A DNA stretch of 64,000 nucleotides. Origin: Micrococcaceae bacterium Sec5.7. Lineage in GTDB: Bacteria > Actinomycetota > Actinomycetes > Actinomycetales > Micrococcaceae. Below, in pieces: positions 1 through 64,000 of the stretch. The translations under genes were made by a program, and so were the position numbers. How positions within the stretch are numbered: position 1 is the first letter of the stretch; the number at the start of each line of letters is the position of its first letter. The stretch is from the NCBI GenBank assembly GCA_039636785.1, contig CP144169.1, forward strand, positions 4,154,001 through 4,218,000, read 5' to 3'. The notes under the pieces were generated by a model that was not told where the DNA came from, did not search any database, and was given only the letters and a program-made list of their open reading frames with translations.

Positions 1-362
1 CGCCGCGGATAGCCCAGCCGCCCCCATGCCCGGACAGCTTCACCGGCGGGTTCCCCCGCGAGATCGGCCGGCGTGGGCCAGCGGCGGAGCCACTCCTCCC
101 ACACGGGCAAAACCCTGACCACGGGCGTCTGCTGGAGCATGACTTCACTCACCAACACGCCCCACGGCCTGCAGTCGGCCGCGCGCCACGGAAGTATCCT
201 GGCCGTTTCGGCAAACCACTCGTTAATTGAGCGGTGGAGGTTGGCTAGCTCTGGCCCGTGGGGACGAGTGCCCGGGGCTGTGGCAGGGGTATCGGCTTTA
301 GCTTTGATCCAAACACTGTAATGGATGCGGTGAGTGGTGCGCCCACCGGCGTGGTGGAGCAC
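1..362 (-). CDS. mutY: A/G-specific adenine glycosylase MutY, N-terminal part
   Basis: The minus strand from 362 to the left edge reads as the start of MutY, the base-excision enzyme that removes adenine mispaired with 8-oxoguanine. The diagnostic stretch is ILPWR, then SEVMLQQTPVV holding the catalytic Glu of the family, then FPT-like WPTPADLA and WGRLGYPR. The rest, including the HhH tail and iron-sulfur cluster, lies outside the window. No ATG exists in frame. GTG at 362 follows an in-frame stop at about 383 and is the only clear start, giving about 40 residues before the family homology, so the start is uncertain. Confidence 0.8.
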   Translation of the reverse strand, partial: MLHHAGGRTTHRIHYSVWIKAKADTPATAPGTRPHGPELANLHRSINEWFAETARILPWRAADCRPWGVLVSEVMLQQTPVVRVLPVWEEWLRRWPTPADLAGEPAGEAVRAWGRLGYPR

Positions 363-393
363 AAGAATCCTACCCGTTCTCTAGCCTAGGAGA

Positions 394-1119
394 ATGGGTA
401 GGCAAGGCAATTCAACATCAGGCGGGAACGGGGCTCCGGCCAAGAGAGCCCCGATCAAAAAGACACCAGTCAAGAAGACGACGACGGCATCCGGGCCCCG
501 GAGGAACCGGAAGCCGGGCACTGCCATCTTCCGCCGCCGTCGGCTGTTTGTCGGGGGATCTTTGCTGCTGGTTGTTGCCATGCTGCTGGGTGGTTTTGCC
601 GCGGCCGGCGCCTTCAAAGGCAAGTCCGAACAGGCATCCTCCACGCATGATGGCAGCCCCGCGCAGCCGTCAGGCGGCCAGCCCAGTTCCCCTCCTGCCA
701 CTGCACCCACCAGCGCCCCCGCCACGCCCACGTGCGATCAGAACCTGGTCACGGTCTCGGCAGCCACGGACAAGGTGGCCTACGGTGCGGACGAGAAGCC
801 GCTGCTCACGCTGAAAGTCGCCAACGGCGGCAAGGTGGCGTGCGAGGTGAACATCGGCACCTCCCAGATGGAGTTCCTGGTGAACAGCGGTTCAGACCGG
901 ATTTTCTCGTCGAAGGACTGCCAGGCCAAAAGCGCGGATCTGGTCAAAACCATCCAGCCCGGCAAAAGCGAGTCCGCGAACTTCCCCTGGCCGCGAAACC
1001 GCACCGTGGAGGGCTGCCAGTCAATCGCCGCCAAGCCGGGAGCGGGCGGCGCCTATTACGTTTTTACAGCCAAACTAGGCAGCAAGACCAGCCCCAAGGC
1101 CATATTCCAGCTCAGCTGA
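394..1119 (+). CDS. single-pass membrane protein of unknown function, extracytoplasmic domain
   Basis: This 241-residue protein has a basic Lys/Arg/Pro-rich cytoplasmic head (1-50), one hydrophobic span at about 51-73, a Pro/Ser/Ala-rich linker (about 78-110) and a C-terminal domain of about 125 residues outside the membrane. That domain contains several cysteines (TCDQN, VACEV, KDCQ, EGCQ) that could form disulfides, and it looks beta-rich. I do not recognise a named family. It lies between divergent mutY and convergent disA, and a 60-bp palindrome follows its stop codon. It might sense or bind something at the cell surface, but nothing in the sequence shows what. Confidence 0.75.
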   Translation: MGRQGNSTSGGNGAPAKRAPIKKTPVKKTTTASGPRRNRKPGTAIFRRRRLFVGGSLLLVVAMLLGGFAAAGAFKGKSEQASSTHDGSPAQPSGGQPSSPPATAPTSAPATPTCDQNLVTVSAATDKVAYGADEKPLLTLKVANGGKVACEVNIGTSQMEFLVNSGSDRIFSSKDCQAKSADLVKTIQPGKSESANFPWPRNRTVEGCQSIAAKPGAGGAYYVFTAKLGSKTSPKAIFQLS

Positions 1120-1131
1120 TCTTCGCCCTGC

Positions 1132-1191
1132 ATCGATTGCTCCGTATCCGCCGTTTTGGGGGCTCAAAAGGGCAGATACGGAGCAGTCGAT
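1132..1191. repeat. 60-bp palindromic element, copy A
   Basis: A near-perfect inverted repeat fills exactly 60 bases: ATCGATTGCTCCGTATC on the left is answered by GATACGGAGCAGTCGAT on the right, with inner arms around CGTTTT/AAAAGG. It lies between the convergent genes at 394-1119 and disA. Position 17518 carries a second copy of the same length with the same arm ends. It could fold as a stem-loop in either transcript and act as a two-way terminator, which is an inference. Confidence 0.8.
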
Positions 1192-1209
1192 TCGGATTCC
1201 AGGGGAGAT

Positions 1210-2286
1210 CTAGAGGAACCTGTCCAGGAGGCTGGCTTCAGCCATGCGGCTCAGTCCCTCGCGGACGGTCCGCGCTCGCTGATCGCCGATTCCGTCCACT
1301 GTCATAAGGTCATCAATCGTGGCCGCCATCAGGTACTGCAGCCCGCCGAAGTGGTCCACCAGGCGGTCAGCAACGGCCTTCGGGACTGCCTTGAGCCCGG
1401 AGAGCAGGCGGTAACCGCGTGGCTGGACCACTGCGTCGAGCGTTTCCACACCGCCGGCAAAGCCGATGATCCCGGCAATCTTGCCCAGATCGATCAGCTC
1501 GGTGGGTCCCAGATTCACCAGCGCACTGACGGCGCCGTCGATGTCCTCCGGGGAGGCGTCCGGGCCGGCGTAGTCGCGGATGATGACGTCGCTGCCGGGG
1601 CCGCGGCCCACGGTCAGCTCATCGAGCTGGAGTGAGAGCAGCCGGCCGTCTTCGCCGAGCTCCAGGACATACTGCGAGATTTCCTCAGAGATGCGCCTGA
1701 CCATTTCCTGGCGCTGCAAGGTTACGGCAACGTCCCGGACGGTCACCATGGCCTCGATCTCGAGCGCCGAAAGCGAGCTGGTCACCTGGTCCAGCCGCGA
1801 ACGGTACCGCTCGAGCGTGGCGAGAGCCTGGTTGGCGCGGGCAAGGACCTTCTCGGAACCTTCCAGTACGTGCCGGAGCCCGTTCACGTACAGGGCGATG
1901 ATCTGCATGGACTGGCTCACCGAAATAACAGGGACGCCGGTCTGGATGGCAACGCGTTCGGCCGTGCGGTGCCGCGTGCCTGATTCCTGCGTTTCGATGC
2001 TGGAGTCCGGCACCAGCTGGACGGCGGCGCGCAGGATGTTTCCGGCGTCCTTGTCGCAGATGATGGCGCCGTCCATTTTGGCCAGTTCGCGGAGGCGCGT
2101 GGGTGAAAAGTCGATGCCGATATCGAACCCGCCGGAGCAGATGGATTCAATGGTCCTGTCCGAACCAAGCACGATCAGCGCGCCGGTGCGTCCACGGAGA
2201 ATGCGTTCCAGCCCATCCCTCAGGGGCGTGCCTGGAGCCACCCTTCCCAGAGTCGCCTTCAGCGATTCTTCAGGGCTCCGAGCCAT
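1210..2286 (-). CDS. disA: DNA integrity scanning protein DisA, diadenylate cyclase
   Basis: DisA makes c-di-AMP from two ATP and, in Bacillus, scans DNA for branched lesions. The N-terminal DAC domain has both nucleotide motifs, DGA at residues 72-74 and GTRHRT at 103-108. A helical linker follows, and a helix-hairpin-helix DNA-binding domain ends the protein (MTVDGIGDQRARTVREGL). The 358-residue length fits the family. The ATG at 2286 is chosen over an upstream in-frame codon at 2358 because the family starts MARSPEESL and GAAGGGA sits just upstream. It is divergent from prfC. Confidence 0.95.
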   Translation of the reverse strand: MARSPEESLKATLGRVAPGTPLRDGLERILRGRTGALIVLGSDRTIESICSGGFDIGIDFSPTRLRELAKMDGAIICDKDAGNILRAAVQLVPDSSIETQESGTRHRTAERVAIQTGVPVISVSQSMQIIALYVNGLRHVLEGSEKVLARANQALATLERYRSRLDQVTSSLSALEIEAMVTVRDVAVTLQRQEMVRRISEEISQYVLELGEDGRLLSLQLDELTVGRGPGSDVIIRDYAGPDASPEDIDGAVSALVNLGPTELIDLGKIAGIIGFAGGVETLDAVVQPRGYRLLSGLKAVPKAVADRLVDHFGGLQYLMAATIDDLMTVDGIGDQRARTVREGLSRMAEASLLDRFL

Positions 2287-2636
2287 AAATGTTCCCTTCA
2301 AAGGTGCAGGCTGCAGCCCGCAGGTATGCCGGTTTCCACAGTCCGCCGGCAGGATCAAAAGTACTCAGTTTCCCGCAAGCACCATAGTAGAGGTAAAACG
2401 GAGCATTAACCGCACGGACAAGCCTTAAAGTGCCCCGTCGGGCGCTGTGCGGGACCCCCCCCCGGAGTGCGTCCGACGGCGGCTGGCGGGAGGGCATTTT
2501 TTGCCCGGCCTCCGCGGAGCTGCCGGCCCTGCGATAAACTTGAGATTCTGACAGCCGCGCCCGCGCCGACCGTTCGGCACCAGCCCGGCACCGCCCCAAC
2601 ACCCGGATCACCCCGGATCGCAGCGAAAGTAGCACC
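2287..2636. promoter_or_regulatory. divergent intergenic region disA / prfC
   Basis: These 350 bases separate two divergent genes and must hold both promoters. They contain a C9 run (about 2456-2464), a short GGGC-ATTTTTT-GCCC stem-loop near 2490-2505 and AT-richer patches near 2385-2410 and 2532-2548. I cannot place a convincing -35/-10 pair for either gene, and I see no open reading frame with coding character. Confidence 0.4.
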
Positions 2637-4250
2637 GTGTCTCAAGAAGTCCAGAGCCCCGCCCGAGTCCATGAGATTCACAAACAGGCGGCCCGGCGGC
2701 GGACATTCGCTGTTATCTCGCACCCTGACGCCGGCAAGTCCACCCTCACCGAGGCGCTGGCACTGCATGCGAAGGTGATCGGAACCGCCGGTGCTTCCAG
2801 CGGCAAGGCCAACCGCAAGGAAACGATCTCGGACTGGATGCAGATGGAAAAGGACCGCGGCATCTCCATCAGCTCGGCCGCCCTGCAGTTCTCCTACCGC
2901 GACACCGTGATCAACCTGTTGGATACGCCGGGCCACGCCGACTTCTCCGAGGACACCTACCGCGTGCTTGCCGCCGTCGACTGTGCAGTGATGCTGGTGG
3001 ACGCGGCCAAGGGCCTGGAAACCCAGACCATGAAGCTCTTTGAGGTCTGCAAACAGCGCAACCTTCCCATCATCACCGTGATCAACAAGTGGGACCGGCC
3101 CGGCCTGGACGCGCTGGCGCTGATGGATGAGATCACCGAGCGCACCGGCCTGCTGCCCATGCCGCTGACCTGGGCGGTGGGTATTTCCGGCGACTTCCGC
3201 GGTGTGTGGGATCTGCGCAATGACCGTTTTGCCCAGTTCCAGCGCAACAACTCGGGCGCCAACATCGCCCTGACGCAGTATTTCACCCCTGAGGAAGCCG
3301 CCGTTGGGCAGGGCGAGAACTGGACCAACGCCGTGGACGAAGCCGGTCTGGTGATCGAATCCAACCTTGAGTTCGACGTCGAGAGCTTCCACGCCGGCAA
3401 GGCCACCCCCATCCTCTTCAGCTCCGCGGCCCTCAACTTCGGCGTGAAGGAAATCCTGGACGCACTGGTGGACTTCGCGCCGCCGGCGGCGCCCCGCCCC
3501 GACGTCGACGGTTCACCGCGCGCAGTGGCCTCCCCGTTTGCCGGGTTCGTCTTCAAGGTCCAGGCCGGTATGAACAAGGCCCACCGAGACCACGTTGCGT
3601 TCATCCGTGTCTGCTCGGGCGTCTTTGAGCGCGGCATGGTGGTCACACAGACCCGGACCGGGAAGTCGTTCGCCACCAAGTACGCGCAACAGGTGTTCGG
3701 CCGCGAACGGGAGGTCATTGACGAGGCCTACCCGGGCGACGTTGTTGGCCTGGTGAACGCGTCCTCCCTTCGGGTGGGTGACAGCCTGTTCATCGAGGAG
3801 CCGGTGGAGTTCCCGGCCATCCCGCTCTTCGCGCCGGAGCACTTCCAGGTGGCCAGATCCAAGGACCCCAGCCGCTTCAAACAGTTCCGCCGCGGGATCG
3901 AACAGCTGGAGCACGAGGGCGTCATCCAGGTGCTGCGCTCCGACGTCCGCGGCGATCAGGCACCGGTGCTTGCCGCCGTCGGCCCCATGCAGTTTGAAGT
4001 GGTGGAGGACCGCATGGCGCACGATTTCGGCGCCCCCATGCGGCTGGAACGCCTCCCGTATTCAATCGCGAGGATCTCGACGGCGGAGGCCATGCCTGCG
4101 CTGGCCAACGTGCCCGGCGCTGAGGTGCTGCTGCGGTCCGACGGCGAATACCTGGCTCTGTTCAACGACGTGTGGGCACTGCGGCGGATCGAAAAGAACC
4201 ACCCGGACCTCACGCTGGTGCCGATCGGGACGCACAACCCCGCGAAATAG
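2637..4250 (+). CDS. prfC: peptide chain release factor 3 (RF3)
   Basis: RF3 is the translational GTPase that recycles RF1 and RF2 from the ribosome after termination. The G domain shows G1 SHPDAGKST (residues about 28-36), the switch region MQMEKDRGISISS, G3 DTPGH and G4 NKWD. EF-G-like domains 2 and 3 follow, including the signature region AVGPMQFEVVEDRM near the C-terminus. At 537 residues it matches the family. The start is GTG at 2637, preceded by a weak GAAAG purine patch. It converges on the APH-like gene with only a 12-bp gap. Confidence 0.95.
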   Translation: MSQEVQSPARVHEIHKQAARRRTFAVISHPDAGKSTLTEALALHAKVIGTAGASSGKANRKETISDWMQMEKDRGISISSAALQFSYRDTVINLLDTPGHADFSEDTYRVLAAVDCAVMLVDAAKGLETQTMKLFEVCKQRNLPIITVINKWDRPGLDALALMDEITERTGLLPMPLTWAVGISGDFRGVWDLRNDRFAQFQRNNSGANIALTQYFTPEEAAVGQGENWTNAVDEAGLVIESNLEFDVESFHAGKATPILFSSAALNFGVKEILDALVDFAPPAAPRPDVDGSPRAVASPFAGFVFKVQAGMNKAHRDHVAFIRVCSGVFERGMVVTQTRTGKSFATKYAQQVFGREREVIDEAYPGDVVGLVNASSLRVGDSLFIEEPVEFPAIPLFAPEHFQVARSKDPSRFKQFRRGIEQLEHEGVIQVLRSDVRGDQAPVLAAVGPMQFEVVEDRMAHDFGAPMRLERLPYSIARISTAEAMPALANVPGAEVLLRSDGEYLALFNDVWALRRIEKNHPDLTLVPIGTHNPAK

Positions 4251-4262
4251 CGGCCGCTTGGA

Positions 4263-5192
4263 TCAGGTTGATTGCCGGTAATCAGCCAGCACTTCATCCA
4301 CAACGCGTGCTGCCTTCGCTGCTTCATCGGGGTTGGAATCGCGGTGCTCGACTATGGTGATCAGGCCTTTCCAGAGTGCCCAGCCACGGCCGCGGGACCA
4401 CGTTGCGGCGTCGCCCGGGAATGAAGCACGGAACGCCTCCCGGCTCGCACCCGACAGGAAAGTCCAGGCGATGGTCACATCACACGCGGGATCACCGACG
4501 CCCGAAGTTCCGAAATCGATCACGGCACTGAGGCGGCCATCCCGGACCAGCAGGTTTGAAGCACTGACGTCCCCATGGAACCAGACCGGCGAACCGTGCC
4601 ATTTTGCGGCGTTGGCTGCTTCCCACGCCGCTGTGGCCGTCCCGGAATCAATCTGATCGCCCAAGGCGGCAATGGCCGTGCGGGTTTCGGAGTCGTAGGT
4701 CTCCAGCGGCCCGCCGCGGAAGAAGTTGTGCCGCCCGGGCATCGGCCCGCCGGTGGGGTCGACCTGCTGCAGGGCAGCCAGGAAGACGGCCAGGGCCGCC
4801 GCGAATTCCGTCAGATCACCGATTGTTGCGGTGCTGGCGATTTCCCCTTCCAGCCAACGGTAGACGGACCAGTTCCAGGGATAGCCCTGGCCGGGAGCGC
4901 CCTTGGCCAGAGGGCCGGGAACAGGAAGCGGCAAGCCCGGGCCGAGTACCGGAAGCCACCGGTGTTCCTTCTCCACCTGGACGGAGTAGGCCGCTTCGCT
5001 GGGCAGCCGCACCGACTTGTCCGCGCCGAGCCGGAAGGTTCTGTTGTCCCAGCCGCCGAACTCGACCGGCGAGATGGGCAGGTCTGCCCAGCAGGGAAAC
5101 TGGGAAGCGACCAGCCGGCGCACAAGATGCGCGTCCAGGTCCACGTCCAGGTCCACGCTCCGTGCGGCGTCGTCATCGGGATTCGGGCTCAT
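4263..5192 (-). CDS. aminoglycoside phosphotransferase (APH) family kinase
   Basis: This 309-residue protein has the APH/choline-kinase fold. The catalytic loop reads WFHGDVSASNLLV, with the HGD motif and the Asn metal ligand, and the metal-binding loop reads VIDFGTSGVGDPACD, equivalent to DFG. An N-terminal lobe with a nucleotide-binding beta sheet precedes them. Many chromosomal actinobacterial members phosphorylate unknown small molecules rather than antibiotics, so resistance should not be assumed. It lies 6 bp downstream of radA on the same strand, so the two are probably co-transcribed. Confidence 0.88.
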   Translation of the reverse strand: MSPNPDDDAARSVDLDVDLDAHLVRRLVASQFPCWADLPISPVEFGGWDNRTFRLGADKSVRLPSEAAYSVQVEKEHRWLPVLGPGLPLPVPGPLAKGAPGQGYPWNWSVYRWLEGEIASTATIGDLTEFAAALAVFLAALQQVDPTGGPMPGRHNFFRGGPLETYDSETRTAIAALGDQIDSGTATAAWEAANAAKWHGSPVWFHGDVSASNLLVRDGRLSAVIDFGTSGVGDPACDVTIAWTFLSGASREAFRASFPGDAATWSRGRGWALWKGLITIVEHRDSNPDEAAKAARVVDEVLADYRQST

Positions 5193-5198
5193 ATGTTC

Positions 5199-6572
5199 CT
5201 ACCCGATCAGCAGGCTGAGCGCCTCGGTCAGATGCTCCACTTCCCGCACTGAGAAACCGGCCGGGACCGGCCCCGGCCCGTTGTGACTGGCCGGCACCAC
5301 GGCGTGCGTGAAGCCCAGGCGGTGGGCCTCCTGGATGCGCTGGTTGATGCCTGGCACCGGACGGACCTCTCCGGCCAGGCCCACTTCGCCGAACGCGATG
5401 AGCCTGATAGGCAGGGGTTTTTTTGCCTTCGCCGACGCCACGGCCAGGGCAACGGCCAGGTCCGTGGCGGGCTCGCTGAGCTTCACCCCGCCCACCGTGG
5501 CTACATAGGAATCGTCTTTTTGCAGCTGGCAACCGGCGCGCTGCTGCAGCACGGCCAGCAACATGGAAACGCGGGAACTGTCCAGCCCGCTGGTGGCCCG
5601 GCGCGGCTGCGAGTTGGAGGTTTCAGCGAGCAGGGACTGCACTTCGGCCAGCAGCGGGCGCCGGCCCTCCATGGTCACGGTGATGCACGTGCCGGACACT
5701 GGGTCCTTGGTGCGGCTGACAAAGAGCCCGCTGGGGTCCGAAAGCCCCACAATGCCGTCCTCGTTGAGGTCAAAACACCCCACATCGTCGGTGGGGCCAT
5801 ACCGGTTCTTCACGGCGCGCAGCAGGCGCAGCCGTGAATGGCGTTCGCCTTCAAACTGGCACACCACATCCACGAGGTGCTCCAGCAGCCGCGGCCCCGC
5901 AATGGATCCGTCCTTGGTCACGTGCCCCACCAGGAGCGTGGTCATGTTGCGCCGCTTGGCAGCGGCAATGATGGAGGCGGCCACTTCGCGGACCTGCGAC
6001 ACGCCGCCTGCGCTGCCGTCCACGTCCGCGCTGCTCAGGGTCTGGACCGAGTCCACAATCAGCAGCCGCGGTTCGATCTTTTCCACCTGCCCCAGCGCTT
6101 GGCCGAGATCGGTTTCCGCGGACAGATACAAGGAATCCGCGACGGCGTCAATCCGTTCCGCCCGGAGCTTGACCTGCGCTGCGGATTCCTCGCCGGTGAC
6201 GTAGAGGACATCCTGTGCGGTGCGCGCAAACTTGGCGGCGACATCCAGCAGCAGCGTGGACTTGCCCACCCCGGGCTCGCCGGCCAGCAGGATCACGGCC
6301 CCGGGAACCAGTCCGCCTCCCAGCACCCGGTCCAGCTCGTCCACGCCGGTAGGCAGAAAAGCCGCCGTTGTGGCATCCACCTCAGCGATCCGGCGAGCCG
6401 GCTCGAAAACCGTAGTTGCCGCCGTCGTGCGGGCAACAGCGGTGCCGGTTTCCTCAACGGTGCCCCACGCCTGGCATTCACCGCAGCGGCCCACCCACTT
6501 AACAGCGGTCCAGCCGCATTCGGCGCATTTGTAGGCCGGCGCCTTGGAAGCCCGGGAAGTCTTTGTTGCCAT
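5199..6572 (-). CDS. radA: DNA repair protein RadA
   Basis: RadA (Sms) is a RecA-like branch-migration ATPase in recombinational repair. The N-terminal C4 zinc finger is CAECG...CGEC (cysteines near 16, 19, 30 and 33). Walker A is GEPGVGKST, the RadA-specific motif is KNRYG, and the C-terminal Lon-like domain contains DLAVALAVASA. ATG at 6572 gives 457 residues and the usual MATK start. A TTG 30 bases upstream keeps the frame open but has no support. A short GGAGG sits very close to the ATG. Confidence 0.95.
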   Translation of the reverse strand: MATKTSRASKAPAYKCAECGWTAVKWVGRCGECQAWGTVEETGTAVARTTAATTVFEPARRIAEVDATTAAFLPTGVDELDRVLGGGLVPGAVILLAGEPGVGKSTLLLDVAAKFARTAQDVLYVTGEESAAQVKLRAERIDAVADSLYLSAETDLGQALGQVEKIEPRLLIVDSVQTLSSADVDGSAGGVSQVREVAASIIAAAKRRNMTTLLVGHVTKDGSIAGPRLLEHLVDVVCQFEGERHSRLRLLRAVKNRYGPTDDVGCFDLNEDGIVGLSDPSGLFVSRTKDPVSGTCITVTMEGRRPLLAEVQSLLAETSNSQPRRATSGLDSSRVSMLLAVLQQRAGCQLQKDDSYVATVGGVKLSEPATDLAVALAVASAKAKKPLPIRLIAFGEVGLAGEVRPVPGINQRIQEAHRLGFTHAVVPASHNGPGPVPAGFSVREVEHLTEALSLLIG

Positions 6573-6677
6573 GGCCTCCACACTAGCCGGGGCGTCCGAC
6601 AATCAGCCGCCGTGCGCCCGGATCGGACACACAGGACGTACAAAGCCGCTGAAGAGCCGGAAGCACAGACAGGGCAG

Positions 6678-7802
6678 CTAAAGCGCCGGCATGATGTCGC
6701 GTGCTTCCCGCGAGTCCATCCCGGTGGCCTCGAGGAGGTCAACCATAAGCGGACGGAACAGCATCACCACGGTCTCTCCCTCCAGCCGCTGCACTTCCAG
6801 GAGTTTCGGATGCAGCCGCAATGCGATTTCGCTCAGCTGCTGCCTGGCCGTGCGGATGTGGGCGCGGCGCACGCCGTCGTGCACTTCGGCAAGCCCAAGC
6901 GAGAGCTCGTCGATGGCGTCGGCGGTCTCCTCCAAGACCTCGGCGATGTTCTCTGTCGCCTCGTCAGACAGCGCCGCATGGTTGATGGCACTGGTCAGCC
7001 GGCGTGCAAAAACGCGGCTGTTGCGCAATGCCAGATCAATGAAATCAAGGGATTCTTCCAGCCGGCCCAGCTCGTCCCGGTGCCGGCGGTAGGCAGGCGC
7101 CAGGGTGGCCACCTCGCCCGACGCCCGCAAGGTCTGGCGCATGGCGTCCACAAGCGGCTGGCAGTTCCGGCCGCGGACCAGCGCATGCCAGGCCTGGGTG
7201 GAATCACTGTTGGCCATTGCAGAGGCACACTCCCGCAGGACTTCCGCCAGTTCATGCAGCAGCTTCTTGACGTCCTTGCGCGGCTCCCGGCGGGGATCCT
7301 TGGGGACCAGGATGGTGACCAGCAGCGCAAACAGCCCACCCACCACGGCATCCAGACTGCGCGTGAACGGACCGCCGGCCGGTGCCGGGAGCAGCACCAC
7401 CAGCAGCGACTGCAGCCCCAGCTGGGTGGTGAAGATGGTGCCGCTGTCCAGGAAGCGGGCCAGCAGAATGGAGAAAAGAAGTACGACGGCGGCCTGCCAG
7501 ATCCCGGCGCCCAGCCAGTGCAGCAGTAGATCACCCACCACAATGCCGATGGTGCAGCCCAGGCCGACCTCCACCACGCGGCGGAGGCGCGGATCGCGGG
7601 AGAAGCCTAGGGCAATAAGGGAGGACGTTGCCGCGAACAGCGGGCCTGAGTGCCCCAGCACGTATTCCGCGAAGGCGTAGGCGCCCACGGCACACACGGT
7701 CATCTGGATGGCGGGCATGAGCGAATTGCGGCTACGGACCATCCCCGTGCGGATCCGGCCGCGCAGGAATCGTCTGCTTGCGGATAATCCAGTTGCGGCC
7801 AT
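6678..7802 (-). CDS. FUSC / aromatic acid exporter-type membrane protein
   Basis: The 374-residue protein has an N-terminal bundle of about five or six hydrophobic helices (about residues 30-160), interrupted by the short basic loop FSRDPRLRRVVEVGLG typical of the FUSC/ArAE superfamily. A long helical cytoplasmic domain rich in Glu, Arg and Leu follows. Family members such as AaeB export aromatic acids or other weak acids, but the substrate here is unknown. It begins 4 bp after the stop of the ROK regulator on the same strand, so the two probably share a transcript. Confidence 0.8.
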   Translation of the reverse strand: MAATGLSASRRFLRGRIRTGMVRSRNSLMPAIQMTVCAVGAYAFAEYVLGHSGPLFAATSSLIALGFSRDPRLRRVVEVGLGCTIGIVVGDLLLHWLGAGIWQAAVVLLFSILLARFLDSGTIFTTQLGLQSLLVVLLPAPAGGPFTRSLDAVVGGLFALLVTILVPKDPRREPRKDVKKLLHELAEVLRECASAMANSDSTQAWHALVRGRNCQPLVDAMRQTLRASGEVATLAPAYRRHRDELGRLEESLDFIDLALRNSRVFARRLTSAINHAALSDEATENIAEVLEETADAIDELSLGLAEVHDGVRRAHIRTARQQLSEIALRLHPKLLEVQRLEGETVVMLFRPLMVDLLEATGMDSREARDIMPAL

Positions 7803-7806
7803 GACC

Positions 7807-9012
7807 TCAGTCTATTTGCTGGACCGTACGGGCCAGTTTTTCGATCCTGGCCGGTGCAAGGAGTTCTTCCAGGATCAGATAGGTTGCCCCGATGACGCCG
7901 GCGTCAGCGGGGTGGTTGCTGGTCCGGACCGTGAGGACGTCGGCAACCAGGGGTAGGCATTTCCGGAAAAGTTCGGCACGCAGCGCTGCCACCAAAGGTG
8001 CCGACGCTGACATTGCGCCCCCCAGCACAACTTCCTGAGGGCTGAAGAAATTGACGATGGAAGAAAGGACGGAACCGATGTGGGTGCCGGCCTCACGTAG
8101 CGCTTCCACTGCCTGGACTTCACCGTTTCGTCCGAGTTCCACTACATCGGCTGTCCCCGCGACCTTGAAGCCCTTGCTGGCGAGGCGGGCAACCAGGGCA
8201 CCACCGCTTGCTACCGACTCAAGGCAATTTTCTTCCGGGCAGCTGCAGCTGATGGCCGACGTTCCGGCCACTGAAATGTGGCTGATTTCGCCGGCCGCGC
8301 CGGCGGCGCCCCTGTGGAGGTGTCCTGCGCTGATGATCCCGCAGCCGATGCGTGTCCCGAGCTTGACGGCCAGCAGATGGTCCGGCCGGTTGTCCGTTGC
8401 CGCGCACTCAGCCAGCGCAACCAGGTTCGCGTCGTTTTCGATCAGAACCGGCAGCCCGGTATGGACCCGGAACAGTCTGGGCAGGTCCGCCTTGTGCCAG
8501 CTGGGCAGAAACGTCGGCAGGATGACCTTGGACGTCGGGTGCTCAATCGGCGCCGGGAGGCCTATGGCGATGCCGCGCATATCTTCCTCGGTTTTTCCAG
8601 CACGGTCGAGCACCCTCTGGAATCGGGCCCAGAGACATTCCACGGTTACTGCGGGTCCGTCCTCGGTGTTCAGGGCCTCTTCCTCAACTGCCAGTAGCCG
8701 TCCCGTCATGTCCGAGATGGCAATCCTTGCATGGTGAACCCCCACATCGGCCGCGGCCACCACGCCGGAACCGGCAGTAACCCTCAAGTGCCGGGCTCGC
8801 CGGCCACCGTTGGATCTTTCGTTGCCCCTTTCCATGACGAGACCCATTTCGCCGAGCAGATCGACTCTGAGGGAGACCGTGGAGGGTGCCAGGCCGGTGA
8901 GCCGGGCAATCGAAGACCGGGACGTGGCTACACCCTGTCTGATGAGCCGGAAAATATCGCCCACAGAGCCCGGGGCGTAGTCCGCCCCGGCGTAACGCTT
9001 AAATGTCTCCAT
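7807..9012 (-). CDS. ROK family transcriptional regulator
   Basis: An N-terminal winged helix (about residues 18-75, with TSRSSIARLTGLAPSTVSLRV as recognition region) is fused to a ROK sugar-binding domain with the DVGVHHARI phosphate-loop-like segment and a Cys-rich zinc motif (CSCPEENCLES). NagC, XylR and Rok7B7 have this design and bind sugars or phosphosugars. The gene is divergent from ngcEFG, so it is probably the N-acetylglucosamine/chitobiose-responsive regulator of that transporter. The 401-residue length is normal. Confidence 0.88.
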   Translation of the reverse strand: METFKRYAGADYAPGSVGDIFRLIRQGVATSRSSIARLTGLAPSTVSLRVDLLGEMGLVMERGNERSNGGRRARHLRVTAGSGVVAAADVGVHHARIAISDMTGRLLAVEEEALNTEDGPAVTVECLWARFQRVLDRAGKTEEDMRGIAIGLPAPIEHPTSKVILPTFLPSWHKADLPRLFRVHTGLPVLIENDANLVALAECAATDNRPDHLLAVKLGTRIGCGIISAGHLHRGAAGAAGEISHISVAGTSAISCSCPEENCLESVASGGALVARLASKGFKVAGTADVVELGRNGEVQAVEALREAGTHIGSVLSSIVNFFSPQEVVLGGAMSASAPLVAALRAELFRKCLPLVADVLTVRTSNHPADAGVIGATYLILEELLAPARIEKLARTVQQID

Positions 9013-9065
9013 GGACAGATACTAGCCAATATTGCACTACTTATCTCGATTCATGGGGTAGTTTC

Positions 9066-9078
9066 TTCGAAAGTCGAA
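9066..9078. promoter_or_regulatory. candidate ROK operator, palindrome TTCGA-AAG-TCGAA
   Basis: A perfect 5-bp dyad with a 3-bp spacer lies in the 225-bp divergent region between the ROK gene and ngcE, close to the ROK start. The position suits a repressor site controlling both directions. Only one copy is seen, so the assignment rests on symmetry and place alone. Confidence 0.3.
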
Positions 9079-9237
9079 TGATAGGATTCCAGAACAGAAG
9101 TAAATGTGGCGTCGGTCACTCAAGGGCGGCGATGCCCGTGCCCGACCAGGTGAACGACTGGCAGTTGCATTGAGAATCGCCAGGTGTGCGCCGAGAAACT
9201 AAAAAATGGCCGTTGGCGGTCACTGGAAGGTATTGAG

Positions 9238-10651
9238 ATGAATGTTCAGGGTGTGCCGCTTGCGCGGCGTGGGTTTCTTCGCGGGGCTTTGGCTGCGGCG
9301 GTTCTTGTTCCGATGGGTGGTGCTTTGGTGTCGTGTGCTGCGGGGGGGCGGGGGCGGGCCCGGGGCTGTTTCGGGCGGGGTTGTTTCCGCTACGAATCCG
9401 TTTGGTATGGCGGAGAAGTCCGCGGTTGATGCCGTGATTTTCAAGGGCGGGTACGGGATTGATTATGTTGAGTTCGCGGGGAAGGCTTTTGAGTCGGCCC
9501 AGGCGGGGTCCACGGCGAAGATCGCTGCGTCGACGGATATTGCGCAGGAGTTGCAGCCGCGTTTCGTGGGTGGGAATCCGCCGGACCTGATTGATAATTC
9601 GGGGGCGAAGGCGATCGGTTTCAGCACGATCCTGGCGCAGCTGGAGGATCTGAGTGCGGTGATCGAGGCGAAGAACCTTGAGGGCGCCGTCATTAAGGAC
9701 ACGTTGTATGGCGGTGTCCTGGCGCCGGGGACCTTTGATGGGAAGCTGGCGGCCTTGAATTATGTGCTGACGGTTTTCGCGGTGTGGTATTCGGCGGCGT
9801 TGTTCCAGGAGAAGGGTTGGGTTGTTCCCAGGACCTGGGAGGAGGCGCTGGCTTTGGGCGAGAAGGCCAAGGCCGAGGGCAAGTACCTGTTCTGCTGGGG
9901 CAAGGAGGCTGCCACGTATTACCAGGAGATGGCGATTGCGTCGGCGATCAAGGAGGGCGGGGACGAAGTCCGTCTGGGCCTGGAGAACCTGAAGGAGGGC
10001 TGCTGGTCGCATCCGGCGCTGCAGGGTGTCTTCACGGCCCTGGAGAAGATCGTGAAGTCCGGTTATGTCAAGCCGGGCGGGTCGGGGACTGCTTTCACGG
10101 CGGCGCAGGCGCAGTGGTCCAATGCCGGTGAGGCGCTGCTGTATCCGTCGGGTTCGTGGATCGAGAACGAGATGAAGGACCAGACGAAGGCCGGCTTCAA
10201 GATGACCGGTGCCCCTGTTCCGACTGTGACGGCGGGTTCGAAGATGCCGTACACGGCGCTGCACAGTGCCGCGGGTGAGCCGTTTGTGGTTCCGTCCCAG
10301 GGCAGGAACGTTGCCGGCGGCAAGGAAATGCTCCGGGTGATGTTGTCCAAGGAGGCGGCGACGAATTTCGCCAAGACCAAGCTGGCGCCCACGATCGTGA
10401 AGGACACGGTCCCGGCGGACGGGTTCGGGTCCACGGCGCTGGTGTCCCAGACGAAGCTGCTTGAGGATGCCGGGACGGATATCTTCTCCTGGAACTTCGT
10501 TGATCTTTATGGCACGAACAAGGACCAGCTGGTGGTCTGGAACACGTTCCTGGACGGCAAGTCCGATGTGGCGACGCTGACCTCCGGGCTGCAGAAGATC
10601 TCGGACAAGGTCCGCAATGATCCCTCGGTGAAGAAGATTGAGGTCAAGTGA
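9238..10651 (+). pseudogene. ngcE: NgcE-like N-acetylglucosamine/chitobiose-binding lipoprotein, frameshifted
   Basis: The true N-terminus starts at ATG 9238 (SD GGAAGG upstream). It encodes a twin-arginine-like head LARRGFLRGALAA and a lipobox ending in LVSC. The mature protein lies one frame over and begins ATNPFGMAEKSAVDAVIFKGG, as in NgcE of the Streptomyces NgcEFG transporter. The frames meet at the G7 run 9342-9348. Removing one G joins them as LVSCAAGGGGGPG and gives an intact 470-residue protein. As written, the product is truncated. The cause may be a sequencing slip, a recent mutation or homopolymer phase variation. Coupled ngcF and ngcG follow. Confidence 0.8.
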
Positions 10652-11643
10652 CCGTTCTTGATACCAGGACCCTTTCGGGCGGCGGCAGGCCTGCCGCCGT
10701 CCGGCGGCGGAGGAAGCTGACCTTTGACCGGGTGAGTTTCTTTGCCGTGTTCCTCGGGCTGCCGCTGGCCATCTATCTGGTCTTCGTGATCTCCCCGTTC
10801 ATCCAGGCGTTTTACTACTCGATGACGGACTGGTCCGGTTTCACGGCCACGATGAACTTCACCGGCCTTGAAAACTACCGGAAGCTGTTCGCGGATGAGA
10901 TCTTCATGAAGGCCATGGGCAACAATGTGGTGCTGTGCCTGGTGCTGCCGGTCATCACCATCATCCTGAGCCTGGTGCTGGCGTCCATGATCACGGTGGG
11001 CGGCTCCAGCCGCGGGCAGGTCAAGGGCCTGAAGAATTCCAGCTTCTACCGGGTGGTGTCCTTCTTCCCCTATGTCATTCCTGCCATTGCCATCGGCATC
11101 ATGTGGCTGCAGATCTATGATCCCTCCAACGGGCTCCTGAACGGCATGCTGACCTCGCTGGGTTTTGACCAGGCCAGCTCCTTCCCCTGGCTCGGTGATG
11201 AACGGACCGCGATGGGCGCCACGATGTTCGTGATCGTGTGGGGCTTCGTGGGCTTCTACATGGTGTTGTTCATCGCCGCGATCAAGGGCATCCCGGCGGA
11301 GCTGTTCGAGGCCGCCCGCATCGACGGTGCCGGGCGGTTGCGGACCGCGGTGTCCCTGACTATCCCGCTGATCCGGGACAACATCCAGACCGCCTACATC
11401 TACATGGGCATCCTGGCCCTGGACGCCTTCGTGTACATGGCCGCGCTGAACTCCGGCGGCGGCCCGAACAACTCCACCCTGGTGATGTCCCAGCAGCTGC
11501 TCTCCACGGCCTTCACCAAGGGCCAGTTCGGCTACGCCAGCGCCATGGGCGTGGTCCTGGCCATCGTCACGCTGATCTTCGCGGCGCTGGTGTTCCTGGT
11601 GAACCGGCTCACCGGCGGAAGTAAGGACACCTCGGGCTCATGA
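10648..11643 (+). CDS. ngcF: carbohydrate ABC transporter permease, NgcF-like
   Basis: This 331-residue MalF-type inner-membrane permease has six or so hydrophobic helices and the cytoplasmic EAA loop ELFEAARIDGAGRLRT that docks on the ATPase. Its GTG start overlaps the ngcE stop (GTGA), showing translational coupling. Together with the NgcE-like protein it should import N-acetylglucosamine or chitobiose. No ATPase gene is present here. Transporters of this class usually borrow the shared MsiK ATPase encoded elsewhere. Confidence 0.88.
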   Translation: MTVLDTRTLSGGGRPAAVRRRRKLTFDRVSFFAVFLGLPLAIYLVFVISPFIQAFYYSMTDWSGFTATMNFTGLENYRKLFADEIFMKAMGNNVVLCLVLPVITIILSLVLASMITVGGSSRGQVKGLKNSSFYRVVSFFPYVIPAIAIGIMWLQIYDPSNGLLNGMLTSLGFDQASSFPWLGDERTAMGATMFVIVWGFVGFYMVLFIAAIKGIPAELFEAARIDGAGRLRTAVSLTIPLIRDNIQTAYIYMGILALDAFVYMAALNSGGGPNNSTLVMSQQLLSTAFTKGQFGYASAMGVVLAIVTLIFAALVFLVNRLTGGSKDTSGS

Positions 11644-12578
11644 GAACAAAAACCCTGACACAGAACCCCGCCGGGAACCCCGCCACGGGACCGGGAACAG
11701 CCACGGGACCGGGACCGGGACGGTTCGTTGAACGCAGGCCGCGGTCCACCCGCGGCGACAAGGTGGTGGGGACCGTCTCCCACACCATGCTCATCATCTG
11801 GTCCGTGATCGTGGTCCTGCCGCTGCTGTGGACGTTGATGACCTCGTTCAAGACCAGCAGCGAGATCTTTGCCTCGCCCTTCGCCCTGCCCGTCACGTGG
11901 AACGCGGGCAACTACGTCACGGCCTGGAACACCGCCGGGATCGGGAACTACTTCCTGAACACCGTCATGGTGGTCGGGTCGGCACTGGTGGTCGTGATGG
12001 TCCTGGGCGCCATGTGCGCCTACGTGCTGGCCCGGTTCCAGTTCCGCGGCAGCCGCGCCATCTACTACCTGATGCTCGCCGGGCTGACGTTCCCGATCTT
12101 CCTGGCCGTCGTCCCGCTGTTCTTCATCCTCAAGAACATGGGGCTGCTGAACACCCTGCCGGGCCTGACCATCACCTACGTGGCGTTCGCGCTGCCGTTC
12201 ACCGTGTTCTTCCTGTTCTCCTTCTTCAAGTCCCTGCCGAACGAGATCGCCGAAGCCGCGGCCCTGGACGGCGCCAGCGAATGGCGGACCTTCTTCCAGG
12301 TCATGCTGCCCATGGCCAAGCCCGGCATGGCCTCGGTGGCGATCTTCAACTTCCTCGGGCTCTGGAACCAGTTCCTGCTCCCCGTGGCGTTGAACAGCAA
12401 CGAGAAGAACTACGTCCTCTCCCAGGGCCTGGCACGGTTCGCCTCCCAGGCCGGCTACAACGTGGACTTCGGCTCGCTCTTCGCCGCCGTCGTCATCACC
12501 GTCGCCCCCGTCCTGGTCGTCTACATCATCTTCCAGCGCCAGCTCCAGGGCTCCGTCACCCAAGGCACCTCCAAATAG
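11640..12578 (+). CDS. ngcG: carbohydrate ABC transporter permease, NgcG-like
   Basis: This is the MalG-type partner permease, 312 residues, with a Gly/Pro/Thr-rich N-terminal tail (about 1-35) before the first membrane helix. The EAA loop reads EIAEAAALDGASEWRT. Its ATG overlaps the ngcF stop codon as ATGA, so the three ngc genes form one coupled unit. A long GC hairpin 17 bp after the stop probably ends the transcript. Confidence 0.88.
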   Translation: MRTKTLTQNPAGNPATGPGTATGPGPGRFVERRPRSTRGDKVVGTVSHTMLIIWSVIVVLPLLWTLMTSFKTSSEIFASPFALPVTWNAGNYVTAWNTAGIGNYFLNTVMVVGSALVVVMVLGAMCAYVLARFQFRGSRAIYYLMLAGLTFPIFLAVVPLFFILKNMGLLNTLPGLTITYVAFALPFTVFFLFSFFKSLPNEIAEAAALDGASEWRTFFQVMLPMAKPGMASVAIFNFLGLWNQFLLPVALNSNEKNYVLSQGLARFASQAGYNVDFGSLFAAVVITVAPVLVVYIIFQRQLQGSVTQGTSK

Positions 12579-12594
12579 TGCTTTTCTGAACGCC

Positions 12595-12641
12595 CGACGG
12601 CGGCCGGTCGCCTTTCCACGGAAGGTCACCGGCCGCCGTCG
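12595..12641 (+). terminator. GC-rich hairpin after ngcG
   Basis: CGACGGCGGCCGGT pairs perfectly with ACCGGCCGCCGTCG, with a smaller CCTTTCC/GGAAGG-type stem in the loop. It starts 17 bp after the ngcG stop. There is no T run, which is common for hairpin terminators in high-GC actinobacteria. Confidence 0.6.
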
Positions 12642-12772
12642 CAGCTCCTGCCGCGGCACCACCCCGTCCGAGCCCCGTCCGCAGATCCGGGCCTTGACGC
12701 CTCGGATGCGCGAACAAGCCCCTGACGCCCGGCCCGGACCTTGTCAAGGTGGTTGGGGCCAGTGGGAGTTAG

Positions 12773-13080
12773 GCGGCTACGGCTGGATCGCTTCTGGTGC
12801 TGGATCGTTCGGGGTTTCTCTCTAGGGCTGCGGCAAGGGTGAGGCCCCGTTCGGTGGCCTTCGCGGAGGCGAGGCCGTAGTGGACGTCTGCCGGGGCATT
12901 GAGGCCGATGTCGGTGTGGCGGCGGTTGAGAACGGTGGGAGTTGGAGTGGTTGTATCCGTCGACGAAGGCCGCCATGAAGGTCCTCGCGTCGGCCAGGGA
13001 GCCGTGCCGTTCGGGGAAGACGGGCGCGAATTTCAAGGTCTTGAACCAGGCCTCGCTGTGGGGTTGTCGCGGCGGAATCC
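12773..13080 (-). pseudogene. IS3-family transposase remnant (C-terminal integrase core)
   Basis: Read on the minus strand, this stretch encodes DNPHSEAWFKTLKFAPVFPE, then HGSLADARTFMAAFVDGYNH, the well-known C-terminal part of IS3-family OrfB integrases. It includes the last catalytic Glu (SEA). After GYNHSNSH the frame shifts by one near 12925 and continues as NRRHTDIGLNAPADVHYGLA to a stop. Upstream of about 13080 homology is lost. OrfA, the first two catalytic Asp residues and the terminal repeats are not seen, so this is a dead fragment in the ngcG-pstS gap. Confidence 0.75.
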
Positions 13081-13197
13081 CTTGTCCGGTACCGCTCTGA
13101 TCCCGGGTTCGTCCGGGATTTCACTACGGCTGTGACGTAGCTAACGCAATGGCAACCCGGCACTTGTAAGCCAATATCCCGCCGTCGTTAATCCGCT

Positions 13198-13230
13198 GTT
13201 CACCTTGGACCCCAATTCCCGTCACCTGCA
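13198..13230 (+). promoter_or_regulatory. candidate PHO box upstream of pstS
   Basis: GTTCACCTTGG is followed 22 bases on by CGTCACCTGCA, so two 11-bp units sit in phase with a weaker middle unit. Tandem 11-bp GTTCACC-type units are the binding sites of PhoP response regulators in actinobacteria. The site lies about 100 bp before pstS, the gene most strongly induced by phosphate starvation. Confidence 0.45.
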
Positions 13231-13327
13231 GACCATAACTTCAATGGAAGTACAAAACGTACGCATCCGCGCGCCAATGCTTCTCCGGCACGGCCGCAAC
13301 TGAATATCCCTGGAAGAGGTACATCTA

Positions 13328-14449
13328 GTGAAGGCACTCCGCTTCGGCCGCCACGCGGCTATCGCTGTTATTGCAGCCGGCGCACTCGCGCTCACCGCCT
13401 GTGGTTCAGACAACGCCACGGGCACCACGCCCGCAGGCAACCCGTCTTCCGCCGGCACCAAGGTCACCGGCACCCTCACCGGCATCGGCGCGTCCTCCAC
13501 CGGCGCAGCCATGGATGCCTGGAAGGCCGGCTTCGCCTCCGCAAACCAGGGCGCCACCGTGCAGTACTCCCCGGATGGTTCCGGTGCAGGCCGCAAGGCC
13601 ATCATCGACGGCTCGGCCCAGTTCGCCGGCTCCGATGCTTACCTCAAGGATGAAGAGCTGGCCAGCTCCAAGGCCAAGTGCGGCCCCGACGGCGCCATCA
13701 ACATCCCGGTGTACATCTCCCCGATCGCCATCGCCTTCAACCTCCCGGATATCAAGGAACTGAAGCTCGACGCCGCCACCGCTGCCAAGATCTTCCGCGG
13801 CGAAATCGCCAAGTGGAACGACGCCGCAATCGTTGCCTTGAACCCGGATGCCAAGCTCCCGGACCTCAAGGTCACCCCCGTGAACCGCTCTGACGATTCC
13901 GGTACCACCTCCAACTTCACCGATTACCTGTCTTCAGCTGCTCCTGAGGTCTGGACCGACAAGTCTGCCGGCATCTGGCCCGCATCCCTGAAGGGCGAGA
14001 ACGCCAAGGGCACCTCCGGCGTGGTCAAGACCGTCACCGACACCCCGGGCGCTGTAACCTACGCGGATGACTCCGCGGTGGGCGGCAAGCTGGGCACCGC
14101 CCAGATCAAGGTTGGATCCGAGTTCGTTGCGATCTCTGCCGATGCTGCTGCCAAGGCTGTTGAAGCCAGCAAGGCTGTGGAAGGCCGCTCCGCCACGGAC
14201 GTTGCCATCAAGCTGGACCGCAAGACCACCGAATCCGGCGCGTACCCGGTCGTCCTGGTTTCCTACCACGTAGTCTGCACCACCTACGAAAAGCAGGAAA
14301 CCGTTGACCTGGTCAAGGCTTTCGAGAACTACGTAGTGTCCGACGCCGGCCAGAAGGCCGCCGCTGACTCCGCAAAGTCCGCTCCGCTCTCCCCGGCATT
14401 GGCCGAGAAGGCAGTCAAGGCGATCGAGTCCATCAAGGTCAAGTCCTAG
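13328..14449 (+). CDS. pstS: phosphate ABC transporter substrate-binding lipoprotein PstS
   Basis: PstS captures phosphate at the outer face of the membrane for PstCAB. The lipoprotein signal ends in LALTAC with Cys 25. The mature part begins with a Ser/Thr/Gly linker and contains the family phosphate-contact segments GIGASSTG, YSPDGSGAG and NRSDDSGTTSNFTDYL. The 373-residue length is normal. The start is GTG at 13328, with GGAAGAGG upstream. A strong hairpin separates it from pstC, as expected where the binding protein is made in excess. Confidence 0.95.
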   Translation: MKALRFGRHAAIAVIAAGALALTACGSDNATGTTPAGNPSSAGTKVTGTLTGIGASSTGAAMDAWKAGFASANQGATVQYSPDGSGAGRKAIIDGSAQFAGSDAYLKDEELASSKAKCGPDGAINIPVYISPIAIAFNLPDIKELKLDAATAAKIFRGEIAKWNDAAIVALNPDAKLPDLKVTPVNRSDDSGTTSNFTDYLSSAAPEVWTDKSAGIWPASLKGENAKGTSGVVKTVTDTPGAVTYADDSAVGGKLGTAQIKVGSEFVAISADAAAKAVEASKAVEGRSATDVAIKLDRKTTESGAYPVVLVSYHVVCTTYEKQETVDLVKAFENYVVSDAGQKAAADSAKSAPLSPALAEKAVKAIESIKVKS

Positions 14450-14495
14450 GGATACTTTGCTCCACGAGGCATAGTGGAAACACCTGCCTGACTCC

Positions 14496-14550
14496 GGTTC
14501 CCTGTCCTGTGCACAGGCGGTCACAGACCGCCTGCACAAGGCAGGGAACC
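14496..14550 (+). terminator. attenuator hairpin between pstS and pstC
   Basis: GGTTCCCTG at the left end pairs with CAGGGAACC at the right, and the inner CAGGCGGTC pairs with GACCGCCTG around an ACA loop, with a small asymmetric bulge. There is no T run. Its place just after pstS suggests partial termination or 3'-end protection that raises PstS above PstCAB. Confidence 0.65.
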
Positions 14551-14590
14551 TGAGTGTTTGTCCGGAAGTACCAACTCAAAAGGATTGTTT

Positions 14591-15523
14591 GTGACCACCA
14601 ACTCCCTGACAAGTTCCAGGGGCGCAGGACGCGCCGGGGACAAAGTCTTTTCCGGGGCAACCCTGGGCGCAGGGATCCTGATCCTGGCCGTGCTCTTCGG
14701 CGTTGCCCTCTTCCTTGTCGTCCAGGCAATACCGGCGCTGGTGGCATCCCCGGACCAGATCCAGGGCGGCAGCGGCTTCTTCGCCTACATCTGGCCGATC
14801 GTTGTTGGCACCCTGATCGCGGCCGTCATCGCGCTTGTGATCGCCACCCCGGTGGCAATCGGCGTCGCGCTTTTCATCTCGCACTTTGCACCGCGCAAAC
14901 TGGCCTCAGGCCTGGGCTTCGTTGTTGATCTTCTTGCCGCCATCCCGTCCGTGGTGTACGGCGCGTGGGGCGCAGCCGTTCTGGCCAAGGAAATCTCGCC
15001 GGCCTACAACTGGCTTGCGGACAACATGGGCTGGCTGCCCATCTTCCAGGGCCCGGCCTCCGCTACCGGCAAGACGATCCTCACCGCGGGAATCGTGCTC
15101 TCCGTCATGGTTCTGCCCATCATTACTTCCCTGACCCGCGAGATCTTCCTGCAGACGCCCAAACTGCACGAGGAAGCCGCCCTCGCATTGGGAGCCACGC
15201 GCTGGGAAATGATCAAAACGGCGGTGCTGCCTTTCGCCCGCCCCGGCATCATCAGCGCCGTTATGCTGGGCCTGGGCCGAGCACTCGGCGAGACCATGGC
15301 CGTTGCCCTGGTGCTTTCCTCCGGCGCCCTGACCGCCAGTCTGATCCAGTCCGGCAACCAGACCATCGCGGCGGAAATTGCCCTCAACTTCCCGGAAGCC
15401 AGCGGCCTGAAGGTCAGTACCCTGATTGCCGCCGGCCTGGTGCTGTTTGTGATCACCCTGGGCGTCAACATGATTGCCCGCTGGGTCATCAGCCGGCACA
15501 AAGAATTCTCGGGAGCCAACTAA
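14591..15523 (+). CDS. pstC: phosphate ABC transporter permease PstC
   Basis: This 310-residue inner-membrane subunit forms the phosphate channel with PstA. It has six hydrophobic segments and the EAA loop EEAALALGATRWEMIKTAVLP. GTG at 14591 is chosen because AAAGGA lies 8 bases upstream and the protein then starts TTNSLTSSRG. The longer in-frame reading from TTG 14558 begins just after the hairpin and lacks a good SD. pstA follows directly after the stop. Confidence 0.93.
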   Translation: MTTNSLTSSRGAGRAGDKVFSGATLGAGILILAVLFGVALFLVVQAIPALVASPDQIQGGSGFFAYIWPIVVGTLIAAVIALVIATPVAIGVALFISHFAPRKLASGLGFVVDLLAAIPSVVYGAWGAAVLAKEISPAYNWLADNMGWLPIFQGPASATGKTILTAGIVLSVMVLPIITSLTREIFLQTPKLHEEAALALGATRWEMIKTAVLPFARPGIISAVMLGLGRALGETMAVALVLSSGALTASLIQSGNQTIAAEIALNFPEASGLKVSTLIAAGLVLFVITLGVNMIARWVISRHKEFSGAN

Positions 15524-16633
15524 ATGACCTCCACTCTGTCACCGGTGCGGAAGCGCTCCGCGCTCACCAAGGGCCAGCTGCCCAAGTTCGCGCCGTACCT
15601 TGTCCTTGCGCTTGCTCTGATCACCGGCGCGGCCATCCTGGCGCTGATCGGGTTCAACGCCTTCGGCTGGGGCATCGTCTCCGCCATCCTGTTCGCCGCA
15701 GGCCTGGTCGGCTGGAGTGCCGCCGTAGAGGGCGCACGCAAAGCCAAGGACAAACTGGCCACCTGCCTGGTGGTGGGGTCCTTCCTCGTCGCCTTGCTCC
15801 CGTTGATCTCGGTGATCTGGACCGTGATGGTCAACGGCATCCCCGGTATCATCGCGCCCGGCTTCCTGGGTAACTCCATGAACGGGGTCACCGGCGTCTT
15901 CGACAACAAGGCTGCTGAAGAAGGTGCCCCGGTTCTGGGCGGCGTCTACCACGCGCTGGTCGGCACCGTTCAAATCACGCTGCTGGCCACCGTCATTTCC
16001 GTGCCCGTGGGCCTGCTGACGGCGATCTACCTCGTGGAATACGGCAACGACCGCCGGCTTGCCCGCGCCATCACCTTCTTTGTGGACGTGATGACCGGCA
16101 TCCCGTCCATTGTGGCCGGCCTCTTCGCCGCGGCTTTCTTCTTCGCCATCGTGGGGCCCGGCACCAAAACAGGTGCTGTCGCCGCCGTCGCGCTTTCCGT
16201 CCTGATGATCCCCGTTGTGGTTCGCTCCAGCGAGGAAATGCTCAGGATCGTCCCGAACGAACTCCGCGAAGCCGCCTACGCATTGGGTGTGCGCAAGTGG
16301 AGGACCATCCTCAGGGTGGTCATTCCGACGGCGATCTCCGGCATTGCGTCCGGCATCACCCTGGCGATCGCCCGCGTGATCGGCGAGACCGCGCCCATAC
16401 TGGTCACCGCCGGTTTTGCCACCACCATCAACAACAACGTGTTCGGCGGCTGGATGGCCTCGCTGCCCACGTTCATCTACACGCAGATCCTGAACCCCAC
16501 CTCACCGGCCAACCCGGATCCGTCCGCGCAGCGGGCCTGGGGCGCGGCCCTGGTGCTCATCATCCTGGTGATGCTCCTGAACCTCGGCGCCCGCCTGATC
16601 GCCAACATCTTTGCACCCAAGGCCGGCCGCTAG
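15524..16633 (+). CDS. pstA: phosphate ABC transporter permease PstA
   Basis: This 369-residue partner of PstC has an N-terminal extension carrying two additional hydrophobic segments (about residues 25-65) before the canonical six-helix core, a layout seen in actinobacterial PstA. The EAA loop reads LREAAYALGVRKWRTILRVV. The ATG abuts the pstC stop with no gap, so translation is coupled. Confidence 0.93.
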   Translation: MTSTLSPVRKRSALTKGQLPKFAPYLVLALALITGAAILALIGFNAFGWGIVSAILFAAGLVGWSAAVEGARKAKDKLATCLVVGSFLVALLPLISVIWTVMVNGIPGIIAPGFLGNSMNGVTGVFDNKAAEEGAPVLGGVYHALVGTVQITLLATVISVPVGLLTAIYLVEYGNDRRLARAITFFVDVMTGIPSIVAGLFAAAFFFAIVGPGTKTGAVAAVALSVLMIPVVVRSSEEMLRIVPNELREAAYALGVRKWRTILRVVIPTAISGIASGITLAIARVIGETAPILVTAGFATTINNNVFGGWMASLPTFIYTQILNPTSPANPDPSAQRAWGAALVLIILVMLLNLGARLIANIFAPKAGR

Positions 16634-16723
16634 CGCCGCCACAGGCCGTTAGCACCCGCCATTCCGCACCGGAACGGCCGCCGCTAGACTTCAATCCATA
16701 CCTCCAGCAAGTGAAGGAACACC

Positions 16724-17503
16724 ATGTCCAAGCGCATCGACGTCAAAGACTTGAACGTCTACTACGGCAACTTCCTCGCCGTCGAAGACGTCAACATCAA
16801 CATCGAAGCCAAGTCCGTCACGGCATTCATCGGCCCCTCCGGCTGCGGCAAGTCCACGTTCCTGCGCACCCTGAACCGCATGCACGAGGTCCTGCCCGGC
16901 GCCCGTGTTGAAGGTGAAGTACTGCTCGACGGCGACAACCTCTACGGCCCCGGCGTGGACCCCGTGACCGTGCGCTCGCAGATCGGCATGGTGTTCCAGC
17001 GCCCCAACCCGTTCCCCACCATGTCCATCCGGGACAACGTCCTGGCCGGTGTGAAGCTGAACAACCAGAAGATCTCCAAGGGCGAGGCCGATGCCCTCGT
17101 GGAGCGGTCCCTGCAGGGCGCCAACCTCTGGAACGAGGTAAAGGACCGCCTGGTGAAGCCCGGATCCAGCCTGTCCGGCGGCCAGCAGCAGCGCCTGTGC
17201 ATTGCCCGCGCCATCGCCGTTGAGCCGCAGGTGATCCTGATGGACGAGCCCTGCTCCGCCCTGGACCCCATCTCCACGCTGGCCATTGAGGACCTCATCA
17301 ACGAGCTCAAGGACCAGTACACCGTGGTGATCGTGACCCACAACATGCAGCAGGCCGCGCGTGTTTCGGACAAGACCGCGTTCTTCAACATCGCCGGCAC
17401 CGGCAAGCCCGGCAAACTGATCGAATTCGCCGAGACCAGCACCATCTTCAACAACCCGGCACAGAAGGCCACGGAAGACTACGTCTCCGGCCGCTTCGGA
17501 TAG
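16724..17503 (+). CDS. pstB: phosphate ABC transporter ATP-binding protein PstB
   Basis: This cytoplasmic ATPase powers phosphate import. Walker A is GPSGCGKS, the Q-loop region is [11 protein letters not shown], the ABC signature is [14 protein letters not shown], and Walker B is [13 protein letters not shown] followed by the switch His in VTHNMQQA. The 259-residue length is typical. The start follows AAGGAAC. No phoU follows in this operon. A DUF47 protein sits with the convergent pit gene instead. Confidence 0.96.
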
Positions 17504-17517
17504 GCCACTCTCCGGGC

Positions 17518-17577
17518 ATCGAGTGCTCCATAACTGCCCTTTTGAGGGCCCGGAACGGCAGTTCAGGAGCAATCGAT
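17518..17577. repeat. 60-bp palindromic element, copy B
   Basis: This is the same length and arm design as copy A at 1132: ATCGAGTGCTCC at the left and GGAGCAATCGAT at the right, with inner CTGCCCTTTTGAG and CGGCAG arms. Bases conserved between copies are mostly the outer 12 of each arm and the CTTTTGAG-type core. It lies between convergent pstB and pit, 14 bp after the pstB stop, and could terminate both. Confidence 0.8.
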
Positions 17578-17584
17578 GGAGTTG

Positions 17585-18601
17585 TCAGGAGCCTGACAAC
17601 GGCGAGAGCGCTAGTTCCAACACAAAGGCGCCGGCCGCCGTCGCAATCGGGGTCAGGATCCAGAAGGCCAGGATCCGGACGACGAGCCTGCGGTTGGTTA
17701 CGGAGAAGCTCTGGTTGGTCCCTGCACCCAGGACAGCGGACGTCACCGTGTGCGTGGTGGAGATGGGCCAGTGCAGGCCGATCGCGCCGATGAAGAGCAA
17801 AACCGCACTGAAGATCTGGGCCACAAAGCCACGCAGCGGGTCGATCCGGGTGAGCCTGTAGCCGATGGTGTGGGAAATCCGCCAGCCTCCGAAGAGCGTT
17901 CCCGCTGTCAGCGTCACGGCGGTGAGCAGTGCCACCCAGAGCGGAAGGGCCCCGCCGTCCGCATACCCTGCGGCCAGCAGCCCCAGCAGCAGGACGGCGC
18001 TGATGCGCTGGCCGTCCTGCAGCCCGTGCCCGAACGCAACAGCCCCGGCGGCAATGGACTGCATCCGCCGGAAGCGGTTGTTGACGACGTTCGGCTGGGC
18101 GTAGCGCGCTACCCAGGTCACCGGAAAAACCAGCATGAACGAACCGATGAATGCGATGACGGGCGACAGCAGCAGCGGCAGGACCACCTGGAAAAGCAGG
18201 GACTGGTCCACGCCCCCCACGGCGTTGCCGCCCACAATGACGCTGGCCACACCGGCGCCCGCCAGGCCACCGACCAGGGCGTGCGTGGACGACGACGGGA
18301 TGCCCCGCCACCACGTGTAAGTGCCCCACACACAGGCGCTGGCGAGCCCTGCTATCAGAATGGCCAGCCCGTTTTCGCCGTGCGGCAGCTTGACCCACTG
18401 CGCCATGGCAGCCACGGCCAACGCCGCACTCAGCATGGCACCCAGGAAGTTAAAGAACGCCGCCAGCAATACCGCAACAGTTGGCGTCAGCGCCCTGGTC
18501 CGGACGGCGAGGGCCACCGAGGTGGAAACATCCCTGAAGCCGTTGAGGAACCCGAACGTGGCTGCAAGGACAACCACCACGCCGAAAAAGACGGCCGTCA
18601 C
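17585..18601 (-). CDS. pit: low-affinity inorganic phosphate transporter, PiT family
   Basis: This 338-residue PiT-family permease couples phosphate uptake to a cation gradient. The conserved halves carry GFLNGFRDVSTSVA near the N-terminus, the GIPSSSTHALVGGLAG signature, and a second copy with PISTTHTVTSAVLGAG near the C-terminus. About ten hydrophobic helices are evident. GTG at 18601 lies 1 bp after the stop of the DUF47 gene, so the two are one unit. Confidence 0.92.
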   Translation of the reverse strand: MTAVFFGVVVVLAATFGFLNGFRDVSTSVALAVRTRALTPTVAVLLAAFFNFLGAMLSAALAVAAMAQWVKLPHGENGLAILIAGLASACVWGTYTWWRGIPSSSTHALVGGLAGAGVASVIVGGNAVGGVDQSLLFQVVLPLLLSPVIAFIGSFMLVFPVTWVARYAQPNVVNNRFRRMQSIAAGAVAFGHGLQDGQRISAVLLLGLLAAGYADGGALPLWVALLTAVTLTAGTLFGGWRISHTIGYRLTRIDPLRGFVAQIFSAVLLFIGAIGLHWPISTTHTVTSAVLGAGTNQSFSVTNRRLVVRILAFWILTPIATAAGAFVLELALSPLSGS

Positions 18602-18602
18602 G

Positions 18603-19220
18603 TCAGGATTCCTTGACGATGATGCTGCCTACCTGGGTTGCGATGCGGCGCATGTCCTTGGTGACTTCCACCAGCTGGTTGGCGATGTCCCTGTTGCGGG
18701 CATACTGGGCGGACTTCATGTCCTTGAGCATGTCTGCAACCCACACCCGGTGCGTCCGTTCCGCGCGCTTGGCCAGGCGGAGAATCTCGATCCAGTAATC
18801 CTCAAGATCATCGAGGTTGTTCAGCCGCCGCATGGCATCAACCGTGAGCTCGGCCTGGCGGCTGATGATCTCCAGCTGATCCGCCGCGCGCTTGGGAAGG
18901 CGCTCGAGTTTGTAGAGGGCTACCAGCTCGGCCGCGGCATCCAGTTTTTCAATGGCTTCGTTGAGGTAGCGGGACAGTGCGTACATGTCCTCGCGGGGGA
19001 GCGGGTTCACGAAGCTGGTGCGCATGTGGGTCAGCAGGGCAAAGTGAAGTTCGGCCGATTTTGCCTCGTGGTTGTGCATGTCCTCCACGAGCCTGCTGTG
19101 CTCTGCGGCGGGAACGCCCAGAATTTCGGCAAGCGTGGCACTGGCCAGCACGATCTGACGGGCCATCTCTGACAGCAGGTTCAGCCCGGCGGGTTCCTGG
19201 GGAAAAAGGCGCAGTTTCAC
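18603..19220 (-). CDS. PhoU-like DUF47 family phosphate transport regulator
   Basis: This 205-residue all-helical protein of the DUF47/PhoU-like superfamily starts VKLRLFPQEP, the usual N-terminus. It has repeated E/DxxxD/E helices (AAEHSRLVEDMHNHEAKSAE and similar) that bind metal clusters in PhoU proteins. GTG at 19220 is chosen to match the family. A TTG start 72 bases upstream is possible but unlikely. The gene is almost always paired with pit, as here, where it comes first in the transcript. Confidence 0.88.
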   Translation of the reverse strand: MKLRLFPQEPAGLNLLSEMARQIVLASATLAEILGVPAAEHSRLVEDMHNHEAKSAELHFALLTHMRTSFVNPLPREDMYALSRYLNEAIEKLDAAAELVALYKLERLPKRAADQLEIISRQAELTVDAMRRLNNLDDLEDYWIEILRLAKRAERTHRVWVADMLKDMKSAQYARNRDIANQLVEVTKDMRRIATQVGSIIVKES

Positions 19221-19341
19221 GTGGGGTACCGGTCTTCGGAGGATGGACTGGGCTGTTGGCCGCGGACCGCATGACTTGACGCCAACCCGCAACTGGTCAT
19301 TACTTTACCGGCAGTACCGCTCCATGCCGGCCGGGTTCCGG

Positions 19342-20361
19342 TCATTGCCCCGCGGCGCACCACTCCAGCAACCGGTCCACCGGCCAGGTTGTGATGATCC
19401 TTTCGGCCGGCACTCCGTTCCGCACGGCACGCTCGGCACCGAACTGGAGGAAGTCGAGCTGGCCCGGGGCGTGGGCGTCGCTGTCGATGCTGAACAAGCA
19501 GCCTGCGTCCAAAGCCGTCCGGATGAGGTTGTCCGGCGGATCCTGGCGCTCCGGCCTCGAATTGATCTCGACGGCCACGTTGTTCTCCGCGCATGCCGCG
19601 AACACCTTGACGGCGTCGAACTTGGACTCCGGACGGGTCCCTCGGGATCCCTGCACCAGGCGGCCCGTGCAATGGCCCAGCACGTTGGTGTGGGGGTCGC
19701 GGATTCCGCTGAGCATCCTGCGGGTCATGGTGGCATTGTCGGCGCGGAGCTTCGAATGCACGCTGGCAACCACAACATCCAGCCTGTCCAGTATCTCCGG
19801 CGACTGATCCAGCCCGCCGTTCTCGAGGATGTCCACCTCGATGCCGGCCAGTAGGCTGAAATCGTTGTTGTGGTCGTTTACCTGCGCCACCACGTCCAGC
19901 TGCTCAATGAGCCGGCCGGCGCTCAGTCCGTTGGCGATCTTGAGGTTGGGGGAGTGGTCAGTCAGAGCGAGGTACTCGCGGCCCAACAGCATGGCGGCGC
20001 CCGCCATGAGCCCTATCGGGGAGCCGCCGTCGGACCAGTCGCTGTGGCTGTGCAGATCGCCTCGGAGAGCCGCGTGCAACTCGCCACCGCCTTGAACCAG
20101 CGGCTCGGCACCACGCAGCCGCAGTCCGTCAAGGTAATCAGGCACATTGCCGCCGACAGCCTGGCTGATGACCTCGAAGGTTCTGTCCCCAATACCCTTT
20201 GTCCGCTTGAGCCGGCCGTCCCGTAGCCGTTCCGCGAGCTCCTGATCTTCCAGGCTGCCGATGATGCCGGCAGCTTTCCGAAATGCCTGAACCTTGAAAG
20301 TGGCGGCTCGATCGCGTTCCAGCCAGAATGCGATCTCATTGAGGGCAGCGGTGGCGTCCAT
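19342..20361 (-). CDS. PHP-domain phosphoesterase with N-terminal HhH, PolX C-terminal-like
   Basis: This 339-residue protein starts with an HhH-type helical domain (TKGIGDRTFEVISQ near 53-66). A PHP metallophosphoesterase domain follows, with DLHSHSDWSDG (about 102-112), TDHSPN, GIEVDIL, VASVHSK, LGHCTGR, EINSRPE and IDSDAHAP. These are the expected metal ligands. The combination resembles the C-terminal part of bacterial PolX and YcdX-like proteins, without the polymerase domain. Its substrate is unknown. Confidence 0.82.
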   Translation of the reverse strand: MDATAALNEIAFWLERDRAATFKVQAFRKAAGIIGSLEDQELAERLRDGRLKRTKGIGDRTFEVISQAVGGNVPDYLDGLRLRGAEPLVQGGGELHAALRGDLHSHSDWSDGGSPIGLMAGAAMLLGREYLALTDHSPNLKIANGLSAGRLIEQLDVVAQVNDHNNDFSLLAGIEVDILENGGLDQSPEILDRLDVVVASVHSKLRADNATMTRRMLSGIRDPHTNVLGHCTGRLVQGSRGTRPESKFDAVKVFAACAENNVAVEINSRPERQDPPDNLIRTALDAGCLFSIDSDAHAPGQLDFLQFGAERAVRNGVPAERIITTWPVDRLLEWCAAGQ

Positions 20362-20483
20362 TCATCTATCTTGCACCCGTGACGCTGGGCGGGTGAAGGT
20401 GAGTCCCGTCCGGAACCCGCAGGAGTAACCCGTATCCGGGCCGGAAACCGGACCTGAATCCCAGCGCTCGAATCCCGGGCATG

Positions 20484-20577
20484 AAAATGGTGCCGAACCG
20501 GAGACGCCTCTCGGCGGTAGGCCGCTCTAGGCGGCTAGATGTTGAAGCCCGGGGGTTTCGCGGTTCGGCACCAATTT
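20484..20577. ncRNA. candidate structured RNA or palindromic repeat
   Basis: A perfect 13-bp outer stem, TGGTGCCGAACCG (20488-20500) with CGGTTCGGCACCA (20561-20573), is extended by an A/T-rich flank on both sides. It encloses at least two small hairpins, CGCC-TCTC-GGCG and GCCGC-TCTAG-GCGGC, then a CCCGGG segment. On the minus strand it would lie about 120 bp before the PHP gene. The multibranched layout suggests a leader RNA, an sRNA or a mobile palindrome. I do not recognise a family. Confidence 0.45.
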
Positions 20578-20590
20578 CAGTGTTCTCCAT

Positions 20591-20625
20591 TGGCTGGCGC
20601 AAGTCAACATTGACAAGCCAGCCGT
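20591..20625 (-). terminator. stem-loop after the hypothetical gene at 20679
   Basis: TTGGCTGGC and GCCAGCC pair, enclosing a second stem GTCA/TGAC. It begins about 55 bp after the stop of the minus-strand gene at 20679-21338. No T run is visible. With the preceding palindrome it fills most of the 317-bp gap between that gene and the PHP gene. Confidence 0.4.
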
Positions 20626-20678
20626 GCGGTGCAGGTTTTCGACGGGCCCGATCACTGGTCCGGCGGGCAATCCGTGGT

Positions 20679-21338
20679 TCAGTCCAGCTCGCCCAGACGC
20701 CAGGCGTTGGCTGCGTGCTCGAGGTCCTCGGCGGTCTTGACCAGCTGATGCGAGCTCCGGGTGAGTTTGCTGGCGTGGGCTTCATTGCTGAATTCAGCAC
20801 CGTCGGCAAGGGTGGCCTGGCCAAGCGCCACCACGCGGCAGAATGCAGCGGAACGTTCCAGCGCGACGTCGAACTCGCCGTCGAACGCCCCTGACAAAAT
20901 GGCGTCAGCCATGGACTTCATTTCCTCGGCCCCCGGCGGCTCTGCGGCGCCGGCCACCACGTTTGATACCTGTGCGGTGTCTTTGCCTGCCTTGAAGTAG
21001 ACCGAGATCCGTTCCGGGTCGTGCACTGTTGCCGCCCGCAGCGCGTACAGCCGCCACAGTGCGCCGGGCAGCGAGCGAGCCGGGCTTTCGGCCCACATTT
21101 CGGCTATCGCCTCGAGGCCCTGTTCGTCGGTGAGCCTGACCAGCCGTTCGGTGATGACGGGGTCGTCGCTGTCCCGCCCGTGGCGCACCAGGGCCTGGGC
21201 CGCGAGATGCGCGGCCTCGGATACCCGCGCAGGATCCGCGCCGCCGGCAAACGGTTCAAAATCGATGGGCGCGAAGGGTTTGGGCTTGTGATGCCTGTTT
21301 GCTCCGCCGTAGGCGTTTGACCCTGTTTGCTCGCTCAT
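20679..21338 (-). CDS. conserved hypothetical actinobacterial protein
   Basis: This soluble, mostly helical protein has 219 residues and a basic Gly/His-rich head (SNAYGGANRHHKPKP). It has no signal, membrane segment or catalytic motif that I recognise. Codon usage and the long clean frame support a real gene. It reads away from the adjacent tRNA-Lys. Confidence 0.7.
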   Translation of the reverse strand: MSEQTGSNAYGGANRHHKPKPFAPIDFEPFAGGADPARVSEAAHLAAQALVRHGRDSDDPVITERLVRLTDEQGLEAIAEMWAESPARSLPGALWRLYALRAATVHDPERISVYFKAGKDTAQVSNVVAGAAEPPGAEEMKSMADAILSGAFDGEFDVALERSAAFCRVVALGQATLADGAEFSNEAHASKLTRSSHQLVKTAEDLEHAANAWRLGELD

Positions 21339-21521
21339 GCCACCACGCTACTCCTGTGCCGTAAGGGAATCGAGCTTGCTGCCGCGGGCCTGGAGGAGTA
21401 ACGCACGACGGCGGCGCGAGCCTCCGTGCCAAAGCTACCCCTTGCGTGGGGTACAGTATTTAACGTCCAGAAATGGACTGGGCTGATAGCCGTTTATGCA
21501 CGCATTTACGGCAGTCAGCTG

Positions 21522-21594
21522 GGGCCTTTAGCTCAGTTGGTAGAGCATCGGACTTTTAATCCGTGGGTCGTGGGTTCGATCCCCACAGGGCCCA
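21522..21594 (+). tRNA. tRNA-Lys (anticodon TTT)
   Basis: The 73-base cloverleaf has acceptor arms GGGCCTT and AGGGCCC with discriminator A, D arm GCTCAGTTGGTAGAGC, anticodon loop CTTTTAA giving TTT, and T arm GTGGGTTCGATCCCCAC. No CCA is encoded. A strong terminator follows. Confidence 0.97.
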
Positions 21595-21613
21595 CTCTTT
21601 TAGCGAAGAGTGG

Positions 21614-21656
21614 AAAATCCCCGGCTTCCTGGCAACAGGGAGCCGGGGATTTTTTG
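21614..21656 (+). terminator. intrinsic terminator of tRNA-Lys
   Basis: AAAATCCCCGGCT pairs with AGCCGGGGATTTT around a CAACAG-type loop, followed by TTTTTTG. It is the only classic stem plus T-run terminator in the window. Confidence 0.9.
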
Positions 21657-21886
21657 TTTGCCCCGGCCCGGTGCCCGGCTGGTCTCAGTCCGGTGTCCCG
21701 GGGCCGATTTCCGGCTGCCGCCCCCGGCGTGTTCCGCTGGCCCCTTCTGCAGTATGTGATATGCCGCACTCTCTTACGTATACTGAACTGATTTTGCCGC
21801 CAGTCCGGGACTTCCCGAACGCGGTAAGCGCTGGCCGGGATATCACCGGCCAATCGTGAAACCCCCAGCAGTTAGGTACTACATCC

Positions 21887-23542
21887 ATGTCAGGTCGCCG
21901 AGCAGCTCGCAGTGAACGCCACGGCCAGTTCCCCAGCCGATCACCCTTCTTCTGGCCACGGATTCTTATGGTCATCGGGGCTGCAGTTGCCATAGCCGTT
22001 GCCATCGGGGCCGTCAACTGGATCACCAGCATGCAGAGTGCTGCCGCGGCCAGGTGCGAGAATCCGGCGGAGGTCAGTGTAGCCGCGGACAACACCATCG
22101 CTGCCGCACTTGAGCAGGCGGCTGCCAAGATCCCGGCCGATACCTGCGTGTCCTTTAAGGTTGCGGTGCAGACGCAGCCGGAAATTGCCGCCAAGGTCAC
22201 TGCGGGCAAGGACGCGCCGGACATCTGGGTTGCGGACTCCGCAGTGCGGGTGCAGCGCGTTGCGGCCACCACGGCTCCGGAAATCGCCGTGCCGTCAGTC
22301 GCGTCCACTCCCGGAGTGCTGGTGGGGCTCAAGGGTAAAGTTCCGGCATTCGCCACCTGGCTCAGCGCCCTGCAGAGCGCCGGTGTCAGGTTCAGCGATC
22401 CTCTGGCAGCCGGCAGCGGCGAAGTCGCTCTCCTCGGAGCCCTTTCGGAAGTCGAAGAAGGCCGCGCTGACTCCAAGGCCCTGCAGGCAACCATTGCCCA
22501 GCTTGCGCAGAGCGAGAGCCAGCGTTCGGGCGAGAAACTGACTGATGCCAAACAGCTGGAGGCCGTAGCGGCCGGAGGCGGCCTGGCGATCGTCACGGAG
22601 CAGGCCTGGCTTTCGTTTGCCAAGGCACCCGCAGCGGCAACCCTTTCGGCGTCCCTGCCCTTTACCGGCTCGATTTCCCTGAATTACCCGGTGGCCGTGA
22701 CCGCTCCGGCCGGTCCACGCGCGGATGTCATCGCGAAGGCAGCAAAAGCCCTGGCTGATGCGCTGGCCACCGCGGACGGCAGGAAGGCCCTTGCCGGCCA
22801 GGGCCTGCGGACACCGGACGGAAGCAGTATTGCGGACCAGCCCGGTGTGGGGAGCGTAGCCACGATCAAGCTTGCCTCAGCCGAGGGAGTGGAAAAGACG
22901 CTCCGGGGCTGGGCGCTGCAGGCCGTCCCCTTCCGGTCCCTGGTGGTTATGGACGTCTCAGGTTCCATGAACTTCAAGGCGGGCGGGCAGACCCGGATGC
23001 AACTCACCCAGCAGGCGGCAATCGCCGGCAGCAAGCTGTTCCCCGACACGGCCGAACTGGGCCTGTGGGCTTTCTCCATCGGACTGGGCGGCGGCACGCA
23101 GGACTACGTGGAACTTGACCCCATCCGGAAGATGGACGCCGTAGTCGGCGGCGTGACCCAGCGTGAGCGGCTTGTTGCGGACCTTACCGGCCTGGACCAG
23201 CGGACCGGCGGCGCCACCGGACTGTACGATTCCACCCTGGCGGCCTACCGTACCGTCCAGGCAAGCTACGATTCCCGCGCAGTGAACAGCGTGATCGTGT
23301 TTACCGATGGCGCCAACGAGGACCCCGAGTCCCTGAATCTGGAACAGTTGCTGGAGACCCTGCAGCGCGAACGGGACCCGGCCAAGCCGGTGATCATCGT
23401 GACGATCGGCATCACTGCGGACGCCGACGCCGGGACGCTCAAAAAGATCTCCGCGGCCACCGGCGGCACCAGTTACGTGGCCCGGGATCCCAAGGACATC
23501 CCGAGCGTCTTTGTGGACGCGCTGCTGGCCCGCGGACAATAG
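21887..23542 (+). CDS. substrate-binding and VWA domain membrane-anchored protein
   Basis: The 551-residue protein has a basic head, one membrane helix (about 26-46), a periplasmic-binding-like domain (about 60-320, with APDIWVADSAVRVQR) and a C-terminal von Willebrand A domain. The VWA has a MIDAS motif, DVSGSMN, and the downstream FTDGANEDPES loop. Actinobacteria have such fusions, but their ligands are unknown. It is probably displayed outside the membrane, with the VWA domain binding a protein partner through a metal. The gene stands alone, followed closely by a LacI regulator. Confidence 0.85.
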   Translation: MSGRRAARSERHGQFPSRSPFFWPRILMVIGAAVAIAVAIGAVNWITSMQSAAAARCENPAEVSVAADNTIAAALEQAAAKIPADTCVSFKVAVQTQPEIAAKVTAGKDAPDIWVADSAVRVQRVAATTAPEIAVPSVASTPGVLVGLKGKVPAFATWLSALQSAGVRFSDPLAAGSGEVALLGALSEVEEGRADSKALQATIAQLAQSESQRSGEKLTDAKQLEAVAAGGGLAIVTEQAWLSFAKAPAAATLSASLPFTGSISLNYPVAVTAPAGPRADVIAKAAKALADALATADGRKALAGQGLRTPDGSSIADQPGVGSVATIKLASAEGVEKTLRGWALQAVPFRSLVVMDVSGSMNFKAGGQTRMQLTQQAAIAGSKLFPDTAELGLWAFSIGLGGGTQDYVELDPIRKMDAVVGGVTQRERLVADLTGLDQRTGGATGLYDSTLAAYRTVQASYDSRAVNSVIVFTDGANEDPESLNLEQLLETLQRERDPAKPVIIVTIGITADADAGTLKKISAATGGTSYVARDPKDIPSVFVDALLARGQ

Positions 23543-23591
23543 GCGCGGACAAACAAATAGGCGCGGACAAATCAAATAGGCGCGGACAATA
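23536..23591 (+). repeat. three short tandem copies overlapping the VWA stop codon
   Basis: The unit GCGCGGACAA followed by A/T-rich bases and ATAG recurs three times after an initial CGCGGACAATAG that contains the last codons and stop of the VWA gene. Spacing is about 18-19 bases. It looks like a duplication of the gene's 3' end filling the gap before the LacI gene. Confidence 0.65.
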
Positions 23592-23596
23592 GGGAC

Positions 23597-24613
23597 ATGA
23601 CAAAAAGCAGTAACAGGAGGCTGCCCCGCCTCGAAGACGTCGCGGAGCGCGCCGGGGTCTCCCACCAGACGGTGTCCCGCGTGGTCAATAACCACCCCAA
23701 CGTCAGCAAGACCACCCGCGAACGGGTGGAGGCTGCCATCGCCGAGCTTGGCTACCGCCGCAATTCCGCTGCCCGGAGCCTGGTCACCCGGCGCTCGCAG
23801 ACCATCGGCGTGCTTGGCAGCGAACTTTCCCAGTACGGCCCTGCCAATACGCTGCTGGGCGTTGAACAGGCGGCACGGAACGCAGGCTACTTTGTCAGTA
23901 TCGCCGCGTTGAGGTCCGTCAGCCGTGAGGCCATTTTCGACGCCTTGCGGCACTTTATGGACCAATCCGTGGACGGCATCGTGGTGCTGGTGCCGCATTC
24001 CGAGACGCTGCTGGCCCTGGAAGAACTGCAGCCCGGCGTACCTGTGGTTGCCGTCGGTTCGCTCGGGAACAGCGCCGTCAGCGGCGCAATGGTGGACCAG
24101 AAGCGGGGGGCCGAACTCGCCGTCGGGCATTTGATTGAACAGGGCCATAGGAGGATCGGACACATAGCCGGCCCGCGGGACTGGATCGACGGCGCCGCCA
24201 GGGCCGACGGCTGGAGCGGCGCGCTGCTGGCGGCCGGGCTTGCGGATGACCTCCTCGTGGAAGGCGACTGGAGTGCCGGCAGCGGCTACTCCATAGGCCG
24301 CAGGCTGGCCGCTGAGCGGACCGCCACCGCTCTGTTTGTGGGCAACGACCAGATGGCCTTGGGTTTGCTGCGTGCCTTCAGCGAGGCGGGCGTCCGCGTG
24401 CCCGACGACGTCTCCGTAGTGGGGTTCGATGACCAGCCGGAATCGGGCTACTTCACCCCGCCGCTCACCACAGTGCGCCAGGACTTCGAGGAGCTCGGCC
24501 GGCGCTGCATGGACATCATGCTGACGGAAATCGAGCACGGCGCGGGCGTCAGCACCACCGTGGTGACTCCGGAACTGGTGGTCCGGGGGAGCACGGCGGC
24601 GCCCGCCGGTTGA
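23597..24613 (+). CDS. LacI family transcriptional regulator
   Basis: This 338-residue repressor has the LacI helix-turn-helix (DVAERAGVSHQTVSRVVNNH, about 13-32), a hinge helix ending in ARSLVTRR, and a periplasmic-binding-like effector domain with FVGNDQMALGLLRA and VVGFDDQPESGYFTPPLTTV. Target and ligand are not evident, since no sugar genes adjoin it. The VWA protein upstream and the LysE gene downstream (convergent) are functionally unrelated. Confidence 0.88.
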   Translation: MTKSSNRRLPRLEDVAERAGVSHQTVSRVVNNHPNVSKTTRERVEAAIAELGYRRNSAARSLVTRRSQTIGVLGSELSQYGPANTLLGVEQAARNAGYFVSIAALRSVSREAIFDALRHFMDQSVDGIVVLVPHSETLLALEELQPGVPVVAVGSLGNSAVSGAMVDQKRGAELAVGHLIEQGHRRIGHIAGPRDWIDGAARADGWSGALLAAGLADDLLVEGDWSAGSGYSIGRRLAAERTATALFVGNDQMALGLLRAFSEAGVRVPDDVSVVGFDDQPESGYFTPPLTTVRQDFEELGRRCMDIMLTEIEHGAGVSTTVVTPELVVRGSTAAPAG

Positions 24614-24620
24614 AAGTCCG

Positions 24621-24644
24621 AAGGGCGGCGGTTGACCAGCCCTT
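24621..24644. terminator. hairpin between convergent LacI and LysE genes
   Basis: AAGGGC and GCCCTT pair around a 12-base loop, just after the LacI stop. It is followed on the plus strand by TTTCCTCTTC. Stem strength is modest. Confidence 0.4.
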
Positions 24645-24702
24645 TCCTCTTCGTCCGGCAGTGCTTCCGGGGCCGGATTTGTTCCCCAATAGTCTGCTGC
24701 AA

Positions 24703-25314
24703 TCAGATGACCAGAGACACGGCCAGGGTGATCATGACGACGGCGATGCTGCCGTCGAGGACGCGCCATGCGCTCCGGCGGCGGAAGAGCGGGGCAAGGA
24801 AACGCGCTCCGACCCCGAGGGCAGTGAACCAGACGATGCTGCCCAGTCCGGCGCCGGCCGCAAACCACCACCGTCCTGCCGGGCCGTGAGCACTGGCCAG
24901 GGAGCCGACCAGAAACACGGTGTCAAGGTACACGTGGGGGTTCAGCCAGGTGAACGCCAGGCAGGTGGCCAAAACGGCTGCCCAACCGACGCCTTGACCT
25001 GTTCCGGGTTGATCGATCTGTTCGCCCCGGATGGACCGCCTGGCGGCGAGGACTCCATAGGCCAGGAGGAAGGCGGCACCGGCCCAGCGCGCGGCTTCGA
25101 GCGCGGCGGGCGCTCGTTCAATGACGATGCCAATGCCGGCCACGCCGAGCAGGATCAGCACAAGGTCTGACAGCGCGCACACAGCAACGACCAGAGTGAC
25201 ATGGGAGCGCCGGAGGCCCTGCCTGAGGACGAAGGCGTTCTGGGCGCCGATGGCGACGATGAGGGACAGGCCGGTTGCGAAACCTGAAAGCACGGAGATT
25301 ATCACCGTCACCAC
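24703..25314 (-). CDS. LysE/ArgO family amino acid exporter
   Basis: This 203-residue membrane protein has six hydrophobic helices. The LysE-family signature LIVAIGAQNAFVLRQGLRRSHV lies near residues 18-39, and FTWLNPHVYLDTVFLVG sits in the second half. Homologues export lysine and arginine. It is divergent from an ArgP/LysG-type regulator, the classic pair. The start is GTG at 25314 without a clear SD, so initiation may be leaderless. Confidence 0.92.
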   Translation of the reverse strand: MVTVIISVLSGFATGLSLIVAIGAQNAFVLRQGLRRSHVTLVVAVCALSDLVLILLGVAGIGIVIERAPAALEAARWAGAAFLLAYGVLAARRSIRGEQIDQPGTGQGVGWAAVLATCLAFTWLNPHVYLDTVFLVGSLASAHGPAGRWWFAAGAGLGSIVWFTALGVGARFLAPLFRRRSAWRVLDGSIAVVMITLAVSLVI

Positions 25315-25325
25315 GTTAGAGGGAG

Positions 25326-25372
25326 GCTCATCATGAAACCAGTTAAAGTTTCTGTGGTTGCATAAGATGAGC
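25326..25372. promoter_or_regulatory. dyad in the lysE / LysR divergent promoter region
   Basis: GCTCATC (25326-25332) is mirrored by GATGAGC (25366-25372) across an A/T-rich centre, filling nearly all of the 60-bp gap. LysG and ArgP bind such divergent regions and activate the exporter when bound to basic amino acids. The assignment is by position. Confidence 0.4.
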
Positions 25373-25374
25373 TA

Positions 25375-26256
25375 ATGATCGACATCCATCCTGACCAGGC
25401 CCGGACGCTGGCCGCAATCGTCGCCCAGGGAAGTTTCGACGCCGCAGCCAGCCACTTATCGGTCACCCCATCCGCCGTAAGCCAACGCATCCGTGCCCTC
25501 GAGGTCGCCGTCGGTCGCCCTGTGCTGAGAAGGACCCGGCCGATCGAACTCACAGAATCGGGGCAAGCTGTGGTGCGCTTCGCCCGTCAGCTCGAACTGC
25601 TGTCTGCCGACTTGGCCGATGAGCTGCAGCCTGACACCCCTGACACAGATATCCGTCTTACCTTGGTGATCAATGGCGATTCATTACACACGTGGGCGCT
25701 GGCTGGCCTGGCCGCAGTGGCCGGGAGGGTCCAGCTGGAAATCCTGCGCGAAGACCAGGACTACTCGCTGGATCTTCTCCGCAGCGGGGCAGCGGCCGGG
25801 GCCATCACCGCCACCGCCAAGCCGGCTCCAGGCTGCACATCCCGCCGCCTGGGCGTTATGCGCTACCTTCCGGTCAGCGCACCTGCATTCGCCCAATACT
25901 GGTTCGAAGACGGAGTGACAGCGGCAACGCTAGCGAAGGCGCCCGTCGTCGTCTACGACCGCAAGGACGATCTGCAGGACCGGTATCTGCGAAGGGCCAG
26001 CCGTAAGCCCCTCCAACCACCGCGGCACTACGTCCCCGCCGCCCACGAATTCGGCGAGGCCGTCCGGCTGGGAATGGGATGGGGAATGATGCCCGAGATC
26101 GAAATCGCGGAAGACCTGCAACGGCAAACACTGAAAACGCTGACGCCCAGGACGTTCGTCGACGTGCCGCTCCATTGGCAGCAATGGCGGCACGGGTCAG
26201 CGGCTCTCGACGAGATTGCCGCTGCAATCCAGGAAGCAGCGCACGTGCTCAGATGA
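25375..26256 (+). CDS. LysR family regulator, ArgP/LysG type
   Basis: The 293-residue protein opens IDIHPDQARTLAAIVAQGSF with a LysR winged helix (AASHLSVTPSAVSQRIRALE), matching ArgP/LysG rather than generic LysR proteins. The effector domain follows to the end. It faces the LysE-type exporter and should activate it in response to lysine or arginine. ATG at 25375 has a weak SD. Confidence 0.9.
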   Translation: MIDIHPDQARTLAAIVAQGSFDAAASHLSVTPSAVSQRIRALEVAVGRPVLRRTRPIELTESGQAVVRFARQLELLSADLADELQPDTPDTDIRLTLVINGDSLHTWALAGLAAVAGRVQLEILREDQDYSLDLLRSGAAAGAITATAKPAPGCTSRRLGVMRYLPVSAPAFAQYWFEDGVTAATLAKAPVVVYDRKDDLQDRYLRRASRKPLQPPRHYVPAAHEFGEAVRLGMGWGMMPEIEIAEDLQRQTLKTLTPRTFVDVPLHWQQWRHGSAALDEIAAAIQEAAHVLR

Positions 26257-26438
26257 AGTCCGCTGGCACGCTGCCTTGCCTCACTCGAACTTGAGCGGGG
26301 ACTTCGGTGAGGGGATTCTTCCCGCCACTTCGGGCCGCTCCAGTCCCAGGACGTCTGCTGTCAGGTCGACTAACGCGCGGTTTCAGGTGTTCGCAGGATC
26401 GGGGACACGAGGCGGGCGCGGTCGGGCAACGTCTTGGG

Positions 26439-27491
26439 TTAGGGAATGATGCGCTGTTCCCGCAGGTCGGTGAAGATTTTCATGAACATGCTCTCAGTTT
26501 CAATGTATTCATGGAATCCCGCGCGTCGCGCTTTTGACCCGTCCGCGAGCACGTCGTAGTCCCAGGCGAAGACGAAGTCGCCGAACGGCCATGACGAGAC
26601 GTCGGCGTAGGGTGTTGGCCGGAGCCCGTGCCGGGCAACCATCCGGTCCCACAGTTCTTGTTTGTCTGCCATGACTTCGTTCAGGGACATGGGCAGCGGC
26701 GGTGCGACATCGATGTCGAAGAATGCGGCGATCTTCGGCCACATGCTGCTCCACCGGAAGATGTCCCCGTTGGTGATGTTGAACGCCTGGTTGGCTGTGC
26801 CGGGGCCGGTGGCTGCCCACACTGTGGCCTTCGCGAGGATGCCGGCGTCGGTCATTTCGATCAGGGTGTTGTAGGCGCCGGGCTTGCCGGGGAAGCGCAG
26901 CGGGATGCCGAGTTCCTTGCTGATCGACGCGTAAATGGCTATTACCATCGCCAGGTTCATCGGGTTGCCCAAGCCGATCCCACAAACTACGGAGGGGCGC
27001 AGCGCCGACCAGGTCCATGTCTTGCCCTGCTGCCGGGATTCGAGGAATTGCTGTTGGTCGACGTTGAACTCCGGCGGCATATGCGGCGGATCATCCTCTT
27101 TCGCCGGAGATGCGAACGGACCGAGATGGGCGCCGTAGACCTTGTATCCCTGCATCAGGCTCACATGCTGAAGGTCAGCGGCAGCGGGCTCTATTGCATC
27201 GATGGTGTTGACGAGCATGGCGAGGTTTGGCGGGACGAGTTCGGCCCAGCCCGGGCGGTCCTGATAGGCCGCATAGAACACGTGGGTGACATCCGCAAGG
27301 CCGCTGAGCTTGGCTGCAGTGTCTTGCTTGTTCAGCAGGTCGACGCCGATATGCCGGACGTTTTCTGTGTCCTCACCGCCTCGTCGGGAGAGCCCGACGA
27401 TCTTCCAGCCGCCCTCCTTCAGGAGGTGGCTGATCAGATTTCCCCCGATTACCCCGTGTGCCCCAACAACCAGCGCCGTTCGTGTACTCAC
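26439..27491 (-). CDS. SDR oxidoreductase, PRISE / progesterone 5-beta-reductase-like
   Basis: This 350-residue NAD(P)-dependent reductase has an N-terminal Rossmann motif, GAHGVIGGNL, with the NADP-type loop GLSRRGG. The segments SLMQGYKVYG and RPSVVCG, and the C-terminal pattern, resemble the PRISE group of extended SDRs, which reduce activated C=C bonds of enones. The substrate is unknown. The start is GTG at 27491 with AGGAG upstream. The divergent ArsR gene probably represses it, so expression may respond to a toxic electrophile or metal. Confidence 0.8.
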   Translation of the reverse strand: MSTRTALVVGAHGVIGGNLISHLLKEGGWKIVGLSRRGGEDTENVRHIGVDLLNKQDTAAKLSGLADVTHVFYAAYQDRPGWAELVPPNLAMLVNTIDAIEPAAADLQHVSLMQGYKVYGAHLGPFASPAKEDDPPHMPPEFNVDQQQFLESRQQGKTWTWSALRPSVVCGIGLGNPMNLAMVIAIYASISKELGIPLRFPGKPGAYNTLIEMTDAGILAKATVWAATGPGTANQAFNITNGDIFRWSSMWPKIAAFFDIDVAPPLPMSLNEVMADKQELWDRMVARHGLRPTPYADVSSWPFGDFVFAWDYDVLADGSKARRAGFHEYIETESMFMKIFTDLREQRIIP

Positions 27492-27501
27492 ACCTGCTCC
27501 T

Positions 27502-27525
27502 ATCGTAATATCGTGGTTTTACGAT
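27502..27525. promoter_or_regulatory. ArsR operator 1, ATCGTAA-N10-TTACGAT
   Basis: A perfect 7-bp dyad lies 11 bp upstream of the reductase start in the divergent gap. The arms match those of the second site at 27551, which supports both as targets of the neighbouring ArsR protein. Confidence 0.55.
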
Positions 27526-27550
27526 CTAAGCGTTGCATCGGCATCGGGAA

Positions 27551-27566
27551 ATCGCAAATTTACGAT
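27551..27566. promoter_or_regulatory. ArsR operator 2, ATCGCAAATTTACGAT
   Basis: A 16-bp near-palindrome (one arm mismatch) lies just before the ArsR start. It shares the ATCG..A...T..CGAT arms with site 1, so the repressor probably controls itself and the reductase. Confidence 0.5.
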
Positions 27567-27578
27567 AAGGTGAAGGGT

Positions 27579-27893
27579 GTGGAAGCGATAACCGAAGACG
27601 ACGTTGTGCAGGCCTTCAAAGCCCTGAGCCACCCGACGCGGCTGGCGATCCTGCAATGGCTGAAGGAGCCCCGGTCATTTCCGCCGCAGGACCAGCCAGC
27701 GGAAGAGGTCGGCGTGTGCTTGAAGCACATCCAGGCCAGGGCCAAGGTGTCGCAATCAACAGCGTCCCAGTTCATGGCCGTCCTCCAGCGTGCCGGGCTT
27801 GTCACGAGCAACCGGATCGGACCGTGGACCCACTACAGCCGAAACGAGTCACGAATCACCGCCCTGGGCAGCGTCATCACGAAAAGCCTCTAA
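27579..27893 (+). CDS. ArsR/SmtB family repressor
   Basis: The 104-residue winged-helix protein has the ArsR core: FKALSHPTRLAILQWL, then AKVSQSTASQFMAVLQRAGL as recognition helix, then the wing LVTSNRIGPWTHYSRN. A single Cys (VGVCLKH) precedes the recognition helix. No classic metal-binding Cys pair is seen, so the signal may be an organic electrophile. GTG at 27579 is preferred because AAGG lies upstream. GTG at 27570 is an alternative. Confidence 0.85.
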   Translation: MEAITEDDVVQAFKALSHPTRLAILQWLKEPRSFPPQDQPAEEVGVCLKHIQARAKVSQSTASQFMAVLQRAGLVTSNRIGPWTHYSRNESRITALGSVITKSL

Positions 27894-27948
27894 CACGCCT
27901 CAATACGGCACTCCGGCTATTTGGGTCCCCCGAACCTGAATGGACACC

Positions 27949-27978
27949 TTGACAGGCTGGTTGTTAGCGCTCACAATT
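27949..27978 (+). promoter_or_regulatory. araB promoter with overlapping LacI-type operator
   Basis: TTGACA (27949) and CACAAT (27972) are separated by 17 bases. TTGTTAGCGCTCACAATT (27961-27978), a LacI-type site centred on AGCGCT, covers the spacer and -10. The same design occurs before abfA at 32778, so both are probably controlled by one repressor. Confidence 0.65.
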
Positions 27979-28019
27979 GATGCAGACCGCGAGGTGGCGG
28001 CAATCAACTGGAGGACTTC

Positions 28020-29741
28020 ATGGACGTCACTGCTGACGGTGCAGACAGCTTTGTTATTGGCGTGGACTACGGAACGCTTTCCGGCCGCGCTGTTGTGGTG
28101 CGGGTCCGGGATGGCAAAGAGCTGGGCAGCGGCGTTTTCGACTACCCGCATTCGGTCATCACTGTTTCCCTGCCAGAAGACATAGCGGGCGACGGCGCCG
28201 CACGGCTTCCCGGTGAATGGGCGCTTCAGGTGCCCAACGACTACCGCGATGTCCTCCGGCAGGCCGTGCCTGCCGCGATCGCAGACGCCGGGATTGACCC
28301 CGCCGCCGTCGTCGGGATTGCCACCGACTTCACCGCCTGCACCATGGTTCCCGTCAAGGCAGACGGCACCCCGCTCAACGAGCTGGACGGTTTCACCAAC
28401 CGCCCGCACGCCTACGTCAAACTGTGGCGCCATCACGCAGCCCAGCCGCAGGCTGACCGGATCAACACTCTTGCCGCAGAGCGGGGCGAGACCTGGCTGC
28501 CGCGGTACGGCGGGTTGATCTCCTCCGAGTGGGAATTCGCCAAAGGACTCCAGCTCCTTGAAGAAGACCCGGAAACCTACGCGGCGATGGATCATTGGGT
28601 GGAAGCGGCTGACTGGATCGTCTGGCAGCTCTGCGGAAACTACGTCCGCAACGCCTGCACTGCGGGCTACAAGGGCATCTACCAGGACGGGAAATACCCC
28701 TCCGAGGACTTCCTTTCCTCGCTCAATCCGCAGTTCAAGGACTTTGTCAGCACCAAGCTGGAACACAGAATCGGCCGATTGGGAGACGCCGCCGGCTGCC
28801 TCACGGCCGAGGCCGCCGCCTGGACCGGACTTCCGGAGGGAATCGCCGTGGCCGTGGGCAACGTGGACGCCCACGTCACCGCACCGGCAGCCAGGGCTGT
28901 TGAACCCGGCCAGCTTGTAGCCATCATGGGCACCTCCACGTGCCACGTGATGAACGGAACCGAGCTCCGCGAGGTGCCCGGAATGTGCGGAGCGGTTGAG
29001 GGCGGAATCGTTGACGGACTGTGGGGTTTCGAGGCCGGCCAAAGCGGCGTTGGCGACATCTTCGGCTGGTTCACCGCCAACTGCGTGCCGCCCGCCTACC
29101 ATCAGGCCGCTGCAGCCGAGGGACTCGGCATCCACGAATACCTGACTGAACTGGCCTCGAGGCAGGCCATCGGCGAACACGGGCTCATTGCCCTGGACTG
29201 GCATTCCGGCAATCGCTCAGTACTGGTGGACCATCAGCTTTCCGGAGTGGTTGTTGGACAGACCCTCGCCACCCGCCCCGAGGACACGTACCGTGCACTG
29301 TTGGAGGCCACGGCGTTCGGCACCCGCACCATTGTGGATGCGTTCCGGGATTCCGGAGTCCCCGTAACGGAGTTCATCGTGGCCGGCGGACTGCTAAAGA
29401 ACAAGCTGCTGATGCAGATATATGCGGACATCACCGGGCTTCAGCTGTCCACTATCGGCTCTACCCAGGGCCCGGCGCTGGGCTCGGCCATTCACGCCGC
29501 CGTGGCGGCAGGCGCCTACCCGGACGTTCGTGCCGCTGCCGCGGTCATGGGGTCGGAGCCGGGCGCGGTATATATTCCGATTCCGGAAAATGTCGCCGCC
29601 TACGAGGCCCTGTTTGCCGAATACAGGACCTTGCACGACTACTTCGGACGCGGTGCGAACGACGTCATGCACCGGCTGAAAACGATCCAGCGGGCCGCCA
29701 AAACGAGCCCGTCCGACGCCGAGGCAGTGATGCCCGTATGA
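28020..29741 (+). CDS. araB: ribulokinase AraB
   Basis: This FGGY kinase phosphorylates L-ribulose to L-ribulose 5-phosphate. The N-terminal phosphate loop is VIGVDYGTLSGRAVVVRV, DFTACTM is the ribulokinase-specific segment, and IMGTSTCHVM and the C-terminal VAGGLLKNKLLMQIYADI follow. The 573-residue length fits AraB. GGAGG precedes the ATG at 28020. The araD start overlaps the stop. The order is araB-araD-araA. Confidence 0.95.
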   Translation: MDVTADGADSFVIGVDYGTLSGRAVVVRVRDGKELGSGVFDYPHSVITVSLPEDIAGDGAARLPGEWALQVPNDYRDVLRQAVPAAIADAGIDPAAVVGIATDFTACTMVPVKADGTPLNELDGFTNRPHAYVKLWRHHAAQPQADRINTLAAERGETWLPRYGGLISSEWEFAKGLQLLEEDPETYAAMDHWVEAADWIVWQLCGNYVRNACTAGYKGIYQDGKYPSEDFLSSLNPQFKDFVSTKLEHRIGRLGDAAGCLTAEAAAWTGLPEGIAVAVGNVDAHVTAPAARAVEPGQLVAIMGTSTCHVMNGTELREVPGMCGAVEGGIVDGLWGFEAGQSGVGDIFGWFTANCVPPAYHQAAAAEGLGIHEYLTELASRQAIGEHGLIALDWHSGNRSVLVDHQLSGVVVGQTLATRPEDTYRALLEATAFGTRTIVDAFRDSGVPVTEFIVAGGLLKNKLLMQIYADITGLQLSTIGSTQGPALGSAIHAAVAAGAYPDVRAAAAVMGSEPGAVYIPIPENVAAYEALFAEYRTLHDYFGRGANDVMHRLKTIQRAAKTSPSDAEAVMPV

Positions 29742-30466
29742 GTGCGCTCCACGACGCCATTGCACGGATCCGCCGCGAAGTCTGCGAACTGCACGCTGAG
29801 CTGACCCGGTACGGGCTGGTTGTCTGGACGGCCGGGAATGTGTCCGCGCGCGTGCCTGGCCATGACCTGATGGTGATCAAGCCGTCCGGCGTTTCCTATG
29901 AGGAACTAACGCCCGAACTGATGGTGGTCACGGACCTGTTTGGCACCCCGGTGGACGGGCCGGGCGAAGGCGCAGCGGAAGCCACCGAAGCAGCCGGTCC
30001 CTCTGGCGGCTGGGGCAATCCGATGCTGGCGCCGTCGTCGGACAGCGCCGCACATGCATACGTCTACCGGCATATGCCGGAAGTCGGGGGAGTGGTGCAC
30101 ACGCATTCCACCTACGCCACGGCGTGGGCCGCGCGCGGTGAGGCGGTCCCGTGCGTTCTCACCATGATGGGTGATGAATTCGGCGGCAGCATCCCGGTGG
30201 GGCCGTTTGCGCTGATCGGCGATGACTCAATAGGCATCGGCATTGTGGAAACGCTCCAGAGCTCGAAGTCGCCGGCTGTGCTGATGCAGAACCATGGCCC
30301 CTTCACCATCGGCAAGGACGCCAGGTCCGCGGTCAAAGCCGCTGTGATGTGTGAGGAAGTGGCCCGGACGGTGCACATTTCCCGGCAGCTGGGCGAGCCG
30401 CTGCCCATCGAGGAGAGCCACATCGAATCCCTTTATGCGCGCTACCAGAATGTCTACGGGCAGTAG
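29738..30466 (+). CDS. araD: L-ribulose-5-phosphate 4-epimerase AraD
   Basis: This class II aldolase-like zinc epimerase converts L-ribulose 5-phosphate to D-xylulose 5-phosphate for the pentose phosphate pathway. TAGNVSAR, KPSGVSYEELTPE, the zinc ligands in VVHTHSTYATAW and the third His in MQNHGPFTIG are all present. The 242-residue length is normal. The ATG overlaps the araB stop as ATGA. Confidence 0.95.
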   Translation: MSALHDAIARIRREVCELHAELTRYGLVVWTAGNVSARVPGHDLMVIKPSGVSYEELTPELMVVTDLFGTPVDGPGEGAAEATEAAGPSGGWGNPMLAPSSDSAAHAYVYRHMPEVGGVVHTHSTYATAWAARGEAVPCVLTMMGDEFGGSIPVGPFALIGDDSIGIGIVETLQSSKSPAVLMQNHGPFTIGKDARSAVKAAVMCEEVARTVHISRQLGEPLPIEESHIESLYARYQNVYGQ

Positions 30467-30520
30467 CGGCAGCAGCCGCCGGAACCCGGAAACCCACTAA
30501 CTTCTGCAGGAGAACAACAC

Positions 30521-32041
30521 ATGAAAACAACAGCAAGCACTTCCCTTGACGGCTACGAGGTCTGGTTCCTCACCGGCAGCCAGCACCTCTACGGCGAGGA
30601 TGTCCTCAAGCAGGTGGCGGCGCAGTCCCAGGAGATCGCGAAGCAGCTGAACGCGTCCGCGGGCGTCCCCGTGAAGATCGTATGGAAGCCGGTTCTGACC
30701 GATTCGGACGCGATCCGCCGCACTGCTTTGGAGGCGAATTCGGCCGATCACGTGATTGGCGTGACGGCCTGGATGCACACGTTCTCGCCCGCGAAGATGT
30801 GGATCCAGGGCCTGGATCTGCTGCGCAAACCGCTCCTGCATCTGCACACCCAGGCGAACGTTGAGCTGCCGTGGGCGGACATCGACTTCGACTTTATGAA
30901 CCTCAACCAGGCGGCACACGGCGACCGCGAGTTCGGCTACATCCAGTCCCGCCTGGGAATTGCACGGAAAACCGTGGTGGGGCATGTTTCCAACCCGGAA
31001 GTGGCGCGCCAGGTGGGGGTCTGGCAGCGCGCCGCTGCCGGTTGGGCTGCCGTCCGCGCCCTCAAGCTGACCCGGTTCGGCGATAACATGCGCAACGTCG
31101 CGGTCACCGAAGGCGACAAGACAGAAGCTGAACTGCGCTTCGGAGTCTCGGTCAACACCTGGTCCGTCAACGAGCTCGCGGACGCCGTGCACGGCGCTGC
31201 AGAGTCCGACGTCGACTCCCTGGTTGCCGAGTACGAGGACCTTTACGATGTGGTTCCGGAACTCCGCGCAGGCGCTGCCCGCCACGACTCTCTCCGCTAC
31301 GGAGCCCGCATTGAGCTGGGCCTGCGCGGCTTTCTGGAAGCCAACGGATCTGCAGCCTTCACCACATCCTTCGAAGACCTGGGTGCGCTCCGGCAACTAC
31401 CCGGTCTGGCCGTCCAGCGGCTCATGGCTGACGGCTTCGGCTTCGGCGCGGAGGGTGACTGGAAGACCGCCATCCTGGTCCGCGCGGCCAAGGTGATGGG
31501 TGCGGGCCTGCCCGGCGGCGCCTCGCTCATGGAGGACTACACCTACCACCTGGCGCCGGGGCAGGAAAAGATCCTGGGCGCCCACATGCTGGAGGTCTGC
31601 CCCTCGCTGACGGCAGGAAAACCGCGGCTGGAAGTCCATCCCCTCGGCATCGGCGGCAAGGAGGATCCCGTCCGTCTGGTGTTCGACGCCGATGCCTCAC
31701 CGGGTGTTGTGGTGGCACTTTCGGACATGCGTGACCGCTTCCGCCTCGTGGCCAATGCGGTGACGGTTGTGCCGCTGGACCAGCCCCTGCCGAACCTTCC
31801 GGTGGCCCGTGCGCTCTGGGAGCCGAAGCCTGATTTTGCCACCTCGGCTGCCGCCTGGCTCACCGCAGGCGCTGCCCATCACACGGTGCTGTCCACCGCC
31901 GTCGGCATGGACGTTATTGAGGATTTCGCCGAGATCGCCCGCACCGAACTGCTGATCATCGACGAGGGCACCACCATCCGCCAGTTCAAGAAGGATCTGA
32001 ACTGGAATGCGGCCTACTACAAGTTGGCCGGCGGCCTTTAA
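30521..32041 (+). CDS. araA: L-arabinose isomerase AraA
   Basis: This 506-residue enzyme converts L-arabinose to L-ribulose, the first catabolic step. It starts [19 protein letters not shown] as usual. [25 protein letters not shown] and [10 protein letters not shown] carry metal-site Glu and His residues of the family. CAGGAG lies upstream of the ATG at 30521. No arabinose transporter adjoins, so uptake must be encoded elsewhere. Confidence 0.96.
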
Positions 32042-32054
32042 CCCCAAGGGCCAC

Positions 32055-32116
32055 GGAAGCGCGGGTGCCAGCAGCCAGGAGGGTGCTTCGGGGAACTCGA
32101 AAAGCCCCGCGTTTCC
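32055..32116 (+). terminator. hairpin between convergent araA and GNAT genes
   Basis: GGAA.CGCGGG pairs with CCCGCG.TTCC around a long loop, starting 13 bp after the araA stop. It has one mismatch per arm and no T run, so it is a weak call. Confidence 0.35.
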
Positions 32117-32120
32117 CATC

Positions 32121-32675
32121 CTAAGACCGGATATTCAGTTCCAGGATTGTTTCCAGGCCGTCTTCCTCGTCCCACTGTTCGCCAGTTTCAACGAATCCGT
32201 ACTGGTCCACAAGCCGCCGCGACGGTGTGTTGTCCGGGCTGACGGTTGCCCTGACAATGCTGATTTCCGGCTGCGACCTGGCAGCGTCCAACAGGATGAC
32301 GAGTGCGGCCCTGGCATGGCCTTTTCGCCGGAGACCGGGATCCACCGAATAGCCGATTTCCACCATGCCGGCGTCATCGGGAGGGCCGTGGTACCCCGCC
32401 CGGCCTAAGGCGAGGTTCGTGGCCGGATCAACAATCAGCCTGGTGACCCAAGGAGCATCGCCGGGTGATTCCGTAATTTGGGTGCTCCGGCGCTGCCAGG
32501 TACCACGGCATTCCGCGGAGATGAGGTAGGGCGTCAGCGTTACGTGCGTCAGCCGGCGGGCGGAGTCCAGATCGCCGTCGGCAAGCGCCTGGATGGCTGC
32601 GACCTGCAGCTGAACCAGCTGCAGGTTTTGTGCTTGGGGGTCCTTGGACAGCCACGGGCCGCTGTGGATAGTCAT
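32121..32675 (-). CDS. GNAT family N-acetyltransferase, RimJ-like
   Basis: The C-terminal half has the GNAT core: EIGYSVDPGLRRKGHARAAL is motif A with the acetyl-CoA pyrophosphate loop, and VSPDNTPSRRLVDQYGFVETG is motif B. ATG at 32675 gives 184 residues. The frame is open for 33 more codons upstream, but those codons run into the abfA promoter region and have no family-like sequence. The acceptor substrate is unknown. Confidence 0.8.
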   Translation of the reverse strand: MTIHSGPWLSKDPQAQNLQLVQLQVAAIQALADGDLDSARRLTHVTLTPYLISAECRGTWQRRSTQITESPGDAPWVTRLIVDPATNLALGRAGYHGPPDDAGMVEIGYSVDPGLRRKGHARAALVILLDAARSQPEISIVRATVSPDNTPSRRLVDQYGFVETGEQWDEEDGLETILELNIRS

Positions 32676-32777
32676 GCCTAGATCATTGCAGAGCGGACTC
32701 GGACAGTGGCTCCATGAAAGATGAATCCGGCAAGGCGGTCGAGAGGTTACCGAACGGTTGAATCTCAGGCCCACCCC

Positions 32778-32826
32778 TTGACGTACGCTTCGATAGCGCT
32801 AACAATGTTTCTATAACGTTGTAGAA
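32778..32826 (+). promoter_or_regulatory. abfA promoter with two LacI-type palindromes
   Basis: TTGACG (32778) and AACAAT (32801) are 17 bases apart. ATAGCGCTAACAAT (32793-32806) overlaps the -10 and, on the other strand, shares TTGTTAGCGCT with the araB operator. A second palindrome, TTCTATAACGTTGTAGAA (32809-32826), centred on ACGT, lies at the expected start of transcription. Double sites suggest tight repression. Confidence 0.6.
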
Positions 32827-32848
32827 AATGACAAGCGAGGACATCCAA

Positions 32849-34375
32849 GTGGCCAATACCGAACCTGCCACAGCAAGAATCACCATCGATCCGGCCTTCA
32901 CCGTGGGTCCCGTCCGGCGGCGGACCTTCGGCGCCTTTGTGGAGCACCTGGGCCGCTGCGTCTACACCGGCATCTTTGAGCCGGAGCATCCGCACGCTGA
33001 TGAGGACGGCTTCCGCACGGACGTCCTGGAGCTCACCCAGGAACTCGGTGTTTCCACGGTCCGTTACCCGGGCGGCAACTTCGTGTCCGGCTACCGCTGG
33101 GAAGACGGCGTGGGCCCCGTGGAGAAGCGGCCGGTGCGCCTGGACCTGGCCTGGCACTCCACCGAGCCCAACCACGTTGGCGTGGACGAGTTCGCCAAGT
33201 GGTCCGTGAAGGCAGGCGTGGAGCCCATGATGGCGGTGAACCTTGGAACCCGCGGCACGCAGGAGGCCCTGGACTTGCTGGAATACTGCAACATTGACGG
33301 CGGCACGGCGTTCTCGGACCAGCGCAAGGCCAACGGTGCAGAGAACGGTTACGGCATCAGGATGTGGTGCCTTGGCAACGAGATGGACGGCTTCTGGCAG
33401 ATCGGCCACAAAAACGCTCCGGAGTACGGCCGGCTCGCAGCGGACGCGGCGCGCGCCATGCGCATGGTGGACCCGGACCTGGAACTGGTGGTCTGTGGCA
33501 GTTCGGGCCCCACAATGCCCACGTTCGGCGAGTGGGAGCGCGTTGTGCTCACCGAAACGTACGAGCTGGTGGACCTCATTTCTGCGCACCAGTACTTCGA
33601 GGATGCCGGCGACCTCCAGGAGCATCTGTCCGCCGGCCAGCGGATGGATGCCTTCATCAAGGACATCGTGTCGCACATCGACCATGTGAAGTCCGTCAAG
33701 AAGTCCACCAGGCAAGTCAACATTTCCTTCGACGAATGGAACGTCTGGCACATGAGCCGGGCCGAGTCCAAGGTGCCCGCCGGCAAGGACTGGCCGGTGG
33801 CACCCGTGCTGCTGGAGGACCGCTACACAGTGGCGGACGCCGTCGTCGTCGGGGACCTTCTGATTTCCCTGCTCCGCAATACCGACCGCGTCCACGCCGC
33901 CAGCCTGGCTCAGCTGGTGAACGTGATTGCCCCGATCATGACCGAACCGGGCGGGCGCGCCTGGAAGCAGACCACCTTCCACCCGTTCGCACTGACCTCA
34001 CAGCACGCGGCGGGCACAGTGCTGCAGCTCGCCGTCGAATCACCTGTGCTGAGCGGCGGCAAGACGGCGGACTTCGCCGCACTCTCCGCCGTCGCCACCT
34101 TTGACGCGGAAGCCGGGGAAGCTGTGGTGTTCGCGGTCAACCGCTCCGCCACCGACGCCCTCACGCTGGACGCCGCCGTGGCCGGCCTCGGCAACGTCCG
34201 GGTCATCGAAGCGGTCACCTACGCGAACAAGGACCCGTACTGGCAGGCAACGGCGGAAGACTCCACTTCGGTGCTTCCGGGGGAGAACGTCACGGTAAAG
34301 CTCGACGGCGGCCGCCTCACCGCCGGGCTGCCGGCCGTGTCCTGGTCCATGATCCGGCTGGCCGTGGAGTCCTAA
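32849..34375 (+). CDS. abfA: alpha-N-arabinofuranosidase, GH51
   Basis: This GH51 retaining glycosidase releases L-arabinose from arabinan or arabinoxylan fragments. It lacks a signal peptide, so it is cytoplasmic. WCLGNEMDGFWQ holds the acid/base Glu and NISFDEWNVW the nucleophile Glu. GAFVEHLGRCVYTGIFEP is the family N-terminal segment. GTG at 32849 (508 residues, GAGGA upstream) is preferred. ATG at 32828 has no SD and falls at the edge of the operator. It feeds araA and shares an operator type with araB. Confidence 0.93.
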   Translation: MANTEPATARITIDPAFTVGPVRRRTFGAFVEHLGRCVYTGIFEPEHPHADEDGFRTDVLELTQELGVSTVRYPGGNFVSGYRWEDGVGPVEKRPVRLDLAWHSTEPNHVGVDEFAKWSVKAGVEPMMAVNLGTRGTQEALDLLEYCNIDGGTAFSDQRKANGAENGYGIRMWCLGNEMDGFWQIGHKNAPEYGRLAADAARAMRMVDPDLELVVCGSSGPTMPTFGEWERVVLTETYELVDLISAHQYFEDAGDLQEHLSAGQRMDAFIKDIVSHIDHVKSVKKSTRQVNISFDEWNVWHMSRAESKVPAGKDWPVAPVLLEDRYTVADAVVVGDLLISLLRNTDRVHAASLAQLVNVIAPIMTEPGGRAWKQTTFHPFALTSQHAAGTVLQLAVESPVLSGGKTADFAALSAVATFDAEAGEAVVFAVNRSATDALTLDAAVAGLGNVRVIEAVTYANKDPYWQATAEDSTSVLPGENVTVKLDGGRLTAGLPAVSWSMIRLAVES

Positions 34376-34389
34376 TACGGACCCGTGCC

Positions 34390-35763
34390 TCAGGCCGACT
34401 TGGCAGCTGACCCTGTGCGGGACTGCGGCTGTTGGCCGGGGTCCGCATGCGCGGCCAGGTCCACGGTGAGGCCGTAGAGGGCTTCCAACGCTGCGGTGTA
34501 ATCGTCCTGCCGCCCGGCGGCAGCGAGCTCCCTGGCGCGGGACGTCGGCACATGCATCAGTTGCCGGACCACACGGCGGAGGGCAAACTCCACAGCCTCC
34601 GCCGTGTCCGTGCCGCCATGCTGGGCTTTGACTCGCTGCATTTCGGCGGTGAGGACCTGCTGCATGTGCCGGCGGAGGGCCACAATGGCGGGGTCTATCA
34701 CGCGGGTTCTCTGCTCCTCCTCGAAGCGGTGGGCCGCTTGCCGGGCCAGCTGGTGGGCGCGCCGGAGCACCTCTGAATGCTCCGGCGGGGCGGCGAGCCT
34801 TACGGATTCGAGCGTGATCAGTTCAATGCCGGGAAGCGCCGCGATGCCTGTATCGAAATCGTGGCTAAGGGCGAGGTCGATGACAACCAGCGGTCCGGCC
34901 GCACCTTGCCGGAAATCGCGGAAGGTGGACGTTCGGACATGCCGGCCACGTCCGCTGCAGCCGATGACAACATCAGCCCGGCGGATTGCCGCGGGCAACT
35001 GCGCCGGGGTCAACCAGGCCGCCCCGCGGGCCGAAGCAAACGCTTCCGCGCGGCCGGACCAGGAAAACACCGATACGTCAGGGCAGTTCTCGGCGCGGAG
35101 CTGTGCCATGGTGCAGCCTGCATAGGCTCCCGTGCCGAAGACCACCACGGACATCTCGGACAGGTCCTTGCGGGGGAAGCGATCCGCTGCCAATTCGAGG
35201 GCCAGGGAGACCACAGAGCGGCCTGCGCCGCCGAGTGCGGTCTGGGCGCCCACCTCCCGGGCAGCGCGGGATGCGGCCTGGAAAAGACGGGTGAGCCCTC
35301 CGCTGGCGTTGTCCGATTCCTGGGCCTCCGTGAGGGAGCGGCGGATCTGGCCGGCGATCTCGCGCTCGCCGAGCACGGCGGAATCAAGGCCGGCGCCCAC
35401 AGCAAACAGGTGCTCGGCCACCGCCGGACCCGTGAGGCAAACGAAGGCCGAAGCGATGTCCGGCTCGGGGACCCCGGAGCAATCACTGATGATCGCCGTG
35501 ACCGCACGGCGTGCTCCGGCGGCATCCTGGCCCGGCGAAACTTCGCAGTAGATCTCGAAGCGGTTGCACGTGGCCAGGACTGCCGCGCCGGACACGGCAG
35601 GGCTGCCGGCCAGTACGGCCGGTGTAATCCGCACGGGTCCGGAGCAAAGGCGGGCCAGAAAATCCAGGCCGGCAATCCGGTGCGTCGCCACCAGAGCGAG
35701 GAGGACCGGGCGCGTCCCCGAGCAAGAGGGGGCGAAATCGGACGGATCAGGACGCTGAGACAT
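34390..35763 (-). CDS. hemA: glutamyl-tRNA reductase (HemA) homologue
   Basis: This protein reduces glutamyl-tRNA to glutamate semialdehyde for tetrapyrrole synthesis. LATCNRFEIYCE contains the catalytic Cys in the STCNRTEIY motif. AGLDSAVLGEREIAGQIR is the tRNA-contact and catalytic-domain signature. A Rossmann domain (VVVFGTGAYAG) and a C-terminal dimerisation helix follow. ATG at 35763 gives 457 residues. The frame is open to 36021 but without support. No other haem gene is nearby, and the sequence looks somewhat diverged, so it may be a second copy. Confidence 0.85.
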   Translation of the reverse strand: MSQRPDPSDFAPSCSGTRPVLLALVATHRIAGLDFLARLCSGPVRITPAVLAGSPAVSGAAVLATCNRFEIYCEVSPGQDAAGARRAVTAIISDCSGVPEPDIASAFVCLTGPAVAEHLFAVGAGLDSAVLGEREIAGQIRRSLTEAQESDNASGGLTRLFQAASRAAREVGAQTALGGAGRSVVSLALELAADRFPRKDLSEMSVVVFGTGAYAGCTMAQLRAENCPDVSVFSWSGRAEAFASARGAAWLTPAQLPAAIRRADVVIGCSGRGRHVRTSTFRDFRQGAAGPLVVIDLALSHDFDTGIAALPGIELITLESVRLAAPPEHSEVLRRAHQLARQAAHRFEEEQRTRVIDPAIVALRRHMQQVLTAEMQRVKAQHGGTDTAEAVEFALRRVVRQLMHVPTSRARELAAAGRQDDYTAALEALYGLTVDLAAHADPGQQPQSRTGSAAKSA

Positions 35764-36023
35764 CGCCGTCACCTTCCTCCCATGATTCCCCGGCACGAGC
35801 CTCGATGTTGACCACATCGAAAAGACCTTGCTGAAAGAGTTGTCCATGGACCTTGGGAATACCTTGGGGCAAGGCGCGTCCCGTGGCACCCCACGGCCGG
35901 CAGCGGGGGCAGCCAGCTGGTTCCGGGCACCCTCCATGACCTTGCAATTCGGAGATGACAGTGAAATCTTCGCCGTTTCTGCAACGATGTAGCTAGACCA
36001 AATACCGGGAGAAGGAAGCACCG

Positions 36024-37028
36024 ATGGCCGTGACCATGAACGACGTTGCGCGTGCCGCGGGCGTTTCGCTGAAAACCGTGTCCAATGTGCTCAATGACTA
36101 CGAGTTCATCCGTCCGGCCACCAAGCAGAAAGTGCTGGATGCGATCGCCGAGCTGGACTATGAAGCCAATCTGACCGCCCGCAGCCTTCGCTCCGGAAAA
36201 ACCCGGATGCTGGGCCTGGTCCTCTCCGATCTTTCCGCGCCGTACTACGCCGAGCTGGCGTCCAAGCTGATGACCGCTGCCGCCGCGCGGGGTTACCGCG
36301 TCCTGGTGGAGCAGTCTGCGGCCACGGCGGAAAACGAACTGAGCGCGCTGCAGGGGCCGTTCCGCCAATTGACAGACGGGCTGCTCTTCACACCGCTGAT
36401 TCTCGAGGCCGACGCCGTTGCGGCCCGCCGTGGCAGCAAGCCGATTGTGATGCTCGGGGAGCACATCATGGATCCCCGCTTTGACCTGGTCACCATGAAG
36501 AATGAGGAGGCCGCCCAGGCGGTCACGGCGCACCTCTTGGCGGCAGGCCGCCGTCGGATAGCCGTTGTCGGTGCTGCTGCGGAGGATTCCGCAGGAAGCC
36601 CAGGCCTGCGCCTGACTGGCTACCGTAAAGCGCTGGCTGCCGCGGGCGTGAGATTTGACCCTGGGCTGGTGGTGCCGTGCGGGTGGCGGCGTGACGCCGG
36701 CGCGACGGCGGTTGGCGGCCTGGCGGACCGCGGCGTCCGGTTTGATGCTGTGTTCGGGCTGAACGACGCCGTTGCCCTGGGAGCGATGCACGAGCTGCTG
36801 ATCCGCGGGGTGAAAGTTCCACAGGATGTTGCGCTTGCCGGGTTCGATGACATCGATGAGGCCCGCTTCGCCGCGCCGTCGCTCACCACGGTGGCGCCCG
36901 GAATGGATGAAATCGCCGAACGGTCAATCGGTCTTCTGCTGGACCGCATCGAAGGTGTTGAATCAGCCCTTGACGGCATTCATGTGTTGGCTGGGTTCGA
37001 ACTCAAAGTCCGTGATTCCGCGCCGTAG
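36024..37028 (+). CDS. LacI family transcriptional regulator, possible arabinose repressor
   Basis: The 334-residue protein has a LacI HTH (NDVARAAGVSLKTVSNVLND, about 6-25), hinge ending ARSLRSGKTR, and an effector domain with FGLNDAVALGAMHEL and LAGFDDIDEARFAAPSLTTV. It is the nearest LacI-type protein to the ara and abf operators, so it could be their repressor. No copy of TTGTTAGCGCT lies before its own start, which leaves that open. GAAGGAAG precedes the ATG. Confidence 0.88.
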   Translation: MAVTMNDVARAAGVSLKTVSNVLNDYEFIRPATKQKVLDAIAELDYEANLTARSLRSGKTRMLGLVLSDLSAPYYAELASKLMTAAAARGYRVLVEQSAATAENELSALQGPFRQLTDGLLFTPLILEADAVAARRGSKPIVMLGEHIMDPRFDLVTMKNEEAAQAVTAHLLAAGRRRIAVVGAAAEDSAGSPGLRLTGYRKALAAAGVRFDPGLVVPCGWRRDAGATAVGGLADRGVRFDAVFGLNDAVALGAMHELLIRGVKVPQDVALAGFDDIDEARFAAPSLTTVAPGMDEIAERSIGLLLDRIEGVESALDGIHVLAGFELKVRDSAP

Positions 37029-37031
37029 CCA

Positions 37032-37505
37032 TCACCGCCCTGGCCACTCCCGACCGCAGACACCGCCGACCGCAGTCACCGGCCGGTGCCGGGAAGACTG
37101 GGCCGTAAGTGCCCGCATGCTGTTGTTGCGCTTTTCATGCGTCAGTTCAGCCAGCCCCAGGGATTCAAGCAGCGGGGGAAGGTACATGGCAAACCTGCCC
37201 CGGTAGCCCTTCCTCAGTCCGTACCAGCCGCCCACCGGATTCCCTGCGTCGCGGCCCCAGGCCTCAACGGTGCCGTCCGCCGCGGGCTTGTCTTCATCGG
37301 CAGCCCCCAGCGGAACCCAATCTCCTTGGTCAACGAGCCACGCGTGCAAGTCGTCGATGGCCGCCAGGTGATACTTCAGCGTTGTGGATCCGACCTGGCA
37401 CACAAGCGCCGGAGGATCTGAGTCCTCGTCCCGGTACATCGAGTATTCGGAGGTGCCCGGAGCTGTCGTCAGAATCCAGGGATCGTCTTTTGAACCAAGC
37501 GCCAT
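37032..37505 (-). CDS. conserved hypothetical protein
   Basis: This small soluble protein of 157 residues begins MALGSKDDPWILTTAPGTSE. It is rich in Trp and Gly in the centre (VEAWGRDAGNPVGGWYGLRKGYRGRF) and acidic overall. I recall similar Arthrobacter proteins of unknown function, usually shorter at the end. The last 30 residues here (from AQSSRHRP) look unlike the rest and may be read-through into non-coding sequence. It converges with the LacI gene with a 3-bp gap. Confidence 0.65.
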   Translation of the reverse strand: MALGSKDDPWILTTAPGTSEYSMYRDEDSDPPALVCQVGSTTLKYHLAAIDDLHAWLVDQGDWVPLGAADEDKPAADGTVEAWGRDAGNPVGGWYGLRKGYRGRFAMYLPPLLESLGLAELTHEKRNNSMRALTAQSSRHRPVTAVGGVCGREWPGR

Positions 37506-37673
37506 GGTTGTGTCCGTCTTCGATGTTCCGGGTAGCGGGGTGATGCTGTCAGCTTACCGAGGCGCCCGGACTTCCGCAGCAGCCAGGGCTTTGGAAATCT
37601 CACCGAAACGTCTCCGGCGGCGCCAACGGCCCAGGCGATTGCCGTGACGGCACGACGACTATCAGGGGAAGCA

Positions 37674-38035
37674 TCAGAGGGCTCCTACCCCGGCCGTAAT
37701 CAGTCCGGTGCCTGCCGAAGCCAGTCCGAGCGTCACGACGGCCGCGCCCACCCACACCAGAATGAACAACCGGTTGGGCTTTTCCGGACTCGGCCCCGGT
37801 ACGGAGAGGAAGAACCCGGCCGGCATCAGAATCGCGTCGATCGGAACCCCCGCGGGCCAGATAGTCCCAGAACCCGATTACGCCGGCGGCATCAACAACG
37901 GTAAGGATGGCGATGCCCAAGATGAGGAGGACCGCTGTGTGCGCGTGGCCGGCGCGGAAGAAGCCTCTCTGAAGATCGTTGGCTGGCACGGCGCCTCTTC
38001 CAATGCGAACCAGGACGTCGTCTGCTCTCAAGTTC
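37674..38035 (-). pseudogene. decayed integral membrane protein gene
   Basis: One minus-strand frame reads RADDVLVRIGRGAVPANDL then FFRAGHAHTAVLLILGIAI, ending near FWDYLARGG. A second frame continues with ILMPAGFFLSVPGPSPEKPN then LFILVWVGAAVVTLGLASAG to a stop at 37674. The two join at a C5 tract near 37846-37850, so a one-base shift has split one hydrophobic protein of about four helices. Its own start is missing, since homology stops at about 38030 where a different fragment begins. Confidence 0.6.
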
Positions 38036-38109
38036 GCCGCGCTCGACGGCGTGCCCGCTGCCGGGATCCAGTTCGATCCGGAACTGGTGATGCCATGCGG
38101 TTGGCCACC
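38029..38109 (+). pseudogene. fragment of a LacI-type regulator
   Basis: The plus strand encodes ALDGVPAAGIQFDPELVMPC followed by GW. This parallels RKALAAAGVRFDPGLVVPC of the LacI regulator at 36024 (effector domain, near residue 205-225). Neither side extends the similarity, so only about 27 codons survive. It lies between the decayed membrane gene and the end of the carboxyltransferase gene. Confidence 0.45.
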
Positions 38110-38116
38110 GCAGATT

Positions 38117-39688
38117 TCAGTTGCAAGCCAATGCTGTCTGGAGCACACATGCCGCCGCGGTCTCCTGCGGGAGTCGGCCGAATTTATCGAATCGTTCGGC
38201 CCTCTTGGTGATCATGTTGTGGCTGCGTCCGGCACGGTTCAGGGTCCGCAGGGACAGGAGTTCGTCCTGAATTACGGTTCCCATCCGAGAACAGAGATCT
38301 GATTCCGAATCCGCGTTCTCTTCGGGGACGATCCGATCGACGATGCCCGCTGCTTCCAGTTCCATGGCGCTGATTCCCTGTGCCCTGGCGATATGTGCAG
38401 CGTTGGCGGATGATTTGTAGAGAATTACGGAAGCGCCTTCAGGCGGAAGCGGCGCAAGCCAGCCGTGTTGGGCAGCGATTATCCTGTCGGCCGGCAGCAG
38501 GGCCAGTGCCCCGCCCCCGGCTCCCTGCCCAAGGATCACGCTCAGGGTGGGCGTTTCCAGCCTGATGAGGCGGGCCAGTGACCGGGCGATCTCGCCGGCA
38601 AGACTTCCTTCCTCAGCGGCCGGAGAAATGTCCGCTCCGGCGGTGTCGATGATGGACAGCAGTGGCAGGTTCAGCTGTGCTGCCAGTTCCATGCCGCGCT
38701 GTGCGGTTCGGAGGCTGGCTGGGCCGAATGCGTATCCGGGTCCTCGCGGTCGGCGGTGGCCGAGGACGACGCTGGGGTGGTGGCCGAAAAGTGCCAGTGC
38801 GATGAAGATTCCGTCTTCGCTTTCCCCGCGCCCGGTTCCGTGGAGAAAAGTAACGTCGGTGGCCGTAGTGTGCAGGATGTCCAGCGCTTCCGGGCGTTCG
38901 GGCCTCCGGGTTCGGAGGACCGACTCCCACGCGTCAGATGATGCCGCAGGGGGACCGGCGTCAAGCAGGGGCACGTCGTCCGGGATGCCTGGCCCGGCGC
39001 ACATCACACGCAGCAGGGGTCGAAAGTGAGCCCTCAGGTTCTCTGGCCTAACGACGGCGTCGATGATCCCCCGTTGCTGCAGGTTTTCTGAGACCTGGAT
39101 ACCTTCCGGGAAGGGCCTTTCGTTGAGGGCTTCGTAAACCTTTGGACCGAGGAATCCAAGCAGCGCGCCGGGTTCGGCTGCGGTGACATGGCCGAGGGAA
39201 CCCCATGAGGCCATGACTCCACCGGTGGTCGGGTTACGGAGGTAGACAAGGTAGGGCAGTCCGGCGGCCTTATGCGCTTCTACGGCCGCCGTTATCCTGA
39301 TCATTTGGGCAAAGGCTGCGGTTCCTTCCTGCATCCGTGTGCCACCGGAGACGGGGAATGCAATCAATGGCAGACCGGATGCTGTGGCGGCGCGGACGGC
39401 GTCGTAGATCCGGTGGGCGGTAGCGACTCCAATCGATCCGGCGAGAAAATCGAACTCCGAGACGATGACAGCTGCATCCTGGTCATGAATGGTTCCCCGT
39501 CCGGTGATGACGGCTTCGTCCAGTCCGGTTCGTTGCCGGGCACGGTTGAGTTTCTCCGCGTACTCGTCTCCGATGCCGGCCTCGTCGAGAACGGGTTTGT
39601 CCCAGCTGGTGAAGCTGCCTGGGTCCAGTACCTGGGCCAGAAGTTGCCTGGCCGGTGACCTGTTGATGGAGGGGCTTTCGATGTTCAT
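38117..39688 (-). CDS. fused AccD/AccA-like acyl-CoA carboxyltransferase
   Basis: This 523-residue protein joins a beta-type half (PVSGGTRMQEGTAAFAQMIR, LRNPTTGGVMASWGSLGHV, EGIQVSENLQQRGIIDAVV) to an alpha-type half (GHRRPRGPGYAFG, IIDTAGADISPAAEEGSLAG, LGQGAGGGALALLPADRI). Such fusions transfer carboxyl groups between biotin and acyl-CoA. The C4 zinc ribbon usual in AccD is absent, and no biotin carboxylase or carrier gene adjoins. It may serve a special acyl-CoA or act as a decarboxylase component. ATG at 39688 overlaps the CoA-transferase stop (ATGA). Confidence 0.85.
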   Translation of the reverse strand: MNIESPSINRSPARQLLAQVLDPGSFTSWDKPVLDEAGIGDEYAEKLNRARQRTGLDEAVITGRGTIHDQDAAVIVSEFDFLAGSIGVATAHRIYDAVRAATASGLPLIAFPVSGGTRMQEGTAAFAQMIRITAAVEAHKAAGLPYLVYLRNPTTGGVMASWGSLGHVTAAEPGALLGFLGPKVYEALNERPFPEGIQVSENLQQRGIIDAVVRPENLRAHFRPLLRVMCAGPGIPDDVPLLDAGPPAASSDAWESVLRTRRPERPEALDILHTTATDVTFLHGTGRGESEDGIFIALALFGHHPSVVLGHRRPRGPGYAFGPASLRTAQRGMELAAQLNLPLLSIIDTAGADISPAAEEGSLAGEIARSLARLIRLETPTLSVILGQGAGGGALALLPADRIIAAQHGWLAPLPPEGASVILYKSSANAAHIARAQGISAMELEAAGIVDRIVPEENADSESDLCSRMGTVIQDELLSLRTLNRAGRSHNMITKRAERFDKFGRLPQETAAACVLQTALACN

Positions 39689-40875
39689 GGGGCCACGTTC
39701 TCCTCGCTGAGCCACTTCCTGATGATCGCTCCGTGTTCGTTCAGCGTCGGTGGTGGCAGGGTAGGCGTGAGGAATCCGTCGTCATACCTGACCGGCGGGC
39801 CGGGCAGTGTGATGGGTCCGAGGGTGGAATGGATGACATCAAGGAGCAGCCCCTGGGATCGGGTCTGCTCCCATTCGTAGACTTCATTGATGCTGCGCAG
39901 TTTTCCGCACGGGATGCCTGTGCTTGTCAGAACGGTAAGTGCGTCGGCAACGGTCCACCGGGAGAGTTCTTCTTCGAGTTCTTCAATTAGATCAGCACGG
40001 TTTTCCACCCGTGCAGCGTTGGTCGCCCATTCGGGTTTGGCCGGGTCGAGCGCGAGGGCGGTGGCAAGTTTGTGCCACTGGTTTTCGGACCCCACGGCCA
40101 GCTGGATGATCCCGTCAGCGCATTTGAACAATCCGTAGGGTGCGATGGCGGCGTGATGGTTGCCAGTTGGGTGGGGGGTTTCACCGGCGACGGTCCAGCG
40201 GGTTCCCTGAAAGGCGTGCACTCCGACCACCGCAGCCAACAGCGACGTTCGGACGATGCGGCCCCGCCCTGTCAGGTGCCGCTCGTAGAGTGCGGCGGCG
40301 ACTCCATACGCGCCGTACATGCCGGCCAGCAGATCGGCGATGGGTACTCCCACCTTGGTGGGGTTATCGGCGGAACCTCCGGTGACGGACATCAGGCCGG
40401 CTTCGCCCTGAACAATCTGGTCGTAGCCGGCGCGGCCGCCGTCGGGGCCGTCGTGGCCGAATCCGGAGATCGAAAGAATGATCAGGCGGGGATTGATAGT
40501 CCACAGGTGTTCTGTGCTGAGGCCAAGCCGGTCCATCACGCCTGGCCGGAAATTTTCCACGAGTACGTCGGACTTTTCGACCAGCCGGGTGAGCGTCTGG
40601 AAATCGGGTTCGAATTTCAGATCCAAGGCAATGGATTCCTTGCCGCGGTTGGCGGCGAGAAAATAAGTGGACTCACGATGTTCTTCGGGGCCGACAAACG
40701 GCGGTCCCCAGCCGCGTGTGTCGTCGCCGGTGCCGGGAGCCTCAACCTTGATGACCCGGGCCCCCATGTCTGCCATCATCATGGTGGCATGCGGCCCGGC
40801 CAGGGCGCGGGACAGATCGAGAACGGTCAGGTCCTCGAACGGGCCTTTGACCGCCGGGCGGATGGGTGCATTCAT
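39685..40875 (-). CDS. class III CoA-transferase, CaiB/BaiF family
   Basis: This 396-residue enzyme moves CoA between carboxylic acids through an aspartyl-CoA intermediate. ALAGPHATMMMADMGARVIK is the N-terminal Rossmann signature, NRGKESIALDL and ENFRPGVMDRLGL are family segments, and the catalytic Asp is probably the one in GVPIADLLAGMYGA. ATG at 40875 follows AAGGA. It is translationally coupled to the carboxyltransferase, so the two probably act on the same acid. A hairpin separates it from the transporter gene upstream. Confidence 0.92.
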   Translation of the reverse strand: MNAPIRPAVKGPFEDLTVLDLSRALAGPHATMMMADMGARVIKVEAPGTGDDTRGWGPPFVGPEEHRESTYFLAANRGKESIALDLKFEPDFQTLTRLVEKSDVLVENFRPGVMDRLGLSTEHLWTINPRLIILSISGFGHDGPDGGRAGYDQIVQGEAGLMSVTGGSADNPTKVGVPIADLLAGMYGAYGVAAALYERHLTGRGRIVRTSLLAAVVGVHAFQGTRWTVAGETPHPTGNHHAAIAPYGLFKCADGIIQLAVGSENQWHKLATALALDPAKPEWATNAARVENRADLIEELEEELSRWTVADALTVLTSTGIPCGKLRSINEVYEWEQTRSQGLLLDVIHSTLGPITLPGPPVRYDDGFLTPTLPPPTLNEHGAIIRKWLSEENVAP

Positions 40876-40909
40876 GGTGTTTTCCTTCATTGTGCTGCTC
40901 AAGGAGGAC

Positions 40910-40953
40910 CTGTCCCCTCCCATCCGCCATGGCAACGGAGGGCGAGGGGACAG
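40910..40953 (-). terminator. attenuator-like hairpin between transporter and CoA-transferase
   Basis: CTGTCCCCTC pairs perfectly with GAGGGGACAG over 10 bp, with a smaller CCG/CGG stem inside. It lies 12 bp after the transporter stop within an otherwise single-strand gene run, so it may lower expression of the two enzyme genes or protect the upstream mRNA. Confidence 0.55.
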
Positions 40954-40965
40954 GGCGGCTAATGC

Positions 40966-42285
40966 CTAGCGGATTCCGCGGTACTTCAGACCAGCGGCCA
41001 ATGCCGCGATGCTGAGGCAGGCCAGGACTGCCAGGTAGTATCCCGGTGCCATGGGCTGGCCGGTTGCCTCGACGAGGAAGGCGGCCATCATAGGGGTGAA
41101 TCCGCCGAAGACGGCGACGGCGGTGTTGTAGCTGAAGGACAGCCCGGTTGCCCGGGACCTTGCAGGGAAGGCATCGGCCATCACCGACGGCAGAGCCCCG
41201 AAGTAGCTCGCCTTGAGAAGGCCGAGAGTGACCATCACCGCGGCCAGGACGAGGAACGATCTGCCGGAATTGAGCCAGATGAAAAGTGGTATGACGGACA
41301 GACCGATCACGACGGCGGCCGGAATCATGATGTTCAGCCGGCCAAACTTATCCGACAGGTGCCCGACGACAGGTGTGACGAACGTCAGAATGATGCCGGT
41401 CAGAACCAGGGTGGTGAAGGAAGCGGACTTTTCGATGCCGAGCTGGCTAATACCGAAGGTCGGCATGTACTGCATGACGAAATTGAGTGCGGTGGAGATA
41501 ACGAGCGCGCCGCCGGCGATGAGAATGCTGAGCTTCTGGGTCTTGAAAACGTCCCGGACCGGGGAATCCTTTACCGGTTCGACGTCGCGGGCGATGGGAG
41601 CTTCATCGACGTGCTTGCGGATGAAGTAACCGGCAGGTCCGACGAGGAGACCGAAGACGAAGGGGATACGCCAGCCCCAAGCCGACATGTCGGCGTCAGA
41701 GAGCACTCCGGTAAGGACTGCGACGAAGATGGCGGCCGTCAGGGTTCCCAGTCCCTGGCTGGCGAACTGGAAACTGCCGAGGAAGCCGCGCCGCTTCGAA
41801 TTCTGGGCCAGCAGGAAGGACGTGGCCGCACCGAACTCACCGCCGGCGGAAAAGCCCTGGACCAGCCTGCCCACAATGATGCCAATCGGCGCGAACATGC
41901 CGATGGTGTCAAACCCGGGCATGAACGCAATGAGGGCGGTTCCGGCCACCATCAGACGGATGGTGAGCATCAGGCCCTTTTTGAGCCCTTTTCGATCCGC
42001 ATACGAGCCCAGGATCAATCCGCCCAGGGGCCTGATGAGGTAAGAGGCCCCGAAGACTGCGAAGGTCTGGATGATCTGGGTGGCGGGGTTGTCTGACGGG
42101 AAAAAGTTGTGTCCGATGTAGATGGCCAGCAGCGCGTAAATGGACATGTCATACCATTCGAGCGCATTGCCGATCGTCGCCGCCACTACACCACGGGTGT
42201 TGGATGTGCGTTTGGTGGCCGGAGCCGTTGCATCAGTGGTGGCTGATGCCGGGGCTCCCTGCTGGATTTTGTTGCTGCTGATCAT
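40966..42285 (-). CDS. MFS transporter, metabolite:H+ symporter (MHS) family
   Basis: The 439-residue protein has twelve hydrophobic segments. GNALEWYDMSIYALLAIYIG is the MHS entry signature, GSYADRKGLKKGLML the loop 2-3 motif, and GHLSDKFGRLNIM its second copy. MHS proteins import citrate, alpha-ketoglutarate, other dicarboxylates, betaines or shikimate. ATG at 42285 has CGGAG upstream. The gene lies between the M20 peptidase and the CoA-transferase in a minus-strand operon, which suggests that it imports the operon's substrate. Confidence 0.9.
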   Translation of the reverse strand: MISSNKIQQGAPASATTDATAPATKRTSNTRGVVAATIGNALEWYDMSIYALLAIYIGHNFFPSDNPATQIIQTFAVFGASYLIRPLGGLILGSYADRKGLKKGLMLTIRLMVAGTALIAFMPGFDTIGMFAPIGIIVGRLVQGFSAGGEFGAATSFLLAQNSKRRGFLGSFQFASQGLGTLTAAIFVAVLTGVLSDADMSAWGWRIPFVFGLLVGPAGYFIRKHVDEAPIARDVEPVKDSPVRDVFKTQKLSILIAGGALVISTALNFVMQYMPTFGISQLGIEKSASFTTLVLTGIILTFVTPVVGHLSDKFGRLNIMIPAAVVIGLSVIPLFIWLNSGRSFLVLAAVMVTLGLLKASYFGALPSVMADAFPARSRATGLSFSYNTAVAVFGGFTPMMAAFLVEATGQPMAPGYYLAVLACLSIAALAAGLKYRGIR

Positions 42286-42314
42286 TGCGGTACTCCGAAT
42301 CGTGTGATCTGGGA

Positions 42315-43724
42315 TCAGGCCTGGGCGAAGGCCAGGTCGAGTGGGGTGGACCCGGCTGTGCCGGAGCCGAGGTCGTGGAAAATGCCGCATGCTATCTGCA
42401 GTCCTTCGCGTGCGATTGAGGAAAGCATGTGTTCGTTCGGCGCATGTTGGAGGCAGCCGGGATAGGAATGCGGAATCCACAGTGTCGGGAGGCCCAGGAT
42501 GCCTTCAAACACGTGGTTCGGCAGGGACCCGCCGATGTTCGGCAATACTGCCGGGGCAACGCCTGTGGTCTCCAGGATTGACTCGCAGGCCCATTGGACC
42601 CAAGGGTTTCCCGGGTCCAACCGGCTGCTCGGGAAGGAGGTCAGGACGCGGACGGAAACCATCGTGAAGCCGTTCCGGTCAAGGTTGCTCCGGAGCGCAT
42701 CCTCCAGCCCCGCGGTTTCGGTTCCGACCACGTGGCGCAACTGAAGGACGGCCGAGGCGCGGCCTGGTATCGCGTTTACGGGATTCTCAGGATCGGCCGC
42801 CCCGAAGGCCAGGACCTCAAGGGTGTTCCATCCGTAGAGCCTTTCTGCCGGTGTCAGGGATGTCTCAGACCAATCGTCGTCGATGGCCGGATCACCCTCG
42901 TCGCCGGCGATGACCACGGAGGCGAGGGCATCCCGGACGGAATCCGGAATGCCCGCAGGGAGCAGTTCCGGAACGCGGATCCGGCCATGGCCGTCGACGA
43001 ATACCCCGATAGCCGCGGCAATGGTGGTGGCCGGATTGCGCAGCAGCCCGCCCCAGTTGCCCGAGTGGTAGCTCTCCGGCCGCAGATCCGCCGTCAACTC
43101 GAACGACACGCCACCCCTTGAGCCCAGGAACACCGTCGGGGTCCCGGCATTCAACCGGGGCCCGTCGGAGGCGATGAAGACGTCCGCCCCAAGTTCGGGT
43201 CGGTGCGCCTCTGCGAATTCCGCCAACAGCGGGGAACCTATTTCCTCCCCGCACTCAAAGAGAAATTTCAGATTGAACCCCAGCCGGCCTCGTTTTTCCA
43301 GGAGCAGGCGCAGCGCCGAAAGATTGATCCAGTGCTGGCCCTTGTTGTCCGCAGTGCCTCGCCCGAACCAGCGGTCGCCGTCGGCCTCGAGTTCCCAAGG
43401 ATTCCGGCCCAGGTCCCAGGCACCTTCGTGGCCGTCGACAACGTCGGCATGCCCATAACAGAGGACCGTCGGCAGCCCTTCACCTTCCAGCCTGGTGCCG
43501 ATCAGAAAGCTGTTCTGCCCGTCGTTCCAGGAATCAAACCGTTCCACCGTGCAGCCAAGGCCAGTAAGTGCCGGGACCAGCACCTCTTCAAGGTATGCGC
43601 CCAACGCAACCCGGCCGGGAACGGAGCCGCTCTCAGTTTTATAGGCAATGAGGTGCGCCATATCGCTGAAAAGCTCTCCGGAGTCCACGTACTCGGCTGC
43701 CGCTGCAGTCAATTCGGTTCTCAT
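42315..43724 (-). CDS. M20 family metallopeptidase / amidohydrolase
   Basis: This dizinc hydrolase has the M20 ligands LCYGHADVVDG, GRGTADNKGQ (bridging Asp), FECGEEIGSP (catalytic Glu pair) and a late His in HAPNEHM, with a dimerisation insert in between. M20 enzymes cleave dipeptides, N-acyl amino acids or carbamoyl compounds. ATG at 43724 gives 469 residues and the usual TAAAAEYVDSG start. GTG 43787 and ATG 43784 are possible earlier starts. It is first in the operon and faces the LysR gene. Confidence 0.88.
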   Translation of the reverse strand: MRTELTAAAAEYVDSGELFSDMAHLIAYKTESGSVPGRVALGAYLEEVLVPALTGLGCTVERFDSWNDGQNSFLIGTRLEGEGLPTVLCYGHADVVDGHEGAWDLGRNPWELEADGDRWFGRGTADNKGQHWINLSALRLLLEKRGRLGFNLKFLFECGEEIGSPLLAEFAEAHRPELGADVFIASDGPRLNAGTPTVFLGSRGGVSFELTADLRPESYHSGNWGGLLRNPATTIAAAIGVFVDGHGRIRVPELLPAGIPDSVRDALASVVIAGDEGDPAIDDDWSETSLTPAERLYGWNTLEVLAFGAADPENPVNAIPGRASAVLQLRHVVGTETAGLEDALRSNLDRNGFTMVSVRVLTSFPSSRLDPGNPWVQWACESILETTGVAPAVLPNIGGSLPNHVFEGILGLPTLWIPHSYPGCLQHAPNEHMLSSIAREGLQIACGIFHDLGSGTAGSTPLDLAFAQA

Positions 43725-43851
43725 GGTGATGAATCCAATCTTCTGTTCGTAAGTAACTACGTCAAGGCTATTCGTGTTCTGCATCACATACCAGTATCGT
43801 TTTGTCCATCACCTTTGACTTCAACGCAAACCGCAAGGAAGTGAGCAGCGC

Positions 43852-44748
43852 ATGAAACTATTGGCACCTGCCTTGATCTACTTCCACGAGGTAGCCCGGA
43901 CGGGGTCCATCACGCTGGCGGCCGAAACCCAGCATGTGTCGGCGTCCGCCATCAGCCGTCAAATCAGCAATCTGGAGCGCTCAGCAGGCGTTCCGCTGTT
44001 CGAACGCCACCCTCGGGGAATGACCCTGACCGAAGCCGGACTGCTCCTGCTCGCCCATGCGCGGCGCACCGAAGCCGAAGGCGAGGCTCTCGTAGAAGAG
44101 TTAAGGAATCAGGGTAAACACAAGACCCGTACCATCAAGGTGGTCAGCTCAGAAGGCCTCGCCCATTGCAGGGTCCCGGAGGCCATGGCCCGCATCTCAA
44201 TGCAGCACAGCGACATCGCATTTCACCTGGACGTTGTGCCTTCAACCGAGGGAACCCGCAGAGTCATAGAAGGCGAGGCAGACATCGCAGTTGTCTACGC
44301 GCTGGGCCCTCAGCGAGACGTGACCGTGGAATTCACAACCCCCACACCGGCGTTCGCGGTGGTCGCCCGCGATCACCCACTCGCAGCCCGTGACAGTCTC
44401 AGCATGGCCGAACTCTGTGCTTACAAGCTTGCATTGCCGGAAAAGGGGATCAGCCAGCGCGAACTGTTCGACATAGCCGCCGAAATGGAGCATGTGGCGC
44501 CAACTATCGCTCTGGTTACCAACCAGGTGGGGCCCATCCTGGAGTTCGCCCGCGCCGGCGCCGGCATCGCCTTAATGAGCAATCTGGTCGTCCACGCACA
44601 GGAAACGGCCGGGGTGGTCTTTATTCCCCTGCAGCATCCGGTCTTCCACCAGCGGCAGGGTCAGATCCAGACGATGACAGGACGCAGCCGTTCCGCGATC
44701 TTCACCGCCTTCATCGACGCACTCATAGACTCGCTCTCAGCACCCTGA
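43852..44748 (+). CDS. LysR family transcriptional regulator
   Basis: The 298-residue protein has an N-terminal winged helix (LAAETQHVSASAISRQISNLER, about 22-43) and a two-lobed effector domain beginning TIKVVSSEGLAH. It is divergent from the M20-transporter-CoA-transferase-carboxyltransferase operon, so it is the likely substrate-responsive activator of that operon. The intervening 120 or so bases should carry its T-N11-A sites. Confidence 0.9.
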   Translation: MKLLAPALIYFHEVARTGSITLAAETQHVSASAISRQISNLERSAGVPLFERHPRGMTLTEAGLLLLAHARRTEAEGEALVEELRNQGKHKTRTIKVVSSEGLAHCRVPEAMARISMQHSDIAFHLDVVPSTEGTRRVIEGEADIAVVYALGPQRDVTVEFTTPTPAFAVVARDHPLAARDSLSMAELCAYKLALPEKGISQRELFDIAAEMEHVAPTIALVTNQVGPILEFARAGAGIALMSNLVVHAQETAGVVFIPLQHPVFHQRQGQIQTMTGRSRSAIFTAFIDALIDSLSAP

Positions 44749-44986
44749 GCGCGGGAAGGCGACGTGCAGGCGCTGAGTTATGCCCGCGGCTTCGGAAATC
44801 TGTCCGAAACGTCACCGGCCTACGATGGTCACAAATGTGATCCAAAGCAGCAAGAACTCCCGAGCTGGATATGCCCGACGTTTGGGGCTATAACCGTAGT
44901 AGCTGCCCCGATGTCCTCGGCTTTTTCTGAGCCTCGAGTGTTCTGATGTCCGGATCTGCGCAGCACCCAACGTTGAAGGAGTGCCA

Positions 44987-45289
44987 ATGCATCTGTTGCC
45001 CCGTGAGCAGGAAAAGCTCATGATCGTGGTCGCCGCCGACCTTGCGCGCCGCCGGCAGGCCCGCGGACTGAAACTGAACTTCCCGGAGTCCGTGGCCATC
45101 ATCAGCTACGAACTGATCGAAGGCGCCCGCGACGGCCGGACAGTGGCCGAGCTGATGAGCTATGGCACCACCCTGCTGACGCGCGAGGACGTCATGGAAG
45201 GCGTGCCGGAGATGATCCACGACGTCCAGATCGAAGCCACGTTCCCTGACGGCACCAAGCTCGTCACCGTCCACGATCCCATCCGATAG
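44987..45289 (+). CDS. ureA: urease subunit gamma
   Basis: This is the structural subunit of the nickel enzyme that splits urea to ammonia and carbamate. The 100-residue protein starts [20 protein letters not shown] and contains ELMSYG and [20 protein letters not shown], all typical. ATG at 44987 with AAGGAG upstream is chosen over GTG 44981. First gene of ureABCEFGD. Confidence 0.97.
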
Positions 45290-45299
45290 GGGAGCCCCG

Positions 45300-45682
45300 A
45301 TGATTCCTGGAGAATATGTTCTCGGCGCCGGCCCGGTGGTCTGCAACGCCGGCCGTGAGGCGACCGACGTCGTCGTCATGAACACCGGCGACCGCCCCGT
45401 GCAAGTGGGCTCGCATTACCACTTTGCCGAAGCCAATGCTGCGCTGACCTTTGACCGTCAGTCCGCGTACGGCCGCCGGCTGGACATCCCCGCAGGCACC
45501 GCGGCCCGCTTCGAGCCAGGGGACCGCAAGACGGTCCGGCTCATCGAATTGGCCGGCAGCCGTGAGGTGTACGGGCTCAGCGACGCGGTCAACGGAAAGC
45601 TCGACGGCGGGACGGCACCCGACGCCGGCACGGCACCTGCTACTGCCACGCCACCGGCCGCCGTCACTGAAGGGTCTGGAAA

Positions 45683-45686
<4 letters not shown>
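45300..45686 (+). CDS. ureB: urease subunit beta
   Basis: Structural urease subunit of 128 residues. The core [28 protein letters not shown] and [20 protein letters not shown] is standard. A Pro/Ala/Thr-rich tail of about 30 residues (from [13 protein letters not shown]) is extra. The start is 10 bp after ureA with a GGGGAG SD, and the stop overlaps ureC. Confidence 0.96.
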
Positions 45687-47428
<1,742 letters not shown>

Positions 47429-47448
47429 GCCTTTCAGGAGGACAACAC

Positions 47449-47928
47449 ATGATCATTGAGAAAATCCTCGGCAACCTGCACGAACTGCCGGCGCCCGAGG
47501 CCTACGCCGGTCTGCACCACGAAAAGGTGGTGCTGCCAAGCGCCCAGCTGGTCAAGCGCATCCAGCGCGTCACCACCGACCACGGCCAGGAACTGGGCAT
47601 CCGGCTGCCCGCCGGATCCGGCGACCTGCGCGACGGCGACATCCTGCACGTGGCCGGAACGAACATGATTGTGGTCTCTGTGCTGCCCACCGACGTCCTG
47701 GTGATCGCGCCGCGCACCATCCACGGGATGGGCGTGGTGGCGCACTCCCTGGGCAACCGGCACCTGCAGGCCCAGTTCTTCGACGCATCCTCGGAGTACG
47801 GCGCCGAGGTGATGGTGTGCCAGTACGACCACACCGTGGAGGACTACCTCAAACACGTCGGAGTGCCCTACAACCGCCAGGAGCGGGTCATGCCCGTGCC
47901 CTTCCGCCATGCCGAACACAGCCACTGA
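47449..47928 (+). CDS. ureE: urease accessory protein UreE
   Basis: UreE is the nickel metallochaperone that hands nickel to the UreG/UreF/UreD complex. The 159-residue protein begins MIIEKILGNL with CAGGAGG upstream. It has the central YGAEVMVCQYDHTVEDYL segment, and its C-terminal tail is short with only a few His (RHAEHSH), so it lacks a long His-rich nickel store. The ureF start lies inside its last codons. Confidence 0.93.
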   Translation: MIIEKILGNLHELPAPEAYAGLHHEKVVLPSAQLVKRIQRVTTDHGQELGIRLPAGSGDLRDGDILHVAGTNMIVVSVLPTDVLVIAPRTIHGMGVVAHSLGNRHLQAQFFDASSEYGAEVMVCQYDHTVEDYLKHVGVPYNRQERVMPVPFRHAEHSH

Positions 47929-48742
47929 TCCGGCGTCCGGTCGAGCCGCGTCCGCTGGTCGAGCCGCGTCCGCTGGTCGAGCCGCGTCCGCTGGTCGAGC
48001 CGCGTCCGCTGGTCGAGCCGCGTCCGCTGGTCGAGCTTGTCGAGACCAGGACGCGATTTCGACAGGCTCAATCAGCGGGTCCTATCAGCTGGCTCTCCAG
48101 CAGCTGACGGACTCTGCTCTGCCCACCGGGGCTTTTGCGCACTCGCTTGGCTTTGAGACCTATATTGACCGCGGGCTGGTGCATGATGAGGATTCGTTCG
48201 GGGTGTGGCTGGCCGCCTTTATTGGTCAGCAGCTGAGCTACTCGGATGGGCCGGCCATCCGGTTCCTATACGAGGGGCACGGCCTCGAGGAGCTGGACAC
48301 CCTGATGACCGCGCAGCTGCTGCCCCGCCAGCTCCGGGAGGCCAGCGTCAAGATGGGCACCCGGCTGCTTGAGATCGGCAGCGAGGTGTTTCCGTCCGCA
48401 GGGCTCGAGGAATACCGGCAGCTGGTGACCGAAGGCCGGGCCGCCGGCCATCAGCCGCTGGCGTTCGCCGTCGTCGCGCGCTCATTGGGCGTCCCGCTGG
48501 CAGAAGCGCTCGCCGCGTACCTTTTTGCCGCCGTCACCTCGCTGACCCAGAACGCCGTCCGTGCCATCCCGCTGGGGCAGAACGCCGGCCAGCGGCTGCT
48601 GCGCGGGGCGTCCGACGACGTCACTGCCGCCGTCGAGCGCGCCAGTCACCTGACGCCGGACGACTTCGGGGCCGTCAGCCCCGGACTGGAGATTTCGCAG
48701 ATGCGGCACGAGCGCCAGCGCGCCCGCATGTTCATGAGCTAA
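47909..48742 (+). CDS. ureF: urease accessory protein UreF with repeat-encoded N-terminus
   Basis: UreF gates GTP hydrolysis by UreG during nickel insertion. The core starts near residue 59 with YQLALQQLTDSALPTGAFAH and runs to the usual C-terminus (ISQMRHERQRARMFMS). The first 58 residues are unusual. Five in-frame copies of an 18-bp unit encode GRAASA five times (residues 11-40), and a REP palindrome encodes the next stretch. ATG 47909 overlaps ureE and has a poor SD. No better start lies between the repeat and the core. 277 residues as read. Confidence 0.88.
   Translation: MPNTATDPASGRAASAGRAASAGRAASAGRAASAGRAASAGRACRDQDAISTGSISGSYQLALQQLTDSALPTGAFAHSLGFETYIDRGLVHDEDSFGVWLAAFIGQQLSYSDGPAIRFLYEGHGLEELDTLMTAQLLPRQLREASVKMGTRLLEIGSEVFPSAGLEEYRQLVTEGRAAGHQPLAFAVVARSLGVPLAEALAAYLFAAVTSLTQNAVRAIPLGQNAGQRLLRGASDDVTAAVERASHLTPDDFGAVSPGLEISQMRHERQRARMFMS
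47939..48028 (+). repeat. five tandem copies of GGTCGAGCCGCGTCCGCT
   Basis: Five perfect 18-bp units run head to tail, followed by a diverging sixth (GGTCGAGCTTGTCGAGACC). They start 10 bp after the ureE stop and lie in the ureF frame. Because 18 is a multiple of 3, gain or loss of a unit adds or removes six residues without breaking ureF. Confidence 0.95.
48024..48078. repeat. REP-like palindrome at the end of the tandem array
   Basis: CCGCTGGTCGAGCTTGTCGA on the left is answered by TCGACAGGCTCAATCAGCGG on the right with an 11-base or so loop. The GTCGAGC...GACAAGCTCGAC type of palindrome is a common intergenic repeat in Arthrobacter. Here it is translated within the UreF N-terminus. Confidence 0.75.
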
Positions 48743-48760
48743 CACTATTCAGGAGGACAC

Positions 48761-49378
48761 ATGTCTGAACCCATCAAGATCGGCATCGGCGGCCCGGTAG
48801 GCGCGGGCAAGACCCAGCTGGTGGAACGCCTCACCCGGCACATGAGCCGGGAAATTTCCATGGCCGCCATAACCAACGACATCTACACCATCGAGGACGC
48901 CAAAATCCTGGCCGCGAACGGCATCCTGCCGCTGGACCGGATCATCGGCGTCGAAACAGGCGGCTGCCCGCACACGGCCATCCGCGAAGACACCTCGATG
49001 AACGATGCGGCGATCGAGGAGCTCAAGAAGAGGCACCCGGACCTGCAGGTGATCTTCGTGGAATCCGGCGGCGACAACCTCTCCGCCACCTTCAGCCCCG
49101 AGCTTGTGGATTTCTCCATCTACATCATCGACGTGGCCCAGGGTGAGAAGATCCCGCGCAAAGCCGGCCAGGGCATGATCAAGGCCGATCTCTTCATCAT
49201 CAACAAAACGGACCTCGCGCCGCATGTTGGCGCGGATCTGACGGTGATGGAGCGGGACTCGCGCGAATTCCGGGGCGAGAAGCCGTTCTGCTTTACGAAC
49301 CTCAAGACTGATGAGGGGCTGGACCAGGTGATCGAGTGGATGCGGCGTGATGTCCTGATGCTCGACCTGGCGTCATGA
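48761..49378 (+). CDS. ureG: urease accessory GTPase UreG
   Basis: This GTPase delivers nickel to apo-urease. The P-loop is [29 protein letters not shown] and the nickel-binding [19 protein letters not shown] (Cys-Pro-His) are conserved, as are [16 protein letters not shown] and [13 protein letters not shown]. The 205-residue length is standard. CAGGAGG precedes the ATG. The ureD start overlaps the stop. Confidence 0.97.
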
Positions 49379-50436
49379 GCACGACGGCGGTTCCGGTAGT
49401 CGAGCTTGTCCAGACCCATGCGCCGGGGTCGGGTCCGGCGGCTTCGCCGGATTTGGGGCCGTGCCCGTCCCCAGCCGCTCCCAACCCTCGCAAGCTCGAG
49501 TCGGGGCCCTCGCGGCCGTGGGCCCATCGCGGTGCCCACCACGCCGCGGCCCCCAAATCCGGCCTCGCCGCCTCAGCGGTCAAGTCACCTATGGGGGAGC
49601 TCACCTTACTGGTCGCCGTGCGGGGCGAGCGGACAGTTGCCGTGCATCAGTTTCATCGGGGCGCCTTGCGGGTTCTTCGGCCGCATTACTTGGATCAGAG
49701 CGGGCAGGTTTGTTATGTGATGATCAATCCTGGCGGGGCTTATCTGGGTGCCGATTTGTACCTGATTGACGTTGAAGTGGGGGACGGGGCGAAGCTGCTT
49801 CTGACCACTCAGTCGGCCACGAAGATCTACCGGACGCCCGGGTCGTTTGCCGAGCAGCGGATGCGGTTGAAGCTGGGGGAGGGCTCGCAGCTGGAACTTG
49901 CTCCGGACCAGCTGATTGCCTACCGCGAGGCCAGCTACCGGCAGAACACCCACATCACCGTCCACCCGTCGTCGAGCCTGGTGATGGCAGAGGTCATCAC
50001 GCCGGGCTGGTCGCCCGACGGCGACTCTTTCAGGTACGAGGAACTCCGGCTGCGCAACGAGATCCACGTGCAGACGGGGCACTCCGACGGCGCGGCGGAA
50101 GCAGAGCTGCTGGCCCTGGACAACCTGCTGATCCGGCCGCCCGTCACGGACGTCACCGGCATGGGCTTTATGGAGGGGTTCAGCCACCTGGGCTCGCTGA
50201 CGGTGGTGGATCCGCGGGTGGACCAGGCACTCGCCGACGAACTCCACCAGCTGACCGCAGGTCATGACGCGTACACCGGTGTGTCCCTGACCGCCAGCAT
50301 CGCCGGGACCACCGGCCTCGTCCTGCGGTCCCTTTCCAACAGCACCGAAGAGCTCAACCGGCTGCTCGGCGCCTGCACCAGCCTCCTGCGGGCACGCTGG
50401 TACGGCCAGGCGCCGCTCAACTTAAGGAAGTACTAA
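49375..50436 (+). CDS. ureD: urease accessory protein UreD with an element-encoded N-terminal extension
   Basis: UreD is the scaffold that holds UreF and UreG on apo-urease. The family core begins near [20 protein letters not shown] and includes [36 protein letters not shown] and [14 protein letters not shown]. Reading from ATG 49375 (ATGA overlap with ureG) gives 353 residues, about 70 too many. The extra part is a translated palindromic repeat (49393-49572). ATG 49591 would give a normal 281-residue protein but has no SD. Either start could be used. Confidence 0.88.
49393..49572. repeat. palindromic repeat element inside the ureD 5' region
   Basis: The left arm GGCGGCTTCGCCGGATTTGG (from 49437) is matched by the right arm CCAAATCCGGCCTCGCCGCC (to 49572), about 90 bp apart. 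The interior is GC-rich and partly self-complementary. A half REP, GTCGAGCTTGTCCAGACC (49399-49416), lies at the left end and matches the element beside ureF. No stop codon occurs in the ureD frame across it. Confidence 0.75.
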
Positions 50437-51519
50437 ATGGCCACGCTCGCGGCATTGGCCACCATGTACCGGCAGCGGGAATCCCTCCCGCTCAAGACCC
50501 GGCTGCTTTGCACCTTTGGTGCCGTCGCCGCGCTGCACGCGGCCGCCGTCGTACTCCTTGTTGCCGGAGTCATGGGCGCCGGGACAGCAGGCGGCGGGCA
50601 ACCGCTGGCTCTGGGACTCGTCCTGACCGCATACCTGGCCGGCATCAAACACAGCTACGACTGGGATCACATCGCCGCGATCGACAACTCCACCCGGAAG
50701 TTCGTGGCCCAGGGGAAAGACCCGGTCAGCGTTGGCTTCGCGTTCAGCCTGGGCCACAGTTCCGTGGTGCTCCTGGCCGGCGTGCTGGTGGTTGCCGGCG
50801 CCTCGATGGTAGGGCAGTTCATGGAAGACGGCACCGCCGGAAATCTGGTGCTCGGCCTGATCGGCAGCGGTGTCTCCGGGCTGTTCCTGCTGGCCATGGG
50901 GGTTTTCAACGGCTCGGCGTTCCTGCGGGCTGCGCACGTGTACCGGAAGGCGCAGGGCGGCGGAAGCATCGCCGTCGAGGATCTCGAAGCGACAGGCTTC
51001 ATCGCGCGACTGCTGGCCAAACCGCTGGCCAGGGTGCAGCGCCCCCGCAACATCTATGTGATCGGATTCCTCTTCGGGCTGGGTTTTGATACCGCCACCA
51101 CCATCGGCCTTCTGGTGATGACGACGGCGGCCTCGCTGGCAGGGGTTTCGCCGCTCGCCCTGATGGCGCTGCCACTTGCGTTCACGGCCGCCATGACGCT
51201 CTGTGACAGCCTGAACGGTGTGGCCATGATGCGGATGTACAGCTCGGCCATCCACAACCCACAGCGTAAGCTCGGCCTTAACGCCCTCATCACTGGAATT
51301 TCGGCGCTGTCCGCCTTGTTCATCTCCATCATCACCCTCGGCGGCTTCTTCAACGCTGCCTTTGGGCTCGATGACCCGTTGACCAGCTGGCTGGGTTCCA
51401 TTGATCTGGGCGAAGCGGGGGTGCTGCTCGTTGCTGTCCTGTTGCTGGCGTGGGGCCTGGCATCGCTGCGCGGACGTCATCCTGCCGCAGGGTCAGTGGT
51501 TTCCGAAGCCGGACGATGA
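50437..51519 (+). CDS. nickel/cobalt permease, NiCoT (HoxN/NixA) family
   Basis: This 360-residue membrane protein has eight or so hydrophobic helices. The NiCoT signature HSYDWDHIAAIDN (HX4DH) lies in helix 2, FSLGHSSVV in helix 3 and GLGFDTATTIGL in the second half. The ATG abuts the ureD stop, so it is the last gene of the urease operon and supplies nickel for the enzyme. Nickel selectivity over cobalt is inferred from context. Confidence 0.94.
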   Translation: MATLAALATMYRQRESLPLKTRLLCTFGAVAALHAAAVVLLVAGVMGAGTAGGGQPLALGLVLTAYLAGIKHSYDWDHIAAIDNSTRKFVAQGKDPVSVGFAFSLGHSSVVLLAGVLVVAGASMVGQFMEDGTAGNLVLGLIGSGVSGLFLLAMGVFNGSAFLRAAHVYRKAQGGGSIAVEDLEATGFIARLLAKPLARVQRPRNIYVIGFLFGLGFDTATTIGLLVMTTAASLAGVSPLALMALPLAFTAAMTLCDSLNGVAMMRMYSSAIHNPQRKLGLNALITGISALSALFISIITLGGFFNAAFGLDDPLTSWLGSIDLGEAGVLLVAVLLLAWGLASLRGRHPAAGSVVSEAGR

Positions 51520-51567
51520 ATATCATCGCCGGATCCGGAGCCTGACCCCTCTTAAGCCGCCGTGTTG

Positions 51568-52746
51568 TTAACCAGGGACAGCGGTTAAATCGCAGCTTGA
51601 GTTAGCGGATTCGGCGAGGAACCCCGCCCCGATGGGGTTGTGATCGGCGGGATCCTGATGGGTAAGACCGGTGGCGTGGGCTACCACGTCAGCCAGCCGG
51701 CCGTTGCGTTTGAAGGCTTGCCGCTGCTGGCTGGCACCCGTTCCCTGAAGGAAGATCCTTTGCAGGGACTCAGCGACATAGGCCTCGTCCCCGGCCTCGT
51801 CCAGGGCATCCCGGACATGGTCGTGGAGCGCGGTGAGGACACGTCTTGCTGTGTCTGGCTTGTGGGTCATCGGGTGGAGCAGCTCGCCCTGGACACCCCA
51901 GCGGCTGGCCAGCCAGGCCGCCTGGCGCAGGACGGCGGCGGGCACCATGTCCAAGGGCTGTCCGGTTTTCCATTCCCGGGCCGCGGTCTCCACCAATGCC
52001 CGAACCAGGGCCGCGATCAGGACGGCGTCCCGGGCATCAAGGCAAACATCGGCCACGCGGATCTCGACGGTCGGGTGCCGGGCAGACAGGCGCGCGTCAA
52101 AATCAGGGTTGGTGACCACCCCGGTGCCTGACAGCTCGGCCACGCGTGCGTGGTAGGCCTGTGCCGAGCCGAAGACGTCCGTGGGCCCGGCGGTCGTCCA
52201 CCGGTTCCAGGCCTGGGTGCGGAAACTGGCGTAGCCGCTGTCCGTGCCGTTCCAGAACGGTGAATTCGAGCTCAACGCTATGAGCGGCGGCAACCAGGAC
52301 CTGATCCGGTCCAGGACGGCGACGCCCTCCTCATCCGAGCTGACGGAAACATGGACATGGAATCCGCAGGTCAGCTGCTCGCGTGCCGTCAGCGCGTACT
52401 TTTCCACCAGCGCGTCATAACGGTCGTTGCTGGTGGCGTGGGGTGAGACTGGCACCGGGGACGTGGCGAGGGCCGCGATCCGCGCGCCCGTTTTCCGGGC
52501 CAGGGAGTCGGCATAGGCGCGGCCCGCCCGTATCTCGGCGGCGAGCCCGCTCAGGCTGCTGTGGGGGCGGGTGATGACTTCGATTTGTTCCTGGTGTAGC
52601 TCGACAGCCAGCGTCGGGTGAGCGGAAGGGTCCGCCGCCTGGCTACCCGGGTCATGGAGGAGCAGCAGGTCTCCAGCCAGAGGCAGGGGACTGCCGTTGC
52701 AGGGATCAACGATCAGGAATTCTTCTTCGACACCAAAAGTACGCAC
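51568..52746 (-). CDS. carboxylate-amine ligase, YbdK-type glutamate-cysteine ligase 2
   Basis: This GCS2-family ATP-dependent ligase starts VRTFGVEEEFLIVDP (the Glu-rich metal loop) and contains EIRAGRAYADSLA, TCGFHVHVSVSSDEEGV and HPTVEIRVADVCLDARDAV. E. coli YbdK has weak gamma-glutamylcysteine synthetase activity, and the physiological substrate is usually unknown. Actinobacteria use mycothiol rather than glutathione, so another amide product is plausible. GTG at 52746 (392 residues) matches the family start. ATG 52785 is an earlier option. Confidence 0.85.
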   Translation of the reverse strand: MRTFGVEEEFLIVDPCNGSPLPLAGDLLLLHDPGSQAADPSAHPTLAVELHQEQIEVITRPHSSLSGLAAEIRAGRAYADSLARKTGARIAALATSPVPVSPHATSNDRYDALVEKYALTAREQLTCGFHVHVSVSSDEEGVAVLDRIRSWLPPLIALSSNSPFWNGTDSGYASFRTQAWNRWTTAGPTDVFGSAQAYHARVAELSGTGVVTNPDFDARLSARHPTVEIRVADVCLDARDAVLIAALVRALVETAAREWKTGQPLDMVPAAVLRQAAWLASRWGVQGELLHPMTHKPDTARRVLTALHDHVRDALDEAGDEAYVAESLQRIFLQGTGASQQRQAFKRNGRLADVVAHATGLTHQDPADHNPIGAGFLAESANSSCDLTAVPG

Positions 52747-52820
52747 CCTACAAGTGTGGCGGACAAAGCGACAGCGGGCGACCACACCTCGGAGCCTGCA
52801 CGGCCGAGCGCCTGGGATCC

Positions 52821-53057
52821 ATGCTGAACTACTTTCGCGAAGCGTCAGAGGTACGAAATGCGACGCCCGGGCGGCGCATCTATGACTATGTCTCTGCTGC
52901 CCTACTGATCGCAGTAGGGTCTGTGTCTTGCCGCCGTCGTACCTGCTGGATTTTCCTCGCCGTTGACGTCGCCATGTGGCCGCTGGACGCTTTCCTGATC
53001 AGAAAGTGGATCAACGAAGACGCGCTCAGAGCGTGTCGAGCCGACCACGCTGGCTGA
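52821..53057 (+). CDS. possible small membrane protein, weak
   Basis: A 78-codon frame contains two moderately hydrophobic stretches (VSAALLIAVGSV and WIFLAVDVAMWPLDAFLI) split by SCRRRTC. This is compatible with a small membrane hairpin protein. No SD is clear and no family is recognised. It lies in the 414-bp stretch between the ligase start and the dehydrogenase stop, which otherwise holds only a terminator. Confidence 0.25.
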   Translation: MLNYFREASEVRNATPGRRIYDYVSAALLIAVGSVSCRRRTCWIFLAVDVAMWPLDAFLIRKWINEDALRACRADHAG

Positions 53058-53098
53058 TTTCCGGGTAGGGGTCTTTTTTAGTCACAATTGAATTTGAC

Positions 53099-53134
53099 CT
53101 CCAGGCCCGGCTATTCCAATGGCCGGGCCTGGAG
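53099..53134 (-). terminator. strong hairpin terminator of the carbohydrate operon
   Basis: CTCCAGGCCCGGC and GCCGGGCCTGGAG form a perfect 13-bp stem with a 10-base loop, 26 bp after the stop of the last operon gene on the minus strand. No long T run follows. A CTTTTTT run at 53072 lies further on. Confidence 0.7.
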
Positions 53135-53160
53135 CGTCTTGGTGGCCGTTTGGAACAGGC

Positions 53161-54207
53161 TCACCTGTTGCCGGTGCGGAGGATTTCAGGATTTGCGCAG
53201 TGGGCCAGGGGCTGTCCGCGCAGGTATCGCCCAACGTCTCCGGCGACGATTTGTGCGGCTTTGGCGGCTGTTTGCTTACTCGCGCCGGCCAGGTGTGGTG
53301 TCATGACGATGTTGGGGGTGGTGAGGAGGCGCGATCCGGTGGGGATGGGTTCTTCGGGGAAGACGTCGAATGCGGCGCCGAACAGGTGTCCCGAGTCGAG
53401 GGCGTCGCACAGGGCCTCATAGTCAAGCAGGGCACCCCGGGCGCAGTTGATGATGATGGATCCTGCGGGCATGGCGGCGATCTGGGCGGCGCCGATCATT
53501 TTGGTGGTTTCCGGGGTGACACGCGCGTGCAGGCTGATGATCCCGCTGCGGGAGAGCAGTTCGTCGAGGTCTACCTGTTCGGCGTTTCCCGCAAGGACAT
53601 CGGCGGTGACATAGGGGTCGTGGACCAGGACGTGCGCGCCGAATCCCTGCAGCATTCGGGCTACGCGGCTTCCGATCGCGCCGTATCCGACGAGCCCGAC
53701 GGTGTTGCCTTCGAGTTCGGGTCCGACGTTGTCGTACATGTAGTAGTCGCCCCGCCAGGTTCCCGAGGATAGGTCGGCGTTGGTCTGGGGTATGCGCCGG
53801 ACGGACGCCAGGATCATGCCCAGGGTGTGTTCGGCCGTGGCGGCGGCGTTGCGTCCGGGGGCGAAGGTGACGGCGACGCCGTGTTCTGTGGCTGCCGCGA
53901 GGTTGGCGTTGACGGGGCCGCCGCGGGTGATGCAGAACAGCCTGAGCTCGGGGCAGGCCTGGAGGACTTTCTCGGTCAGAGGCGCCATCTGGGTGACACA
54001 GATCTCGGCTCCTTGGAGGGCTTCGATGAGTTGTTCCTCGGTGCCGGAGGCTTCGTCCACTTCGGCGATCTTCCCGAACGGGGTGAGCGGCCAGGGCAGC
54101 GTCAGTTCGGCAAAGGCGATGTCGGCTGGTACTTCGCGTCGGACGGCGTCGACGAGGAGCCGGTTGAGGACGAAGTGGTCTCCTGCGGCGAGGATGCGGG
54201 TGGTCAT
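53161..54207 (-). CDS. D-isomer-specific 2-hydroxyacid dehydrogenase
   Basis: This 348-residue NAD-dependent enzyme of the PGDH/formate dehydrogenase superfamily has a nucleotide loop GLVGYGAIGSRVARML, catalytic Arg in CARGALLDYEAL, Glu in DVFPEEPIP and the His in MTPHLAGAS. The N-terminal half (ITRGGPVNAN) is characteristic of family members found in sugar operons. It probably oxidises or reduces a 2-hydroxy/2-oxo acid formed in the pathway of this operon, where it is the last gene. Confidence 0.88.
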   Translation of the reverse strand: MTTRILAAGDHFVLNRLLVDAVRREVPADIAFAELTLPWPLTPFGKIAEVDEASGTEEQLIEALQGAEICVTQMAPLTEKVLQACPELRLFCITRGGPVNANLAAATEHGVAVTFAPGRNAAATAEHTLGMILASVRRIPQTNADLSSGTWRGDYYMYDNVGPELEGNTVGLVGYGAIGSRVARMLQGFGAHVLVHDPYVTADVLAGNAEQVDLDELLSRSGIISLHARVTPETTKMIGAAQIAAMPAGSIIINCARGALLDYEALCDALDSGHLFGAAFDVFPEEPIPTGSRLLTTPNIVMTPHLAGASKQTAAKAAQIVAGDVGRYLRGQPLAHCANPEILRTGNR

Positions 54208-54232
54208 GTGGAACTCCTAAGGGTGGGTCGGG

Positions 54233-54892
54233 TCAGGATGCGGGGGCGGCAGCGAGAGTCGGGCTGGCCGCGGATTTCTCCGTCAACGGTCCGAGGGGTG
54301 TGTTGTATTGGAGGAGCCCGGCGTGTCCGTCGTCCAGGCGGATCGTGGTCAGGGCGCAGTTTCCCAGCGAAGGAAAGACCCGTCGGTATTCGCTGAGTGG
54401 GATACCAAGGAGCCGGCACAGTGCGAGCCGGATGGCCGTGGTGTGGGCGACAACCAGTACGCGGCCCCCGGGTTGTTCCCCGGCGATGTCGTGAAGGCAG
54501 TCGATAAAGCGGGCCGCGGCCCCGGCTGGGTCTTCGCCGCCTGGTAAGGGGAAAGCGGCCGGATCGGTCTGGAAGGCTTTGCGGGCTGCGGGGAACTTTG
54601 CTTCCATTTCGGAACCGGTCATTCCCTCGCCCTCACCGAAGTCGAGCTCGCGCAGCCGCGGGTCGATGTTCAGTTCGTGGCCGGTGGTCTCGGCGCAGCC
54701 TTCGGCGGTGCGCCGGGCCCGGCTGAGGTCCGATGACCATACGCCGGTCAGCCCTGCGGTACCGGCCCAGCGGGCGAGTTGGGATGCCTGCTCTACGCCG
54801 CGGGGTGTGAGGGCGATGTCGCTGCGTCCCGCGTAGCGGTTTTCGGCGTGCCAGATGGTCTCGCCGTGCCGGACCAGGGTGATGCGTGTCAT
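54233..54892 (-). CDS. histidine phosphatase family protein
   Basis: The 219-residue protein has the phosphohistidine loop LVRHGETIWHAENRY, the acid region LRELDFGEGEGMTGSEME and the second catalytic His in VVAHTTAIRLALCRLL. Such enzymes dephosphorylate sugar phosphates or phosphoglycerate-like acids. Its ATG overlaps the stop of the kinase gene (ATGA). A phosphatase coupled to two sugar kinases suggests that it removes a phosphate from a late product or detoxifies a dead-end ester. Confidence 0.88.
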   Translation of the reverse strand: MTRITLVRHGETIWHAENRYAGRSDIALTPRGVEQASQLARWAGTAGLTGVWSSDLSRARRTAEGCAETTGHELNIDPRLRELDFGEGEGMTGSEMEAKFPAARKAFQTDPAAFPLPGGEDPAGAAARFIDCLHDIAGEQPGGRVLVVAHTTAIRLALCRLLGIPLSEYRRVFPSLGNCALTTIRLDDGHAGLLQYNTPLGPLTEKSAASPTLAAAPAS

Positions 54893-56379
54893 GTTGCTGT
54901 CCTTTCACGGGCATGTGAGGCGACGGCTGCTGGGAGCCAACCGCGTTGTTCCAGTTCCCCGACGAGGTCGAGGTAGGCGGCGTCATACCTGCCGGCGGAT
55001 CCGTTCCGGGGTTCGATGATCCGGCGCATCCGTACCATCTCAGCCGCCACCTCGGAGGCCGCTCTGCCCGGGGATGCCGCGAGGACGGCCATGCCCAGGG
55101 CGGGCTCGGCGTTCTGCGGCAATGTCACGGGACGGCCCAGGATGTCGGCGCGGAGCTGGCACCAGTACTCGCTCTTGGTGGCGCCGCCGGTGAGGATCAG
55201 TTCGCCGTCCACGGGGGCGCCCAGGAGGTGAAGGTAGTCGAAGCAGAGCCGTTCGATGTAGGCGATGCCCTGCAGGATGGCGGCGTACGTTTCGCCGTCG
55301 CCGGCGGCGTTCCCGAGCAGGAATCCTTCCGCGTCGGGTGCTAGGAACGGGAACCGCTCACCCCGGGACACCAGAGGGTAGGCAAGCACGCGGGACGGTT
55401 CGTAGGATCTTGCCAGGCTCTCGAGCTGCGCCAGATCCCTGCCGGAGAAGTCACGCGAAATAACACCGGCACCGGTGCTGGACGCTCCGCCGGGGAGCCA
55501 GTCCCCGTTCGGGGCCTTATGTGAATAAACAACCCCGAGCGGGTCTTGGAGCAGATCCCGGGTGACCCCCTTCAAAACCAGTGTGGTGCCCAGAACCGAG
55601 TTCCAGCTGCCGACTTTCAATGCTCCTGCGCCCAGCTGGGCGGCGCAGCCGTCGGTGGCCCCGGCAATGACGGGGGTGCCTGCGGGGAGGCCGGTGGCCG
55701 CGGCGGCTGCGGGGCTGACGGTCCCGATTTGGGTGCCGGAGCGGACGAGGTCCGGCAGGATGGTCAGCGGGATGCCGAGGTCCTGCATGAGACCTTCGGG
55801 CCACTTTTCCTCGATCAGGTGGGCACCTGTTTTGAGCGCGTTGCTCAGGTCGGTCGGGACGTCCCGGCCGGTCAGCCGGCGGTTGATGAAATCGCTCTGG
55901 TGCGCCAACCGCGCATCTGCGATCGTGTCGTGGTGTTCGCGCAGTAGCCAGAGAAGTTTCGGCAGGGCCCAGGCCGGCTGCATGCGCTGGTAACCCAGCT
56001 CGCCCCAGATCCGGGCGCCCAGGTCGTTGACCCGTGCCGTCTCTGCGGCGGCACGGCCGTCGTCGTACATCAGCCCGGGCGTCAGGGGCAGCCCGTCACG
56101 GTCCATGAGCAGGATGGTACCGGAGGTCGCGTCGACGGCAACGCCGCGGACTGCGGCTGCCGGGACGTTCCGCAGCGCATCGGTGGATGCGCCGCTGACG
56201 GCCTCCCACCATTGCTCCGGGTTTTGCTCGTGGCGCGGTCCGTCCCGGTGGCTGGTGAGTGTCCGGCTGCCGGAACCGACGACTTTACCGGTCCCGGTGA
56301 CAGCCAGCGCCCGTACGCTCTGGGTCCCGAGGTCTATGCCTACCCACACCTGATCAGCTGAGCTGGATTGGGGCGTCAC
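54889..56379 (-). CDS. FGGY carbohydrate kinase, D-ribulokinase-like
   Basis: This 496-residue sugar kinase begins with VWVGIDLGTQSVRALAVTGT and contains DATSGTILLMDRDG, HQSDFINRRLTG, GATDGCAAQLGAGALKVGSW and GGASSTGAGVISRDFSG. From memory, this pattern, including the YSHK-type segment, is closest to the D-ribulokinase (plant XK1/cyanobacterial) branch rather than bacterial XylB. GTG at 56379 overlaps the stop of the upstream kinase (GTGA). The frame extends 128 codons further but inside that kinase gene. Confidence 0.85.
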   Translation of the reverse strand: MTPQSSSADQVWVGIDLGTQSVRALAVTGTGKVVGSGSRTLTSHRDGPRHEQNPEQWWEAVSGASTDALRNVPAAAVRGVAVDATSGTILLMDRDGLPLTPGLMYDDGRAAAETARVNDLGARIWGELGYQRMQPAWALPKLLWLLREHHDTIADARLAHQSDFINRRLTGRDVPTDLSNALKTGAHLIEEKWPEGLMQDLGIPLTILPDLVRSGTQIGTVSPAAAAATGLPAGTPVIAGATDGCAAQLGAGALKVGSWNSVLGTTLVLKGVTRDLLQDPLGVVYSHKAPNGDWLPGGASSTGAGVISRDFSGRDLAQLESLARSYEPSRVLAYPLVSRGERFPFLAPDAEGFLLGNAAGDGETYAAILQGIAYIERLCFDYLHLLGAPVDGELILTGGATKSEYWCQLRADILGRPVTLPQNAEPALGMAVLAASPGRAASEVAAEMVRMRRIIEPRNGSAGRYDAAYLDLVGELEQRGWLPAAVASHARERTAT

Positions 56380-57974
56380 GGGGTGCTCCCTTCCTGAGTG
56401 GGTGTGGTCTGCTGCGGCTGGGCGGGATGAGGGTGGCCGCCGCGTTCCCGTTCCGCCAGACCGGGATGCCCGCTGCCCGTGTCTGCGGAGCGCTGCCGCA
56501 TCACGGCCAGCCTGGGCCAGGCCAGCTTGGTGACCTCCCGCAGGGCCAGGAAGTCTTCGAAGAGCTCGGCGTAGAAGGCCGCCCGCGAGGGGTCGGGCGT
56601 GAAGGTGTCCCGGATGCGTACATACCAGGGGGCAACTTCCTCCACGCTTGCGGCGCCTCCGGTGGCGACCAGCCCGATCAGGAATGCTCCTTTGGCTCCG
56701 ACTTCGGTGTCTGTTGACCGCAGCACCGGGATGCCGGTCACGTCGGCGATCAGCTGCAGCCACAGGGCGCTTGCCGCTCCTCCGCCGCAGACCCGCAGTT
56801 CGGTGGGCCTGTCGCCGGAGGCCATAAGGCAGTCACGGATGACCAGGGTGAGCCCTTCAAGGACCGCCCTGGCGATGTGCTCGCGCCGGTGCTCGAAGGA
56901 CAGTCCCAGGAACGTGCCGCGGGCCAAGGGATCCAGGAACGGCGCCCTTTCCCCCGCGGGGGAGAAGTAAGGCAGGAACATCAGGCCCCCGGCGCCGGGC
57001 CCGCTGGCCGTGGCGAGCTGCGTGAGTGTCTCGGGGTCGTCGAGTCCCAACAATTCGCAGGCCCATTGGATGACCTCACCGCCGGCGAGGGTGGGGAAGG
57101 ACCGCAGGAACTTTCCGGGCAGTCCGGGGGCGATGTTCAGACCGGCAGCTGGTTCGCTGATCCGGATTTGGTCCGTGATGATCTCGGTGCACAGCGTCGT
57201 GCCGAGGATGCTGCAGGCCTGGCCCGAGCTGACCGCGCCCACGCCCACAGCGGTGGAGGCGATGTCGTAGGAGGACATGACAATGGGCAGGCCCGCCGGC
57301 AGGCCCAGCAGGGTGGCGGCGTGACGTGTCAGCTCCGCGACCCGGTCGTCGTCGCCACGGATGGCCGGCAGTAGATCCAGCGCCCATTCCATGTCATACA
57401 GACCCAGCAGGTCCGGGGAGTAACGGCGGCTGCGGATGTCCATGAAGGGCGCGGAGGCATCGGATTCATCGACGGCGAACTTGCCGGTCATCTGCGCGAA
57501 AATCCATCCCCCACATGTCAGCGATGCGTGGGAACGGGCAAGCCTGTCCGGATCATTTTTACGCAGCCAGCTCAGGATGACGTTCGGCATCCCGGAGGAC
57601 GTCAGCGAGCCGTTGATGGGGAAGGCCCTTTCAAGGACGCCGGCATGGGTCCAGGCGGACAGAATGTCCACTCCGCGGCCGTCGTTCCACAGTATGGCCG
57701 GGCCGGTCGGTGTCCCGGCGGCGTCAACGAGCCAGCTGCCGTCCCCCTGGGCTGTGATGGCCAGATAGTCCACCTCGGACTGGAGCTGGCGCACCACGCC
57801 GCGCACGGTGAAGACAACGGCGTCCCAGACCGAGAGCATGTCCTGCTCCGCCCATCCCGGACGGGGCCGGGCCACCGAGGTGCTCTGGCGAACAACCACG
57901 ACCTCGGTGCCTTCCTCGTCATACCCGACTGCCTTGATCATTGTGGTACCGGCGTCAACACAGATGACTGCCAT
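56376..57974 (-). CDS. FGGY carbohydrate kinase, EryA/LsrK-like
   Basis: This second FGGY kinase, 532 residues, begins MAVICVDAGTTMIKAVGYDE and has AITAQGDGSWLVDAAGTPTG, ILWNDGRG, SILGTTLCTEII and VCGGGAASALWLQLIADVTG. The segments resemble the kinases of erythritol (EryA) and of AI-2 (LsrK) more than XylB or GlpK, so a short-chain polyol or ketose is likely. A Pro/Gln/His-rich C-terminal tail of about 45 residues is unusual. A hairpin separates it from the permease gene upstream. Confidence 0.85.
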   Translation of the reverse strand: MAVICVDAGTTMIKAVGYDEEGTEVVVVRQSTSVARPRPGWAEQDMLSVWDAVVFTVRGVVRQLQSEVDYLAITAQGDGSWLVDAAGTPTGPAILWNDGRGVDILSAWTHAGVLERAFPINGSLTSSGMPNVILSWLRKNDPDRLARSHASLTCGGWIFAQMTGKFAVDESDASAPFMDIRSRRYSPDLLGLYDMEWALDLLPAIRGDDDRVAELTRHAATLLGLPAGLPIVMSSYDIASTAVGVGAVSSGQACSILGTTLCTEIITDQIRISEPAAGLNIAPGLPGKFLRSFPTLAGGEVIQWACELLGLDDPETLTQLATASGPGAGGLMFLPYFSPAGERAPFLDPLARGTFLGLSFEHRREHIARAVLEGLTLVIRDCLMASGDRPTELRVCGGGAASALWLQLIADVTGIPVLRSTDTEVGAKGAFLIGLVATGGAASVEEVAPWYVRIRDTFTPDPSRAAFYAELFEDFLALREVTKLAWPRLAVMRQRSADTGSGHPGLAERERGGHPHPAQPQQTTPTQEGSTP

Positions 57975-58008
57975 GACTGAACCGTCCTTCCTGGGGTAGA
58001 TATTTCCT

Positions 58009-58032
58009 CGCCGGGGTCCGCTGGCCCCGGCG
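58009..58032 (-). terminator. hairpin between permease and kinase modules
   Basis: CGCCGGGG and CCCCGGCG pair perfectly around TCCGCTGG, in the 75-bp gap between the permease stop and the first kinase start. There is no T run. It may partly terminate or stabilise the transport part of the transcript. Confidence 0.5.
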
Positions 58033-58049
58033 TCGACGCAGCCCCGTGG

Positions 58050-59306
58050 CTAGGCCTTGCCGTGCGAGGTGCGGGAGCGGCGGGAGACGGAGTCGAGCAT
58101 GACAGCCAGCAGCAGGACCACTCCCGTGACCATGAACCGGAACGATGCGTCCAGGTTCAGCAATGTCAGCCCACTGGAGATCGACTGGATGACAACAATG
58201 CCCAGGATGGCGGAGAAAGCGCTGCCCCTGCCGCCGAAGAGGCTGGTGCCGCCGATGACGGCGGCAGCGATGGCATTAAGGTTGACATCCCCGCCGCCGC
58301 TGCCCTGGTTCGCGGCCGCCAGGCGTGAGGCGGCCAGCAGGCCGCCGACCGCTGCCAGAGTGGAGCAGGTGACGAAAATCGAGGTGTAAATAGCTTTGAC
58401 GTTGATGCCCGCCCGGCGGGCTGCTTCCGCGTTGCCGCCGACTGCATAGACCGACCGGCCCCATTTGGTCCGCTTTAACAGGTAGTTCATGATCAGGGTC
58501 AGGGCAATGAAGAAGACGAACATCCAGCCCACACCGCGTGTCTGGTTCATGTACCAGGTGACAACCCCCAGGCCCAGTAACACTAGGACACTGCGGGACA
58601 TCATCGAATGGACTGCCATGAAGGACAGTCCCGCGTTGCGGCGCGCCCGGGCGTGGAGGTAGTCCGTGGCGAACAGGCCGCCGGCTGCGACGACGACGAG
58701 CACGTAGGAAAGCCACGGCGGGACGAAGGCGAGCTGGGCGAAGTAGACGAGGGCTGAATCGAAGGGGAGGTTGATGGATCCCTTGGCTCCGAGAACATAT
58801 AGCTGCAGTCCAAGGAAGCCCAACAGGCCGGCGAGGGTGATGACGAAGCTGGGCACCCCGAAGCGGTTGAAGATCTGGCCGTAGACCCAGCCGATGGCAG
58901 CGCCCATGGCCACCGTGGCAATGACAGAGAGCCAGGCGGGCCATCCCATGTTGACGACCGTCACGGCGACGACGGCGGCGGACAGACCGCTGACAGAGCC
59001 GACGGACAAGTCGATCTGGGCGACCAGGAGGACGCCGACGATGCCCAGGGCGATGACGCCTACAGCCGAGCTTTCCATGGCCAGGTTCACCAGGTTGGCG
59101 CTGGAGAGAAAGATCGGGTTCAGGCTTTGAAGGATCGCCCAGATGACGATGAGTCCGGCGACGACGGGCAGGACGCCGAGATCACCGGAGCGTGTCCTGT
59201 CCACGAAGGCCTTGAGCTGTCCTTTGATCCCGGTGCGGTCCTGGAGCCGCTCGTCCTGCAGATCCAGGGCCCGGGCCTGTGCCGTTGGTGCGCTTTTGCT
59301 GTTCAT
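58050..59306 (-). CDS. sugar ABC transporter permease, RbsC/XylH-type
   Basis: This 418-residue inner-membrane permease of the CUT2 class has about ten hydrophobic helices. Family segments are VGVLLVAQIDLSVGSVSGLS near the N-terminal third, VPSFVITLAGLLGFLG, VGGNAEAARRAGINVK and IAAAVIGGTSLFGGRGS. The length and long central loop resemble XylH. The ATG shares one base with the stop of the ATPase gene, so the two are coupled. Confidence 0.92.
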   Translation of the reverse strand: MNSKSAPTAQARALDLQDERLQDRTGIKGQLKAFVDRTRSGDLGVLPVVAGLIVIWAILQSLNPIFLSSANLVNLAMESSAVGVIALGIVGVLLVAQIDLSVGSVSGLSAAVVAVTVVNMGWPAWLSVIATVAMGAAIGWVYGQIFNRFGVPSFVITLAGLLGFLGLQLYVLGAKGSINLPFDSALVYFAQLAFVPPWLSYVLVVVAAGGLFATDYLHARARRNAGLSFMAVHSMMSRSVLVLLGLGVVTWYMNQTRGVGWMFVFFIALTLIMNYLLKRTKWGRSVYAVGGNAEAARRAGINVKAIYTSIFVTCSTLAAVGGLLAASRLAAANQGSGGGDVNLNAIAAAVIGGTSLFGGRGSAFSAILGIVVIQSISSGLTLLNLDASFRFMVTGVVLLLAVMLDSVSRRSRTSHGKA

Positions 59307-60139
59307 TATGCGTAAGTCTCCTCGCTGGGGTTGGAAGGTCCGGGCGTTCCGCGTGCGGCGGTCCGGCGGGACACGACATTGTCGGTGGCGCCGGTGATGG
59401 CGGCGATGATGTCTTGCGGGGAGACGTCGCCGACGTTGAAGACGCCGTTGTTCCGGCCGAGCCGGAGGACAACCACCCGGTCGGCGACGGCCTTGACGTC
59501 GGCCATGTTGTGGCTGATCATGATGACCCCGTGTCCCCGCTCGCGCAGCCGCTCCACCAGGTTGAGCACTTCCGCGGTCTGGGCTACGCCGAGGGCCGCG
59601 GTGGGCTCATCCAGGATGACGATTTTGGGGTCCCCCAGAAGCGACCGTGCGATGGCTACGGTCTGTCTCTGTCCACCGGAGAGGGAGGCGACCTGCGTGC
59701 GCAGGGAGGGAATTTTGGCGGAGAGCTGTTTCAGCAGCTCCCAGGACCGGGTTTCCATTTCGACCTCGTTCAGGCGCAACGGCGAGATTTCGCGGCCCAG
59801 GAACAGGTTGTCGACGACCGTCAGGTTGTCGCACAGAGCCAGGTCCTGGAAAACGGTGGCGATGCCCAGGTGCAGGGCGGCCATCGGGGTGGGGATGGTC
59901 ACTTCGTTGCCCTCGAAGGCGATGCTCCCCGAGTCCGGGGCGTGCACGCCGGAGAGCACCTTGACCAGCGTTGATTTGCCGGCACCGTTGTCCCCGACGA
60001 TGGCGACGACCTCTCCCGCAGCCACATCGAGTTCTATATCCATCAGCGCAGCGACGGCGCCGAACGATTTATTGATGCCCCGCAGAGCCAGAAGCGGCGT
60101 TCCGTTCCCGTCGCCGGCGACGGTGGGTGTTGATGACAT
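59306..60139 (-). CDS. sugar ABC transporter ATP-binding protein, single-domain
   Basis: This 277-residue ATPase has Walker A GDNGAGKST, signature LSGGQRQTVAIARSL, Walker B KIVILDEPTAALG and switch His in MISHNMADV. It has one ABC domain rather than the two of RbsA or XylG, as in FrcA-like systems, and presumably works as a homodimer. It belongs to the CUT2 importer formed with the permease and the lipoprotein. Confidence 0.93.
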   Translation of the reverse strand: MSSTPTVAGDGNGTPLLALRGINKSFGAVAALMDIELDVAAGEVVAIVGDNGAGKSTLVKVLSGVHAPDSGSIAFEGNEVTIPTPMAALHLGIATVFQDLALCDNLTVVDNLFLGREISPLRLNEVEMETRSWELLKQLSAKIPSLRTQVASLSGGQRQTVAIARSLLGDPKIVILDEPTAALGVAQTAEVLNLVERLRERGHGVIMISHNMADVKAVADRVVVLRLGRNNGVFNVGDVSPQDIIAAITGATDNVVSRRTAARGTPGPSNPSEETYA

Positions 60140-60176
60140 GGGATCCTCTAAGCAGTAATTGTGGTTGATACGGTGG

Positions 60177-60208
60177 ACCGGCGCCCCGCCCGGAAGAGGG
60201 GCGCCGGT
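60177..60208 (-). terminator. hairpin between binding-protein and ATPase genes
   Basis: ACCGGCGCCCC and GGGGCGCCGGT form a perfect 11-bp stem with a 10-base loop, 4 bp after the stop of the binding-protein gene. A stem there usually keeps the 5' mRNA stable, so that binding protein exceeds the membrane subunits. Confidence 0.65.
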
Positions 60209-60212
60209 GCTC

Positions 60213-61295
60213 TTATTTGATGCCGGCCTTGGCGCAGGCGGCCGCGTACGTGGCCGTGCAGAGGTCAGATGCCTTCAGGATGCCGCTCTTCACCAGGGCC
60301 TCATTGAGGTTGTCGATCGTGACCACGGTCGGGACGAACAGTTCCGACGGGGTATCAAACAAGGTGGCCTTGCCTTCGGGCTTTTCGCCCTTGGCAAATT
60401 TGTAGGCGATGTCCGCTGCCGCTTCGGCGACAATCTTGATGGGCTTGGAGATCGTGTTGTACTGGTCTCCCGCAATGATCCGCTGAGCCGCCGCAAGCTC
60501 GGCATCGTTACCTGTCACCGCCGGCACCGGATTCAGGCCGGCGGCTTTGAAGGCGGCAATCGCGCCGCCGCCGGTGCCATCGTTGGCTGCCACAACGCCG
60601 GCGATCTGTCCCGGGAACTGGGTGATCTGTCCGCTGACCCAGTCCTGGGCCTTGGTCGGTTCCCAGCCCGGGGTGTCGTATTCGGCCAGCAGCTTGAAGC
60701 CGCTGGAGTCCACGGCCGAGTGGATACCCTTCTTGATCAGCCCTGCTGCCGCATCCGTCGGTGAACCATTGACCTGGAGCAGGCCGCCTTTGGCGTTGGT
60801 CTGCTTCAGGTGGTCCACCAGCGAGGCAGCGATCAGGGAGCCGATCTTTTCGTTGTCGAAGGACACGTAGTAGCTGGCCGGGACGGCGGGGATCGGCCGG
60901 TCGTAGGCGATCACCGGGACGTTCTGTGCCTTGGCCGTGTTCACGATGGTAGCCGCGGCAGCCGAGTCGACCGGGTCGATCACGATTGCCTTGACCCCCT
61001 GGGCGAGGGCTGAGTTGGCCTGCTCCTGCTGCTTCGCCGCGCTGGCATTGGCGTTGGAATAGACGACCGAACAGCCTGAACAGAGGGCCTTGAGCTTGGC
61101 CTCGAACAGCGGCTTGTCAAACAGTTCATATCGGGTCGAGGCAATGTCGGGCATCAGGAACGCAATCTTGGCGTTCGATGCGTCACCGCCGCCGGCACCG
61201 GACGGACCCTGCGGTGACGAACAGCCTGCGAGAGCCGCCGCGGCGGCCAGTGCCGCAAAAGTGACCGCGGCGGCGTGCTTATGGAAGTTCTTCAT
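60213..61295 (-). CDS. sugar-binding lipoprotein, RbsB/XylF-type
   Basis: This 360-residue periplasmic-binding-type lipoprotein has a signal ending AALAGC (Cys near 24) followed by a Gly/Ser linker. The mature domain has KIAFLMPDIASTRYELFDKP, VIDPVDSAAAATIV, VIAYDRPIP and GVVAANDGTGGGAIAAFKAA, as in XylF and related CUT2 proteins. ATG at 61295 follows AGAAGGA. An earlier in-frame start at 61475 would run into the DeoR promoter. First gene of the operon. Confidence 0.92.
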   Translation of the reverse strand: MKNFHKHAAAVTFAALAAAAALAGCSSPQGPSGAGGGDASNAKIAFLMPDIASTRYELFDKPLFEAKLKALCSGCSVVYSNANASAAKQQEQANSALAQGVKAIVIDPVDSAAAATIVNTAKAQNVPVIAYDRPIPAVPASYYVSFDNEKIGSLIAASLVDHLKQTNAKGGLLQVNGSPTDAAAGLIKKGIHSAVDSSGFKLLAEYDTPGWEPTKAQDWVSGQITQFPGQIAGVVAANDGTGGGAIAAFKAAGLNPVPAVTGNDAELAAAQRIIAGDQYNTISKPIKIVAEAAADIAYKFAKGEKPEGKATLFDTPSELFVPTVVTIDNLNEALVKSGILKASDLCTATYAAACAKAGIK

Positions 61296-61491
61296 TGAAA
61301 TCCTTCTCTCGGGTTGAGATGTACGACTCCGGGTGATCCCGGTCACTGTCGCTATGCCAAGAGTAACACTTATTATGTGAATTTGGTCAAGAAAAATGTT
61401 AGTCTCATTCAGAGGTCGCAAGGTATTATGACTAGATGCCGCATACCGCAATGAGTCCCGGCCAGCCAACATCAAAGGCGAAGGTGAGCTG
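61296..61491. promoter_or_regulatory. divergent promoter region of the sugar operon and deoR-type gene
   Basis: The region has an A/T-rich centre (about 61360-61435), unusual for this genome. On the minus strand TTGACC (about 61387-61392) lies about 17 bases from a weak GTTACT -10. Short related A/T motifs (AATGTTAGTCTCATT, GTAACACTTATTATG) flank it and may be regulator sites. No clean dyad is seen. Confidence 0.4.
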
Positions 61492-62310
61492 ATGAATGAA
61501 CCGAATGCACTGAAAAAACCACGCCTCAGCCGTCAGCGGGAGATTGTCGAGCACGTGGTCAGTGCAGGATTCGCAAGTGCGGCCGAACTTGCCGCCCTCA
61601 CGCGGGTGAGCCTCATGACAGTTCACCGCGACATCGATGACCTGGCCGGCCGCGGCATCCTGCGCAAGGTCCATGGCGGTGTTTCCGCGCTGCCGTCCAC
61701 GGTGTTCGAAGCCAGCTCGGAAATACGGATGCAGATCCAGAGCCCGGCGAAGGCCGCCTTGGCTCACAAGGCACTGGAATTCGTCGAAGCCGGCATGTCG
61801 GTCATGCTCGACGATTCCACGACGGTACTCGCCCTCGCGCGACTGTTGAACAAGGTGGGTCCGTTGACGGTCATCACTAATTACCGCCAGGTGATCGAGG
61901 TGTTCCGCGAGAATGACGACATCCGCCTCATCGTTCTCGGCGGCCAGTACTCCCGCACACACGACTCGTTCATCGGCCTGCCCACCGACGGCTCAGTGAG
62001 CTCCTACGCCGTCGACATCGTTTTTCAATCGACGTCAACCATGGGTTCCGAGATGACGTACCACCAGGAACAGGATGTCGTCTTCATGAAACGAGCCATG
62101 CTCAAAGCAGGCACGAGGCGGATCCTCATGATGGACGGAAGCAAGGTAGGCCGGACCTCCCTTCACCGCTTCGTTCCCGTCAGCGAATTCACGGACATCA
62201 TCCTCACCGACGATGTGCCAGCCGAGGAGCGTGAGGCAATCGCGGAGAACTGCCAGGTACATCTCGCCACGCTCGCACCTCACCGTTCAGGCCGTGCGGA
62301 AGCCGTCTAG
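61492..62310 (+). CDS. DeoR/GlpR family transcriptional regulator
   Basis: The 272-residue protein has the DeoR winged helix (AAELAALTRVSLMTVHRDID, about 29-48, then RKVHGGVSA) and the DeoR C-terminal sensor with MLDDSTTVLALARLL, VLGGQYSRTHDSFIG and MDGSKVGRTSLHRF. Effectors of this family are phosphorylated sugars, which suits an operon with two kinases. GAAGGTGAG precedes the ATG. It is divergent from the operon it probably represses. Confidence 0.92.
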   Translation: MNEPNALKKPRLSRQREIVEHVVSAGFASAAELAALTRVSLMTVHRDIDDLAGRGILRKVHGGVSALPSTVFEASSEIRMQIQSPAKAALAHKALEFVEAGMSVMLDDSTTVLALARLLNKVGPLTVITNYRQVIEVFRENDDIRLIVLGGQYSRTHDSFIGLPTDGSVSSYAVDIVFQSTSTMGSEMTYHQEQDVVFMKRAMLKAGTRRILMMDGSKVGRTSLHRFVPVSEFTDIILTDDVPAEEREAIAENCQVHLATLAPHRSGRAEAV

Positions 62311-62614
62311 GAATACCGGTTTCGAGCTGTGAAATGCGCAATTGGCCGGCAGCGTTCCACTCAGCACCAGGCGCCGGCAGGAACTAAAGCATCCGAACCG
62401 TGAAAGACCGACATTCCCAACTGTCAATCAATCCTTGGGCAGGCCCGTGGCCGGTAGGACTTTGGGGGCGGATACGGACGACGCGCAAACGCGGCAGCGC
62501 CAGGAGGAGACTCTTGATCGCCGTCTTGAGCCCAGGAACGTCTGAAATCGTGTCGCGTACCTGCCCCCGGCCTGCGCCAAGATCTTGGAGCCCTGACAAC
62601 CGGGAAAGGTCAGG
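62311..62614. other. 304-bp gap between convergent genes, nothing recognised
   Basis: The stretch lies between the convergent DeoR and GlcD-like genes. Open frames exist on both strands, but none has a start signal or a family pattern. A short CTGAC/GTCAG dyad (about 62594-62614) overlaps the end of the oxidase gene. I see no clear terminator, RNA gene or repeat. Confidence 0.4.
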
Positions 62615-63994
62615 CTAAATGGCCTTACCAGGGTTCAGGATTCCCAGCGGATCGAATACCTCCCGAATCGAATGCTGGAGCCCGAGTGAAATATCACCCA
62701 ACTCGGCTTGGAGCCAGTCACGTTTGAGCAGCCCCACGCCGTGTTCCCCGGTGAGCGTTCCGCCCAGGCCCCTCGCGAGGTGGAACATCTCGCCTAAGGC
62801 AATCTTGGCCGGTCCTTCAGTTATGGATTCCTCGTGATCCATGACAATCATGGGGTGCAGGTTTCCGTCCGCAGCGTGGGCGATTGTGAAGATCCGTACC
62901 CCTGTCGTTTGGGAGATTTCCTCCAGGCCGGACACCGCTTCGGCCAGCCGGTTCCTCGGCACACCAATGTCTCCGATAGATACCCTGCCCATGCGCTCCA
63001 GTGCCGGAATCGCTGCCCGGCGGGTTGCCATGAGCCGGTTGGCGTGGTCAGTATCGGCCGCTTTCTCATATGAGCTTGCGAAGGGCTTAATGGCTTGGAT
63101 GAGTACATCCTGTTCCAGGAACGCCCCGTATCCGTCGGTCTGGGCGAGAAGGAAGGCACCGCCCCGCGCCCGGTGGCCAGTTCCGAGTGCATCGTCAACA
63201 GCTGCAAGCGTTGGACCGTCCATCAGTTCCAGGACAGAAGGCTGCAGCCTTGCAGCAATAATGGCCGACGCCGCTCGGGCGGCACGGGAGACATCCGGAA
63301 AGTAGGCCGCCACTGTCGCCGTGTGAACCGGCCGGGGACGAAGGCGGAGCGTTGCTTCGACAACTACTCCAAGCGTCCCTTCCGAGCCGATCATCAGGGC
63401 GTTCAGATCGTATCCCGTTACGCCCTTGATGGTTCCTCGCCCGGTGCGCAGCACCCTTCCATCAGGCAGCACGACGCGAAGGGCCAGTACTGATTCACGG
63501 GTTACGCCGTACTTTGCGCACCACATCCCCCCTGCGTTGGTGGCAATGTTGCCGCCAATGGAACAGATGGCTGTGCTGGCCGGATCGGGGGCGTAGAAAA
63601 GGCCGTGTTCCCCGGCGGCAGCGTTGACCTCGGCATTGAGCACGCCGGGCTGGACAACAGCGATCTGTTCGACTGGGTCGATGTGAAGGATTCGGTTCAT
63701 CCTTGAAAGATCCAGGACGACCTCTCCCGCCTTCGCTGAGGCTCCTGCGGCAAGACCGGTGCCTGCACCTCGAGGAACGACCGGAACGAGATTGGCGGAA
63801 GCGAGCTTCATGGTCTCGATGACGTCCTCAGCCGACTCCGCGTAGACGACCCCATCGGGCAGTGTTGCCGGGGTGTACCCCGAACGGTCCTTGCCCGCCC
63901 GAAGCCGGTCTTCGTGCTCAATAGAAGCGCTGCGGGAAGCGTTGAGGAGGACGGCTGATGCTGGTGTATCAGCCGGTGCGGAGTTGGTGCTCAT
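62615..63994 (-). CDS. FAD-binding oxidase, GlcD-like
   Basis: This 459-residue flavoprotein of the VAO/PCMH superfamily has the FAD loop VVPRGAGTGLAAGASAKAGE, the segment CSIGGNIATNAGGMWCAKYG and the C-terminal GTLTGEHGVGLLKRDWL of glycolate/D-lactate oxidase subunit GlcD. It should oxidise a 2-hydroxyacid. ATG at 63994 is 6 bases from the window edge, so its promoter and any upstream partner (permease, GlcE/F) are not visible. The stop is at 62615. Confidence 0.9.
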   Translation of the reverse strand: MSTNSAPADTPASAVLLNASRSASIEHEDRLRAGKDRSGYTPATLPDGVVYAESAEDVIETMKLASANLVPVVPRGAGTGLAAGASAKAGEVVLDLSRMNRILHIDPVEQIAVVQPGVLNAEVNAAAGEHGLFYAPDPASTAICSIGGNIATNAGGMWCAKYGVTRESVLALRVVLPDGRVLRTGRGTIKGVTGYDLNALMIGSEGTLGVVVEATLRLRPRPVHTATVAAYFPDVSRAARAASAIIAARLQPSVLELMDGPTLAAVDDALGTGHRARGGAFLLAQTDGYGAFLEQDVLIQAIKPFASSYEKAADTDHANRLMATRRAAIPALERMGRVSIGDIGVPRNRLAEAVSGLEEISQTTGVRIFTIAHAADGNLHPMIVMDHEESITEGPAKIALGEMFHLARGLGGTLTGEHGVGLLKRDWLQAELGDISLGLQHSIREVFDPLGILNPGKAI

Positions 63995-64000
63995 CAAAAA

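Follow-up and report, generated by a model that had tools for sequence, protein, structure and literature searches.

The ureF gene of Micrococcaceae bacterium Sec5.7 carries an 18-bp tandem array and a REP-type palindrome ahead of the UreF core, and the question raised by this locus is why such repeats stand in frame at the front of a urease gene. The preliminary description of this DNA had offered a choice between selection for a linker and a very recent insertion. Here we analysed the insert within its own genome and compared the ureE-ureF junction across the relatives, along with the ureG-ureD junction of the same operon.

Anatomy of the urease operon

The window is the whole stretch of DNA that was analysed, 64,000 nucleotides of contig CP144169.1 (positions 4,154,001 to 4,218,000 of the forward strand), and its ORFs and domain matches give a urease operon of the order ureA-B-C-E-F-G-D. 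The parts which are needed here are listed by their positions in the window.

47449..47928, + strand: ureE (PF02814/PF05194, NF009757 UreE); its final codons (HAEHSH stop) overlap the ureF start
47909..48742, + strand: ureF, 277 aa (PF01730 UreF, residues 91-232); its start codon lies 20 nt before the ureE end
47939..48028, + strand: five perfect 18-bp units, GGTCGAGCCGCGTCCGCT, translated as GRAASA x5
48024..48078, + strand: REP-type palindrome, a single long hairpin with ~22-nt arms, in frame; the REP core 48029-48047 lies inside it
48083..48739, + strand: UreF core, from Tyr59, where the first predicted helix begins
48761..49378, + strand: ureG (TIGR00101)
49375..50436, + strand: ureD; its start overlaps the ureG stop (ATGA); PF01774 from residue 115, with a long N-terminal region before it
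49398..49416, + strand: another copy of the REP, with 2 mismatches, read in frame as VELVQT within the UreD N-terminus
49447..49562, + strand: U-element (second palindromic element), long-loop form, in frame in the UreD N-terminus; found by a core match, its ends by direct reading

The UreF domain PF01730 was matched above its gathering score (144 bits against 23.3), and the named UreF relatives are nearly all from Arthrobacter, Pseudarthrobacter and Paenarthrobacter, in keeping with the chromosome of an Arthrobacter-like actinobacterium. Both junctions have the layout of coupled gene pairs, with ureF starting 20 nt inside ureE and the ureD start and ureG stop sharing ATGA.

The array and the palindrome in this genome

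Tandem Repeats Finder reported the array at 47939-48036 with a period of 18, 5.4 copies and 100% match; the five perfect copies occupy 47939-48028 and are followed at 48029-48047 by a REP copy, GGTCGAGCTTGTCGAGACC. The exact unit occurs five times genome-wide, every time in the ureF array, and allowing two mismatches adds one further genomic match, which is at chance level (three in the reversed control). The REP pattern was found with up to two mismatches at 45 genomic sites, against one in the reversed control, and with up to three mismatches at two sites in the window, against 0.04 expected. Direct reading shows that the array units are not complete REPs, each being the 5′ arm of the palindrome (its first 13 nt) plus 5 nt.

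REP elements are mobilised by a RAYT transposase. The palindrome at 48024-48078 resembles them in that it folds as one long hairpin and has many similar copies in the genome, namely the 45 sites, and differs from them in that it is not extragenic but sits in the ureF ORF; the element is therefore called REP-derived here and not a typical REP locus. The preliminary description rightly took the repeat to be one that is normally intergenic: among 30 loci examined out of the 45 sites, 28 had no gene-like ORF over them, by a crude filter which missed ureF and on loci some of which overlap, and the remaining two were L014, under a gene-like ORF, and ureF itself. The RNA fold of the whole insert with its array was not unusual when compared with shuffles (z -1.58). 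In the same genome, outside the window, ten REP copies are set at an exact 44-bp spacing (G000:C1:3031516-3031930, loci L033-L036).

Reading frame of the insert ahead of the UreF core

The ORF at 47909-48742 reads MPNTATDPAS-(GRAASA)x5-GRACRDQDAISTGSISGS-Y59..., in which the palindrome is translated as GRACRDQDAISTGSISG and the UreF core follows from Tyr59. Thus the five perfect copies and the REP palindrome do stand in frame ahead of the core, as residues 11-57, and the earlier remark that units of six codons preserve the frame is supported. The only in-frame ATG, GTG or TTG within 47909-48079 is the one at 47909, and since no other standard start precedes the core, translation with standard starts must begin there. 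UreF could otherwise start from the non-standard ATT at 48056 or ATC at 48071, which are both in frame, the array then being a translated or untranslated leader; in favour of this, the relays described below have their UreF start a few codons ahead of the core. ATT and ATC are rare start codons, the window has no overlapping stop of the relay kind, and the frame from 47909 continues into the core, so that we regard such a start as very improbable.

Residues 1-56 are predicted to be disordered, having pLDDT below 50 and no secondary structure in an AlphaFold model made with 53 aligned UreF proteins. The matches to UreF structures of the PDB begin at residue 61 in three of four cases and at residue 52 in the fourth (6jc4).

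The preliminary description laid stress on the frame having stayed open through the repeat. The frame is indeed open, but none of the three forward frames of the 18-bp unit contains a stop, and 66% of 300 dinucleotide shuffles of a spacer of this length also remain open; openness in one genome is thus weak evidence, and we rejected it as evidence standing alone.

The ureE-ureF junction in the relatives

The comparison used 214 ureF loci, made of 134 genomes with a match among the 150 searched in the genus (the window's own genome included) and the 80 best of 201 named loci; the two sets overlap and were collapsed to 153 distinct junctions. Each species is represented by one genome in the collections, the rows are related so that their counts are not independent trials, and the tree of ureF cores is a quick one in which 58 of 150 inner branches are open. 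One ureF of the sample, L244 (G131), contains two TGA codons in frame; the assembly it comes from is listed at 7% contamination.

The ATG embedded 20 nt inside ureE is retained in 151 of the 153 junctions. It is supplied by a UreE His codon, which is CAT in 151/153, whereas among the remaining His codons of the final 110 UreE codons CAT accounts for 106 of 1120, and on this comparison the embedded start codon looks selected. The two junctions that lack ATG at -20 (L111, L116) are both short, and all 89 junctions having a long spacer (>45 nt) carry it.

The 153 junctions fall into 72 fused in frame, 78 relays, the two without ATG and one out of frame (L213); a relay is a junction in which the ORF from the embedded ATG crosses the spacer and ends at a new ureF start, and relay rows were chosen in part by the presence of that ATG. 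The fused junctions comprise 60 short ones, which place merely 7 to 19 residues ahead of the UreF core, and 12 with long inserts; these 12 and 77 of the relays make up the 89 long spacers, the one further relay having a short spacer (L057). For four of the 12 long fused junctions (the window, L044, L048 and L165) the upstream ATG is the sole start before the core, and the other eight have an internal in-frame ATG, GTG or TTG, so a later UreF start is possible in those eight.

The stop of the mini-ORF and the new in-frame ureF start are no more than 5 nt apart in 76 of 78 relays, and mostly they overlap: 69 have NTGA (for L103, with GTG at NTGA and a later ATG, the nearer start was used for this count), five have TARTG, one lies at -5 and one at +3. 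The exceptions are L092 and L094, where the relay ORF overruns the start of the core by 29 nt. The gap of L094 is 104 nt, 2 nt less than the 106 of the fused L104 and L130, and this difference may reflect a recent frameshift or an error in sequencing. L213 is the sole junction that has the embedded ATG and has lost the frame; no in-frame ATG, GTG or TTG was found there from the ureE stop to the core, and it is either a real exception or a sequence error.

A family-wide search matched 49 of 120 genomes, and in the 24 loci examined from other genera (L299, L302-L324) the gaps were 1-59 nt with one of 93, and ATG at -20 was in frame in 11. The short coupled ureE-ureF junction is probably ancestral on this distribution.

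Frame bookkeeping

When the last 14 nt are excluded, the frame from the embedded ATG has a stop in none of the 89 long spacers, and the other two frames have stops in 14 and 51 of them. Spacer length is divisible by 3 in 74 of the 78 relay rows, and 30 of the 34 distinct lengths are so divisible, as an NTGA relay close to a fixed core would require. Such lengths would also suit a read-through frame from UreE to UreF, a candidate that was rejected as this frame has stops in many species, unlike the frame from the embedded ATG, which has none in long spacers. The relay frame was open in 77 of the 77 relays examined (all but the short-spacer L057), and 52.0 were expected from shuffles.

On the ureF-core tree there are at least 57 changes of relay length and at least 25 changes of state among fused-short, fused-long and relay, with the fused-short class of 63 rows containing L213 and the two rows that lack ATG at -20. 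Many of these events would seem to have needed luck to keep the frame, though the counts are not independent.

These figures bear on whether the insert could be neutral and recent, in frame by chance, with the frame unselected and the ureF start maybe downstream. The five identical copies do make the expansion itself look recent, the unit is open in three forward frames, and REP-arm pairs with other spacings occur elsewhere in the genus, where 33 of 52 spacings outside ureF are multiples of 3. Such an insertion accounts poorly, however, for the retention of the start codon through the genus, for a relay frame kept over so many length changes, for in-frame REP inserts in five relatives and for a window that has no standard downstream start, and we consider it quite unlikely.

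REP inserts in the relatives: frame against peptide

A REP is fused to UreF at six junctions: the window, L038 (identical to L067, Arthrobacter sp. Bi83), L044, L112, L143 and L165. L038, L112, L143 and L165 have in-frame arrays of the REP arm at the same site as the window, and L044 has a diverged REP with one additional arm. Two relay junctions also hold a REP, read as GRACRD in L096 and as VEPVET in L117. The REP-bearing junctions are spread over the tree (L037 and L038 lie next to each other, their branching being open), which calls for several insertions or for one old insertion that was lost many times. Of the fused inserts the one at L165 (G128) is the longest: its 289 nt contain three copies of the REP and two short arrays of 18-bp units, and it puts 103 residues before the core without an alternative start.

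The spacing of the units was 18 (36 across a diverged unit) at ureF in five of the five genomes with exact unit pairs, with sub-blocks 66 or 75 apart, and elsewhere in the same five genomes the other REP-arm spacings run from 15 to 39. As proof of coding, the 18-bp period was set aside as weak alone, given a spacing of 13 at L044 and the share of multiples of 3 among spacings outside ureF.

A selected linker would mean that the GRAASA-repeat tail has a function on UreF (solubility, partner binding or tuning of urease) and that its copy number is selected. The recurrence of in-frame GRA-type arrays in several relatives speaks for it, as does the use of one frame, GRACRD, by all six fused REP inserts. 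Out-of-frame copy numbers were sought among these six, and in five of them all arm spacings are multiples of 3, again in favour of a linker; the sixth, L044, has the 13-nt spacing and yet is in frame overall. Against a linker stand the 60 of 153 junctions that are short and fused with hardly any tail, the spacer peptide that is unattached to UreF in 78 junctions, and the predicted disorder of the tail with its lack of secondary structure. Moreover, the sites filled by the U-element are read in two frames: of the 89 long spacers 36 have the element in frame a and 41 have it in frame b, the other 12 lacking it or not having been scored, so that the peptide of the spacer is not conserved and the frame is. 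We judge a selected linker to be unlikely, and the unbroken frame from ureE to ureF points instead to translational coupling.

The choice put forward in the preliminary description is thus not supported, since the junctions indicate a site with a history of insertion, repeatedly filled by palindromes (REPs or the U-element), where the frame was conserved and the peptide was not. The sequences themselves show the anatomy of the insert, the retention of the start codon and of the frame, and the absence of a conserved peptide.

The U-element

The U-element, with the core CGGTGCCCNCCACNCCGC, is a low-copy hairpin at a few operon junctions: ureE-ureF, ureG-ureD, grpE-dnaJ, glpK-leuS and after argB. 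When 50 short-loop copies from ureE-ureF junctions (L052, L181 and 48 more) were aligned, they gave one hairpin of 22 pairs, and 11 of these 22 show pair-keeping changes on both sides; this covariation could also be produced by correction of quasi-palindromes at the DNA level and is no proof of RNA function. Some urease U-elements have a loop longer by 57 nt. Six urease junction loci were compared with Rfam, and none was matched at an E of 0.1 or below.

A covariance model, which misses long-loop U-elements such as the ureD copy of the window, was run on 24 chosen genomes, 22 from the genus and two from other genera; it gave 31 matches, spread over 15 genomes, and none in the two from other genera. 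The neighbours were inspected for 13 non-urease matches (L333, L334, L337-L339, L343, L346-L349, L351, L352 and L354), of which five lie at grpE-dnaJ, six at glpK-leuS, with lower scores of 39.8 to 47.6 bits, and two downstream of argB and probably ahead of argD; the names grpE, dnaJ, glpK, leuS, argB and argD are a reading of the translations. L293 and L295 are further U-element loci.

The ureG-ureD junction

A table of 151 rows was made for ureG-ureD, L144 and L231 being dropped as the motif was not found. The ureD frame is open through the inserts in 140 rows, its start overlapping the ureG stop in 134 and lying 2 nt after it in six. Nine of the other 11 rows have a relay ORF that ends on an overlapping start, and L096 and L222 have none. 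To judge from these sequences, ureG-ureD behaves like ureE-ureF.

The UreD N-terminus of the window (49375-49640) holds both the REP copy and the U-element in frame. This region is highly variable across the relatives; translated REPs (VELVET, GFRQAQSP) were seen in 9 of 151 rows by a strict pattern which misses the window's own ureD copy, and U-elements apparently occur in it in both orientations.

Proposed mechanism

The array would derive from a REP palindrome just past the ureE stop, by tandem amplification of its 5′ arm, and since ureF starts 20 nt upstream within ureE, an insert after that stop lies in ureF. Coupled re-initiation would be hindered by a stable hairpin that separates a stop from the following start, and a palindrome past the ureE stop would uncouple ureF unless an elongating ribosome melts it. 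In the window, a ribosome would start at the ATG embedded in ureE, read the array and the palindrome as a disordered tail of 58 residues and continue into UreF; in other species a mini-ORF would cross the hairpin and end on the new ureF start by an NTGA relay. A constraint imposed by the elongating ribosome would entail retention of start and frame, two interchangeable solutions and indifference to the peptide.

We hold it probable that hairpin inserts are tolerated here only if an elongating ribosome crosses them, and that the array of the window is the fused case. We infer that ribosomes do cross these hairpins, that coupling is needed for ureF and that the tail is neutral in function. The process that would otherwise be impaired may be coupling or Rho-dependent polarity.

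Relation to known systems

A survey of REPs states that they seldom overlap coding regions, and its table of analysed genomes includes Arthrobacter livingstonensis (PMC12306157). The element of the window is like REP elements in being a short palindrome in dozens of copies that lie mostly outside gene-like ORFs, and is unlike them in its position within an ORF and in the fivefold amplification of part of its 5′ arm.

The palindromic elements of Rickettsia are described as inserts of ~150 bp in frame within unrelated protein genes (PMC10969869). The insert of the window likewise stands in frame within a protein gene, but the element and the host differ, the inserts are N-terminal and sit at coupled junctions, and a relay alternative exists; the two are likened by description, as analogues only.

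For coupling, the sources give NTGA and -1 spacings as the commonest coupled motifs (PMC12548453), the highest efficiency at spacings of -4 to +3 nt and NTGA as the commonest overlap (PMC12548453, PMC6728339). The relays use these classic -4 (NTGA) and -1 (TARTG) spacings and differ in that a mini-ORF without a conserved peptide bridges a palindrome-filled spacer.

Stable structure right after a stop lowered re-initiation in a synthetic operon, and stable post-stop structures are depleted at close gene pairs within operons, according to PMC7518266. Like these ribosome termination structures, as they appear in that source, a stable hairpin just past a stop is expected to hinder re-initiation; unlike them, the hairpin of the window is within a translated frame, which would relieve the block.

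Among the open-access literature matches listed, with subscription papers and preprints outside the scope of the search, none reported a REP-derived UreF tail or a ureE-ureF relay ORF. In-frame palindromic inserts (Rickettsia) and NTGA coupling are already known, and the UreF tail and the relays are a variant of them.

Significance

On balance we lean to the general statement that in Arthrobacter and its kin structured palindromes enter coupled junctions only as translated sequence, either fused to the following protein or as relay mini-genes whose sole role is to take the ribosome past the hairpin. The relay mini-genes have 12 to 95 codons, mostly about 50-80, and if the statement is true, tens of species hold small genes whose frame is conserved and whose peptide is not. 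They would provide a clear example of small ORFs conserved as frames and not as peptides, and annotators may trim such tails or overlook the relay mini-ORFs. The ureE-ureF junction would then be a natural and many times repeated experiment in translational coupling, in which hairpins were placed between the same two genes in dozens of species and where the bookkeeping of the frame seems to indicate the requirement of the ribosome.
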